A stretch of 40,626 nt of DNA from Gemmiger sp. (GTDB taxonomy: Bacteria; Bacillota; Clostridia; Oscillospirales; Ruminococcaceae), in the NCBI GenBank assembly GCA_028710135.1, contig JAQUSS010000010.1:1-40626 (forward strand). Reading direction: 5' to 3'. Positions 1 to 40,626 of this stretch are shown piece after piece (within the stretch, counting starts at the first letter, position 1; each line of letters begins with the position of its first letter). The notes below the pieces were generated by a model. The model was not told where the DNA came from, did not search any database, and worked only from the letters and a program-made list of their open reading frames with translations. Position numbers and translations under genes: made by a program.

Positions 1-278
1 CCTCAACCGCCGGGGGCCTCCCCCCGCCGTCTGTGGGGGGAATATCCCTAGTATAATTTCATAAATATTCAATGTCAATGTATATTTATGAAATTCGGCA
101 CTTTTCCCGTTCCGCCACTTTTACGGCTCGGCTTTTTGTATAGAATGATGTAGGATTTTTCTTTCCTCTTTTCGTTTCCCGGCTCGGCTCTCTGCGCCCC
201 GCGCCCCCGCCGAAACCGCCCTGCGCCAACCGGCATAAATATACAAAACATTGCATTTTTATACGCTTTCGCTTTTGC
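1..278. other. Intergenic region at left window edge, no gene seen
   Basis: No convincing coding sequence lies upstream of the iron-transport gene. The first 40 bases are G/C runs that can fold weakly (GGGGG against CCCCC) and may be the tail of a terminator belonging to a gene outside the window. Downstream is an AT-rich perfect inverted repeat, listed separately, then mixed sequence up to the feoAB promoter. Confidence 0.5.
55..95. repeat. 14-bp perfect inverted repeat upstream of feoAB
   Basis: Positions 55-68 and 82-95 are exact reverse complements (AATTTCATAAATAT and ATATTTATGAAATT), separated by 13 bases containing TCAATG twice in tandem. The arms are almost pure A/T in an otherwise GC-rich region. 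There is no T-tract, so it is not a classical terminator. It could be an operator or a weak hairpin; the function is unknown. Confidence 0.6.
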
Positions 279-307
279 TTGACAGCAATTGTTCGCAATG
301 GTAGACT
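279..307 (+). promoter_or_regulatory. Predicted promoter of feoAB
   Basis: TTGACA at 279-284 and TAGACT at 302-307 are separated by 17 bases, placing transcription start near 314, about 46 bases before the chosen ATG at 360. This rules out the in-frame ATG at 279 as the start, because it lies inside the -35 box. A small ATTG-TTCG-CAAT palindrome lies within the spacer; no clear Fur or DtxR box was recognised. Confidence 0.6.
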
Positions 308-359
308 CGTAACTGGAAGATGTGGAAACGGTAGGTTGTATAAAGGATGGGATGCGAGG

Positions 360-2744
360 ATGACACTGGCAGAATTGGCCGTTGGCAAGGACGCAATACT
401 GCGCACTGTGGGCGGCAGCGGAGAGCTGCGGCGGCACTTTTTGGATATGGGCCTTACCCCCGGCACCGAGGTTACCCTGCGCAAGGTTGCCCCGATGGGC
501 GACCCGATTGAACTGGAGCTGCGCGGGTACGAATTGACCCTGCGGCTGGACGATGCCCGCCGGATTGAGGTGGATGGCATCCACGACACCAACCGGGCCG
601 CCCCGCTTGAGGGGCGCCACCCCGCCGTGCCCCACCCCGGCCGCGGCGAAATTGGCAAAGCCCCCAGCTACCGCGACCATAAAAGCGGGGCGGTGATCCC
701 CAAGGGTGCCCCCCTGACCTTTGCGCTGGCCGGCAACCAAAACTGTGGCAAAACCACCCTGTTTAACCAGTTGACAGGCTCCAACCAGCACGTAGGCAAC
801 TTCCCCGGCGTTACGGTGGACCGCAAGGACGGCCAGATACGCGGCCACGCCGAGGCCACCGTGACCGACCTGCCGGGCATCTACTCCCTCTCCCCCTATT
901 CCAGCGAGGAGATTGTAACGCGGGACTTTTTATTAAAGGATAAACCCACCGCCATCATCAACATTGTGGATGCCACCAACATTGAGCGGAATTTGTATCT
1001 GACCATGCAAATTATGGAGCTTGGCATCCCCATGGTGCTGGCGCTCAATATGATGGACGAGGTGCGGGCCAACGGCGGCACCATCATCGTCAATAAGCTG
1101 GAGGAACTGCTGGGCATCCCGGTGGTACCCATCTCGGCCTCCAAAAACGAGGGGATTGAGGAGCTGATTGGCCACGCCCTCCATGTGGCCCGCTACCGCG
1201 AAGCCCCCGGCCGAATCGATTTTTGTGACCCTGGCGATGAAGCCTCCCCCACCGACCCACAGGGCGCGGTGCACCGCTGCATCCACGCCATTGTGCACCT
1301 GATTGAGGACCATGCCAAGCGGGCCGGGCTGCCCACCCGCTTTGCCGCCACCAAGCTGGTGGAGGGGGATGCCCCCATTTTGGAGGCCCTGCAACTTGAC
1401 CAAAACGAAAAAGAATTGCTGGCGCACACCATCACCGAGCTAGAAAATGAATCCGGGCTTGACCGAGAAGCCGCCCTGGCCGATATGCGGTTCCAATTTT
1501 TGGAGCGGCTTTGTGCCGAAACCGTTGTGCGCCCCGGCGAGAGCCTGGAGCATAAGCGCAGCGTTTCCATCGACCGGGTGCTGACCGGCAAATACACGGC
1601 CCTGCCCTGCTTTGTGGGGATTATGGCGCTGGTGTTCTGGCTCACCTTCGGGGTGGTGGGGGCAGGGCTTTCAGCGCTGCTTACCCTGGGCATTGGCTGG
1701 GTAACCGGGCTGGTGGATGCCGCCTTAACCACCTACGCCATCAACCCGGTGGTGCATTCGCTGGTCATCGATGGCATCTTTGCCGGGGTGGGCAGTGTAC
1801 TCAGCTTTTTGCCCACCATCGTCACCCTGTTTTTCTTTCTTTCCATTTTGGAGGATACCGGCTACATGGCCCGCGTTGCCTTTGTGATGGATAAGCTGCT
1901 GCGGCGCATCGGCCTTTCGGGCCGCAGCTTTGTGCCCATGCTGGTGGGTTTTGGCTGTTCGGTGCCCGCCATCATGGCCACCCGCACCCTCTCCTCCGAC
2001 CGTGACCGTAAAATGACCATCCTGCTCACCCCGTTCATGAGCTGCAGCGCCAAGCTGCCCATCTATGCCCTGTTCACCATGGCCTTCTTTTCGCAGGGGC
2101 GGGCGCTCGTCATGGTAATTCTCTACCTGTTTGGCATTGTTTGCGGCATCCTGTATGCCCTTTTGCTCAAACACACCCTGTTTACCGGCGAGCCGGTTCC
2201 CTTTGTGATGGAGCTGCCCAACTACCGGCTACCCAGCCCCAAAAGCGTGGCCCAGCTCATCTGGGAAAAAGCGCGGGATTTTATCCAGAAGGCCTTCACC
2301 ATCATCTTTGTGGCCTCGGTCGTCATCTGGTTTTTGCAAACCTTTGATGCCCGGCTCAACGTGGCCGCCGCGCCGGATAACAGCCTGCTGGCCCTAGTTG
2401 GCAATGTGGTTTCGCCCCTGTTTGCCCCCCTTGGCTTTGGCGATTGGCGGGTTTCCACCGCGCTGATTACCGGCTTCACCGCCAAGGAGAGTGTGGTTTC
2501 GACCCTAACGGTGCTGCTGGGTGGCAGCACCGCCGCCCTAAGCACCCTGTTTACCCCGTTCACGGCCTTTGTTTTTCTGGTATTCACCCTGCTGTACACC
2601 CCCTGCGTGGCCGCCATTGCGGCCGTCAAGCGCGAGCTTGGCTCGGCCAAGGCCGCCGCGCTGGTGGCGGTGGTGCAGTGTGCAACCGCCTGGGTGGTGG
2701 CCTTTGCCGTACACAGCATCGGCACCCTGCTCGGCTTTGTGTAA
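360..2744 (+). CDS. feoB: FeoA-FeoB fusion ferrous iron transport protein
   Basis: Ferrous iron uptake GTPase and permease of the cytoplasmic membrane, 794 residues. Residues 1-73 form a FeoA-like SH3 domain (MTLAEL start, HFLDMGLTPGTEV). The FeoB G domain follows with G1 GNQNCGKTT at about 125-133 (Gln replacing the common Pro), FPGVTV near 148, DLPG at 170-173 and an NMMD G4 motif. The C-terminal half is strongly hydrophobic, with the gate-type core motifs GFGCSVPAIMATRT and SCSAKLPIYALF. ATG 360 is preceded by AAAGGA at 342-347; the upstream ATG at 279 overlaps the promoter. FeoA and FeoB are often separate genes, so this is a natural fusion as seen in some Clostridia. The small Cys-rich partner follows directly. 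Family identity is very secure. Confidence 0.96.
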   Translation: MTLAELAVGKDAILRTVGGSGELRRHFLDMGLTPGTEVTLRKVAPMGDPIELELRGYELTLRLDDARRIEVDGIHDTNRAAPLEGRHPAVPHPGRGEIGKAPSYRDHKSGAVIPKGAPLTFALAGNQNCGKTTLFNQLTGSNQHVGNFPGVTVDRKDGQIRGHAEATVTDLPGIYSLSPYSSEEIVTRDFLLKDKPTAIINIVDATNIERNLYLTMQIMELGIPMVLALNMMDEVRANGGTIIVNKLEELLGIPVVPISASKNEGIEELIGHALHVARYREAPGRIDFCDPGDEASPTDPQGAVHRCIHAIVHLIEDHAKRAGLPTRFAATKLVEGDAPILEALQLDQNEKELLAHTITELENESGLDREAALADMRFQFLERLCAETVVRPGESLEHKRSVSIDRVLTGKYTALPCFVGIMALVFWLTFGVVGAGLSALLTLGIGWVTGLVDAALTTYAINPVVHSLVIDGIFAGVGSVLSFLPTIVTLFFFLSILEDTGYMARVAFVMDKLLRRIGLSGRSFVPMLVGFGCSVPAIMATRTLSSDRDRKMTILLTPFMSCSAKLPIYALFTMAFFSQGRALVMVILYLFGIVCGILYALLLKHTLFTGEPVPFVMELPNYRLPSPKSVAQLIWEKARDFIQKAFTIIFVASVVIWFLQTFDARLNVAAAPDNSLLALVGNVVSPLFAPLGFGDWRVSTALITGFTAKESVVSTLTVLLGGSTAALSTLFTPFTAFVFLVFTLLYTPCVAAIAAVKRELGSAKAAALVAVVQCATAWVVAFAVHSIGTLLGFV

Positions 2745-2759
2745 CCTAAGGAGGTTATG

Positions 2760-2948
2760 ATGAACCTGCAAAGTATTTTAATTTTGCTTGCCATTTTTAT
2801 TGTTTTGGCCCTGGCCGTGGTGTGGATTGCCCGCAACGGCGGCTGGCAAGGCGGCGGGTGCAGCGGCTGCGGCGGCAATTGCGGTAGCTGCCATGCCCAC
2901 TGCGATGAAAAAGAGGCCCCGCCCCAGCCCCCAAAAAAGGAGCCCTGA
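2760..2948 (+). CDS. FeoB-associated Cys-rich membrane protein
   Basis: A 62-residue protein starting 15 bases after the feoAB stop. It has one N-terminal membrane segment (residues about 5-24), then a Gly/Cys-rich stretch with Cys residues in pairs (CSGC, NCGSC, HAHC) and a charged Pro-rich tail. This matches the small FeoB-associated Cys-rich family, thought to assist iron transfer at FeoB; the exact role is not established. Two adjacent ATG codons exist at 2757 and 2760. The ribosome site AAGGAGG at 2748-2754 is only two bases from the first but five from the second, so 2760 is preferred. Co-transcription with feoAB is likely. Confidence 0.88.
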   Translation: MNLQSILILLAIFIVLALAVVWIARNGGWQGGGCSGCGGNCGSCHAHCDEKEAPPQPPKKEP

Positions 2949-2968
2949 GCGCGGCTTGCGCGGTTTTT
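2949..2968 (+). terminator. Weak hairpin with T run after the feo operon
   Basis: A four-base GCGC stem with a five-base loop (2949-2961) is followed by GG and five T residues. It is placed where a feo terminator is expected, but the stem is short, so this is tentative. Confidence 0.3.
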
Positions 2969-3021
2969 ATGCGTTTTACGCTGTTTCTTTGCACTTTGGG
3001 GCAAAAAAACAAGAATCACCA

Positions 3022-3049
3022 TTGATTTTTTGCCCCAGGCCACTATAAT
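3022..3049 (+). promoter_or_regulatory. Predicted promoter of the Hpt gene
   Basis: TTGATT at 3022-3027 and a perfect TATAAT at 3044-3049 with a 16-base spacer. Transcription would begin near 3056, about 44 bases before the ATG at 3100. Confidence 0.65.
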
Positions 3050-3099
3050 AAAGTTATCCGGGCTTGGCCCAATACCCTATGCGGAAGGACGATAACAGG

Positions 3100-3443
3100 A
3101 TGACAACCGTAATCAAAAAATTAAAAGCCTACGGCGCGGATGTCGCCGGGGCGATGGCCCGCTTTTTGGACGATGAAGAGCTTTACCAGGAATGCCTGAA
3201 TACCTTTGTGGAGGACCCCGCCTTTGCCGCGCTGGCCCAGGCGGTAAAAAGTGGGCAGTACCCCCAAGCGTTTGACCATGCCCACGCCCTGAAAGGGGTA
3301 TCGGCCAACTTAGGTCTGGTTCCCCTCTACGATGCGGTTTGCGCCTTGTGGAGCCACTGCGCCGTGGCGAGTACGCCGATGCCCCCGCCCTTGTTGCCGC
3401 CGTGGAAGCCGAGCGAGAGCGCCTGCGTGGTTTTTTGCAGTAA
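3100..3443 (+). pseudogene. Hpt-domain phosphotransfer protein, frameshifted
   Basis: The first part encodes an Hpt helical domain with the phospho-acceptor motif HAHALKGVSANLG, the histidine that relays phosphate between a hybrid kinase and a response regulator. ATG 3100 is preceded by GGAAGGA at 3082-3088. After CALW the reading frame becomes unrelated low-complexity sequence. Shifting back one base at 3348 restores a typical Hpt C-terminus (ALVEPLRRGEYADAPALVAA, then a charged helix) ending at TAA 3441-3443, giving a 114-residue protein of normal Hpt length. The simplest reading is loss of one G from TTGGTGG. No slippery heptamer is seen, so programmed frameshifting is unlikely; a sequencing error cannot be excluded. 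The key histidine lies before the lesion. Uninterrupted reading from 3100 would run to 3702. Confidence 0.8.
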
Positions 3444-3583
3444 TTTATGGCGCAACAGCTGCAATAAGAGCCCCCAACGTATAAATTCAAAGCCCAGCCG
3501 CCCCCACTTGCAATGCCGTGGCGGCCTTCTGCGCCGCCATCTGGCAGCTTTCCCGGTTTCACCAGATAAAAAAATACCCAGGC
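3444..3583. other. Short non-coding gap
   Basis: Sequence between the Hpt stop and the shared terminator. No gene, promoter or repeat is evident; the open frame crossing it is the shifted continuation of the broken Hpt gene. Confidence 0.5.
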
Positions 3584-3645
3584 AAGGGCCTGCCGGTTCC
3601 CCACGCTGTGTTGGCAGCGGTGGAACCGGCAGGCCCTTTTGCTTG
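3584..3645. terminator. Strong bidirectional terminator
   Basis: A 17-bp perfect stem (3584-3600 with 3622-3638) enclosing a 21-base loop that can itself pair CGCTG with CAGCG. T residues follow on the plus strand. It sits between the convergent Hpt gene and the sensor kinase gene and likely ends both transcripts. Confidence 0.85.
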
Positions 3646-3706
3646 TTTAATTTTATAAAAAACAACTTATTTCAATTGCCCTTACGCATCCCCACGGGGT
3701 AGCTGC

Positions 3707-5017
3707 CTATGCGTGGCCATTCCCCGCTTTGCCCCCGCCTAAGGGGAGCAAAACGCTGAACACCGTTGCCCCACCGCCGCTTTCCGCCTTGATGCCGCCG
3801 TGGTGCTGCTGGGTGATTGCCCTGGCAATGGCCAAGCCCAGCCCGTATCCCCCGGCGCTTCGTGCGCGGGAACGGTCAGCTCTGTAAAACCGCTCAAACA
3901 GGTGGGGCAGTTCCTCCGGCGGGATATCCGCGCCGGTATTTTCCACTTGCAGCAGGGCGTTTTGCCCCTGCGCACGTAGGCGAACCGTCACCACCTTTTC
4001 CCCGGTGGCATACTTGCAGGCGTTATCCACCAAAATGGCCACCAACTGCTTGAGCTGCCCACCATCCCCCTGCATGGCCACGCCCGGGGCCACCTGCGTT
4101 TCCAGGGTAATCCCCCCCTCAAACGCAACCGATTCAAAAGATAGCGAACTGCTCATCACCGTGTCCGAAAGGTCAACCCGCCCCAGCGCCACCGGGGCAC
4201 GGGCTGCATCGGCGCGGGCCAAAAACAGTAGCGCATCCACCAGCTTTTTCATCCGTGCCCCCTCGGCCTGTATCCCGTCCAGCCATTTTTGCTGCTCCGC
4301 CACGGTATCGCCGGGGTGGGCCTGCACAATGCTGGCGTCCGCCATAATCACGGTAAGGGGGGTTTTTAATTCATGGCTGGCATCGGCCACAAACTGCCGC
4401 TGTTGCTCCCACGCCTGCTCCACTGGGCGCACGGCCATCCGTGCCAGATAGATGCTGATGCCCAGCAGCGCCAGCAGCGCCGCTGCCACCACCCCCGCCA
4501 ACCGCAGCCCTATGCTACGCAGGGCTGCCAACTCCGCGGTGCTATCCGCAAAGGCAATTTTGGTACCGTCCGGGGTGTTTTGGGTCAGGTAGCGCAGGTA
4601 CGGGTTTTGGATGCTGCCGCTCTCCTTCCCGCTTGCCAAAACCTCCGCCACCAGCGCCGCCAAGGTATCCTCGGTAATGTCTACACTCTCCACGTTGCTC
4701 TGGGTAATGGTGCCGGTGCTGTCGGTTACCGCCCAAAACACTGCTCGGTTTTCCGTGCCGCCACCACCCGGGTTCACGCCGGGCCGAGCACTGCCCCCAA
4801 GCGCCCCCAAATCCAGCGCGCCCACCGCGCGCTTGGTAATCTCGGGCTTCTGCTGCCCGATACCTGGCTGGTCAATCGCCCGGTATAGGGCGCTCATGGT
4901 GTCGCCTCGCTGCTGGCGCGCGGTAAAAAACAGCATCACCACGCAAATACCAAGCAACACCGCCCCCACCAGCGCCATGGTCATGGCAACAAATTTGCGC
5001 CGCAGCTGGCGAATCAT
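3707..5017 (-). CDS. OmpR-family-partner sensor histidine kinase
   Basis: Membrane histidine kinase, 436 residues. Transmembrane segments lie near residues 11-32 and 172-192 and frame an extracytoplasmic sensing domain of about 135 residues that matches no known sensor by eye and has a Gly-rich stretch at 80-87. After a short linker the HisKA H-box FVADASHELKTPLTV gives His215 as the likely phosphorylation site. The catalytic ATPase domain shows the N-box DNACKYA and the G-box GYGLGLAIA. Its ATG overlaps the regulator TGA by four bases (ATGA), showing tight co-translation with the upstream response regulator. Its stimulus is unknown; the divergent polyphosphate/DUF4956 operon is its most likely target through the partner regulator. 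Confidence 0.93.
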   Translation of the reverse strand: MIRQLRRKFVAMTMALVGAVLLGICVVMLFFTARQQRGDTMSALYRAIDQPGIGQQKPEITKRAVGALDLGALGGSARPGVNPGGGGTENRAVFWAVTDSTGTITQSNVESVDITEDTLAALVAEVLASGKESGSIQNPYLRYLTQNTPDGTKIAFADSTAELAALRSIGLRLAGVVAAALLALLGISIYLARMAVRPVEQAWEQQRQFVADASHELKTPLTVIMADASIVQAHPGDTVAEQQKWLDGIQAEGARMKKLVDALLFLARADAARAPVALGRVDLSDTVMSSSLSFESVAFEGGITLETQVAPGVAMQGDGGQLKQLVAILVDNACKYATGEKVVTVRLRAQGQNALLQVENTGADIPPEELPHLFERFYRADRSRARSAGGYGLGLAIARAITQQHHGGIKAESGGGATVFSVLLPLGGGKAGNGHA

Positions 5018-5688
5018 CCCTCCACCCCCAGCCGGTAACCCACCTTGCGCTGGGTGGTAATGCCCACACGGGAACCTAAAAAAGCAAATTTTTTCCGCAA
5101 AAAAGAGATGTACGCCTCCACATTATTATCCTCCGCGCCGGATTCCGTCCCCCATACCCGGCTAATTAAGGTATCCTTCAGCACCACAATGCTGGGGTTC
5201 GACATAAGTATCCGCAGCACCTCAAACTCCTTAAACCCCAAATGTACGCTTTTCTCGGCTCGGGTAAGGTCGTAGGTGGAAAGATTCAAGGTTAAATCGT
5301 CATAGCACAAGGTTTCAAGCTGCACCTCCCCCTGCCTGCGGGCAAGCGCCCGCACCCGGGCAAGCAGCTCCTCGGGGGAAAAGGGCTTGGTCATATAATC
5401 ATCCGCGCCACAGTCCAGGCCGTTCACCTTGTCCCGCACCTCATCCCGGGCGGTCAACAGCAGAACCGGTGTCGCATTTTTTTCCTCCCGCAGCCGGCGC
5501 ACCACCTCAAACCCGTTCAGCTTGGGCAGCATCACATCCAACACCACTACGTCATACTGCCCGCTGCGGGCATAGTCCAGGCCATCGGCCCCATCATACA
5601 CCACATCGGCTGCATATTTTTTCTCTGCCATAATCTGGCCAAGGGCATCTGCCAGCCGAGCCTCATCCTCCACCACCAATACCCGCAT
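5014..5688 (-). CDS. OmpR/PhoB-type response regulator
   Basis: Receiver plus winged-helix DNA-binding protein, 224 residues. The acidic pocket is EDE near residues 7-9, the phospho-acceptor is Asp51 in VVLDVMLP, followed by LLLTARD and the conserved Lys of MTKPF. The C-terminal half has the OmpR winged-helix pattern (LGFKEFEVLRILMSN, then SFLRKKF and TQRKVGYRL). Start: ATG 5688 gives the family-standard MRVLVVEDE and has AGAGGA just upstream; an in-frame ATG at 5715 with AGGAA also fits and would add nine residues. It is transcribed with the sensor kinase and away from the VTC operon. The direct repeats between them are the right spacing for its own binding site, an inference. Confidence 0.93.
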   Translation of the reverse strand: MRVLVVEDEARLADALGQIMAEKKYAADVVYDGADGLDYARSGQYDVVVLDVMLPKLNGFEVVRRLREEKNATPVLLLTARDEVRDKVNGLDCGADDYMTKPFSPEELLARVRALARRQGEVQLETLCYDDLTLNLSTYDLTRAEKSVHLGFKEFEVLRILMSNPSIVVLKDTLISRVWGTESGAEDNNVEAYISFLRKKFAFLGSRVGITTQRKVGYRLGVEG

Positions 5689-5738
5689 TCCATTCCTCTT
5701 TCTGCCGGTTTTCATCCAGCGCTTCCTATATATTATCT

Positions 5739-5766
5739 ATTATACTGTACTTTGCCTTTGCCGCAA
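5739..5766 (-). promoter_or_regulatory. Predicted promoter of the two-component operon
   Basis: On the minus strand, TTGCGG (5761-5766) and a perfect TATAAT (5739-5744) are separated by 16 bases. The start would fall close to 5732, giving a short leader. It lies outside the symmetric element upstream and could provide basal expression of the regulator. Confidence 0.6.
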
Positions 5767-5806
5767 AGCGGTTTTGCCGGCTAAAATTTTGCCTTACTTT
5801 TTGGTA

Positions 5807-5888
5807 TGCCCAGTATACGCCCCCAACCTGAAAATACCCTGAAAGCCATTTTTCAGACTATTTTCAGCCAAGGGCGCTATACTGGGCA
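5807..5888. promoter_or_regulatory. Symmetric 82-bp divergent operator with mirrored -10 boxes
   Basis: The element is symmetric about 5847.5; 29 of the 41 position pairs are complementary. Outer arms are TGCCCAGTATA (5807-5817) and its complement (5878-5888). Inner arms hold CTGAAA at 5828 and 5839 and TTTCAG at 5851 and 5862, each pair spaced 11 bp as in OmpR/PhoB half-sites. TATACT lies at 5878-5883 on the plus strand and, mirrored, at 5812-5817 on the minus strand, each 10 bases beyond the nearest half-site. No good -35 box accompanies either, as expected for activator-dependent promoters. The neighbouring response regulator is the obvious candidate ligand. Confidence 0.7.
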
Positions 5889-5915
5889 CACCACGAACAA
5901 AGGAGGCTTATTTCC

Positions 5916-6695
5916 ATGAAAAACCAAACGGTCTTCCGCCGAATCGAAAAAAAATATCTACTTACCCAGGCCCAGTTCGATGCACTTTGGCCTGTTTTGA
6001 TGCGAATCATGCAGCCCGACGAATATGGCCGGCATACCATCTGCAATATTTACTACGATACCCCCGATTATCGGCTGATTCGCACCTCGCTGGAAAAACC
6101 GGTCTATAAAGAAAAGCTGCGGCTGCGCAGCTACGGTGTGCCCGGCCCCGCTTCCACCGTTTTTGCCGAGCTTAAAAAGAAGTATAAGGGCGTTGTGTAT
6201 AAGCGGCGGGAGGGAATGCCCCTTGCCAATGCCGCCCCTTACCTGGCCGGGGGTGGGCTGCCGGGGCCACACAGCCAAATTTTAAAAGAGATTGATTTTT
6301 TCCTTGCCTTTTGGCAGCCACAGCCCAAAGTGTTTCTGGCCTATGACCGTATCGCCCTTTTCAGCCCGGAATCCCCTTCGCTTCGCGTTACCTTTGATGC
6401 CAACATTCGCTGGCGTACCGGCGATGTCGCGCTTGAAAAGGGGGATGCCGGTGCCCCGCTCCCCCTGGCAGGCAGCTTTTTGATGGAGGTAAAAATCCCC
6501 GATGCCATGCCGCTGTGGATGGCACGCGCTTTCTCCCTGCTGGGAATTCACCCCACCAGCATCTCCAAATACGGCAGCTGCTACACCACCTGCCTGCTGC
6601 CCCGCTTGCTTGCCCAGCGCAACACCACCCGCAGCCCACAACCCCAGCCCAAACCGGGTTCCAACCAACAAATCGGAGGTTTTTACTGTGCTTGA
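5916..6695 (+). CDS. VTC-domain polyphosphate polymerase-like protein
   Basis: A 259-residue protein resembling the VTC catalytic tunnel domain, which in yeast Vtc4 makes polyphosphate from ATP. Visible are the N-terminal RIEKKYLLT, NIYYDTPDY with downstream basic residues, EKLRLRSYG, and the acidic/basic strand pattern FAELKKKYKGVVYKRRE typical of triphosphate tunnel folds; the late strand SFLMEVKIPDAMPLW carries the conserved Glu. No membrane segment or SPX domain is seen, so it is probably cytoplasmic and works with the next gene. Ribosome site AAAGGAGG lies nine bases before the ATG. Its end overlaps the DUF4956 gene by eight bases. Whether it truly makes polyphosphate in bacteria with this gene order is not shown by sequence. 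Confidence 0.88.
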   Translation: MKNQTVFRRIEKKYLLTQAQFDALWPVLMRIMQPDEYGRHTICNIYYDTPDYRLIRTSLEKPVYKEKLRLRSYGVPGPASTVFAELKKKYKGVVYKRREGMPLANAAPYLAGGGLPGPHSQILKEIDFFLAFWQPQPKVFLAYDRIALFSPESPSLRVTFDANIRWRTGDVALEKGDAGAPLPLAGSFLMEVKIPDAMPLWMARAFSLLGIHPTSISKYGSCYTTCLLPRLLAQRNTTRSPQPQPKPGSNQQIGGFYCA

Positions 6696-7362
6696 TAGTA
6701 TTTTCACCAGCTATACCACATCCATCACCCTGCCCCAGGTACTGGTTTGTACCCTTGTATCCTTGGCGCTGGGCCTTGCCTGCGCGGGGGTCTATATGTT
6801 CCGCACACGGTACAACAAAAGCTTTGTGGTAACCTTGGTTTTGCTGCCTGCGGTGGTGCAAATGGTCATTATGCTGGTAAACGGCAACGTTGGCACCGGC
6901 GTGGCGGTGGCGGGGGCTTTCAGCTTGGTTCGCTTCCGCTCTCTACCCGGCAGTGCGCGGGAAATTGGCAGCATTTTCCTAGCCATGGCGGTGGGCCTTG
7001 CCACCGGCACTGGGTATTTGGGGGTTGCCGCCGTGTTTGTGCTGTTGCTGGGCGGCGCTTCCCTGTTGCTGAACGCCAGCCCCTTCGGCAATTGCCCCAG
7101 CGAGGAAAAGGAGCTGAAAATTTCGGTTCCCGAAGCGCTGGAATATGAGGACGCTTTCGGTGACCTTCTCGCCCGCTACACCCAGCAAGCCACGCTGGAA
7201 AGTGTAAAAACCACCAATATGGGCAGCCTGTTTGAGCTGCGATACCGGGTGCAGCTTCGCGCCGGGGTAAGCGCCAAGGCATTTTTGGACGACCTGCGCA
7301 CCCGCAACGGTAACCTTACCGTGCAGCTTGCGCGCCTTTCCCCCCGGGAGGATCAACTATAA
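6688..7362 (+). CDS. DUF4956 membrane protein
   Basis: A 224-residue protein with about four membrane segments in its N-terminal 130 residues, then a soluble C-terminal domain of roughly 90 residues (ELKISVPEALEYEDAF onwards). The signature stretch GTGVAVAGAFSLVRFRSLPG between hydrophobic segments identifies the DUF4956 family, whose genes regularly neighbour VTC-domain genes. Start: GTG 6688 has GGAGG at 6675-6679, while the open frame reaching back to 6502 lies inside the VTC gene and lacks a ribosome site. The eight-base overlap implies coupled translation. A role as membrane partner or exporter for the VTC product is inference. Confidence 0.87.
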   Translation: MLDSIFTSYTTSITLPQVLVCTLVSLALGLACAGVYMFRTRYNKSFVVTLVLLPAVVQMVIMLVNGNVGTGVAVAGAFSLVRFRSLPGSAREIGSIFLAMAVGLATGTGYLGVAAVFVLLLGGASLLLNASPFGNCPSEEKELKISVPEALEYEDAFGDLLARYTQQATLESVKTTNMGSLFELRYRVQLRAGVSAKAFLDDLRTRNGNLTVQLARLSPREDQL

Positions 7363-7472
7363 CCCCCCCTGCCTTTGGCGGGCAAACTTGGCACCGGTAA
7401 AATCCACTATTTCCCCTATTCGCCGCCCCGGCAACAACCTTTACCACGATTCATAAAAGGAGAAGCGTTTTC

Positions 7473-9671
7473 ATGAAGCATACCAACAAATTTTTGGCCC
7501 TTCTCTGTGCCACGGCTCTATTTGCCGCCTCCCTAGAGGGCTGCGCCGCCGGCACAAGCACAAGCATCACGGGCAGCGCGGCCAACAGCGCGGCCACCGC
7601 TTCCGCAAGCAGTTCGGCCACATCGGCCACCGCCCTGAGCGCCGTCGCGGTGGAATACACCGACCGAGATAAAGATACCACCTGGGATGCCGCCTCTGCG
7701 GTCACCATCTCCTGTAGTGGCACCGATGCCACCATCACCGGGGGCGGTGCCACCCTGCAAAACGGGGTTCTCACCATCACAGCGGCAGGCAGCTACCTGC
7801 TTTCTGGCAGCCTGGACGGGCAAATTCTTGTAAACGTAGCCGATACCGACAAGGTACAGCTTGTATTCAACAACCTTGCCGTCACCTCGCCCGATGGGCC
7901 TGCTTTGTACATCCAGGCGGGTGATAAAATTTTTGTCACCCTAGCCGAGGGCAGCCAAAATTCTCTGGCCGATAGTATCACCTACACCCTGGCCGAAGGG
8001 CAGGACGAGCCAAACGCCTGTCTGTATTCAAAAGCCGATCTAACCATCAACGGCACCGGCAGCCTGGACGTAACGGGCAACAAAAACCACGGCATTTTCA
8101 GCAAGGATGACCTAAAAATCACCGGTGGCGAAATCACCGTCAACGCCTTGAACGATGGCATAAAGGGGAAAGACTGCGTTGCCATCTGCGCGGGCACCAT
8201 CACCGTTGTGGCCGGTGGGGATGGCATCCAGGCCAGCAACACCGAGGATGCCACCCTGGGCTGGGTCAGCATTGACGGCGGGCGGCTAACCATCACCGCC
8301 GATGGCGATGGCATCCAGGCCGAAACCGTGCTACAGCTTAACCCCGAAACCCTGGCCATCACCGCAGGCGGCGGCAACGCAAACGCTGCGGCCAAGGCCG
8401 GCAGCACCGAAACGATGGGCCACGGTGGGATGGGCGGCAGGCAGCCCGGCAATGCCGCTGTGGGTACCGATTCCGCCAATACCACCGCACCCGCCCTGCC
8501 TGGCAGCGGGAACCCCGATGCCAGCACCGATGCTACCCCGCCGGATGGCAGCACCGAAGCCGCCCCGCCCGATGGTAGCGCCGGGGCCACCCCACCCGAC
8601 GAGAACCCCGATGCCGCCCTCGCAAGCACGGCATCGGGGTCCAACGCCCCCGCCACGGCGGCCACCACCGAAACAAACGAAACGAACGAAACAAACACTA
8701 CCGACGAGAACAGCGCCAAGGGTTTGAAAAGCACCACCCTGCTGGTGGCAGGCGGAACCATCACGGTGGACGCGGCAGACGATGCCCTTCATGCCAACGG
8801 CAACGCTACCATCGCGGGCGGCTACCTAACCCTTGCCAGCGGGGACGATGGCATTCATGCCGATTCTACCCTGTGCATTGCGGGGGGCAATGTTGAAATT
8901 ACCACCAGCTATGAAGGGCTGGAGGGAAGCGATATTGAGATTACCGGCGGCTATATTGCCCTGGCCGCCACCGACGATGGGCTGAACGCCGCAGGCGGCA
9001 ACGATAGCTCGGGCTTTGGCGGAATGTTTGGGCAAGACAACTTTACCGATAGCAGCAGCCTTAGCGGAGAATCCCAGCTCAATATTTCAGGTGGCACGCT
9101 GATTGTCAACGCCCAAGGCGATGGGCTGGACTCGAACGGTGCCATCACGGTATCCGGTGGTGTGGTGTTGGTCAGCGGCCCCACCAATGATGGCAACGGG
9201 GCAATTGATACCGGCACCGCCGCCACCATTACCGGCGGCATCGTGGTGGCAGCGGGTGCCAGCGGGATGGCCGTCAACTTTGATTCCAGCAGTACCCAGG
9301 GTAGTTGGCTTGCCAGCACCGGCAGCCAAACGGGCGGCACCACCCTTACCCTGGCGGACGAAACCGGCAACATCCTAGCAAGCTGGGCACCCGCCAAAGC
9401 CTATAGTTGCGTGGTGGTAAGCTGCCCCGGCATGGTTGCGGGCGGCAGCTATACCTTAAGCTGCGGCGGCACCGTAGCCCAAGCGGATTCAGACGGCTTT
9501 GCCGCAAACGGCGCCCTGGCCAGCGGCACCCAGGTTGCCGCCACCACCCTTACCACCTTAACCCAAAGCGATATAACCGCCACCATGGGCAGCAGCAAAG
9601 GTGGCGGTGGCGCTGGCGCTGGCATAAACGGCGGTAAGGGGATGGGCAACGGCGCTGCCCCCACCGGCTAA
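7473..9671 (+). CDS. Cthe_2159-like carbohydrate-binding beta-helix lipoprotein
   Basis: A secreted 732-residue protein. The signal peptide ends in LEGC, a lipobox with an unusual Glu at -2, so Cys24 is the likely lipid anchor. Residues about 60-290 and 420-640 are short beta-strand repeats (ITGGEITVNALNDGIKGKD, VAGGDGIQAS, ASGDDGIHADS) of the right-handed beta-helix type found in the Cthe_2159 family, which binds acidic polysaccharide such as polygalacturonate. A low-complexity Pro/Asp/Gly/Thr linker (about 295-415) interrupts the helix, with repeated PPDGS units and ETNETNETN. The C-terminus is Gly-rich without a sortase motif. AAAAGGAG precedes the ATG. It ends the VTC-DUF4956 operon, 110 bases after DUF4956. 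Confidence 0.85.
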   Translation: MKHTNKFLALLCATALFAASLEGCAAGTSTSITGSAANSAATASASSSATSATALSAVAVEYTDRDKDTTWDAASAVTISCSGTDATITGGGATLQNGVLTITAAGSYLLSGSLDGQILVNVADTDKVQLVFNNLAVTSPDGPALYIQAGDKIFVTLAEGSQNSLADSITYTLAEGQDEPNACLYSKADLTINGTGSLDVTGNKNHGIFSKDDLKITGGEITVNALNDGIKGKDCVAICAGTITVVAGGDGIQASNTEDATLGWVSIDGGRLTITADGDGIQAETVLQLNPETLAITAGGGNANAAAKAGSTETMGHGGMGGRQPGNAAVGTDSANTTAPALPGSGNPDASTDATPPDGSTEAAPPDGSAGATPPDENPDAALASTASGSNAPATAATTETNETNETNTTDENSAKGLKSTTLLVAGGTITVDAADDALHANGNATIAGGYLTLASGDDGIHADSTLCIAGGNVEITTSYEGLEGSDIEITGGYIALAATDDGLNAAGGNDSSGFGGMFGQDNFTDSSSLSGESQLNISGGTLIVNAQGDGLDSNGAITVSGGVVLVSGPTNDGNGAIDTGTAATITGGIVVAAGASGMAVNFDSSSTQGSWLASTGSQTGGTTLTLADETGNILASWAPAKAYSCVVVSCPGMVAGGSYTLSCGGTVAQADSDGFAANGALASGTQVAATTLTTLTQSDITATMGSSKGGGGAGAGINGGKGMGNGAAPTG

Positions 9672-9701
9672 CCCCGCCCCGCCCTACTTAGATAACCACG
9701 C

Positions 9702-9749
9702 AAAGGCCCCCGTGCCACCCCGCCGCAAGCGGGGCAGCCGGGGGCCTTT
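9702..9749. terminator. Bidirectional terminator after the VTC operon
   Basis: Stem AAAGGCCCCC (9702-9711) with GGGGGCCTTT (9740-9749), enclosing a second stem CCCCGC/GCGGGG (9718-9723 with 9729-9734). It separates the beta-helix lipoprotein gene from the convergent small secreted protein gene. The T tail is short on both strands. Confidence 0.7.
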
Positions 9750-9766
9750 GTGGCGTTACGCGGGTT

Positions 9767-10081
9767 TTACCACCCGGTGCCAATCAACAAATTGCCTTGG
9801 TCCGTTGGCACAATATACCAGTGGCAATCGGTGCTAAGGGTAGCCGATACCAAATTGCCGTTGCAATCGTACACATTGTACACCGTGTGGGTTTTGGGGT
9901 TGATGCTTACATCGGGTTGGTCAAAGCTTTGGCCCGAAATGGTTTCCCGCGCTTTTTCGGGGCTGGTGGGGCGGTAGTAGGGTTGGGTATTGCAGGCCGC
10001 ATAGGCCGGTATTGCCAGGGCGGCGGCCAACCCGCCAACCACCACCAACCCGGCAAGGCGTTTGCCCATCGGTTTTTTCAT
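9767..10081 (-). CDS. Small secreted protein of unknown function
   Basis: A 104-residue protein with a clear signal peptide (KKPMGKRLAG, then a hydrophobic core, cleavage after AYA near residue 28). The mature part is about 76 residues with three Cys, two Tyr/Pro-rich motifs (QPYYRPTSPEKARE) and a C-terminal beta-like region (HTVYNVYDCNGNLVSATLS). I do not recognise a family. ATG 10081 has AGGAG nine bases upstream; the longer open frame to 10351 runs into the divergent gene promoter and is not supported. It is transcribed towards the beta-helix lipoprotein and away from the dipeptide epimerase, so it is probably monocistronic and exported. Confidence 0.7.
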   Translation of the reverse strand: MKKPMGKRLAGLVVVGGLAAALAIPAYAACNTQPYYRPTSPEKARETISGQSFDQPDVSINPKTHTVYNVYDCNGNLVSATLSTDCHWYIVPTDQGNLLIGTGW

Positions 10082-10165
10082 GCTGTTCACTCCTGTTCCG
10101 GTAGATTGGGGGCTTCCTCCCCTTTTGTATGCTATGCCCGCGCCACGGCCCCCGTTCCAAAACAG

Positions 10166-10194
10166 TTGCAACCAGCCCCCAAACCTTGTACAAT
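10166..10194 (+). promoter_or_regulatory. Predicted promoter of the dipeptide epimerase gene
   Basis: TTGCAA (10166-10171), 17-base spacer, TACAAT (10189-10194). The start would be near 10201, leaving a leader of about 38 bases. Confidence 0.65.
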
Positions 10195-10238
10195 AAAAAG
10201 CAGAAATCCATTGCCCACCCGGCAGGAAGGAATTGGCT

Positions 10239-11351
10239 ATGAAAATTACTAAAATTCGGCTTGGCATACTCTCGGTGCCGCTGCGCGTCCCCTTTAAAAC
10301 CGCGCTGCGCACCGTAAACAGCGTGGAGGATATTGTGGTAGCCCTACACACCGATACCGGCGCGGTGGGCTATGGCGAAGCGCCCCCCACCGGTGTTATC
10401 ACCGGCGACACCACCGGGGCCATTTTGGGTGCCCTGCAAGACCATATCGGCAAAAGCATTTTGGGGCAGGAGGTGGATGCGTTTGAGGATATTTTGCAAA
10501 CCGTGCAGCGCTGCGTCCAAAAAAACAGTTCCGCCAAGGCGGCTGTGGATATGGCCCTGTGGGATTTGTACGGCCAGCTTTACGGCGTGCCCGCCTACAA
10601 GCTGATGGGCGGTGCCCGCAAAACCATCACCACCGATATCACCATCAGCGTCAACGCGCCCGAGGAGATGGCCCGCGATGCTCAGGATGCCATCCGCCGC
10701 GGCTACACCTGCCTGAAGGTGAAGGTTGGGGCCGACCCGGCGCTGGATGTTGCCCGCCTTTCCGCCGTGCGGGCCGCCGTGCCGCCCGATACCTGCCTGC
10801 GCATTGATGCCAACCAGGCGTGGCAACCCAAGCAGGCGGTGCGCATTTTGAACCAGCTGCAAGAAAAGGGCCTGGCCATTGAGCTGGTGGAGCAGCCGGT
10901 AAAAGCCCACGACCTCGAAGGCCTAAAATATGTTACCGAGCGCAGCTACGTACCCGTTTTGGCGGACGAAAGCGTGTTTAGCCCCGAGGATGCGGTGGCC
11001 ATCATGGCCAACCACGCGGCCGATTACATCAACATCAAGCTGATGAAGTGCGGCGGGTTGTACAACGCCCTAAAAATTGCTGCCGCCGCCGAAATTTACG
11101 GCGTGGAATGTATGATTGGCTGTATGCTGGAAGCCAAAATATCGGTGAATGCCGCCGTGGAGCTTGCCTGCGCCAAAAAGATTATCACCAAAATTGACCT
11201 GGACGGCCCCGTTCTCTGCCGCGAGGACCCGGTGCTGGGCGGCGCGGTATTTGCCGAAAAGGACATCACCGTTTCGGATGCCCCCGGCCTGGGCATCCGC
11301 GGGGTGGAACCGAGCCACATCCGCTGGCTGGAGGATTGCACCATCGCCTAA
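10239..11351 (+). CDS. L-Ala-D/L-Glu-type dipeptide epimerase
   Basis: Enolase-superfamily enzyme of 370 residues, muconate-lactonizing subgroup. The catalytic pair is Lys160-x-Lys162 (LKVKVG) and Lys267 (NIKLMK); metal ligands are Asp190 (IDANQAW), Glu218 (LVEQP) and Asp243 (LADES). The C-terminal KIDLDGP motif provides the aspartate that usually contacts the dipeptide amino group, favouring a dipeptide epimerase over muconate or o-succinylbenzoate enzymes. The usual role is epimerising murein-derived L-Ala-D-Glu so it can be degraded, but substrate range in this family varies widely. ATG 10239 has AGGAAGGA seven bases upstream. No peptidase or peptide transporter adjoins it, so context does not refine the substrate. 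Confidence 0.87.
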   Translation: MKITKIRLGILSVPLRVPFKTALRTVNSVEDIVVALHTDTGAVGYGEAPPTGVITGDTTGAILGALQDHIGKSILGQEVDAFEDILQTVQRCVQKNSSAKAAVDMALWDLYGQLYGVPAYKLMGGARKTITTDITISVNAPEEMARDAQDAIRRGYTCLKVKVGADPALDVARLSAVRAAVPPDTCLRIDANQAWQPKQAVRILNQLQEKGLAIELVEQPVKAHDLEGLKYVTERSYVPVLADESVFSPEDAVAIMANHAADYINIKLMKCGGLYNALKIAAAAEIYGVECMIGCMLEAKISVNAAVELACAKKIITKIDLDGPVLCREDPVLGGAVFAEKDITVSDAPGLGIRGVEPSHIRWLEDCTIA

Positions 11352-11359
11352 CCCTGCGG

Positions 11360-11665
11360 CTCCCCGCGCGGCTTTCCCCTCGTATCCCCCCGCATTTTGC
11401 CTCGCGCTATCCCGCGCGCTTTTCCCTGTGCTCACCCGCACTTTTTTCCCGCGCCTTCTTGCACGCTTTCCTCGCGCCCTTCCAGGGGCTTTTCCGCGCA
11501 GCTTCTCCCGCAGCCTTCCTGAGCATCTTCCCGAGCATTTTCTCAAGCATCTTCCCGCGGCTTTCCCCAACACCTTTCCCCCGCGCTTCCCTTCGCGGCC
11601 TTTCCCCTTTGTGGCTTTCTCTGCGCTGCTTTCCCCGCAGCCTTCCTAGGCTTTTCCTTGTGGCC
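11360..11665. repeat. Degenerate pyrimidine-rich short tandem repeat tract
   Basis: About 300 bases of imperfect units of roughly 10-15 bases resembling GCGCNNCTTTCCC, with nearly all T runs and C runs on the plus strand and GC dinucleotides at unit borders. It lies between the epimerase stop and the tRNA-Tyr promoter. All long open frames through it are translations of the repeat (for example runs of RALF/RSF or, on the other strand, GKMLEKMLGKML) and lack ribosome sites, so I do not call a gene. Confidence 0.6.
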
Positions 11666-11750
11666 GAACCCCCGCCCGCGCGGCCATCCGGTTGCCAACA
11701 GGCAGCGCGGTGCAATTCCAAAAAATATCGCAAAAAATTTTAAAAAGGGC

Positions 11751-11779
11751 TTGCATTTTCGGCAACACCTTGCTATAAT
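11751..11779 (+). promoter_or_regulatory. Promoter of tRNA-Tyr
   Basis: TTGCAT (11751-11756), a 17-base spacer and a perfect TATAAT (11774-11779), 31 bases before the mature tRNA 5' end. Confidence 0.8.
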
Positions 11780-11810
11780 ATACAAGCACTGTTGAGCAGC
11801 GCTTGTATCT

Positions 11811-11895
11811 GGGAGTTTTCCCGAGTGGCCAATGGGGACAGACTGTAAATCTGCTGCTTAATGCTTCGGTGGTTCGAATCCACCAACTCCCACCA
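11811..11895 (+). tRNA. tRNA-Tyr (GTA)
   Basis: Type II tRNA of 85 bases including an encoded CCA (11893-11895). Acceptor arms GGGAGTT (11811-11817) and AACTCCC (11885-11891) pair fully; the T arm is GGTGG-TTCGAAT-CCACC; the anticodon loop CTGTAAA carries GTA. A long variable arm is present, as expected for bacterial Tyr. The outermost anticodon-stem pair appears to be A-C rather than the usual G-C. Confidence 0.95.
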
Positions 11896-11940
11896 AAAAG
11901 CATTGTTAAATCGAAAGATTTAACGATGCTTTTTATTTTG
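11895..11940 (+). terminator. Terminator of tRNA-Tyr
   Basis: An 18-pair stem (11895-11912 with 11917-11934) with a GAAA tetraloop and one U-G wobble; the stem ends in five T residues. It begins at the last base of the tRNA CCA end. Confidence 0.85.
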
Positions 11941-12107
11941 TGTTTTCCAAATGCAGCGCAAACCCGCGCACCATCCGCCCTATTCTAAAAACCAGCCTAC
12001 TTCTTTTTTGCCACCCGCCCCGCCATCCCTGCCAACCAGCAAGTGCTATCCCCCTTTTAATAAGCCATTTTATGGCAGCACCATAAGCCAACAAAAAAGC
12101 CAACCAA
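11941..12107. other. Gap between the two tRNA terminators
   Basis: No gene is evident. It contains a small TTATGG-CAGCA-CCATAA hairpin (about 12070-12086) of unknown significance. Confidence 0.4.
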
Positions 12108-12150
12108 AAAACCGCTTAACCACGCCTATTATAGGCGGTTAAGCGGTTTT
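12102..12150 (-). terminator. Terminator of tRNA-Thr
   Basis: Stem 12108-12120 with 12138-12150 (AAAACCGCTTAAC against its complement), continued by CGCCTA/TAGGCG at 12123-12128 and 12132-12137. Read on the minus strand it ends in a T run, just downstream of tRNA-Thr. Confidence 0.82.
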
Positions 12151-12155
12151 GCGGT

Positions 12156-12231
12156 TGGAGCTGGTAGCAGGAATCGAACCTGTAACCTGCTGATTACAAA
12201 TCAGCTGCTCTGCCAATTGAGCTATACCAGC
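12156..12231 (-). tRNA. tRNA-Thr (TGT)
   Basis: 76 bases with encoded CCA (complement of 12156-12158). Acceptor GCTGGTA pairs with TACCAGC, discriminator T, D arm AGCTCAATTGGCAGAGC, anticodon stem-loop CTGAT-TTGTAAT-CAG containing TGT, and T arm CAGGTTCGATTCCTG. Anticodon TGT reads ACA-type threonine codons. Confidence 0.95.
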
Positions 12232-12243
12232 GGGAACGGGATT

Positions 12244-12273
12244 ATTGTATCACACTGGGGTTTGGGTTGTCAA
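12244..12273 (-). promoter_or_regulatory. Promoter of tRNA-Thr overlapping the ksgA stop
   Basis: On the minus strand TTGACA (12268-12273) and TACAAT (12244-12249) with an 18-base spacer. The -35 box covers the ksgA TGA at 12270-12272, so the tRNA has its own promoter inside the end of the preceding operon. Confidence 0.72.
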
Positions 12274-13139
12274 TTGCTTTGGGCGGCCAACGCGGTTTGC
12301 AGGGCGCAAAAATCGGGCAGGGTCAACTGCTCGGGGCGGGCGCGGGTATCCAGGCCAGCGGCGGCCAGGGCGGCGGTCACCTCCGCTTTGGGCAGGTTCA
12401 GCCCCGATGCTACCGCGTTGGCCGCCGTTTTGCGGCGCTGGCAAAAGGCAGCGCGCACCAGGCGGAATAACCCTGCCTCGTCGCCACCTGCGGGCTGCAC
12501 GGGCGGGGCCTGGCGCACCGCCAGCTGAATCACCGCGCTGGTCACCTTGGGCGGGGGGTAAAAGCTGCCGGGCTGCACGGTAAAAAGTAGGCGCGGCTGG
12601 GCGTAATAATCCACCGCATAGCTGATGGCCCCCGCCTCCCGGGTGCCCGGGGCGGCGCAAAGGCGCTGTGCGGCCTCCCGCTGCACCATCACGGTAATGT
12701 TTTGGATGGGCAGCTTTTCCTCCAACAAGCGCATCAAAATGGGGCTGGTGATGTAATAGGGCAGGTTGGCGCAAACCGCCACCGGCATTTGGCCAAATTC
12801 TGCCGCCAGCAGTGCCTTTAAATCCACCTTCAGCACATCTTCCAGCACAATTTTTACGTTGTCGTAATCGGCCAGGGTTTCGGCCAGCAGGGCGGGCAGG
12901 CGCTTATCCACCTCCACCGCCACCACTTTATCGGCGCGTTTGGCAAGCTGTTCAGTCAGCACTCCAATGCCGGGGCCAATTTCCAGCACACCCCAGCCCG
13001 GGCCAATGCCCGCGGCCTCGGCAATGCGGGGGCAGATGCCGGGGTTGACGATAAAATTTTGCCCAAACCCCTTGGATAGCGCAAAATCGTGCTTGGCGCA
13101 AAGGGCGCGTATGGTGGAAATATCGGTCAACACCGGCAT
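12270..13139 (-). CDS. ksgA: 16S rRNA dimethyladenosine transferase KsgA
   Basis: Dimethylates the two adjacent adenines in the 3' terminal helix of 16S rRNA, using SAM, late in 30S maturation. The 289-residue length is normal. Motifs: FGQNFIVNPG, SAM-binding VLEIGPGIGVLTEQL, acidic loop VEVDKRL, and the catalytic NLPYYITSPIL, then the QREAAQRLCA segment and the helical C-terminal domain (AAFCQRRKTAANAV). ATG 13139 has AAGGAGG seven bases upstream; longer frames extend into the S41 peptidase intergenic hairpin. It is downstream of the ftsEX-M23-S41 run on the same strand, 85 bases after the S41 stop. Confidence 0.95.
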   Translation of the reverse strand: MPVLTDISTIRALCAKHDFALSKGFGQNFIVNPGICPRIAEAAGIGPGWGVLEIGPGIGVLTEQLAKRADKVVAVEVDKRLPALLAETLADYDNVKIVLEDVLKVDLKALLAAEFGQMPVAVCANLPYYITSPILMRLLEEKLPIQNITVMVQREAAQRLCAAPGTREAGAISYAVDYYAQPRLLFTVQPGSFYPPPKVTSAVIQLAVRQAPPVQPAGGDEAGLFRLVRAAFCQRRKTAANAVASGLNLPKAEVTAALAAAGLDTRARPEQLTLPDFCALQTALAAQSN

Positions 13140-13157
13140 ATTCGGCCTCCTTCTAAA

Positions 13158-13187
13158 ACGGGCGCTGCGTAAACCCGCCGCGCCCGT
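13158..13187. terminator. Hairpin between the S41 peptidase gene and ksgA
   Basis: Stem ACGGGCGC (13158-13165) with GCGCCCGT (13180-13187). On the minus strand it is followed by only TTTTA before the ksgA ribosome site, so it may attenuate rather than end transcription into ksgA. The stronger T tract is on the plus strand, where no gene needs it. Confidence 0.4.
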
Positions 13188-13206
13188 TCTATTTTTTGTG
13201 TTGGGT

Positions 13207-13225
13207 ACCGGCAAGGCTTGCCGGT
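13207..13225. repeat. 19-bp palindrome at the S41 stop codon
   Basis: ACCGGCAAG and CTTGCCGGT flank a single central base. It begins within the TGA of the S41 gene (minus strand). It could act as a 3' mRNA-stabilising hairpin; there is no T tail. Confidence 0.5.
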
Positions 13226-14430
13226 CAACCCGCCATGGCAGCCGCGCTGCCCACGGCCTTGTTGATTTGGGGGTCGTTATCAATCGTAAAGCTGTAGTAT
13301 GCGTTCTGCTCGTCGGTGCTAAGGGTGGCATCCACATCAGGGGCAAGGCCGGCACCGTTCCAGCCCAGGCCCTCGTTATCCAGCAGCATCCCAATGGTAA
13401 TCACAATGGCGCTGCCGTCCGAAAGGCTTTGTGGGTCAGATAGCAGCACGCCCTTGCCCGCCGTGTTGGTGCCCACCACCGTTGCGTTTGCCATTTTGCG
13501 CAGGGCGTTGGCAAACAGCTCCGCGCCTTGGGCGGTGCTGCCGTTCACCAGGCACACCATCGGCGCCGTAACCTCGTGGTCGTCCGATACCCGCAAATCT
13601 TCGGGGTCGCCATCCGTTTCGCTTTGGGCAATCAGCCCGCTGGGCACACAATAATCGGCGGCAATCAGGGCGGCGTTCAGGTTTTCGCCGCTGTTATCCC
13701 GCACATCAAACACATAGCTGGTGGCGCCCTGGGCGGCCAGGTTATCCATCGCGGTGCGGAACTCGGTGCCGGTGCCGCTGGCAAAGCTTTCGATACGCAG
13801 GTACCCGCAGTTGTTGCCGGTCAACTGGCTGAACACCGTGGGCACCGGGTAGCCACTGTGGGTCACATCGTAGCTTTGCTCCTGGCGGTCGGGGGTAAGG
13901 TATTTGATGCTTACCACCGTGCCTTCCTCCCCCAGCAGAGCCGAGGTTACGGCGTTGGCATCCTGCATGGTGCGGGTGCCCACCTCCCCAATGGCGGTGA
14001 TGTAGCCGCCCTTTTGCAAGCCCAGCTCGGCGGCGGGCGAGTTATCGTATACCCGGGTGATGCAGGCATACCCCGAGGATGGGTCCCGCGCCACCGATAC
14101 CCCAATGCCCATCAGCTTGCCCGAGGCCACACTCTGCCGCTCGGCATAGGCCTTGGCCGAGTAGTAGCGGGCATATTTATCGCTGATGCCCAGCATATAC
14201 CCCGAAGCAATGGTATCGTTCAAGGTATCCTCGCTGATGGCAAAATACTCGTTGGCGCGAACATAGCGGTCTACCTCGGCCAATTTATTGTACATCTGTT
14301 CCTTGCTTTTTACGCTGGAAACCGTGTTGTTAAACATATTGGTGGAAATCACCATCGTTACCGAAAAGGTCACGGCCATGGCAATAATGGCGACGGTAGC
14401 CGCCAGGCTGATGCTGATTTTTTTACTCAT
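13225..14430 (-). CDS. S41 family (CtpA-like) periplasm-facing protease
   Basis: A 401-residue carboxy-terminal processing protease outside the membrane, anchored by an N-terminal hydrophobic segment (residues about 7-33). A PDZ domain spans about 105-190 (GIGVSVARD, SPAAELGLQKGGYITAI). The S41 core follows (CGYLRIESF, FDVRDNSGENLNAALIAA), with the nucleophile probably Ser in VNGSTAQGAELFANAL and the general base Lys in TAGKGVLL. Its position after ftsE, ftsX and an M23 hydrolase resembles the ftsEX-ctpB arrangement of Bacillus, suggesting a role in controlling wall hydrolase activity at division or sporulation. AAAGGAG lies 11 bases before ATG. The substrate is unknown. Confidence 0.9.
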   Translation of the reverse strand: MSKKISISLAATVAIIAMAVTFSVTMVISTNMFNNTVSSVKSKEQMYNKLAEVDRYVRANEYFAISEDTLNDTIASGYMLGISDKYARYYSAKAYAERQSVASGKLMGIGVSVARDPSSGYACITRVYDNSPAAELGLQKGGYITAIGEVGTRTMQDANAVTSALLGEEGTVVSIKYLTPDRQEQSYDVTHSGYPVPTVFSQLTGNNCGYLRIESFASGTGTEFRTAMDNLAAQGATSYVFDVRDNSGENLNAALIAADYCVPSGLIAQSETDGDPEDLRVSDDHEVTAPMVCLVNGSTAQGAELFANALRKMANATVVGTNTAGKGVLLSDPQSLSDGSAIVITIGMLLDNEGLGWNGAGLAPDVDATLSTDEQNAYYSFTIDNDPQINKAVGSAAAMAG

Positions 14431-14488
14431 CGAACAGATTGCTCCTTTGTTGGGCAGAGAATGTTATACCGTATTGTTTTGCCGGCTA

Positions 14489-14602
14489 TCACACCGCTGC
14501 CAGCGAGAAAATGACGCTGGAAAAAATGGTGACGACCATCACCAGGGCAATTACCAGGCATACCACCCGGACGATTAATTTGCGTTTTTTCTCTGAGTTC
14601 AT
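14489..14602 (-). CDS. 37-residue single-pass membrane peptide
   Basis: A short frame in the gap between the M23 and S41 genes, same strand. It encodes MNSEKKRKLIVRVV, then a hydrophobic segment of about 22 residues ending in SLAAV and TGA. The basic start and single membrane helix resemble the DUF4044-type tiny membrane proteins found near wall genes in Firmicutes, but with so few residues the family is uncertain. GAAAGG lies about ten bases before ATG 14602. It sits 58 bases before the S41 start and 65 after the M23 stop, so it would be translated from the ftsEX operon mRNA. It could be a small partner of FtsX, the hydrolase or the protease. Confidence 0.6.
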   Translation of the reverse strand: MNSEKKRKLIVRVVCLVIALVMVVTIFSSVIFSLAAV

Positions 14603-14667
14603 TGCTTTAAAACCTTTCTTTCCCCTGCGGGGTGGCCCTTTTTAGGGGGCCGCTTGGCCGGCTTTGG

Positions 14668-15897
14668 TTATTGCGGCACGTACAGCAGCGGGTTGGTGCG
14701 GGCACCGTTAACGCGCAGCTCCAAATGGAGATGGTTGCCGGTGGAGTTGCCGGTGGAGCCCACATACCCCAAAATATCCCCCTGGGAAACACTTTGCCCC
14801 ACGCTCACACTGGGGCTGCTGATCATATGGGCATACAGAGTGGCATAGGTGTTGCCGCTATCATCGGTGCCATGGTACACCATAACATAGTTGCCGTAGC
14901 TGTTATGGTAGGTGGAAACCGTTACCACGCCGCTGGCCACCGTCCGTATGGGGGTGTTGCCCGGCGCGGCAAAATCGGTGCCGCCATGGCCGTTGCTGCC
15001 ATATTGGCAGGAGATATACTTGTAGCTATCCAGCGGGCGGATAAAATTGAGCGAACAGCTGATGGGCGCATCGATATACTTGGTTTGCATCTGGGCAATC
15101 ATCTGGCGCAGATAGCTATCCAGCTCGTTGGAAGCCTTATTAAACTCCTCCGTCTTTTCGTCCAGCTCCAGGCTTTTCAGCTCGGCCTCGGCCTCGGCCT
15201 GGGTGATGGTGGCATCCTTCTGCTGCAAACTGGCCGTAAATTCGGCCTTTTTGTTCTGCAACTGGTTGTTTTGCTCCTCGTAGCTGGCCCGCACGGCCTC
15301 CATCTCAGTCTTGGCATTTTCAAGGTCTTGCTTCTGCGCGTCCAAGGCGGCGTACTCCGCCTCCATATCCTCAATCACCTGCTGGTCCTTGTTGGCAATC
15401 TGCTCTAAGGTTGTTGAAAAGGTCAACAGCTCATACAGGTTGCTGGCGGTACTCAGCAGGGCGATGCTACCCCGGTCGTTCAGGTGCTGCATGGCCACCA
15501 TCCGCTCTTTAAAATCGCCCCAACGCTGGTCAATCTCGGCCTGTTTGGCCTCCACCTCAACCTGTTTTTGGTCAATTTCTACCTGCTTGGCATCAATTTT
15601 GGTTTGGGTATCGGCAATCTGTTGGCTGATAACGCCAATACTTTCCACAATCTGGTTGGTTTGGACTTGCAGCTTGGATTTTTCGGCCTCGGCATCCGCT
15701 TTTTCCGACTGAATGGCCGCCAGTTCCTCCTTGGTTTTATCCAGCTCGGCCTGTATCTGGTTCTTTTTGGCTTCCAGCTCCTTTTGGGTATCGTCCGCCA
15801 GGGCCGGGCTTGCGGCGCTGAAGGCCATTGCCAGCGCAAGGGCCAACGTAATGAATACAGATAGTATTTTTTTTGCTTTTTTTACAAAAAGTTTCAT
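14668..15897 (-). CDS. Coiled-coil M23 murein hydrolase or hydrolase activator
   Basis: A secreted 409-residue wall protein. Signal peptide at residues about 8-34 (cleavage near ALA-DD). Residues about 36-260 are long coiled coil (repeated KKNQIQAELDKTKEELAAIQ-like heptads). The C-terminal LytM domain (about 290-405) keeps the zinc motifs: HGGTDFAAPG (H-x3-D), LYAHM and GNHLHLEL (HxH), so it may be catalytically active. The build matches PcsB/EnvC-type proteins, whose coil docks on FtsX. FtsX and FtsE are encoded directly upstream, only 29 bases away, so ATP-driven FtsEX control of septal peptidoglycan hydrolysis is the natural reading. AGAGGA precedes ATG 15897. Confidence 0.92.
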   Translation of the reverse strand: MKLFVKKAKKILSVFITLALALAMAFSAASPALADDTQKELEAKKNQIQAELDKTKEELAAIQSEKADAEAEKSKLQVQTNQIVESIGVISQQIADTQTKIDAKQVEIDQKQVEVEAKQAEIDQRWGDFKERMVAMQHLNDRGSIALLSTASNLYELLTFSTTLEQIANKDQQVIEDMEAEYAALDAQKQDLENAKTEMEAVRASYEEQNNQLQNKKAEFTASLQQKDATITQAEAEAELKSLELDEKTEEFNKASNELDSYLRQMIAQMQTKYIDAPISCSLNFIRPLDSYKYISCQYGSNGHGGTDFAAPGNTPIRTVASGVVTVSTYHNSYGNYVMVYHGTDDSGNTYATLYAHMISSPSVSVGQSVSQGDILGYVGSTGNSTGNHLHLELRVNGARTNPLLYVPQ

Positions 15898-15926
15898 TTT
15901 ATTCCTCTGCCACAGGGCGGTTTACG

Positions 15927-16832
15927 TTACACATCCAAATGCTTGCGGATGCTGGTGGCGGTGCCAATGCCGCAAAGCACAAAGCCCAGCGCCACAAAGC
16001 CCAGCACCACATAATACCAAACGCTTTGCAAGGGTACCAGGCTGCCGCCAAACAGGCGGGAGATGGTGGTGGGGTTCTCGGTATACCAAAGGGTAACCAG
16101 GTAATACCCACCGCACACCGCGCCCGAGGCAACGGCCGCGGCAATTAAGCCGGAGGTTACGCCCTCCACAAAAAACGGAAAGCGGATAAAGCCGTTGGTA
16201 GCGCCCACCAGCTTCATGATGCCAATCTCCTTGCGGCGGGCAAACACCGTGATGCGGATGGTGTTGCTTACCACCACCATGCTCACAATGGCCAGCACGG
16301 CCACCAAGCCATAGCAGGCAATGTTTACCACCCGCTGGATGGACACAAAGGTGTTGGAAAGCTCCAGCGGGGCCAGCACCTTGGTAACCCCCTCCACCTG
16401 CCTTAATTTTTCGGAAACCGCCGCCATCTGCGATACATCCCGCAGTACCACCCGGTAGTTGGCCTCAAAGGGGTTATCGTTCTCAAACGCCTTCATCAGG
16501 TTGACGCTATCCACCAGTTTATCGCTGTAAAACTGCAAAACCTCGGCGGGGGAAACATAGGTGACCGAAACCACCTCCGGCATCGCCCGGATAGCGGCAT
16601 CGGCGGCGGCAATCTGTTCTTCGCTCAAATCGGAGGCAAGGTAAACGACGGTTTCGTTCTGCTCGCCCATATAGGCAACCATGGCATCAATGTTGACCCC
16701 CAGCAGGAAGGCAACGCCAATTAGCACCATACAAACGGTCAGCACACCCATCGAGGCAAAGGTCATCATTTTATTGGCCCGCAGGCTGTGCAGCCCCTGG
16801 CGAACCAGATATGTAAAACTGGAAAAATGCAT
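15927..16832 (-). CDS. ftsX: Cell division protein FtsX
   Basis: ABC permease-like membrane protein, 301 residues. Topology is the FtsX pattern: a first membrane segment (residues about 22-45) after LRANKMMTFASMGVLTVCM, an extracellular domain of about 120 residues with ETVVYLASDLSEEQI and VVSVTYVSPAEVLQFY, then three C-terminal membrane segments including IRITVFARRKEIGIMKLVGA, the cytoplasmic loop that contacts FtsE. It transmits ATP hydrolysis by FtsE to the extracytoplasmic hydrolase encoded next. The gene starts 18 bases after the ftsE stop. Confidence 0.94.
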   Translation of the reverse strand: MHFSSFTYLVRQGLHSLRANKMMTFASMGVLTVCMVLIGVAFLLGVNIDAMVAYMGEQNETVVYLASDLSEEQIAAADAAIRAMPEVVSVTYVSPAEVLQFYSDKLVDSVNLMKAFENDNPFEANYRVVLRDVSQMAAVSEKLRQVEGVTKVLAPLELSNTFVSIQRVVNIACYGLVAVLAIVSMVVVSNTIRITVFARRKEIGIMKLVGATNGFIRFPFFVEGVTSGLIAAAVASGAVCGGYYLVTLWYTENPTTISRLFGGSLVPLQSVWYYVVLGFVALGFVLCGIGTATSIRKHLDV

Positions 16833-16850
16833 CGGCTCTGTTTCCCCCTT

Positions 16851-17564
16851 CTATTCCGCGCCCGCTGTGGCGTAGCCCGTTTCCCGGTAAGGCTCGGCCG
16901 TGTCGGAAACGATGCGCCCATGGTCAATGGTAACCACCCGCTTATTAAAGCGGTGTACCAGCTCGTGCGCGTGGGTAACCACCACCACCGTAACCCCCAC
17001 ACTGTTGATTGCCGAAAGTAGCTCCATCATCTCAAAGCTCATCTCGGGGTCAATGTTGCCGGTCGGTTCGTCCGCAATAATCAGCTTGGGGCTGTGGGCC
17101 AGGGCGCGGGCCAGAGCCACGCGCTGCTGTTCCCCGCCCGAAAGTTCCTCGGGCACACGGTCCATCTTATCGCCCAGGCCAACCAGGCCCAGCACATAGG
17201 GTACCCGCTTTTGTATCTGTTTGGTCGGTATATTGGTTACCCGCATGGCAAACGCCACATTCTCGTAGGCGGTCATGGTGGGTATCAGCCTAAAATCCTG
17301 GAAAACCATCCCCATTTGGCGGCGCATATAGGGCACCTTGCGCCGTTTTAGGTGGGTGATATCCTGCCCGTTGATGGTAACGGTGCCCTCGGTGCATTTT
17401 TCTTCCAGCAGCATCAACTTTAAAAAGGTGGATTTGCCCGCGCCCGAATGGCCTAAAACAAAAACAAACTCGCCATCCTCAATATGCAGGTTGATATCCT
17501 CCAGCGCCACGTTCTCGTCATTTTTTGTTTCGTAAACCTTGGTTACGTGTTCAAAATCGATCAT
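16851..17564 (-). CDS. ftsE: Cell division ATP-binding protein FtsE
   Basis: Cytoplasmic ABC ATPase of 237 residues that pairs with FtsX. Walker A GHSGAGKST, Q-loop VFQDFRLIP, ABC signature LSGGEQQR, Walker B LIIADEPTGNID and the switch His in VVVVTHAHEL are all present and standard. The C-terminal tail of about 15 residues is slightly longer than usual. AGGAG lies ten bases before ATG 17564. It is the first gene of the ftsE-ftsX-M23-small peptide-S41 run, which probably shares the promoter listed upstream. Confidence 0.95.
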   Translation of the reverse strand: MIDFEHVTKVYETKNDENVALEDINLHIEDGEFVFVLGHSGAGKSTFLKLMLLEEKCTEGTVTINGQDITHLKRRKVPYMRRQMGMVFQDFRLIPTMTAYENVAFAMRVTNIPTKQIQKRVPYVLGLVGLGDKMDRVPEELSGGEQQRVALARALAHSPKLIIADEPTGNIDPEMSFEMMELLSAINSVGVTVVVVTHAHELVHRFNKRVVTIDHGRIVSDTAEPYRETGYATAGAE

Positions 17565-17648
17565 CTGTTTTACGCTCCTGTTGTTTTGGCCTATCGGAAT
17601 GATGGTGGGTTGGGCAGAAGGGCTAAAACCGCCCCTGCATACTTTATA

Positions 17649-17677
17649 AGGGTACTATGGAACGCGCCTCCTGTCAA
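17649..17677 (-). promoter_or_regulatory. Predicted promoter of the ftsEX operon
   Basis: On the minus strand TTGACA (17672-17677) and TACCCT (17649-17654) with a 17-base spacer, leaving a leader of about 80 bases. Confidence 0.6.
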
Positions 17678-17710
17678 GATTTTTGGCACCCGCCACCGCC
17701 CCGCTTTGGT

Positions 17711-17742
17711 AAAAAAACGGCAGCAGCCCGCAAGCCGCCGCC
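17711..17742 (-). terminator. Terminator of the CdaR-type regulator gene
   Basis: On the minus strand GGCGGCGGC (17734-17742) pairs with GCTGCTGCC (17719-17727) with two G-U wobbles and is followed by seven T residues (17711-17717). Confidence 0.75.
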
Positions 17743-17783
17743 ATTTTCAAAAGTTTTGTAAAATTTTACCTTGCAAGCCTTGC

Positions 17784-18869
17784 TCAATACTTGGCGGGGT
17801 TGGCCGAAAGATACTTTTTGACCATCAACGCCACCTTAAAAACAATGGCATCGTCGAACTTGCGCAAATCAAGCCCGGTCAACTTCTTAATCTTTTCCAG
17901 CCGGTACACCAGGGTATTGCGGTGGACAAACAGCCCACGGCTTGTTTCCGAAACATTGAGGTTATTCTCAAAAAAGCGCTGGATGGTAAACAGCGTTTCG
18001 GAATCCAAGGAGTCGATGCTGTCCTGCTTGAAAACCTCCCGCAAAAACGCCTCGCACAGGGTGGTGGGCAGCTGGTAAATCAGCCGTGCAATGCCCAGGT
18101 TATCGTAGCTTACCACCTGGCGCTCGGTATCAAATACCTTGCCCACCTCCATGGCGATCTGGGCTTCCTTAAAGCTGGAGGCCAAATCCTTCACGTTGGC
18201 AATGGGGGTGCCAATGCCAACCACGGCCTTGATATAATGCTCCCCCGAAAGGGTATCCACAATGCTGGCCGCCAGTTTTTCCATATCGTGGGTGTTGTTG
18301 TCGGGCTTAATTTCCTTGACAAGAACGGTATCGGTTTCGCTGATGTTGAAAACAAAATCCTTCTGCTTATCGGGGAAAAGCCCGCTCACAACATCGTAGG
18401 CCGAGATATCGTTGCCGCTTGTCACCCGGATAAGCAGCACCACCCGCTGTACGTCGGAGGCAAAGTGCAGCTCCCGCGCCTTGGCGTAGATATCGCCGGG
18501 CAGGATGTTATCCAGCACAACGTTTTTGATGAAGTTGGTTTTATCAAACTTTTCATCGTGGTATTGCTTGATGCTTTGCAAGCTGATGGAAAGCATGGCG
18601 GCAAACTGCTCGGCCGTGCTGTCGGTACCCTCTACAAAGACGGCATAGTCGTTATGCTTGGTGCTGGAGAACTGGTGATAGGCATAACCGTCCTTGAAAA
18701 AGACATCACCGCCCGTCAGCCGTTGGGAGGCAAAGCCATCGCGCACCTCGCCAATCATCCCCAGCTCGGAGCAGGAGATGACCGCACCCGTTTCATCCAC
18801 CACGCCCACAATGCGGTCTACCGCGTCTTTCATCTGGTATACCACATTTTGGAATACCCTGTTCGCCAT
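17784..18869 (-). CDS. CdaR/PucR-type helix-turn-helix regulator
   Basis: A 361-residue regulator. The C-terminal 60 residues are the PucR/CdaR DNA-binding domain (FFENNLNVSETSRGLFVHRNT, followed by LVYRLEKIKKLTGLDLRKFDDA). The N-terminal part has a sensory fold with DRIVGVVDETGAVISCS, and the middle segment (AVVGIGTPIANVKDLASSFKEA) resembles the GGDEF-like region of this family. Such proteins usually sense sugar acids or purine breakdown products and activate neighbouring genes, but no catabolic genes adjoin it here, so its ligand is open. AAGGAG lies about ten bases before ATG 18869. It is probably monocistronic, with its own promoter and terminator. Confidence 0.82.
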   Translation of the reverse strand: MANRVFQNVVYQMKDAVDRIVGVVDETGAVISCSELGMIGEVRDGFASQRLTGGDVFFKDGYAYHQFSSTKHNDYAVFVEGTDSTAEQFAAMLSISLQSIKQYHDEKFDKTNFIKNVVLDNILPGDIYAKARELHFASDVQRVVLLIRVTSGNDISAYDVVSGLFPDKQKDFVFNISETDTVLVKEIKPDNNTHDMEKLAASIVDTLSGEHYIKAVVGIGTPIANVKDLASSFKEAQIAMEVGKVFDTERQVVSYDNLGIARLIYQLPTTLCEAFLREVFKQDSIDSLDSETLFTIQRFFENNLNVSETSRGLFVHRNTLVYRLEKIKKLTGLDLRKFDDAIVFKVALMVKKYLSANPAKY

Positions 18870-19163
18870 AAGTTCGTTCTCCTTCTATATGAAGATTCTG
18901 CTAAAAAGGGGCCGCTCGTTATTATCAACAAATACGAGCATCTCTGATGTATATTTTACACAATTGAATTGACTTTTGCAACATATTTCAACGAAAATCC
19001 AAACTTTTTCTTGTATAACTTTGTCATGGTGTCAAAAAGCGCCCCTTTTCGCACCAAAAAGCTGGGCAATTTCGCATTTTCGCCTGCTTTTCCTTGAGTT
19101 TTCGCTGCTACGCCAAAAACCGGCAAGCTGCATTTTCCCGCCGGGGTGGGGCGGCCTGCCCCT
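18870..19163. other. Gap between the sugar transferase and the CdaR-type regulator
   Basis: It holds the regulator promoter at its lower end. Downstream of the sugar transferase stop a GGGGC/GCCCC hairpin (about 19143-19158) has no T tract, so no convincing terminator is seen. No gene is evident. Confidence 0.4.
18953..18981 (-). promoter_or_regulatory. Predicted promoter of the CdaR-type regulator
   Basis: On the minus strand TTGCAA (18976-18981), a 17-base spacer and TAAAAT (18953-18958). Confidence 0.55.
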
Positions 19164-19817
19164 TTATTTGGATGTTTTGGGGGTCTGTTCCTCCCCTTGG
19201 CCGTGGGCCGCGGGCTGGCCTTCGCCCGCGCCGGTGTCCCCCTCCACCACGCCACGGCGGGCAAACACATAGCCGATGGTTTTAAAAAATATCTTTACAT
19301 CCCCCAAAAAGGTGATGTTCGCGGCATACGCGCCATCGTATTTTGCCTTTACCGCAATGGGCAGCTCGTCCCGGCCGTTCACCTGTGCCAGCCCGGTTAG
19401 CCCGGGGCGGATATCGTTGGCATGGTAGGCCTCGCGGGCCTCAATCAGGTCGTACTGGTTATAAAGGGCGGGCCGCGGGCCGATAATGCTCATCTGCCCG
19501 GCCAGGATGTTATAAATTTGGGGCAGCTCGTCCAGGCTGGTTTTGCGCAAAAACGCGCCGCTTTTGGTAATGTAGCTATCCGGGTTCTTCAGCAGGTGGG
19601 TGGGCACATCGTGGGGGGTATCGCCCCGCATGGTGCGGAATTTTAGGATATTGAAATGTACCCGGCCCTTGCCCACCCGGCGCTGCTTAAAAAACACCGG
19701 GCCGGGGGAATCCAGCTTGACCCACAGCGCCACCAACCCGATGGGGATGGCAAGCACAATGGTAGCCAACAGGGCCAGCACAAAGCCCAGCAAACGCTTA
19801 ACGCCGTTACGATACAT
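19164..19817 (-). CDS. Undecaprenyl-phosphate sugar-1-phosphate transferase
   Basis: Polyprenol-phosphate sugar-phosphate transferase of 217 residues that starts a surface glycan on the membrane lipid carrier. One N-terminal hydrophobic segment (about 8-31) is followed by the family core DSPGPVFFKQRRVGKG, NILKFRTM, the catalytic region TSLDELPQIYNIL, GQMSIIGPRPAL and RPGLTGLAQVNGRDEL. The C-terminal tail is rich in Gly, Glu and Gln. Size and lack of extra membrane helices fit the small PglC-like subgroup rather than long WbaP enzymes. ATG 19817 has AGGAGG seven bases upstream and overlaps the end of the dehydratase gene by 11 bases, so the two are translationally coupled. The sugar substrate is not resolved. 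Confidence 0.9.
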   Translation of the reverse strand: MYRNGVKRLLGFVLALLATIVLAIPIGLVALWVKLDSPGPVFFKQRRVGKGRVHFNILKFRTMRGDTPHDVPTHLLKNPDSYITKSGAFLRKTSLDELPQIYNILAGQMSIIGPRPALYNQYDLIEAREAYHANDIRPGLTGLAQVNGRDELPIAVKAKYDGAYAANITFLGDVKIFFKTIGYVFARRGVVEGDTGAGEGQPAAHGQGEEQTPKTSK

Positions 19818-21870
19818 GGTCGCCCTCCTTTTGGGGTGCCGCGCCATCTGCCGCGGGGGCATCCTGCGCGGCGTTGGCAGCGCGGGCGGCCAGTTCGTCC
19901 GCCACCGCCTTTTTATCCAGCAGCAGGGTGTTACCCTCCCGGGCGCTGACGGTGTGGTCCTCGTTCACCTTGCGGTTGGGGTGGTAGCCGGGCACCATTT
20001 TTTGCAGCATTTCCACCACCCGCTCATCGTTGTGGGCGGCGCACGCCTGCAATTCCTGCAAATCGGTATAAAAATTGGCCAGGTCAATTTTCATGGGTGG
20101 GGCCACAAAAATTTTGTTGTGGGCGGTTTGCTGCATCTTGTTCTGCTCGGTATCCATCAGCAGCTCCTCATACAGCTTTTCGCCGGGGCGCAGCCCTATT
20201 ACCTGGATGTCCATGTTCACGCCCGGCTCGTAGCCGTAAAACCGAATTAGCCTTGTGGCAAGGTCCATAATTCGCACCGGCTCGCCCATATCCAGCACAT
20301 AGATGCTGCCGCTTTTGGCAAGCGCGCCCGCCTGCAACACTAGCTGGGCGGCCTCGGTAATCGTCATAAAATAGCGCACAATATCGGGGTGGGTGATGGT
20401 AACCGGGCCGCCGGCCCGTATCTGCTCCTCAAAAAGCGGAATCACGCTGCCATGGCTGCCCAAAACGTTGCCAAACCGCACCGCCATACATTTCATGGTG
20501 GTGTTGGAGGCATAGGTTTGAATCAGCATTTCGCACAGCCGCTTGGTGGAGCCCATCACGTTGGTGGGGTTCACCGCCTTATCGGTAGAAAGCTGCACAA
20601 ACCGCTCCACCCCATGCTCGGCGGCGGAGGTTAGCAGGTTTTTGGTGCCCAGCACGTTGTTTTTCACGGCCTCGGCGGGGCTTACCTCCATCAGCGGCAC
20701 GTGCTTGTGGGCCGCCGCGTGGAACACCACCGAGGGGTGGTAGGTTTCAAAAACCTCGTCCAACCGCCGTTTTTCACGTATAGAGCCAACCAGGGTGACG
20801 ATGGGCTGGCCATCGCCGTATTTGCTGTGCAGCTCCCGTTCCAGCTCGTAGGCGCAATTTTCGTAGATGTCAAAAATCAAAAGCTGGCGGGGGTGGTACC
20901 GCATAATTTGGCGGCAAAGCTCGCTGCCGATGGAGCCGCCGCCCCCGGTAACCAGCACCACTTTATCGTGCAGATACTCCGATATTTGGGCGTTGTTGAG
21001 CTGTATTTCATCGCGCGATAAAAAGTCGGCGGTGTTCAGCTCACGCAGGCCGGCCACCATGGGCTGGCCGCTCTCGTCCACCGCCTGTGGGTCGGATAGC
21101 ATCCGCACCCGGCAGTGGGTAGAGTTGCAAAGGTTGATAACCTCCCGCAGGCGCTCCCCCCGCAGCGAGGGGATGGCAATAACAATTTCCACCACATGGT
21201 ATTTGCGCACAAGCTCGGGGATATCGGAGATGGTGCCCCGCACCGGAACACCCTGCACCCGCAGGTTTTTTTTGGTTAAATCGTCGTCCACCATCACCAC
21301 CGGGGTGCCAAAGCTGCGGTTTTTGCTGGAGCAAAGGTTGACGGCCCAGCTGCCCGCATTGCCCGCGCCCACAATCAGCAGGGGGGTGGCGGTGCGCTTG
21401 TTGCGGGCTTCCTTTTTGCCGCGGGGCGAGGTGCGGCTGTTGGCGGCCGCGCGGGCAAAGCGCCACAAAAAGCGCACACCGCCCACCGCTGTTACCACCA
21501 GCACCATGCTGAACACCAGCACCGAGCGGTACAAAACCACGTTGGTGTTGGTAACCATATCCGCCATCATGATAATGCCGGTGCCAATGCCGGTTAAACA
21601 GGTAAGGCGGGCAAGGTCCCGCATACCGGCATACTCCCACAAAATTTCGTACAGGCCGCCAAACCAGAACACCACCATATAAACGGCCAGCATCCACGGC
21701 AGGTTATGGTTTAGGTTTGCCACGGCCAGGGGCAGCTTGTAGGCCTCGGGGCCATCCAGGCGGAACAATAAGCCCAGGTAGTTGCAGCCCACAATCAGGG
21801 CGCAGTCCAGCAGCATCAGCAGCAGGCGTCGGGGCAGCCCCTTCACAATTTGTTGGTTGGATTGTTTCAT
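19807..21870 (-). CDS. Membrane nucleotide-sugar 4,6-dehydratase (CapD/PglF-like)
   Basis: A 687-residue protein. Four membrane segments occupy about residues 13-135. A nucleotide-binding domain follows (LLIVGAGNAGSWAV), then the short-chain dehydrogenase core: NAD motif VTGGGGSIGSELCRQI, HAAAHKHVPLME, and the catalytic region LSTDKAVNPTNVMGSTKR in which Met replaces Tyr, as in FlaA1 and PglF. It likely converts UDP-GlcNAc to a 4-keto-6-deoxy sugar, the first step towards bacillosamine-type or QuiNAc-type sugars. An extra C-terminal tail of about 60 residues is Ala/Asp rich. AGGAAG lies nine bases before ATG. Coupling to the PglC-like transferase supports a glycan-initiation unit. Confidence 0.9.
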   Translation of the reverse strand: MKQSNQQIVKGLPRRLLLMLLDCALIVGCNYLGLLFRLDGPEAYKLPLAVANLNHNLPWMLAVYMVVFWFGGLYEILWEYAGMRDLARLTCLTGIGTGIIMMADMVTNTNVVLYRSVLVFSMVLVVTAVGGVRFLWRFARAAANSRTSPRGKKEARNKRTATPLLIVGAGNAGSWAVNLCSSKNRSFGTPVVMVDDDLTKKNLRVQGVPVRGTISDIPELVRKYHVVEIVIAIPSLRGERLREVINLCNSTHCRVRMLSDPQAVDESGQPMVAGLRELNTADFLSRDEIQLNNAQISEYLHDKVVLVTGGGGSIGSELCRQIMRYHPRQLLIFDIYENCAYELERELHSKYGDGQPIVTLVGSIREKRRLDEVFETYHPSVVFHAAAHKHVPLMEVSPAEAVKNNVLGTKNLLTSAAEHGVERFVQLSTDKAVNPTNVMGSTKRLCEMLIQTYASNTTMKCMAVRFGNVLGSHGSVIPLFEEQIRAGGPVTITHPDIVRYFMTITEAAQLVLQAGALAKSGSIYVLDMGEPVRIMDLATRLIRFYGYEPGVNMDIQVIGLRPGEKLYEELLMDTEQNKMQQTAHNKIFVAPPMKIDLANFYTDLQELQACAAHNDERVVEMLQKMVPGYHPNRKVNEDHTVSAREGNTLLLDKKAVADELAARAANAAQDAPAADGAAPQKEGDHVS

Positions 21871-22007
21871 CCGTTGTTATCTTCCTATCCTTCTATTTAT
21901 GTGTAAGCGGCCATACGGTAGAGCGGGGGCCGCCGGCATCTCTGTTTTTTGGTGCACACGCCCGGCAAATCTGCCTGGCAAAAAGGGTACGCCACGCAAG
22001 TACTTTT

Positions 22008-22013
22008 ATTATA
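22008..22013 (-). promoter_or_regulatory. Possible -10 box for the dehydratase operon
   Basis: A perfect TATAAT on the minus strand, about 140 bases before ATG 21870. No good -35 box is found at 17 bases; the nearest upstream sequence is the arm of the glmS 3' hairpin. Confidence 0.35.
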
Positions 22014-22019
22014 CACGAT

Positions 22020-22064
22020 TTTGCTCCGCTTGTCCCCGGCAACAGGGGTGGCAAGCGGAGCAAA
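22020..22064. terminator. Hairpin after glmS
   Basis: A 13-bp perfect stem (TTTGCTCCGCTTG at 22020-22032 with 22052-22064), with CCCC/GGGG inside the loop. It is placed 68 bases after the glmS stop. The T tail on the minus strand is poor, so termination is likely but not certain. Confidence 0.55.
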
Positions 22065-22132
22065 TTTATACAAAATATTTTTACAATTACTGTGCAATGT
22101 GCTAGTTTTGTTTGTTTTTGGTGGGCGTTTGC

Positions 22133-23974
22133 TTATTCCACCGTAACGCTTTTTGCCAAATTGCGGGGTTTATCCACATCCAGGCCCTTGGCGCAGGATA
22201 CATAGTAGGCCAAAAGCTGTAGGGGTATCACTGAAAGGCTGGTGGCAAAATGGGGGTCGGTGCGGGGCACATAGACGGTAAAGCCCGCGTTATCCTCAAT
22301 GCCATAGTTGCCATAGGTCGTTAAGCCCATCAAAAATGCGCCCCGGCTTTTTGCCTCCACCATGTTGGAGATGGTTTTTTCGTACAAATTGGGCTGGGTC
22401 AATATCCCCACCACCAGGGTATTTTTTTCCACAAGGGAGATAGGCCCGTGCTTCATCTCGCCCGCGGCAAATGCTTCCGAGTGGATGTAGCTGATTTCCT
22501 TAAACTTTAGGCTGCCCTCCAGCGCCACGGCATAATCCAGCCCGCGCCCGATGAAAAAGGCATCCTTGGCGGCCGCGTACTTGCTGGCAAACCACTGGAT
22601 ACGCTCCTTATCCGAGAGGGTTTTTTCAATTTTATCGGGCAGGGCTTCCAGCTCGGCCACCAGGTTTTTGTAGGCGGCATCGTCCAGCGTGCCCCGCACC
22701 CGGCCAAGCTCGGTTGCCAGCAGGTAGCAGGCGGCAAGCTGGGTGCTGTAGGCCTTGGTGGTGGCAACCGCAATCTCAGGCCCGGCCCAGGTGTACAGCA
22801 CGGCATCGGCCTCCCGCGCGATGGAGGACCCCACCACGTTCACAATGCCCAGGGTTTTTACCCCCTGGTTTTTGGCCTCCCGCAAGGCCGCCAGCGAATC
22901 GGCGGTTTCGCCGCTTTGGCTGATGATGATGGCCAGGGAATCCGGCTCAATCACCGGGTCGCGGTAGCGGAACTCGCTGGCAACATCCACCTCCACCGGC
23001 AGGCGGGCCAGGCTTTCAAACACATAGCGGGCCGCCACCCCCACATGGTAGGCCGAGCCACAGCCGATGATGTACAGCCGGCGGATGCCCTGCAAGGTTT
23101 CCTCACTCAGTTCCAGCTCCTCCAGCGAGATTTTCCCCTCCTTGATGCGGGGGGAAAGGGTATCCCGCACGGCCTTGGGCTGCTCGTAAATTTCCTTCAT
23201 CATAAAATGCTCGTACCCGCCTTTTTCGGCGGCTTCGGCATCCCAATCGATGGTGGTGGGCGTTTTTTGCAGTTCTTCCTTATCGATATTATAGAAGGTA
23301 ATGGTATCCGGGGTAAGGCGCACAATCTCCTGGTTGTCAATATAATAGACGGTGCGGGTATAGTTGAGCAGCGCAGGCACATCCGAGGCAATCAGGTTCC
23401 CGGTTTCGGCCTTGCCCACAATCAGCGGGCTATCCTTGCGCACGGCGTAAACCACCCCGGGTTGGTCCTCAAACAGCACCCCCAGGGCATAGCTGCCCCG
23501 CACATGGAGCATCATCCGGGTGATGGCATCCAGCGCATCCCCCGCCGAAACGCCATAGTAGTATTGGTCAATCAGCTGGGCCACCACCTCGGTATCCGTT
23601 TGGGATAGGAAGGTGCACCCGCTTGCCGCCAATTTATCCTTGATTTCCTGGTAGTTTTCAATGATGCCGTTGTGGACGACCGCAATTTTTTTATCGCCCG
23701 AAAAATGGGGGTGGGCGTTGGCGGTGGAGGGTTCGCCGTGGGTGGCCCAACGAGTGTGGCCAATGCCACAGGTGCCCGCCACGGCCTTGCCGTTATCCGT
23801 CATTTCGCACAGAACACGCAGCCGCCCCTTGGCCTTGACGACCTCCAGCTTGCCTGCGGCGTTTTCCACCGCAATGCCTGCCGAATCATACCCGCGGTAC
23901 TCCAGTTTTGCCAAGCCGTTCAATAGGATAGGCGCAACCTGCGCCTTGCCGGTAAAGCCAACAATTCCACACAT
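22133..23974 (-). CDS. glmS: Glucosamine-6-phosphate synthase GlmS
   Basis: Makes glucosamine-6-phosphate from fructose-6-phosphate and glutamine, the entry to amino sugars for peptidoglycan. 613 residues, normal length. The N-terminal glutaminase domain starts MCGIVGFTG with Cys2 as nucleophile (after Met removal Cys1), then GHTRWATHGEPS and the GNLIASDVPALL loop. Two SIS domains follow: GCGSAYHVGVAARY, SQSGETADSLAAL, and the C-terminal EGSLKFKEISYIHSEAFAAGEMKHGP and ending KSVTVE. ATG 23974 has AGAGGGG about seven bases upstream; the longer open frame simply reads through the leader hairpin. No glmS ribozyme core was recognised in the leader. Monocistronic by position. Confidence 0.96.
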   Translation of the reverse strand: MCGIVGFTGKAQVAPILLNGLAKLEYRGYDSAGIAVENAAGKLEVVKAKGRLRVLCEMTDNGKAVAGTCGIGHTRWATHGEPSTANAHPHFSGDKKIAVVHNGIIENYQEIKDKLAASGCTFLSQTDTEVVAQLIDQYYYGVSAGDALDAITRMMLHVRGSYALGVLFEDQPGVVYAVRKDSPLIVGKAETGNLIASDVPALLNYTRTVYYIDNQEIVRLTPDTITFYNIDKEELQKTPTTIDWDAEAAEKGGYEHFMMKEIYEQPKAVRDTLSPRIKEGKISLEELELSEETLQGIRRLYIIGCGSAYHVGVAARYVFESLARLPVEVDVASEFRYRDPVIEPDSLAIIISQSGETADSLAALREAKNQGVKTLGIVNVVGSSIAREADAVLYTWAGPEIAVATTKAYSTQLAACYLLATELGRVRGTLDDAAYKNLVAELEALPDKIEKTLSDKERIQWFASKYAAAKDAFFIGRGLDYAVALEGSLKFKEISYIHSEAFAAGEMKHGPISLVEKNTLVVGILTQPNLYEKTISNMVEAKSRGAFLMGLTTYGNYGIEDNAGFTVYVPRTDPHFATSLSVIPLQLLAYYVSCAKGLDVDKPRNLAKSVTVE

Positions 23975-24257
23975 AAATAATCCCCTCTCTGATGCAAGCT
24001 GCCCAAACCCTGCGCCCGCCGGGGGCGCTGCCGCCGCGCGGCAGGGGCAAAACCCGGGCGGCACCTGCGCCTTCCCCGGGGCTTTGCCCCTGCCGCGCAT
24101 CTGCTTTTTTTGAAAGCGGCGGCACCCTTGGCAACGGTTTGTTTTTATGCAGCTTGTGGCTATCTTTCCCGATTGCGGTTTGCTGTGCGGCCACAGCAAG
24201 ATATCAACAGTTTTTTATCAATTACAAAATTATATGCTTTTTTCGCGGTTTCGTCTA
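23975..24257 (-). promoter_or_regulatory. glmS promoter and long structured leader
   Basis: On the minus strand TAGACG (24252-24257), 17 bases, then a perfect TATAAT (24229-24234) predict a start near 24222 and a leader of about 250 bases. It contains a TTGCTGTG-GCCG-CACAGCAA hairpin near the 5' end and a very strong hairpin at 24036-24098 (16 bp plus 6 bp). The catalytic core consensus of the glmS ribozyme (AGCGCC followed by the pseudoknot segments) was searched by eye and not found in the right context. Confidence 0.5.
24036..24098. repeat. Strong 22-bp hairpin in the glmS leader
   Basis: Arms 24036-24051 and 24083-24098 are exact complements, and CCCGGG (24053-24058) pairs with 24075-24080 inside. 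A seven-T run follows on the plus strand (24105-24111), but no plus-strand gene ends here. It may be a leader structure or an intergenic palindromic element. Confidence 0.6.
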
Positions 24258-24309
24258 CCCGCAAATCAAAAAAAATGCCGCCGAGGGGGGAATTTCACCG
24301 GATATCCCG

Positions 24310-24350
24310 AAAAAAATAAAGCGGGCAGCCGTCAAGGGCAACGGCTGCCC
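24310..24350 (-). terminator. Second terminator downstream of the sortase gene
   Basis: Stem GGGCAGCCGT (24323-24332) with ACGGCTGCCC (24341-24350); on the minus strand it is followed by TTTATTTTTTT (24310-24320). Confidence 0.8.
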
Positions 24351-24494
24351 ACCGCGTGTGTTATTGAATTGCCTGTTTTTTGTCCAGCTTTTATACGTTT
24401 ATGCAAAAGCTTATGCAAAAACAAACGCTTATACCCAAACGATGGGCAGCACGCCGCCACCAAAACAAACGCAAAAGCTGCGCCAAACGGCGGC

Positions 24495-24515
24495 AAAAAA
24501 GCCGCCAAAAGGCGG
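24495..24515 (-). terminator. First terminator of the sortase gene
   Basis: On the minus strand CCGCC-TTTT-GGCGG (24502-24515) followed by a C and six T residues, 14 bases after the sortase stop. Two terminators in series shield glmS from sortase transcription. Confidence 0.65.
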
Positions 24516-24528
24516 AACCGGAACGTGG

Positions 24529-25392
24529 TTACGGGGCCACCGGTTCTGCCGCCACCTTGCGGGCGCAAACCACATACCGCCCGTTTGCGGTTGAGTATTC
24601 GCAGGTGGAAAGGGTGATCAGCTTATCGCCGTAGGTGGGGGTGATGCCGGTGTTTACATCGCTGCGGGTAAGGGCCTGGCCCACAAATTCATCAAAGGTT
24701 TTTTCGTCCATATCCACATAGCTGTTGTAGGCAAAGCTGGTATCGGCCACCACATCCACGGCAAAGGCCGCAAACACCTCATAATCGGCATCCCCATACA
24801 GGGTATCAAAGGTGATGATAGGGTGCTGGGTGTAATAATCGGCTTTTTTGTAGCCGGTCAGGCAGCCAAAAATGGTGCCGGTTTTCATGTTGTGGCCGTA
24901 GATGGTCAAATTATCGCTCTGGCCCTCTGCGTTCAGGGTGCAGGCGCCATCCAGGTAGGGCACCCCGTAAACGCTGTACTCCCCGGCAAAATCGTGCCGA
25001 AGGTAATAATCCCGGTTTGCGGGTTTGTGCATCACCGGGAAGCTCAGGTTGGTATCCGCAATCGATAACCAGCCGATAAAATCGGGGTTTTGGGCCAGCA
25101 GGCGGTTAAACTTTTCGGTGTTGGAGGGCTCGGTGGCGGCAGGCGTACCGGCTACGGTGGTGGGGGCCTCCTCAATTTGGGCCTCCAGGGCCGCAAATTC
25201 GTTCTCGGCCTGGTGGTCGCTCCAAAAGCGCTGAATCAGCAGCCCCGCGCAAACCACAAACACGGCCCCGCACACCAGCATACCCAGGGTGTATAGCAGG
25301 CTGCCCTTTGGCTTTTGGCCCTTGGCCTTGCCCTTGGCGAATTGTTCGCCATCCTCCCAGTTGTTTGCCCCCTCTGTTGCCTTATCTGTCAT
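24529..25392 (-). CDS. Class B sortase
   Basis: Membrane-anchored transpeptidase, 287 residues. A charged cytoplasmic start is followed by one membrane segment (about 31-54), a linker and the sortase barrel. Class B features: FIGWLSIADTNLSFPVM, the catalytic His in LTIYGHNM, a helix insertion before the active site, catalytic Cys in ITLSTCEY and the Arg in NGRYVVCAR. Class B enzymes attach NPQTN-like proteins or build pili. No protein with an obvious sorting motif is encoded in this window, so its substrate lies elsewhere. ATG 25392 has GGGAGG six bases upstream; the ATG 18 bases earlier has no site. A five-copy ATAAC repeat lies in its leader. Confidence 0.9.
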   Translation of the reverse strand: MTDKATEGANNWEDGEQFAKGKAKGQKPKGSLLYTLGMLVCGAVFVVCAGLLIQRFWSDHQAENEFAALEAQIEEAPTTVAGTPAATEPSNTEKFNRLLAQNPDFIGWLSIADTNLSFPVMHKPANRDYYLRHDFAGEYSVYGVPYLDGACTLNAEGQSDNLTIYGHNMKTGTIFGCLTGYKKADYYTQHPIITFDTLYGDADYEVFAAFAVDVVADTSFAYNSYVDMDEKTFDEFVGQALTRSDVNTGITPTYGDKLITLSTCEYSTANGRYVVCARKVAAEPVAP

Positions 25393-25416
25393 GGTTGCCT
25401 CCCATCGCATTGTTGC

Positions 25417-25441
25417 GTTATGTTATGTTATGTTATGTTAT
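25417..25441. repeat. Five-copy GTTAT pentanucleotide repeat in the sortase leader
   Basis: Five perfect units of GTTAT (ATAAC on the sortase strand), ending 25 bases before the sortase ATG and just upstream of its ribosome site. A partial further copy of the same motif (TTGTTATGTTA) lies at about 25521-25531. Confidence 0.85.
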
Positions 25442-25542
25442 GTGCGTACCGCGGCATCGCGCTATCCGCTATTATCGGCTGCACGGGCTGCGCGATTCTC
25501 GCTTCGTTCATATTTTTGTATTGTTATGTTACATCATTTAAA

Positions 25543-25571
25543 ATTATAGGCTATCTCCCCACAAAAAGCAA
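25543..25571 (-). promoter_or_regulatory. Predicted promoter of the sortase gene
   Basis: On the minus strand TTGCTT (25566-25571), a 17-base spacer and a perfect TATAAT (25543-25548). The start near 25536 gives a leader of about 145 bases containing the ATAAC repeats. Confidence 0.65.
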
Positions 25572-25611
25572 TGCTTTTGGTGCGCGGCGGGGTGTTCAGC
25601 CCCCGCGCCAG

Positions 25612-25716
25612 CCCGCTGCCATGCGCTTTGGCCTATGCTTGGGCCTACGCCTTCCTCCTCTTTTTGCCCTGCCCTTTGCCAACCCGCTGTCATGCGTCTT
25701 GGCCTACGCTTGGGCC
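25612..25716. repeat. 34-bp direct repeat, two copies
   Basis: CCCGCTG followed by CATGCG, TTGGCCTA and GCTTGGGCC occurs at 25612-25645 and 25683-25716 (71-bp period) with four or so differences. Confidence 0.7.
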
Positions 25717-25842
25717 GCCCGCTGCCAGCCCTCGGCCCTTCCCTCTCCCGCGCGTGCTCCCCCCTCCTCTTGCCGCGCCCCCTTTTCCCCGCCCCTGCAA
25801 CACCGGTTAGGCAGGCAACTGACCGGGGGCACCAAAGGTACG

Positions 25843-25869
25843 GCGGCAAGAGCAGAGCCCTTGCCCTAC
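25843..25869. repeat. Inverted copy of the palindromic repeat core
   Basis: This 27-base stretch is the exact reverse complement of the core at 26102-26128 and 26234-26260 (CGTAGGGCAAGG onwards). Weaker similarity continues to about 25805. The core itself contains the inverted repeat GGCAAG/CTTGCC. Confidence 0.75.
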
Positions 25870-26016
25870 GGCGATATTGGCAAGGTATGCGGCTATATTG
25901 GTAAGGTATGCAGCGGTATTGGCAAGGTATGTGGCGGTATTGGCAAGGTAGGCGGCGATATTGGCAGGGTACCCGGCGGCATGGGCGGGGCATACGGCGG
26001 CATCGGCAAGGTATGC
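25870..26016. repeat. Seven-copy 21-bp tandem repeat
   Basis: Seven consecutive 21-base units, the first being GGCGATATTGGCAAGGTATG plus C. Units 1-5 are closely related and units 6-7 more diverged. The length is a multiple of three, so one frame reads as GDIGKVC-like heptapeptides, but no start or ribosome site supports translation. Confidence 0.85.
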
Positions 26017-26070
26017 GGTGGTGGGTTGGCCCGGTGCCCCCCTGGCGCAAGGGGTGTCGAACCTCTCCGT

Positions 26071-26180
26071 TTTCCCCCAACCCCGGTTCAGGGCGAACCC
26101 CCGTAGGGCAAGGGCTCTGCTCTTGCCGTTCTTCGCCCCATGCTGTTGCCCGCCTAATGCCGGTTGCTTTGGGCGGCGGC
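26071..26180. repeat. 110-bp direct repeat, copy A
   Basis: This 110-base unit matches copy B at 26205-26314 with six mismatches by my alignment (about 95% identity). It contains the palindromic core GGCAAG-N9-CTTGCC. No transposase or terminal target duplication is seen. Confidence 0.8.
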
Positions 26181-26204
26181 AGGCGGCAGGCGGCAGCCCC
26201 CTGT

Positions 26205-26314
26205 TTTCCCCCACCCCCGGTTCAGATCGAACCCCCGTAGGGCAAGGGCTCTGCTCTTGCCGTTCTTTGCCCCATGCCGTTGCCCGCCTAACGCCGGTTG
26301 CTTTGGGCGGCGGC
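26205..26314. repeat. 110-bp direct repeat, copy B
   Basis: Second copy, 134 bases downstream of copy A. The 24 bases between copies are partly a GGCGGCA 7-base tandem. The similarity stops sharply after GGGCGGCGGC in both. Confidence 0.8.
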
Positions 26315-26636
26315 CCCCCTGGCACAATGGGTGCCACCCCCGTTTTGCCCCCCTACCCCCGGCCCCCTCTGTCACAAACCTGGCGCAATTTTCCAAAATG
26401 TTCCATGGGCTGCCACCAACCCGAAATGTTTTTTCATTGCAATCTGCGGGTTTTTCACTGCATTCCGCTGCTTTTTGGTCACTTTTCCCCCTTGCGCGCA
26501 ATTTTCGGCAAAAAATGAAAGGTTTTTTCGTTGAAAATGCCAGTATACAAAATGAAAAATTTTTTCTAAAATCTAAGGTGGAAGGGTCAACCAGGGGGGT
26601 TCCTACCCCCTAGAGAGATAAGTGAGGACGATTTTA

Positions 26637-27569
26637 ATGAAAGATATCACAAAATACCAGGGTATTATCCCTGCCTTTTATGCCTGCTACAGCGATAACG
26701 GTGCGGTGGATACCACCCGCGTTCGCGCTCTGGTTCGCTATATGATCAAAAAGGGTGTCAAGGGCGTTTACGTCAACGGTTCCTCGGGCGAGTGCATCTA
26801 CCTGACGGTTGCCGAGCGCAAGGCCATTTTGGAGGCCGTGATGGACGAGGCCAAGGGCAAGCTGACCGTAATTTGCCACATTGCCTGCAACAACACCGCC
26901 GATTCGATGGAGCTGGCCGCCCACGCCGAAAAGTGCGGGGTAGATGCCATTGCCTCCATCCCGCCTATCTACTTCCACCTGCCCGAATATGCCATTGCCA
27001 AATACTGGAACGATATGAGCGCCGCCGCTCCCAACACCGAGTTTGTCATTTATAACATTCCCCAGCTTGCAGGCACCGCCCTTTCGATGAGCCTGCTGGG
27101 CGAAATGCTGAAAAACCCCAACGTCATCGCGGTTAAAAACTCCTCAATGCCGGTGCAGGATATCCAGCTGTTCAAGGCAGCGGGCATTGCCGCCCGTGGC
27201 AAGGATGGCTTTGTTGTGTTCAACGGCCCCGACGAGCAGTTTATCAGCGGCCGCATCATGGGTGCGGACGGCGGCATTGGCGGCACCTACGCCGCCATGC
27301 CCGAGCTTCTGCTGAAAGCCAACGAGCTGCTTGCCGCCAACCGCCTGGCGGAAGCCCAGGCCCTGCAGTACGACATCAACGAGATCATTTACGCCCTGTG
27401 CGGCTGCAAGGGCAATATGTATGCCACCATCAAGGAGGTATTGCGCCGCCGCGAAGGGCTGGACCTTGGCGGTGTGCGCGCCCCCCTGTTTGATTTGGTG
27501 CCCGAGGATATGCCCCAGGTTGAAAAGTGCTGCGCCATGATTGATGCAGCCATCCAAAAATACTGCTAA
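26637..27569 (+). CDS. nanA: N-acetylneuraminate lyase (NanA-like, DHDPS superfamily)
   Basis: Class I aldolase of 310 residues that should cleave sialic acid to N-acetylmannosamine and pyruvate. The pyruvate-binding motif reads YVNGSSGE (48-52 GSSGE), the active-site Tyr is Tyr139 in VIYNIP and the Schiff-base Lys is Lys167 in VIAVKNSS. By fold alone it could be dihydrodipicolinate synthase or another pyruvate aldolase. The following NanE and ROK kinase genes and a nearby YhcH gene make the sialic acid role most likely. ATG 26637 has GTGAGGA eight bases upstream; a GTG at 26622 would be the ribosome site itself. A small AGGGGG/CCCCCT hairpin precedes the site. Confidence 0.83.
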   Translation: MKDITKYQGIIPAFYACYSDNGAVDTTRVRALVRYMIKKGVKGVYVNGSSGECIYLTVAERKAILEAVMDEAKGKLTVICHIACNNTADSMELAAHAEKCGVDAIASIPPIYFHLPEYAIAKYWNDMSAAAPNTEFVIYNIPQLAGTALSMSLLGEMLKNPNVIAVKNSSMPVQDIQLFKAAGIAARGKDGFVVFNGPDEQFISGRIMGADGGIGGTYAAMPELLLKANELLAANRLAEAQALQYDINEIIYALCGCKGNMYATIKEVLRRREGLDLGGVRAPLFDLVPEDMPQVEKCCAMIDAAIQKYC

Positions 27570-27609
27570 AACGCCCGTTTACAACACGGCCCATTGCGAG
27601 GTAATTGTT

Positions 27610-28311
27610 ATGGATAAAGAGCAACTGTTCGACCAAATTCACGGCGGGCTGATTGTTTCCTGCCAGGCGCTGGAACATGAGCCGCTTTACGCCCCCGAGG
27701 GCGGCGTGATGCCCCTGATGGCCAAGGCTGCCGCCCAAAGCGGCGCGGTGGGCATCCGTGCAAACTCCGTGCGGGATATCACCCAAATCAAGGCCGCGGT
27801 AAACCTGCCGGTAATCGGCATCATTAAAAAAGATTACCCCGGCACCACCATGTACATCACCGTCACCATGGCGGAGGTAGATGCCCTGGTGGGCTGCGGG
27901 GTCGATATTTTGGCCGTGCAGGGTACCTCTGCCCTGCGCCCCGATGGCAAAACCGCGCCCGAATTTATCCGCGAAATCAAGCAAAAGTACCCGAACCAGC
28001 CCCTGATGGCCGATATTGCCACCTTTGAGGAAGCCATGGCCTGCGCCGAGGCCGGGGCCGATTTTGTGGGCACCACCATGCGCGGCTACACCCCCGAAAC
28101 CAAGGGCATTGATGATATTGACCTTGCCTTTGTCGCCAAGCTGGCGCAGGAATGCCCGGCCAAGGTAATTGCCGAGGGGCACATCCATTACCCGCCCCAG
28201 GCGGCCCAGGCGCTGGGTGCCGGGGCATGGGCGCTGGTGGTGGGCGGGGCCATTACCCGCCCGGCGGAAATTACCGCGCGGTTTATGGCAGCCATCCGTC
28301 AAAAGGGTTGA
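27610..28311 (+). CDS. nanE: N-acetylmannosamine-6-phosphate 2-epimerase NanE
   Basis: TIM-barrel epimerase of 233 residues turning ManNAc-6-P into GlcNAc-6-P. Typical segments are present: GGLIVSCQALEHEPLY, VGIRANSVRDI, VIGIIKKDYPG, LMADIATFEEA, FVGTTMRGYTPETKG and VIAEGHIHYPPQAAQALGAGA, with the catalytic Lys expected in the KKDYPG region and Glu in the AEGHIH strand. ATG 27610 is preceded by GCGAGG; the frame opens earlier but only over the nanA tail. It follows nanA by 40 bases and precedes the kinase by eight. Confidence 0.93.
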   Translation: MDKEQLFDQIHGGLIVSCQALEHEPLYAPEGGVMPLMAKAAAQSGAVGIRANSVRDITQIKAAVNLPVIGIIKKDYPGTTMYITVTMAEVDALVGCGVDILAVQGTSALRPDGKTAPEFIREIKQKYPNQPLMADIATFEEAMACAEAGADFVGTTMRGYTPETKGIDDIDLAFVAKLAQECPAKVIAEGHIHYPPQAAQALGAGAWALVVGGAITRPAEITARFMAAIRQKG

Positions 28312-28319
28312 GGTGTACC

Positions 28320-29273
28320 ATGGAAATGCAGGCTGTAGCGCCCGGCAAATGCGTACTGGGCATTGATATTGGCGGCACCGCCGTTAAGCTTGGGGTGGTG
28401 GATGCCACCGGCAAGGTGACGGCCAACGCCGAGGCAAGCGTCAGCTTTGATGGCTACAAAACCCCCATTTTGGAAACCGTTTTGCGGGTAGCCACCAGCT
28501 TTTTGCAGGCGCAAAGCCCCGAAACCCGCGCTTCGCTTGTGGGGATTGGCGTTTCTGCCACCGGGCAAATTGATTCTCACCGTGGGGTTGTGGCCGGCAC
28601 CGGCGGCAATTTCCCCGGTTGGAAGGGTACCGAGATTGTGGCAGAGCTGGCAAACGCTTTCCACCTGCCGGTGACCGTTGCCAACGATGCCAACTGTATG
28701 TGCCTGGGCGAAGCCTGGGTGGGTGCCGCCGCCGGGTATACCGATGTGATTGGCATCACCATTGGCACCGGGCTGGGCGGTGGCATCCTGGCGGGCGGCC
28801 AATTGCTGGAGGGTGCGCGCGGCCTCGGCGGTGAATTGGGCCACCTGATTATCCACGCCGGGGACGGTGTGCTTTGCGGCTGCGGCCAACGTGGCTGCTG
28901 GGAAAAGTACGCCGCCACCACCGCGCTGGTTCGCCGTGCCAAGGCGCTTGACCCCACCCTGGCCGATGGCCGTGCTATTTTTGCACAGGCCGCGGCGGGC
29001 AATGCCGCCCTGCTGGCCCTACTGGATAGCTGGCTAGAGGATGTTGCCGCCGGGCTGATTGGCCTGGTGCACGTTTTCAACCCCCAAATCATCTTGATTG
29101 GTGGCGGGGTATCGGGCCAGCAAGCCCTGCTGATTGACCCTCTGGCCGCCAAAATACGGGCCGGGGTGATGCCCGCCTTTGCCCAAGGGCTGGAAATTCG
29201 GGCTGCTGCCCTGCAAAATAACGCCGGGCTGGTGGGTGCCGCTGCCTATTTTTGGGCGCACACCCCCGCATAG
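28320..29273 (+). CDS. nanK: ROK-family N-acetylmannosamine kinase
   Basis: Cytoplasmic sugar kinase of 317 residues. The N-terminal phosphate-binding loop is GIDIGGTAVKLG, the substrate side shows GGNFPGWKG and VANDANCMCLGEAW with the catalytic Asp, then GTGLGGGIL and the ROK zinc site HAGDGVLCGCGQRGCWEKY. The C-terminal ILIGGGVS completes the ATP fold. ROK kinases act on glucose, fructose or N-acetylhexosamines; position directly after nanE indicates phosphorylation of N-acetylmannosamine. ATG 28320 has GAGG six bases upstream; the longer frame reads back into nanE. Confidence 0.87.
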   Translation: MEMQAVAPGKCVLGIDIGGTAVKLGVVDATGKVTANAEASVSFDGYKTPILETVLRVATSFLQAQSPETRASLVGIGVSATGQIDSHRGVVAGTGGNFPGWKGTEIVAELANAFHLPVTVANDANCMCLGEAWVGAAAGYTDVIGITIGTGLGGGILAGGQLLEGARGLGGELGHLIIHAGDGVLCGCGQRGCWEKYAATTALVRRAKALDPTLADGRAIFAQAAAGNAALLALLDSWLEDVAAGLIGLVHVFNPQIILIGGGVSGQQALLIDPLAAKIRAGVMPAFAQGLEIRAAALQNNAGLVGAAAYFWAHTPA

Positions 29274-29413
29274 CCCCCGTTCTGCCTTTGGCAATAGCCC
29301 TACATCCCAACGCAAAGCCTGTGCCGGGGCAAGCGCGGCTCCCCCGCAATGTGGCAACGATTGTGGCAACGAATTTCGCAGCCAAGCCACAAGCATAAAA
29401 AATACCCTACGGC

Positions 29414-29456
29414 AATGGGGCCGGCCTGCTTTTTAAGCAGGCCGGCCCCATTTTTT
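29414..29456 (+). terminator. Strong terminator of the nan operon
   Basis: An 18-bp perfect stem (29414-29431 with 29435-29452) with a three-base loop; the stem ends in two T residues and four more follow (29451-29456 are all T). It lies between convergent nanK and the YhcH gene and may also serve the minus strand. Confidence 0.9.
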
Positions 29457-29489
29457 ATATTTCAGGTATTTGGCAGGGCTTCCCGCCCC

Positions 29490-29942
29490 TTACAAGATAA
29501 TTTTGAACACCGCTTTTTTGACGGCCACGCCGGGTTCCGCCACCGCCAGGGTGGGCATATGGGGTTCCCCCGCCGGGAACAGTACGCAGCGGGTGCCGCC
29601 CAGCAGGCCGCTCCCCTCCACCGGGCCGGTCAGCAGGCCAAAATCGGCCGCGGGGTCAAATTCCTGGGTGGTGGTGCCGGCCCCCAGCAGCACGGCAAAG
29701 CGTTCCTGCCCGGTAATATCCACCTGCAAGTCCGCGTAGCGGTGGTGTACCTCAAAGGCTGCCCCCACCTCCGGGCGGGTGGATGCCTCCATCACATTCA
29801 CAAAGGCATCCTCGCCACAGATGACGGTTTTGCCAAGGGGCAGCGCCGCCAAAGAATGGGTTGCGATAAAATCCAGCACGAGATCCAGGTTTTTTGAAAG
29901 CCCACGGTAGGCTTTCATTCCTTCCAGCGTTGTATAAATCAT
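29490..29942 (-). CDS. YhcH/YjgK/YiaL family protein (sialic acid-associated)
   Basis: A 150-residue single-domain cupin-like protein of the DUF386 family. Features: FVNVMEASTRPE, FEVHHRYADLQVDITGQE with the metal-binding His/Glu pattern, and GTRCVLFPAGEPHMPTLA with the late Glu-Pro-His. In E. coli the relative YhcH lies in the nan operon and has been linked to sialic acid anomer handling; that role here is inferred from the neighbouring nanA, nanE and nanK. It faces the nan genes and diverges from the ABC transporter genes. AAGGAGG lies eight bases before ATG 29942. A TATACT -10 candidate at 29963-29968 would give an unusually short leader. Confidence 0.85.
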   Translation of the reverse strand: MIYTTLEGMKAYRGLSKNLDLVLDFIATHSLAALPLGKTVICGEDAFVNVMEASTRPEVGAAFEVHHRYADLQVDITGQERFAVLLGAGTTTQEFDPAADFGLLTGPVEGSGLLGGTRCVLFPAGEPHMPTLAVAEPGVAVKKAVFKIIL

Positions 29943-30064
29943 AAAAACGCCTCCTTTTTCTCAGTATAGCACGAACCGCCACGAAAAGAAATATCATTTC
30001 ATTTCCTTTTTTCCCGTGGTCATTTCTCAAAATCAGCGAAAAAGCGCGGCGCGCCGTCCGGGGC

Positions 30065-30091
30065 ACCTTTTGAAAAGAGTTTTCAAAAGGT
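30065..30091. promoter_or_regulatory. 12-bp perfect inverted repeat in the divergent region
   Basis: ACCTTTTGAAAA (30065-30076) and its complement (30080-30091) are separated by GAG. It lies between the YhcH gene and the sugar-binding protein gene. There is no T tract, so it may be an operator controlling one or both genes, or an intergenic palindrome. Confidence 0.5.
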
Positions 30092-30231
30092 TACAAATTT
30101 CCATCAAAAATTCAAGTTTTTTGAAAATTCAACAAAACATTTTTGTAATAATCGCGTTTTTAACCAAAAAATTACCGGGTATTGGCAAAATGCACTGAAA
30201 AATGTTTTCATTTATGGGGAGGTTGCCATCT

Positions 30232-30300
30232 TGAATATTTTTTTCATTATGGTACCATATAAGCAAGCTAAGTGGCCGGAACCGACCCTTCCGCGGCCAC
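30232..30300 (+). promoter_or_regulatory. Possible promoter and leader hairpin of the ABC operon
   Basis: TTGAAT (about 30232) with TACCAT 16 bases on, or TATAAG a little further, could be the promoter. The leader can fold as GTGGCC (30272-30277) with GGCCAC (30295-30300) and GGAA with TTCC inside. Neither is strong alone. Confidence 0.4.
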
Positions 30301-30368
30301 CTTAACAGCAACATGAATGGTAAAGGAAAGAACACACGAAAACACACAGTTTTAAGGAGGATACCCTG

Positions 30369-31748
30369 ATGAAAAAAACACTCTCTCTCCTGTTGGCCAC
30401 CGGTATGGTGGCTGGTACGCTGGCTGGCTGCGGCACCACCGCTACCTCTTCCAGCGCGGCGGAATCCACCGCCACCAGCACGGCGGAATCTACCGCCAGC
30501 GCCACGGCCGATAGCGCCACGGCGGATGCCGGCCTTGCCGCCGATATCACCATGTGGACCTACCCCATCGGCAAGTTTAAGGATGCCGAAACCGTGGATG
30601 GCATTGTAAAATCCTTCCAGGAGAAAAACCCCGGCGTGAACATTAAGGTGGAATACCTGGATTATACCAACGGTGACGACCAGGTTACCTCCGCCATTGA
30701 GGCAAACACCACCCCCGATATCATTATGGAAGGCCCCGAGCGCCTTGTGAGCAACTGGGGTGCCAAGGGCAAGATGGTAGATTTGTCTGATTTGTGGACA
30801 GCCGAAGCCAAGGCCGATATCAACGCGACCAGCGCTTCCATCGAAGCCGCCTGCAAGGCCGCCGATGGCGCCTATTACGAATATCCCCTTTGCATGACCA
30901 CCCACTGCATGGCCATCAACAAAGAAATGTTTGAGGCTGCCGATGCCCTACAGTACATCAACGAGGATGGCACCTGGACGACCGAAAACTTTGGCAAAGC
31001 CCTGCAAGCCCTGAAGGATTCGGGCATTGATACCACCGGCGTTGTTTACTGCGGCGGCCAGGGTGGCGACCAAGGCACCCGCGCCCTTGTGAACAACCTC
31101 TACAGTGGCAAATTTACCGATGATGCCCACACCGCCTACACCGCCGATAGCGATGCCAACAAGAAGGGCCTACAGCAGCTTGTTGATTGGTGTGGCGCCG
31201 GCCTGTTGAGCTTTGATACCGCCGCGGTTGCGTCGGACGAGCTGCAGCTGTTTGCCAACGGCACCATCGCCATGACCTTCTGCTGGAACGCCTCCAACCA
31301 GGCTACCTACGCCGAGAGCGTTACCTTTACCCCGATGCCGGTTGCCTTCCCCTCCGACGATGGCAAACCCGAGCTGTGCGGCGGTATCTGGGGCTTCGGT
31401 GTGTTTAACAACGGCGACGATGCCAAAGCCGCTGCTGCCAAAGCCTTCATCCAGTACATCTGCGACGACGCTACCCAAGGCCCTGCCAGTGTTCAGTTGA
31501 CCGGTTTCTTCCCGGTACGTGCCTCCTACGGCGATGTGTATGCCGGCACCGAGGACGAAGCCCGCATGGCCGCTTTCAGCGCCTATATGCAGTACCTGGG
31601 CGATTACTACAACGTTACCCCCGGCTGGGCCGAGCAGCGCACCGCTTGGTGGAATATGCTCCAGCAAATCTTCACCGGCACCTCGGTGGAGGATGCCAGC
31701 GCAACCTACGCGGCCGCCTGTGCCACCGCGATTGAAGCAGCCAAATAA
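30369..31748 (+). CDS. ABC sugar transporter substrate-binding lipoprotein
   Basis: Extracellular solute-binding protein, 459 residues, family 1 (maltose/UgpB-like). The lipobox LAGC gives lipidated Cys21, followed by a Ser/Thr/Ala linker to about residue 55 that tethers the domain outside the membrane. The mature fold shows ITMWTYPIGKFKDAETVDGIVKSFQ at the start, DIIMEGPERLV and, late, GGIWGFGVFNNGDDAKAA and PVRASYGDVY. AAGGAGG lies before ATG 30369. It is followed by two permeases. Lying beside the nan genes it probably binds a sialic acid or related amino sugar, but other sugars cannot be excluded by sequence. Confidence 0.9.
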   Translation: MKKTLSLLLATGMVAGTLAGCGTTATSSSAAESTATSTAESTASATADSATADAGLAADITMWTYPIGKFKDAETVDGIVKSFQEKNPGVNIKVEYLDYTNGDDQVTSAIEANTTPDIIMEGPERLVSNWGAKGKMVDLSDLWTAEAKADINATSASIEAACKAADGAYYEYPLCMTTHCMAINKEMFEAADALQYINEDGTWTTENFGKALQALKDSGIDTTGVVYCGGQGGDQGTRALVNNLYSGKFTDDAHTAYTADSDANKKGLQQLVDWCGAGLLSFDTAAVASDELQLFANGTIAMTFCWNASNQATYAESVTFTPMPVAFPSDDGKPELCGGIWGFGVFNNGDDAKAAAAKAFIQYICDDATQGPASVQLTGFFPVRASYGDVYAGTEDEARMAAFSAYMQYLGDYYNVTPGWAEQRTAWWNMLQQIFTGTSVEDASATYAAACATAIEAAK

Positions 31749-31848
31749 GTAGCCTGCTTCTGCCCGCAATCTACTCAAAACATCTGTCCCCGCTCCATCC
31801 ACAACGCAGTGGGGCGGGGGCATATTTTAAGAAAGGGGGAGGACATCC

Positions 31849-32784
31849 TTGGGTAACGGTAAAAGCACCCTGATGGCTGGTCAAAAGCCCACCGTTTTCA
31901 ACAACGCGATCGTCCGCCAGCAAACAATTTCTGCCTACCTGTTTTTGCTGCCCGCCATGGTATTTTTCGTAGGCTTTGTGGTAATACCCATGGTCATGTG
32001 CCTGGCCACCAGCTTTTTCAACTACAGCATGGGCAAGCCCTTTGAATTTATCGGGCTCAACAACTACCTCGAAATGTTCAAAGACCAGGTATTTCTAAAA
32101 TCCCTTCGCAACACCTTTGTGCTGGTGGCGGTGGCAGTGCCCACCGTAACGGCTTTCTCGCTTTGGGTAAGCTGTGCCATCTACCAGATGCACGCCATCA
32201 AGCGCTCCTTCTTCCGCTGCGTGTTCTACCTGCCGGTGGTTACCGGCACCGTGGCGGTGGCCGTTGTGTGGAAGTGGATGTTCAACAAATACACGGGCTT
32301 GCTCAACTACATCCTCAATGCCACCGGCATTTTGAACGAGAATGTCAGCTGGCTGGGCGATGCCAAAACTGCCCTGTGGTGCATTATCCTCATCCTGTTC
32401 ACCACCTCCATCGGGCAGCCCATCGTGCTGTACGTGGCGGCGCTTGGCAACGTGGACCCCTCCCTGATTGATGCCGGCCAGGTGGATGGTGCCACCCCGT
32501 TCCAGGTTTTCTGGCACATCAAGTGGCCCCAAATTATGCCCACCACCCTGTACATTTTGGTTATCACCACCATCAACAGCTTCCAGTGCTACGCGCTGAT
32601 TCAGCTGTTGACCTCCGGCGGGCCGGATAACAGCACCAGCACCATCATGTACTACATCTACTACGAGGCCTTTAAGCTCTACCGTTACGGCTACGGCAAC
32701 GCCATGGGCGTAATTTTGGCCATCATCATTGCTCTGCTCTCCGCCTTGCAGTTTAAGGTTACGGGCAGCGGCGCAACCGACTAG
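31849..32784 (+). CDS. ABC sugar permease, MalF/UgpA type
   Basis: Integral membrane permease of 311 residues with about six membrane helices, first at 29-50. The EAA loop that contacts the ATPase reads DAGQVDGATPFQVFWHIKWPQ in the late middle. Start: the TTG at 31849 has an excellent GGGGGAGG six bases upstream. The next ATG (31873) has none, so a TTG start is the better choice. It follows the binding protein by 100 bases and precedes the second permease by 14. Confidence 0.9.
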   Translation: MGNGKSTLMAGQKPTVFNNAIVRQQTISAYLFLLPAMVFFVGFVVIPMVMCLATSFFNYSMGKPFEFIGLNNYLEMFKDQVFLKSLRNTFVLVAVAVPTVTAFSLWVSCAIYQMHAIKRSFFRCVFYLPVVTGTVAVAVVWKWMFNKYTGLLNYILNATGILNENVSWLGDAKTALWCIILILFTTSIGQPIVLYVAALGNVDPSLIDAGQVDGATPFQVFWHIKWPQIMPTTLYILVITTINSFQCYALIQLLTSGGPDNSTSTIMYYIYYEAFKLYRYGYGNAMGVILAIIIALLSALQFKVTGSGATD

Positions 32785-32798
32785 AAAGGGGTATTACC

Positions 32799-33632
32799 AT
32801 GGAAACGAAAAAAAGCCTGATTACCCCCGGTACGGTCTTGACCAATATCGTTTTGGCCCTGCTGTCGGTATTTTTCATCTTCCCACTTTACTGGATCATC
32901 ACCGGTTCCTTCAAAGACCCCATTGCGGTAAACGCCAGCCCACCGGTATGGTTCCCCACCGAACCTACTTTGGATAACTATGTGCGCTTGCTCAGCAACC
33001 CGGCCATGAAATGGCTGTGGAACAGCGTGCTACTCTCGGTGGTGGCAATGGCCCTCACCTGCCTTACCGCTGCCATGGCCGGCTATGTGCTGGCAAAAAA
33101 GCGGTTCGTAGGCCAAAAGGTTATTTTCTCCATCATGATTTGCGCCATGGCCCTGCCCAAGCAGGTTATCCTGGTGCCGCTATTGAAAGAGATGTCGGCC
33201 CTGGGCCTGCACGATACCCTGTGGGGCGTAATTTTGCCCACCGTGGGCTGGCCGTTTGGCATCTTTTTGATGAAGCAGTTCAGCGAAACCATCCCCACCG
33301 AAATGCTGGAGGCCGCCCGCATCGATGGTGCCGGCGAAACCCGCACCTTTGTGGATATCGTTCTGCCGATGGTCAAGCCCGGGTTGGGCGCGCTGGCAAT
33401 CTTCACCTTCATCAATAGCTGGAACGATTATTTCCTACAGCTGATCATGCTAAACTCCAGCCGCAACCTTACCATCTCGCTTGGTATCGCCAAGCTGCAA
33501 GCCGAAATGTCCAACGACTTTGGCTTGATTATGGCGGGTGCTGCCCTGGCGGCCATCCCCATCATCACGGTGTTCTTAATGTTCCAAAAATACTTTACAC
33601 AGGGCATTGCCATGGGCGCTGTAAAGGGCTAA
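32799..33632 (+). CDS. ABC sugar permease, MalG/UgpE type
   Basis: Second permease, 277 residues, six membrane helices. The EAA motif is EAARIDGAGETRTFVDIVLPMVKPG. AAAGGGG lies eight bases before ATG. No ABC ATPase gene follows; in Firmicutes such CUT1 importers usually share a general ATPase (MsmK type) encoded elsewhere. With the binding protein this is a complete importer apart from that subunit. Confidence 0.92.
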   Translation: METKKSLITPGTVLTNIVLALLSVFFIFPLYWIITGSFKDPIAVNASPPVWFPTEPTLDNYVRLLSNPAMKWLWNSVLLSVVAMALTCLTAAMAGYVLAKKRFVGQKVIFSIMICAMALPKQVILVPLLKEMSALGLHDTLWGVILPTVGWPFGIFLMKQFSETIPTEMLEAARIDGAGETRTFVDIVLPMVKPGLGALAIFTFINSWNDYFLQLIMLNSSRNLTISLGIAKLQAEMSNDFGLIMAGAALAAIPIITVFLMFQKYFTQGIAMGAVKG

Positions 33633-33660
33633 CCCCCTGCCCCGCCCCGGCACCACCCTA

Positions 33661-33717
33661 AAAACCCCGCAGCCCCCGCCTTAGGTTTGTGCCTAAGGCG
33701 GGGGCTGCGGGGTTTTT
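33661..33717. terminator. Very strong terminator of the ABC operon
   Basis: A 25-bp perfect stem (33661-33685 with 33692-33716), loop TTTGTG, ending in five T residues. It also bounds the convergent glycosyltransferase-like gene. Confidence 0.92.
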
Positions 33718-33762
33718 GCTATTTTGTTGGTATTTTATTATTTTGTTGCTGTTCACTTGTAT

Positions 33763-34719
33763 TTACCGCCACGCCAGCAGCCGCACCCACAGGCTACGCA
33801 GCAGGGGCGGGTGGGCGGCGGGCAGGCAGCAGAGCGCATACACGGTTTGCGGCTTGGGGAACCGCCCTTTTTGGGCATAATAGCGGTACAGCAGCTTTAG
33901 CTGCCGCGCTTTGCCGTTGCCCGGCAGGTGCAAAATGCAAACGGGGTCGTTACAATAGTTGGTGGAAACATAGTAGAACCGTGCCCCCAGCCAGTAGCGG
34001 AAGATGTAGGCGTTGGCCGCCCGCACCGGCTCCCCCGCCTGTTGGCTTTGGTAGGCCGCCGCGCAGGTGATAAACTCGTCCCCCTCGTGCGGGCGCAGGT
34101 TTTGTTGGCACATGGCATCATAAACGGCGCGGCAGCGGGCCATAAAGGCCGCCAGGCGGCGGTGGCTGCCACCAATTAGCTCCCCGCCAAAGTGGGTAAG
34201 CACCGGCGCACCGCCGTACAGCGCGGCATAGTTGCTTGCAATGGCGGCCGTCATGGGCTGGGATGCCGCGTGGGGCACTTGGTACAGCAGCACGGCCTCC
34301 TCGGCCTCCCGCCAAAGGTCGGTATAGGGGTACTGGGTGTAGGTATCCACATCCAGCAGCAGGTAGCGGGGGTGGGGGTGGTTTTCCAGCACCCAACCCA
34401 GCGCGCAAAGCTTGTAGAACGCCAGCGACCATTCCAGCGCGGCATCCACCCGGAAGGTGGCAAAGGGGCACTGCCACACCGCTACCCCGGCGGCCTCCAG
34501 CTGGGCTGCATAGGGGGGCGGCACCGGCTGGTTGGTTACCAGGGCCACCACATCGCCGGGGTTGTGCTGCTTGGCGCTGCACAGGGCCACCACCAGGCAG
34601 CGGTAGTAGGTGGCTGCCCCCAGGGCTGCGCCATCCCCCTCGCGGTAGCCCGCAAGGGTGGCAAAGGCGCTAAAAATCAGGTTGGGCGCGCCTTGTGTCG
34701 TTTGTTGTTGATGTTCCAT
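33763..34719 (-). CDS. Possible GT-A glycosyltransferase
   Basis: A 318-residue soluble protein that I do not place in a named family. It has a Rossmann-like start (NLIFSAFATL, VVALVTNQPVPPP) and a DVDTY segment in YLLLDVDTYTQYPY with hydrophobic residues before it, as in the DxD metal motif of GT-A sugar-nucleotide transferases. Downstream HFGGELIGGSH and HEGDEFI would fit substrate loops. No signal peptide or membrane segment is seen. AAGGAG lies six bases before ATG. It follows the EamA transporter by 16 bases and is probably co-transcribed. It could modify a cell-surface or intracellular glycan; the acceptor is unknown. Confidence 0.5.
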   Translation of the reverse strand: MEHQQQTTQGAPNLIFSAFATLAGYREGDGAALGAATYYRCLVVALCSAKQHNPGDVVALVTNQPVPPPYAAQLEAAGVAVWQCPFATFRVDAALEWSLAFYKLCALGWVLENHPHPRYLLLDVDTYTQYPYTDLWREAEEAVLLYQVPHAASQPMTAAIASNYAALYGGAPVLTHFGGELIGGSHRRLAAFMARCRAVYDAMCQQNLRPHEGDEFITCAAAYQSQQAGEPVRAANAYIFRYWLGARFYYVSTNYCNDPVCILHLPGNGKARQLKLLYRYYAQKGRFPKPQTVYALCCLPAAHPPLLRSLWVRLLAWR

Positions 34720-34735
34720 AGATACTCCTTGCGGG

Positions 34736-35623
34736 TCAGCCCGGTATCAGCAGCCCCAATGTCCCCGCCACCAGCAGGGCCAGGCCCAGCATCGCCTTTT
34801 TGGATAGCTTTTCGCCAAAGGCCAGGTAGGAGAAGCCCACCGTGATCACGATGGATAGCTTATCAATGGGTGCCGCCACCGAGGCATCAATCAGTTGTAG
34901 CGCCCGGTTCTGGCAGAGCCAGCTTCCGCCGGTGGCCAGGCCCGAAAGCGCCAAAAACAGCCAGCCGCGGCCCGTTATTTTGCGGATGCCGCCACACTTG
35001 CCGGTGGCAAGCACCATCCCCCAGGCCATCACCAGCACCACCACGGTGCGTATGGCGGTGCCCAGGGCCGAATCCACCCCGGTAATGCCAATTTTGGTTA
35101 AAATGGAGGTTAAGCTGGCAAACACCGCGCTGCCCAGGGCATAAAAAAACCAGGAAGCGCTTTGGGGGGCGGGCTTTGCCGGGTCCTCCGCCTTTTTGGT
35201 CAGCATCAGCCCGGTGCCCAGGGCAATCAGCAGCACACAGCCGATTTTTATCGGGGTAAGTGCCTCGCCCAAAATGGCCGCCGCCAGCAGGATGGTTAAA
35301 ATGGTGCTGGTTTTATCCACCGGGGTCACCTTGTTTACGCTGCCCAGCTGCAATGCCCGGAAATAGCAGAGCCAGCTTGCGCCGGTGGCTAGGCCCGAAA
35401 GCACCAAAAACAGCCAGCTTTTGGGGGTGATGCCCCCCAGCGAGGCCCCCTTGCCGGTAAGGGCCACCATGCCCCAGGCGCACAATAGCACCACAATGGT
35501 GCGCAGCGCCGTTGCCAGGTTGGAATCCATATTCCGGTAGCCCAGCTTTGCAAAAATTGCCACGACCCCCGCAAAGGCCGCCCCGGCAAAGGCAAGCAAA
35601 ATACCCATTGGCGCTGCCGCCAT
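34736..35623 (-). CDS. EamA/DMT-family transporter
   Basis: A membrane permease of 295 residues with ten predicted helices in two EamA halves of about 140 residues (first at 8-140, second at 157-292). The halves are unusually alike: ALRTIVVLLCAWGMVALTGK against AIRTVVVLVMAWGMVLATGK, and WLFLVLSGLATGASWLCYFR against WLFLALSGLATGGSWLCQNR, with the PVDK and PIDK loops. Family members export amino acids, nucleotides or drugs; the substrate is not predictable. AAGGGAAG lies about nine bases before ATG 35623, with promoter TGGACA-17-TATAAT upstream. Confidence 0.87.
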   Translation of the reverse strand: MAAAPMGILLAFAGAAFAGVVAIFAKLGYRNMDSNLATALRTIVVLLCAWGMVALTGKGASLGGITPKSWLFLVLSGLATGASWLCYFRALQLGSVNKVTPVDKTSTILTILLAAAILGEALTPIKIGCVLLIALGTGLMLTKKAEDPAKPAPQSASWFFYALGSAVFASLTSILTKIGITGVDSALGTAIRTVVVLVMAWGMVLATGKCGGIRKITGRGWLFLALSGLATGGSWLCQNRALQLIDASVAAPIDKLSIVITVGFSYLAFGEKLSKKAMLGLALLVAGTLGLLIPG

Positions 35624-35674
35624 TTTTCATTCTTCCCTTCCGCACATTTCCACTTTGTTACACCGCTTTTGCCC

Positions 35675-35703
35675 ATTATAGCGCCAAAGGGCGGTTTTGT
35701 CCA
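35675..35703 (-). promoter_or_regulatory. Predicted promoter of the EamA operon
   Basis: On the minus strand TGGACA (35698-35703), a 17-base spacer and a perfect TATAAT (35675-35680). Confidence 0.65.
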
Positions 35704-35719
35704 CGCCGGTGGGCAAAAA

Positions 35720-35765
35720 AACGCCGCCCTCCTCTTATACAATAAGGTAGGCGGCGCGTTTTGCA
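35720..35765 (-). terminator. Probable terminator of bioY
   Basis: On the minus strand a CGCCGCC/GGCGGCG stem with a long AT-containing loop is followed by TTTTTTT, about 70 bases after the bioY stop. Confidence 0.55.
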
Positions 35766-35829
35766 CAGGCTCATACAGGGCCATGCAGGTTCAGATAAAT
35801 TTGCAGGGGGTGGGGTACCACGCAGGCGG

Positions 35830-36378
35830 TTACGCCTTCAGCAGCCCGGCCTTTTGCAGGCGGTCCCGCAAAACGGCCCCCACCAGGGTGGCAACGGCAA
35901 TTTTGGCGGCATCCCCCAGCAGGAAGGGGAACACGCAGGCGGTAAGGGCGTACCAGATATCACACTGCATCACCACCACAAACCAAACGGTGCCGCACAG
36001 GTAGCAAACGGCGGTGCCCAGCACCATGCCCAGCACGGCAGCCGCCGGGCGGTTGCCGCCCTTTTCAATCACCAGCCCGGCAAACAGGGCCATAAACAAA
36101 AAGCCAATCAAATACCCGCCGGTGGGGCCAACCAGCTTTTCCAGCCCGCCCACATACCCGGCAAACACCGGCAGCCCCACGCTGCCCAGCACCAGGTAAA
36201 TCAGCACGCTGAGGGCCGAAAGCCGCGCCCCCAACAGATAAGCGGCCAGGTAAATGGCCAGCGTGCCAAGCGAGATGGGCACCGGCCCCACGGGCAGGGA
36301 TAAGGGGGCAAGCACACAAAGCACGGCCGCCATCAGGGCTGTGGCCGTAAGCTGGTGAGTCGTAAATTTCTGTTTCAT
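35830..36378 (-). CDS. bioY: Biotin ECF transporter substrate component BioY
   Basis: A membrane biotin-capture protein of 182 residues with about six helices. The BioY signature is clear: LPVGPVPISLGTLAIYLAAYLLG early, GLPVFAGYVGGLEKLVGPTGGYLIGFL in the middle and FLLGDAAKIAVATLVG late. Works with the ECF energising module (encoded elsewhere). ATG 36378 has GGAGG nine bases upstream; the open frame extends further up but over the promoter. Its promoter is overlapped by a BirA operator, so biotin should repress it. Confidence 0.94.
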   Translation of the reverse strand: MKQKFTTHQLTATALMAAVLCVLAPLSLPVGPVPISLGTLAIYLAAYLLGARLSALSVLIYLVLGSVGLPVFAGYVGGLEKLVGPTGGYLIGFLFMALFAGLVIEKGGNRPAAAVLGMVLGTAVCYLCGTVWFVVVMQCDIWYALTACVFPFLLGDAAKIAVATLVGAVLRDRLQKAGLLKA

Positions 36379-36427
36379 CGGTAAAACCTCCGCCATTTCA
36401 AGCATTTCAACGCCATCGTACACTACG

Positions 36428-36480
36428 ATTATAGGCGGGCGGCGGGGCATTGTCAACCATTTTATTTTTTAGGTTTACAA
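36428..36480 (-). promoter_or_regulatory. bioY promoter with BirA operator
   Basis: On the minus strand a perfect TTGACA (36451-36456), 17 bases, then a perfect TATAAT (36428-36433). The -35 box lies within a BirA box: TTGTCAAC (36450-36457), 15 bases, GTTTACAA (36473-36480), the known Firmicutes half-site spacing. The upper half overlaps the stop codon of the IclR gene. Confidence 0.9.
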
Positions 36481-37269
36481 TTCTTTCAAGCCCAAATCCC
36501 GCAAAATATCCCCCCTCGTTTCCATGGCAAGGGCGGCTATCCGGCGTATCCGCTCGGGGTTCATGTAGGGGGCCAGCCCGCTGATGGAAAATGCACTGTC
36601 GGCCCGCCCCCCCGGCCCCGGTATTGAAACCGCAACGCACCGTATCCCCAGCTCGTTCTCCTCATCGTCCACCGCGTAACCGCCGCCCCGCACCTCGCCC
36701 AGTTGGGCAAGCAGGCCCTCGTAATCCGTCACGGTATGTTCGGTCAGCTTTTGGGGGTGGCTTTTGCGCCAAATTTCCTCCACCTCGGCGTTGGGCAGGG
36801 TTGCCATAATGGCCTTGCCCACCCCCGTGCAGTACAAAGGGCTGCGCAGCCCCACCCGGCTGGACATCCGCATCGGCCCGCTCTCGGTTTTATAAATGTA
36901 AACAATATCCTGCGCATCCCGTATCACCAAATGCACGGCATCGCCGGTGCGCTGGGCCAGCCGCTCCAAATGCACCTTGGCCACCCCCATAATATCCATG
37001 CTGTTTACAATGCCGGAGGATATCTCAAACATTTTTAAGGTAAGGCGGTACTGCCCGCTGGTAGAATCCTGCCGGGCATAGCCAAGGGTAATCAGGCTGG
37101 CAAGCAGGCGGTGGGCGGTGCTTTTGGCAAGGCCGGCCTCGGCGGCAAGCTGCTGTAAGCCCACCCCCGCCGGGTGGGCGGCCAACACCTCAATAATTTC
37201 AAAAATGCGGGCAATGCTTTGTACCCCTGCGGCGGTGGTATTTTCCAAGGGTTCTGGGTGTTTTGGCAT
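36475..37269 (-). CDS. IclR-family transcriptional regulator
   Basis: A 264-residue repressor or activator. N-terminal winged helix: GVQSIARIFEIIEVLAAHP, GLQQLAAEAGLAKSTAHRLLASL (recognition helix) and GYARQDSTSGQYRL. The C-terminal effector domain has VHLVIRDAQDIVYIYK, RSPLYCTGVGKAIMA and a helix ending with the ligand loop CVAVSIPGPGG. Divergent from the KDPG aldolase and KDG kinase genes, it most likely senses a ketodeoxygluconate-type sugar acid, like KdgR. GAAGGAG lies nine bases before ATG 37269. TTCC/GGAA palindromes overlap its own start region and the divergent operon promoter. Confidence 0.9.
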   Translation of the reverse strand: MPKHPEPLENTTAAGVQSIARIFEIIEVLAAHPAGVGLQQLAAEAGLAKSTAHRLLASLITLGYARQDSTSGQYRLTLKMFEISSGIVNSMDIMGVAKVHLERLAQRTGDAVHLVIRDAQDIVYIYKTESGPMRMSSRVGLRSPLYCTGVGKAIMATLPNAEVEEIWRKSHPQKLTEHTVTDYEGLLAQLGEVRGGGYAVDDEENELGIRCVAVSIPGPGGRADSAFSISGLAPYMNPERIRRIAALAMETRGDILRDLGLKEL

Positions 37270-37351
37270 GGCGGCGGCTCCTTCCCGGCTATTTTTTCAA
37301 AAATTAACAGTTTGTTCATAATTCGTGTTTTTCCGCGGGCGGCCCGCCAAA

Positions 37352-37397
37352 TTCCACATTATGGAACCAGTATACCAACAAAATCCGCTTTTCGCAA
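37352..37397 (-). promoter_or_regulatory. IclR gene promoter with overlapping operator
   Basis: On the minus strand TTGCGA (37392-37397), 17 bases, TATACT (37369-37374). Just downstream at 37352-37366 is TTCCA-CATTA-TGGAA, a 15-base palindrome at the expected transcription start, consistent with autorepression. Confidence 0.65.
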
Positions 37398-37472
37398 GGG
37401 GCCATCCCGCTTGGTGGAACAGTAGCCCCCGGTGCCAAGCCAGGCCGGTTTTTTTTGTAAATTTTGCCCTGA

Positions 37473-37529
37473 TTGACGCGGTGGCGGCGACACATTATAA
37501 TAAAATTACGGAATGTGGAACGTGGTTCC
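37473..37529 (+). promoter_or_regulatory. Promoter of the KDPG aldolase operon with operator
   Basis: TTGACG (37473-37478), 17 bases, perfect TATAAT (37496-37501). GGAAC-GTG-GTTCC lies at 37517-37529, just after the expected start near 37508, a position suited to repression by the divergent IclR protein. Confidence 0.72.
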
Positions 37530-37604
37530 GCAAGATGGAATGGTAAACCGAAGGGGCGCGCCGGGTGTGTTGCCTGCGCCGCCAACAAAAAAGGAGAATG
37601 TGGT

Positions 37605-38567
37605 ATGAGTTCCGTTTATGACAGAATTTACGGTATTGGTATTGTACCGGTCATCGCTTTCAACAGCGTGGACGAGGCGGTGCCCCTGTGCAAGGCGCTG
37701 GTTGCGGGCGGGCTGCCCGCCGCCGAGGTTACCTTCCGCACGGCCTGTGCCGAAGATTGCATCCGCACCATCAAAAAAGAAGTGCCCGAAATGCTGCTGG
37801 GTGCCGGCACCGTGCTGACCAAAGACCAAGTTGACCGTGCATTGGATGCAGGGGTCGAGTTTATTGTAAGCCCCGGCTTCAACCCCGAAATCACCAAATA
37901 TGCCCTCTCCAAGGGTGCCTGCATGATGCCCGGCACCGCCACCCCCGGCGAGATGGAGCAGGCCATGAGCCTGGGCCTAGATGTCGTAAAATTTTTCCCG
38001 GCCGAGCAAAACGGCGGCGTTGCCAAGCTGAAAGCCGTGGCAGGCCCCTACACCCGGCTGCGCTGGATGCCCACCGGCGGCGTGAACGAGAAAAACATCA
38101 ACGATTACCTGAGCTTTGATAAAATTATTGCCTGCGGCGGCACCTGGATGTGCAAAAGCGATATGATTAAGGCGGGCCAGTGGGATGCCATCACCGCCGC
38201 CACCAAGGGCGCTGTCACCACCATGCTGGGCTTCCAGCTTGGCCACGTTGGCATCAACTGCGAGAATGCCGATGAAGCCCTGAAAACCGCCAACCTGATT
38301 GGCAACCTGTTCACCATGCCGGTGGCCCAGGGCAACAGCTCGAACTTTGTGGGCGCCAAAGAGTTTGAGATTATGAAGCAGCCGGGCCGCGGCAAGTACG
38401 GCCACCTGGCCATCCGCACCAACTCCCTGGGCCGCGCCATTGCCCACCTGGAGCTACAGGGCGTTCGGTTTGACCATTCCTCCCTGGTTGAAAAGAACGG
38501 CAAGAAAATTGCCATCTACCTGGCGGACGAAGTTGCCGGGTTTGCCATCCACCTGGTTCAAAAATAA
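37605..38567 (+). CDS. KDPG/KHG aldolase fused to a VOC-like domain
   Basis: A 320-residue protein. Residues 1-210 are a class I KDPG aldolase: GIVPVIAF, Glu41 and Arg45 in AAEVTFRT, GAGTVLT, FIVSPGFNP and the Schiff-base Lys129 in DVVKFFPAE, then WMPTGGV. It cleaves 2-keto-3-deoxy-6-phosphogluconate to pyruvate and glyceraldehyde-3-phosphate. From about 214 an extra domain begins (LGFQLGHVGINCENADEALKT) that has the beta-alpha-beta pattern of VOC/glyoxalase proteins with no evident full metal site. Its role is unknown. ATG 37605 has AAGGAG eight bases upstream. The KDG kinase gene follows at 51 bases. Confidence 0.88.
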   Translation: MSSVYDRIYGIGIVPVIAFNSVDEAVPLCKALVAGGLPAAEVTFRTACAEDCIRTIKKEVPEMLLGAGTVLTKDQVDRALDAGVEFIVSPGFNPEITKYALSKGACMMPGTATPGEMEQAMSLGLDVVKFFPAEQNGGVAKLKAVAGPYTRLRWMPTGGVNEKNINDYLSFDKIIACGGTWMCKSDMIKAGQWDAITAATKGAVTTMLGFQLGHVGINCENADEALKTANLIGNLFTMPVAQGNSSNFVGAKEFEIMKQPGRGKYGHLAIRTNSLGRAIAHLELQGVRFDHSSLVEKNGKKIAIYLADEVAGFAIHLVQK

Positions 38568-38618
38568 TGCCAAGCCCACGCTTGGCCATACACTACAAAT
38601 AAAAAGGAGTTTCCCTCT

Positions 38619-39644
38619 ATGAAAGTTGTTACTTTTGGTGAATTGATGATGCGGTTGCAGCCCTACAACTACCTGCGTTTTTCGCAGGCCGATAGCCTGG
38701 AGTTCACCTTCGGCGGCGGCGAGGCCAACGTATCGGTTTCCCTTGCAAACTACGGTGCCGATATTTCCTTTGTAACCAAGCTCCCCAAGCACGCGCTGGG
38801 CCAGTGCGCCATCAACAGCCTGCGCAAATTTGGGGTCGATACCTCCAAAATCACCCGCGGGGGCGACCGTGTTGGTATCTATTTCAACGAGAAAGGCGCT
38901 TCGCAGCGCCCCTCCGTCTGCATTTACGACCGTGCGCATTCCGCCATTGCGGATGCCACCACCGCCGATTTTGACTGGGATGCCATCTTTGAAGGGGTGG
39001 ATTGGTTCCACTTTACCGGCATCACCCCGGCGCTGGGTGCCAACGTGGTGGATATCTGCCGCGAAGCCTGCAAGGCCGCCAAGGCCCACGGCGTAAAAAT
39101 CAGCTGCGACCTAAACTACCGCGGCAAGCTGTGGACCCGTGAGGAAGCCCGCGCCGCCATGACCGACCTTTGCCAGTATATTGACGTTTGCATCTCCAAC
39201 GAGGAGGACGCCAAGGACGTATTTGGCATTGAGGCCGAGAATACCGATATCGATGCCGGCAGTCTGAACCGCGAGGGCTACAAGAGCGTTGCCAAGCAGT
39301 TGGCCGATAAATTTGGCTTTGAGATGGTTGCCATCACCCTGCGTGAATCCCACTCGGCCTTTGATAACGATTGGAGCGCCATGCTCTACAACGTTAAGGC
39401 GGACGAATACTGCTTCAGCAAAAAGTACGCCTTGCACATCATTGACCGCATCGGCGGCGGTGATAGCTTTGGCGGCGGGCTGATTTATGCCCTGCTTTCG
39501 GGCAAAAACACCCAGGATGCCGTTGAATTTGCCGTGGCAGCCTCGGCTCTCAAGCACTCCATCGAGGGCGACTATAACGCCGTCACCGTGGAGGAAGTGG
39601 AGAAGCTGGCAGGCGGCAACGGTTCCGGCCGTGTGCAGCGCTAA
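38619..39644 (+). CDS. 2-keto-3-deoxygluconate kinase (PfkB family)
   Basis: Sugar kinase of 341 residues. PfkB signatures: GGGEANVSVSLANYGAD near residue 31-47 and DRIGGGDSFGGGLIYAL with the catalytic Asp. Start KVVTFGELMMRL is typical. Paired with a KDPG aldolase and an IclR regulator it should phosphorylate KDG to KDPG, the step just before the aldolase, though fructose or other sugar kinases share the fold. AAAAGGAG lies ten bases before ATG. Ends with a strong terminator at 39680. Confidence 0.88.
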   Translation: MKVVTFGELMMRLQPYNYLRFSQADSLEFTFGGGEANVSVSLANYGADISFVTKLPKHALGQCAINSLRKFGVDTSKITRGGDRVGIYFNEKGASQRPSVCIYDRAHSAIADATTADFDWDAIFEGVDWFHFTGITPALGANVVDICREACKAAKAHGVKISCDLNYRGKLWTREEARAAMTDLCQYIDVCISNEEDAKDVFGIEAENTDIDAGSLNREGYKSVAKQLADKFGFEMVAITLRESHSAFDNDWSAMLYNVKADEYCFSKKYALHIIDRIGGGDSFGGGLIYALLSGKNTQDAVEFAVAASALKHSIEGDYNAVTVEEVEKLAGGNGSGRVQR

Positions 39645-39679
39645 ACAATTTTAACTTTCCCGTTTACGGTTTACCTTCC

Positions 39680-39727
39680 AAAAAGAAAAGAGGCAGGCTC
39701 GCTGGAGCCGCGCCTCTTTTCTTTTTT
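39680..39727 (+). terminator. Terminator of the KDPG/KDG operon
   Basis: A 15-bp stem (39680-39694 with 39712-39726) with an inner GGCTC/GAGCC stem in its loop, running into T residues. Confidence 0.88.
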
Positions 39728-39753
39728 TGCTGGCGGTTTGGGGGCGGGTGGCT

Positions 39754-39759
39754 TATAAT
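39754..39759 (+). promoter_or_regulatory. Predicted -10 box of birA
   Basis: A perfect TATAAT 30 bases before ATG 39789. The sequence 17 bases upstream (TGGCGG) is a poor -35 box. Confidence 0.5.
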
Positions 39760-39788
39760 AGAGGTACAAAGGCAAGGGGGGCATAACA

Positions 39789-40626
39789 ATGCGCGTTAAA
39801 GAAGCTGTTTTGGGGTTGCTGGGCGAAGGGCAGGGGCAATATCTTTCGGGCGAGGGGCTGGCTGCCCGGTTGGGGGTAACGCGGGCCTCGGTGTGGAAGG
39901 CCATCAAGGCGCTGCAAAGCGAGGGCTACCCCATTGAGGCCGTTACCAACCGTGGCTACCGCCTAACGCCCGACTACGACCTACTCTCGGCTGCCGGGGT
40001 TGCCACCCTGCTGGAAGGCCCCGCCGCCGTGCTGCGGCCTGAGGCCCTGCCCACGGTGGATAGCACCAACGCACACCTGCGCACCCGGGCGCAAAACGGC
40101 GAGGGCGAGGGCCTGGTGCTGCTGGCCGGGGAGCAAACGGCAGGCCGTGGCCGGGCCGGGCGGGCCTTCCACTCCCCCGCCGGTACCGGGCTGTACCTGA
40201 GCATTTTGCTGCGCCCTGCCCTGCCCGCCGCCGATGCCCCACTGCTGACCCTGGCCGCCGCCGTTGCCGCCGCCCAGGCGGTGGAGGAGGTTTGCAATGT
40301 GCCGGTGGAAATAAAATGGGTGAACGACCTGCTGCTGGGCGGCAAAAAAATTTGCGGCATTTTAACGGAGGCCGCCCTCTCGCTGGAATCGGGTGGGGTG
40401 GACTATGCGGTGCTGGGGGTGGGCATCAACCTGGCCCCGCCCGCCGGGGGCTGGCCGGAGGCACTTGGCAGCCTTGCCGGGGCCGTGTACCCGGCTGCCG
40501 CCGCCATCCCCCCCGGCTGCCGCTGCCGCCTGGCCGCCGCCTTTTTAAACGCCTTTTGGGGCTACGACCTTGCCCTGCCCGGGCGCGGCTTTTTGCCAGG
40601 CTACCGCCGGCGGCTGGCCTGGCCGG
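39789..40626 (+). CDS. birA: Biotin protein ligase/repressor BirA, truncated at window end
   Basis: Bifunctional biotin ligase, about 279 residues visible and cut by the window edge. Residues 1-65 are a winged-helix DNA-binding domain (GEGLAARLGVTRASVWKAIKALQSEGY). The ligase shows GRGRAGRAFHSPAGTGLYLS (biotinyl-AMP loop, with AGRAF where GRxW is more usual) and KWVNDLLLGGKKICGILTE. It attaches biotin to carboxylase carriers and, as biotinyl-AMP dimer, should bind the BirA box in front of bioY in this same window. AAGGGGGG lies before ATG 39789. The C-terminal domain is mostly outside. Confidence 0.93.
   Translation, partial: MRVKEAVLGLLGEGQGQYLSGEGLAARLGVTRASVWKAIKALQSEGYPIEAVTNRGYRLTPDYDLLSAAGVATLLEGPAAVLRPEALPTVDSTNAHLRTRAQNGEGEGLVLLAGEQTAGRGRAGRAFHSPAGTGLYLSILLRPALPAADAPLLTLAAAVAAAQAVEEVCNVPVEIKWVNDLLLGGKKICGILTEAALSLESGGVDYAVLGVGINLAPPAGGWPEALGSLAGAVYPAAAAIPPGCRCRLAAAFLNAFWGYDLALPGRGFLPGYRRRLAWP

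Follow-up and report, generated by a model that had tools for sequence, protein, structure and literature searches.

Mirrored candidate activator sites between a two-component system and a VTC operon in Gemmiger sp.

We find a compact pair of putative back-to-back promoters (positions 5812 to 5883) in a 40,626-nucleotide stretch of Gemmiger sp. DNA, which we analyzed as a whole and call the window. Judged from sequence, these promoters are very probably activator-dependent, with the response regulator encoded next to them (5014 to 5688) activating its own operon and a divergent VTC operon together. This reading is built on the computed geometry of the element, the conservation of its sites upstream of related regulators, the association of the sites with the neighboring gene, and their presence at VTC operons unlinked to the regulator.

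Layout of the element and its flanking genes

The element (5807 to 5888) sits between two divergent operons, a two-component system to the left on the reverse strand and a VTC operon to the right on the forward strand. The regulator gene (5014 to 5688, reverse) encodes Response_reg and Trans_reg_C domains (Pfam PF00072 and PF00486, both above cut-off). Among the 25 NCBIfam models listed out of 102, no match reached the cut-off. Downstream of it lies the gene of a sensor histidine kinase with HisKA and HATPase_c domains (Pfam; 3707 to 5017, reverse). A single gene run on the forward strand encodes a VTC-domain, polyphosphate-polymerase-like protein (5916 to 6695; PF09359), a DUF4956 protein (6688 to 7362), and a protein with a Cthe_2159-type carbohydrate-binding domain (7473 to 9671; PF14262), making this a VTC-DUF4956-Cthe_2159 operon by Pfam. 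The GTG start at 6688 is placed from the ribosome-binding site, the PF16316 match having been obtained on a longer frame (6502 to 7362). A comparison of the VTC protein with solved structures returned no VTC structure and a single unrelated weak match.

An earlier sequence-only reading had described the element as symmetric about position 5847.5. The axis is exact: compared with its reverse complement, the element agrees at 58 of 82 positions, against a mean of 21.0 (s.d. 6.0) over all 82-base stretches of the window, and ranks second, with only a hairpin at 33648 scoring higher. That stretch (33650 to 33718), by eye a GC-rich hairpin and then a T-rich run directly 3' of a transporter-permease-like gene, looks like an ordinary terminator. 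As a test against chance, the conservation of the sites described below weighs more than this symmetry.

The finer geometry bears out what had been proposed. CTGAAA starts at 5828 and 5839 and TTTCAG at 5851 and 5862, an exact 11-bp step on each side; TATACT occurs on both strands; and exactly 10 bases separate each site from its nearer -10 box. The predicted regulator sites, each TTTCAG-N5-TTTCAG on its own strand, are thus located at 5828 to 5844 (reverse), facing the regulator gene, and at 5851 to 5867 (forward), facing the VTC operon. Their starts are 23 bp apart, the centre between them spans 6 bp (5845 to 5850), and the four half-sites follow one another in steps of 11, 12, and 11 bp. 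The -10 box of the VTC promoter lies at 5878 to 5883 (forward) and that of the regulator-kinase promoter at 5812 to 5817 (reverse). We predict transcription of the regulator operon to start at an A at 5805 (reverse), seven bases past the -10, on the grounds of this spacing and of how often an A stands there (44/68 and 44/58 aligned sites), and that of the VTC operon, from spacing, at an A preceded by C at 5890 (forward).

Arms at both ends (TGCCCAGTATA and TATACTGGGCA), which the same reading had included in the symmetry, are exact in the window. The five bases past each -10 box, TGCCC (5807 to 5811) and its partner GGGCA (5884 to 5888), fall outside the conserved design and are not kept in relatives; in 28 aligned elements the symmetry over these five positions is 0.257 vs 0.249 for permuted pairs (p = 0.44). 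We therefore rejected the outer arms as a functional part and, as judged from these alignments, take them to be incidental and peculiar to the window.

Neither window promoter has a -35 box matching at more than 3 of 6 positions, and the -35 match in relatives is no better than in shuffled sequence (means 2.2 and 2.4 of 6 vs 2.5 and 2.5), making activation the likeliest mode of control. The phosphorylated regulator would bind each TTTCAG-N5-TTTCAG as a head-to-tail dimer, replace the missing -35 contact from 10 bp upstream of the -10, and recruit RNA polymerase in both directions, such that the signal sensed by the kinase would raise the two-component operon itself (positive feedback) together with the divergent VTC-DUF4956-Cthe_2159 operon. 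The layout of an activator promoter and a spacing like that of CiaR sites (in excerpts of PMC3091779) lead to this picture of one phosphorylated regulator activating both operons; that the adjacent regulator binds there, that it activates and does not repress, and that both promoters fire at once are the parts that we infer, along with the signal.

Conservation among related regulators and their neighbors

A protein search with the regulator gave 576 candidates encoding a relative, of which we took the best 80 loci from named genomes; by their titles these come from several clostridial families, and their regulators share 64 to 78% identity with the query over the best-matching segment. Sites were defined as CTGAAA-N5-CTGAAA with at most one mismatch and the upstream region as the 400 bp before the regulator. 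The site density is 3.94 per kb in these regions (126 in 32,000 bases) and 0.035 per kb elsewhere in the same 80 loci (22 in 634,803 bases). An upstream site is present in 67/80 loci, compared with a mean of 0.2 and a maximum of 2 in 20 dinucleotide shuffles. Sites facing the regulator occur in 65 loci and sites facing away from it in 52 (shuffle means 0.1 each), and in 27 of the 80 there is a mirrored pair whose starts are separated by exactly 23 bp (shuffle mean 0.0). The sequence-only reading had named a comparison with relatives as a check that it could fail, and the half-sites and their 11-bp spacing are indeed kept. Hexamers, 11-bp step, 10-bp gap to the -10, mirrored layout, and flanking genes are kept together, with a mixture of TTTCAG and TTTAAG at the half-sites. 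TAnnnT follows exactly 10 bp past 65/70 regulator-facing and 45/60 divergent-facing sites in relatives, the remaining 15/60 divergent-facing sites lacking it at that distance. Across 28 elements, identity is 97% in the hexamers, 74% in the -10 boxes, and 37% at other positions. The recognition-helix stretch of the regulator, DNNVEAYISFLRKKF, is near-invariant across all 81 rows of the regulator alignment.

No such site was found within 400 bp upstream of the regulator in 13/80 loci. Two of these, L028 and L036, have the 23-bp pair farther off: one gene separates the regulator from VTC, and the pair has remained beside VTC. At these loci and at L136, a gene of 257 to 277 aa, GNAT-like by eye, lies between the 23-bp element and the regulator and has apparently been captured into the regulator operon. 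A one-mismatch regulator-facing site also accompanies a 66% identical regulator at L088, from Gordonibacter sp. 28C, by its name outside the clostridia.

We further compared the sites with the divergent neighbor in 81 loci, the best 80 relatives plus the window, grouped as VTC (37), SLH-domain protein (14), and others (30). A divergent-facing site is present in 36/37 loci that encode VTC divergently, counting the window, in 14/14 with a divergent SLH gene, and in 5/30 with other neighbors (Fisher p = 2e-12 for VTC vs other neighbors), and pairs with the exact 23-bp distance occur in 29/37, 1/14, and 0/30, respectively. L082, the sole VTC locus lacking a divergent-facing site by this definition, carries one with two mismatches at the 23-bp spacing. 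The gene nearest the element need not be VTC: at L009, a GT2-GtrA gene lies between the two. In the SLH loci (L042 to L066, from Lacrimispora/Hungatella and similar; assigned by Pfam in 3/14 and grouped by similarity in the remainder), the SLH gene replaces VTC and the mirrored site lies at more variable distances. L043 was grouped with SLH by similarity, but its gene is more than 1 kb away and it has no site, and it is counted among the 30 others. The loci share ancestry: in tree-based independent contrasts on supported branches, out of 5 VTC/non-VTC contrasts, an average of 2.4 have the site changing along with the neighbor and 0.0 in the opposite direction, which with so few contrasts is not significant.

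Start-to-start distances between the two sites in relatives cluster at 21 to 24 and then at 31 to 34, 41 to 43, and 51 bp, with seven further loci at 66 to 308 bp. We tested helical phasing with spacings of 22 to 24 bp excluded and those above 60 bp left out (hence without these seven loci). Nine non-redundant spacings among named relatives give p = 0.003 to 0.007; six new ones from the DNA-only search described below (20, 33, 33, 34, 44, and 50, with 20 and 50 off phase) give 0.16 to 0.25 alone; and all 15 pooled give 0.001 to 0.002. These sequence data are only suggestive of whole-turn steps between the sites and of a possible dimer contact. We tentatively raise the possibility that the four half-sites form an array on one helix face (11, 12, and 11 bp), in which two dimers might touch across the axis and the promoters switch as a unit, selection keeping 23 bp or near whole turns beyond it (31 to 34, 41 to 44).

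The two sites of one element also resemble each other outside the hexamers. Their N5 spacers are alike at 0.70 vs 0.53 for permuted pairs (0 of 2,000 permutations), and the five bases just outside the sites show a mirrored likeness of 0.46 vs 0.36 (p = 0.001), the likeness one would expect if both sites follow the preference of one regulator. The centre, the far outer positions, and the arms past the -10 boxes are no more symmetric than permuted pairs.

Sites away from the regulator gene

We searched by DNA pattern alone in 397 genomes belonging to the same family as Hungatella hathewayi (L049, genome G536), which is not the family of the window. The search found 14 elements in 14 genomes (4 already among the named loci, 4 more judged so from sequence, and about six new), and 14/14 lie beside a regulator of the same type (46 to 73% identity), 7 with VTC, 4 with SLH, and 3 with neither at the locus.

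VTC operons unlinked to the regulator were sought in 23 genomes, picked from the 44 named loci where no VTC gene adjoins the regulator, and 10 of these genomes have VTC elsewhere. The site with its -10 correctly placed is found in 6/6 genomes in which the roughly 1.5 kb retrieved to either side of VTC shows no other regulator, and in 0/4 whose VTC gene lies beside a different regulator (43 to 48% identical). The six sites start 85 to 99 bp upstream of the VTC match, and have 0, 0, 1, 1, 1, and 2 hexamer mismatches; no other of the 72,888 positions tested comes within two mismatches. Several of these six genomes are closely related, and one, G536, had already matched in the ten-genome scan described next. 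The presence of these six sites argues against the site simply having travelled along with the regulator gene. Two VTC operons beside a different regulator (L182 and L183; 43% and 48% identical) have in common the string TTCAATTAGGGTTG upstream, which may be the code that the different regulator reads.

A scan of ten regulator-bearing genomes for the site plus -10 returned 1 to 4 matches each, 22 in total, against 1 in total for a reversed-pattern control. One genome has single matches ahead of a CotH gene (L160) and of a GT2-GtrA gene (L154); further single matches stand before a VTC operon unlinked to the regulator (L140), a different response regulator gene (L141), and the gene of a Beta-lactamase2-domain protein (L144). 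On this pattern evidence, these genes are probable targets besides the regulator and its neighbor. Four matches (L148, L152, L153, L161) have no convincing gene behind them.

In the genome of the window (assembly 88% complete), TTTCAG-N5-TTTCAG-N10-TAnnnT occurs only at the element, in its two copies, such that the regulon may consist of just these two operons. The third exact CTGAAA-N5-CTGAAA of the genome (C20:1301) appears to lie inside a coding stretch by our own reading of the sequence and was set aside. VTC proteins are present in 89/148 genomes of a family sample, and the element (up to two mismatches) in 4/148, the window's own included. A random sample across the class has it in 2/391, again counting the window's own, which places the element in the lineage of the regulator and not in the class at large. 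Element and regulator agree in 12/13 hand-picked genomes: five with element and VTC have the regulator (64 to 100% identity), and six with VTC and no element lack it at E up to 1e-60. G118 encodes a 57% identical regulator, yet has no mirrored element, and the only same-genus genome examined, G054, is without VTC, regulator, and element. Among 30 family VTC loci fetched, four (L101, L103, L108, L114) have a single one-mismatch site and no adjoining regulator of this type; the site of L103 falls within the VTC match, and the genome of L101 (G006) has no such regulator at E up to 1e-60.

Alternative readings and known systems

The sites overlap the usual -35 location, as would be expected if the regulator acted by repression, blocking RNA polymerase over the -35 region and releasing both operons on leaving. 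The window promoters, however, have no -35 to block and relatives have no more of one than shuffled sequence, and the published search rule in the excerpts of PMC3091779 has the same site-to--10 gap in promoters that CiaR activates, so we regard repression as unlikely. Somewhat less probable still is that control extends only to the regulator-kinase promoter, with symmetry or common descent having produced the VTC-facing copy as a by-product. Regulator-facing sites occur in 18/30 other-neighbor loci vs 5/30 for divergent-facing ones, which indicates that self-control can stand alone, and the tree contrasts are too few for significance; against this, a separate -10 lies 10 bp from the VTC-facing copy, and the site recurs at unlinked VTC operons in 6/6 eligible genomes and at 36/37 VTC loci.

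Binding by a different OmpR-family regulator of the cell, to which we give slightly less credence again, would be in keeping with the paralogues in the genome, one beside TTTGAG-N5-TTTGAG and another whose gene is preceded by a CiaR-like box, and with the single one-mismatch sites at a few VTC loci lacking the adjacent type of regulator. The sites nevertheless accompany that type in 67/80 relatives and are absent at VTC operons beside different regulators (0/4), and the recognition-helix stretch hardly varies in the 81 rows. The palindrome could finally be a structural element (RNA hairpin, terminator, or cruciform), given its 58 symmetric positions and the mirrored bases just outside the sites in relatives. 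We reject this as extremely improbable, because in relatives symmetry at the centre, far outside, and past the -10 boxes stays at the permuted level, strong conservation is limited to hexamers and -10 boxes, and sites without a mirror copy occur at other loci. Activation of both operons by the adjacent regulator remains the reading that we favor.

The sequence-only reading had placed the sites with the OmpR/PhoB type. Their layout, a direct repeat with a step of about 11 bp just upstream of the -10, and the domains of the adjacent regulator support this, but CiaR/PmrA boxes are a more exact likeness than generic OmpR/PhoB sites. In excerpts of PMC3091779 and PMC9603419, the CiaR boxes of Streptococcus CiaRH are TTTAAG-N5-TTTAAG with a -10 ten bases on, and transcription is taken to start seven bases past the -10, often with a C before the start. 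The element shares the 11-bp hexamer step, the 10-base gap (10 and 10 in the window; 65/70 and 45/60 in relatives), and the predicted start spacing. It departs from NTTAAG-N5-TTTAAG in having TTTCAG at all four window half-sites, with a fourth base C that is sometimes A in relatives, in its recognition helix (VEAYISFLRKKF here, VEVYVSKVRKKL published for CiaR), and in its targets, the mirrored pair serving a VTC operon where the excerpts name csRNA and htrA genes for CiaR. The likeness to the CiaR type, closer than to generic OmpR/PhoB apart from the TTTCAG hexamer, lies in box and spacing.

The PmrA boxes of enterobacteria, bound by an OmpR/PhoB-family regulator, have head-to-tail half-sites CTTAAG / NTTAAT with five bp between them (excerpts of PMC3973317); in our comparison of the half-sites, the arrangement and five-bp separation agree, whereas hexamer, host group, and targets differ. 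BAS0540-BAS0541 of Bacillus anthracis is described in excerpts of PMC4938410 as the closest CiaRH homologue there, its phosphorylated regulator binding NTTAAG-N5-TTTAAG, including at its own promoter; VTC has 0 occurrences in the main text of that paper, and its excerpts report no mirrored pair. Grouping of VTC-domain genes with CotH is described for NELoc-2 of Clostridium perfringens (excerpts of PMC2879425), with no two-component system or site linked to it in the excerpts of PMC2879425 and PMC4983038. An autoregulated two-component system with CiaR/PmrA-type direct repeats is therefore of a kind already known. In our searches of an open-access collection, we found no paper on TTTCAG hexamer sites of a response regulator, on the mirrored element, or on a link between such a regulator and VTC/DUF4956.

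Through a predictable DNA code, the element would connect one two-component system with a gene set of anaerobic Firmicutes that has received little study: VTC, DUF4956, and Cthe_2159, joined in single cases by CotH and a GtrA-type glycosyltransferase. How bacterial VTC operons are controlled, and what their physiological role is, would then become testable via the signal that triggers this kinase, and the fixed mirrored spacing offers a compact natural case for probing whether back-to-back activator dimers cooperate.

Related boxes occur elsewhere in the genome of the window. On contig C181 (L130:1501-1600), a second OmpR-type regulator gene is preceded by the CiaR-like box TTTAAG-N5-TTCAAG-N10-TATAAT, with about 50 bases between the end of the -10 and the ATG; the box is probably that regulator's own autoregulatory site. 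Contig C37 (59508 to 61544; L123, L139) carries a kinase and a paralogous regulator (43% identical, with a TAG stop inside the match), adjoined by TTTGAG-N5-TTTGAG-N10-TATGCT before a gene that is hydrolase-like by eye; this may be a sister system using a different hexamer.
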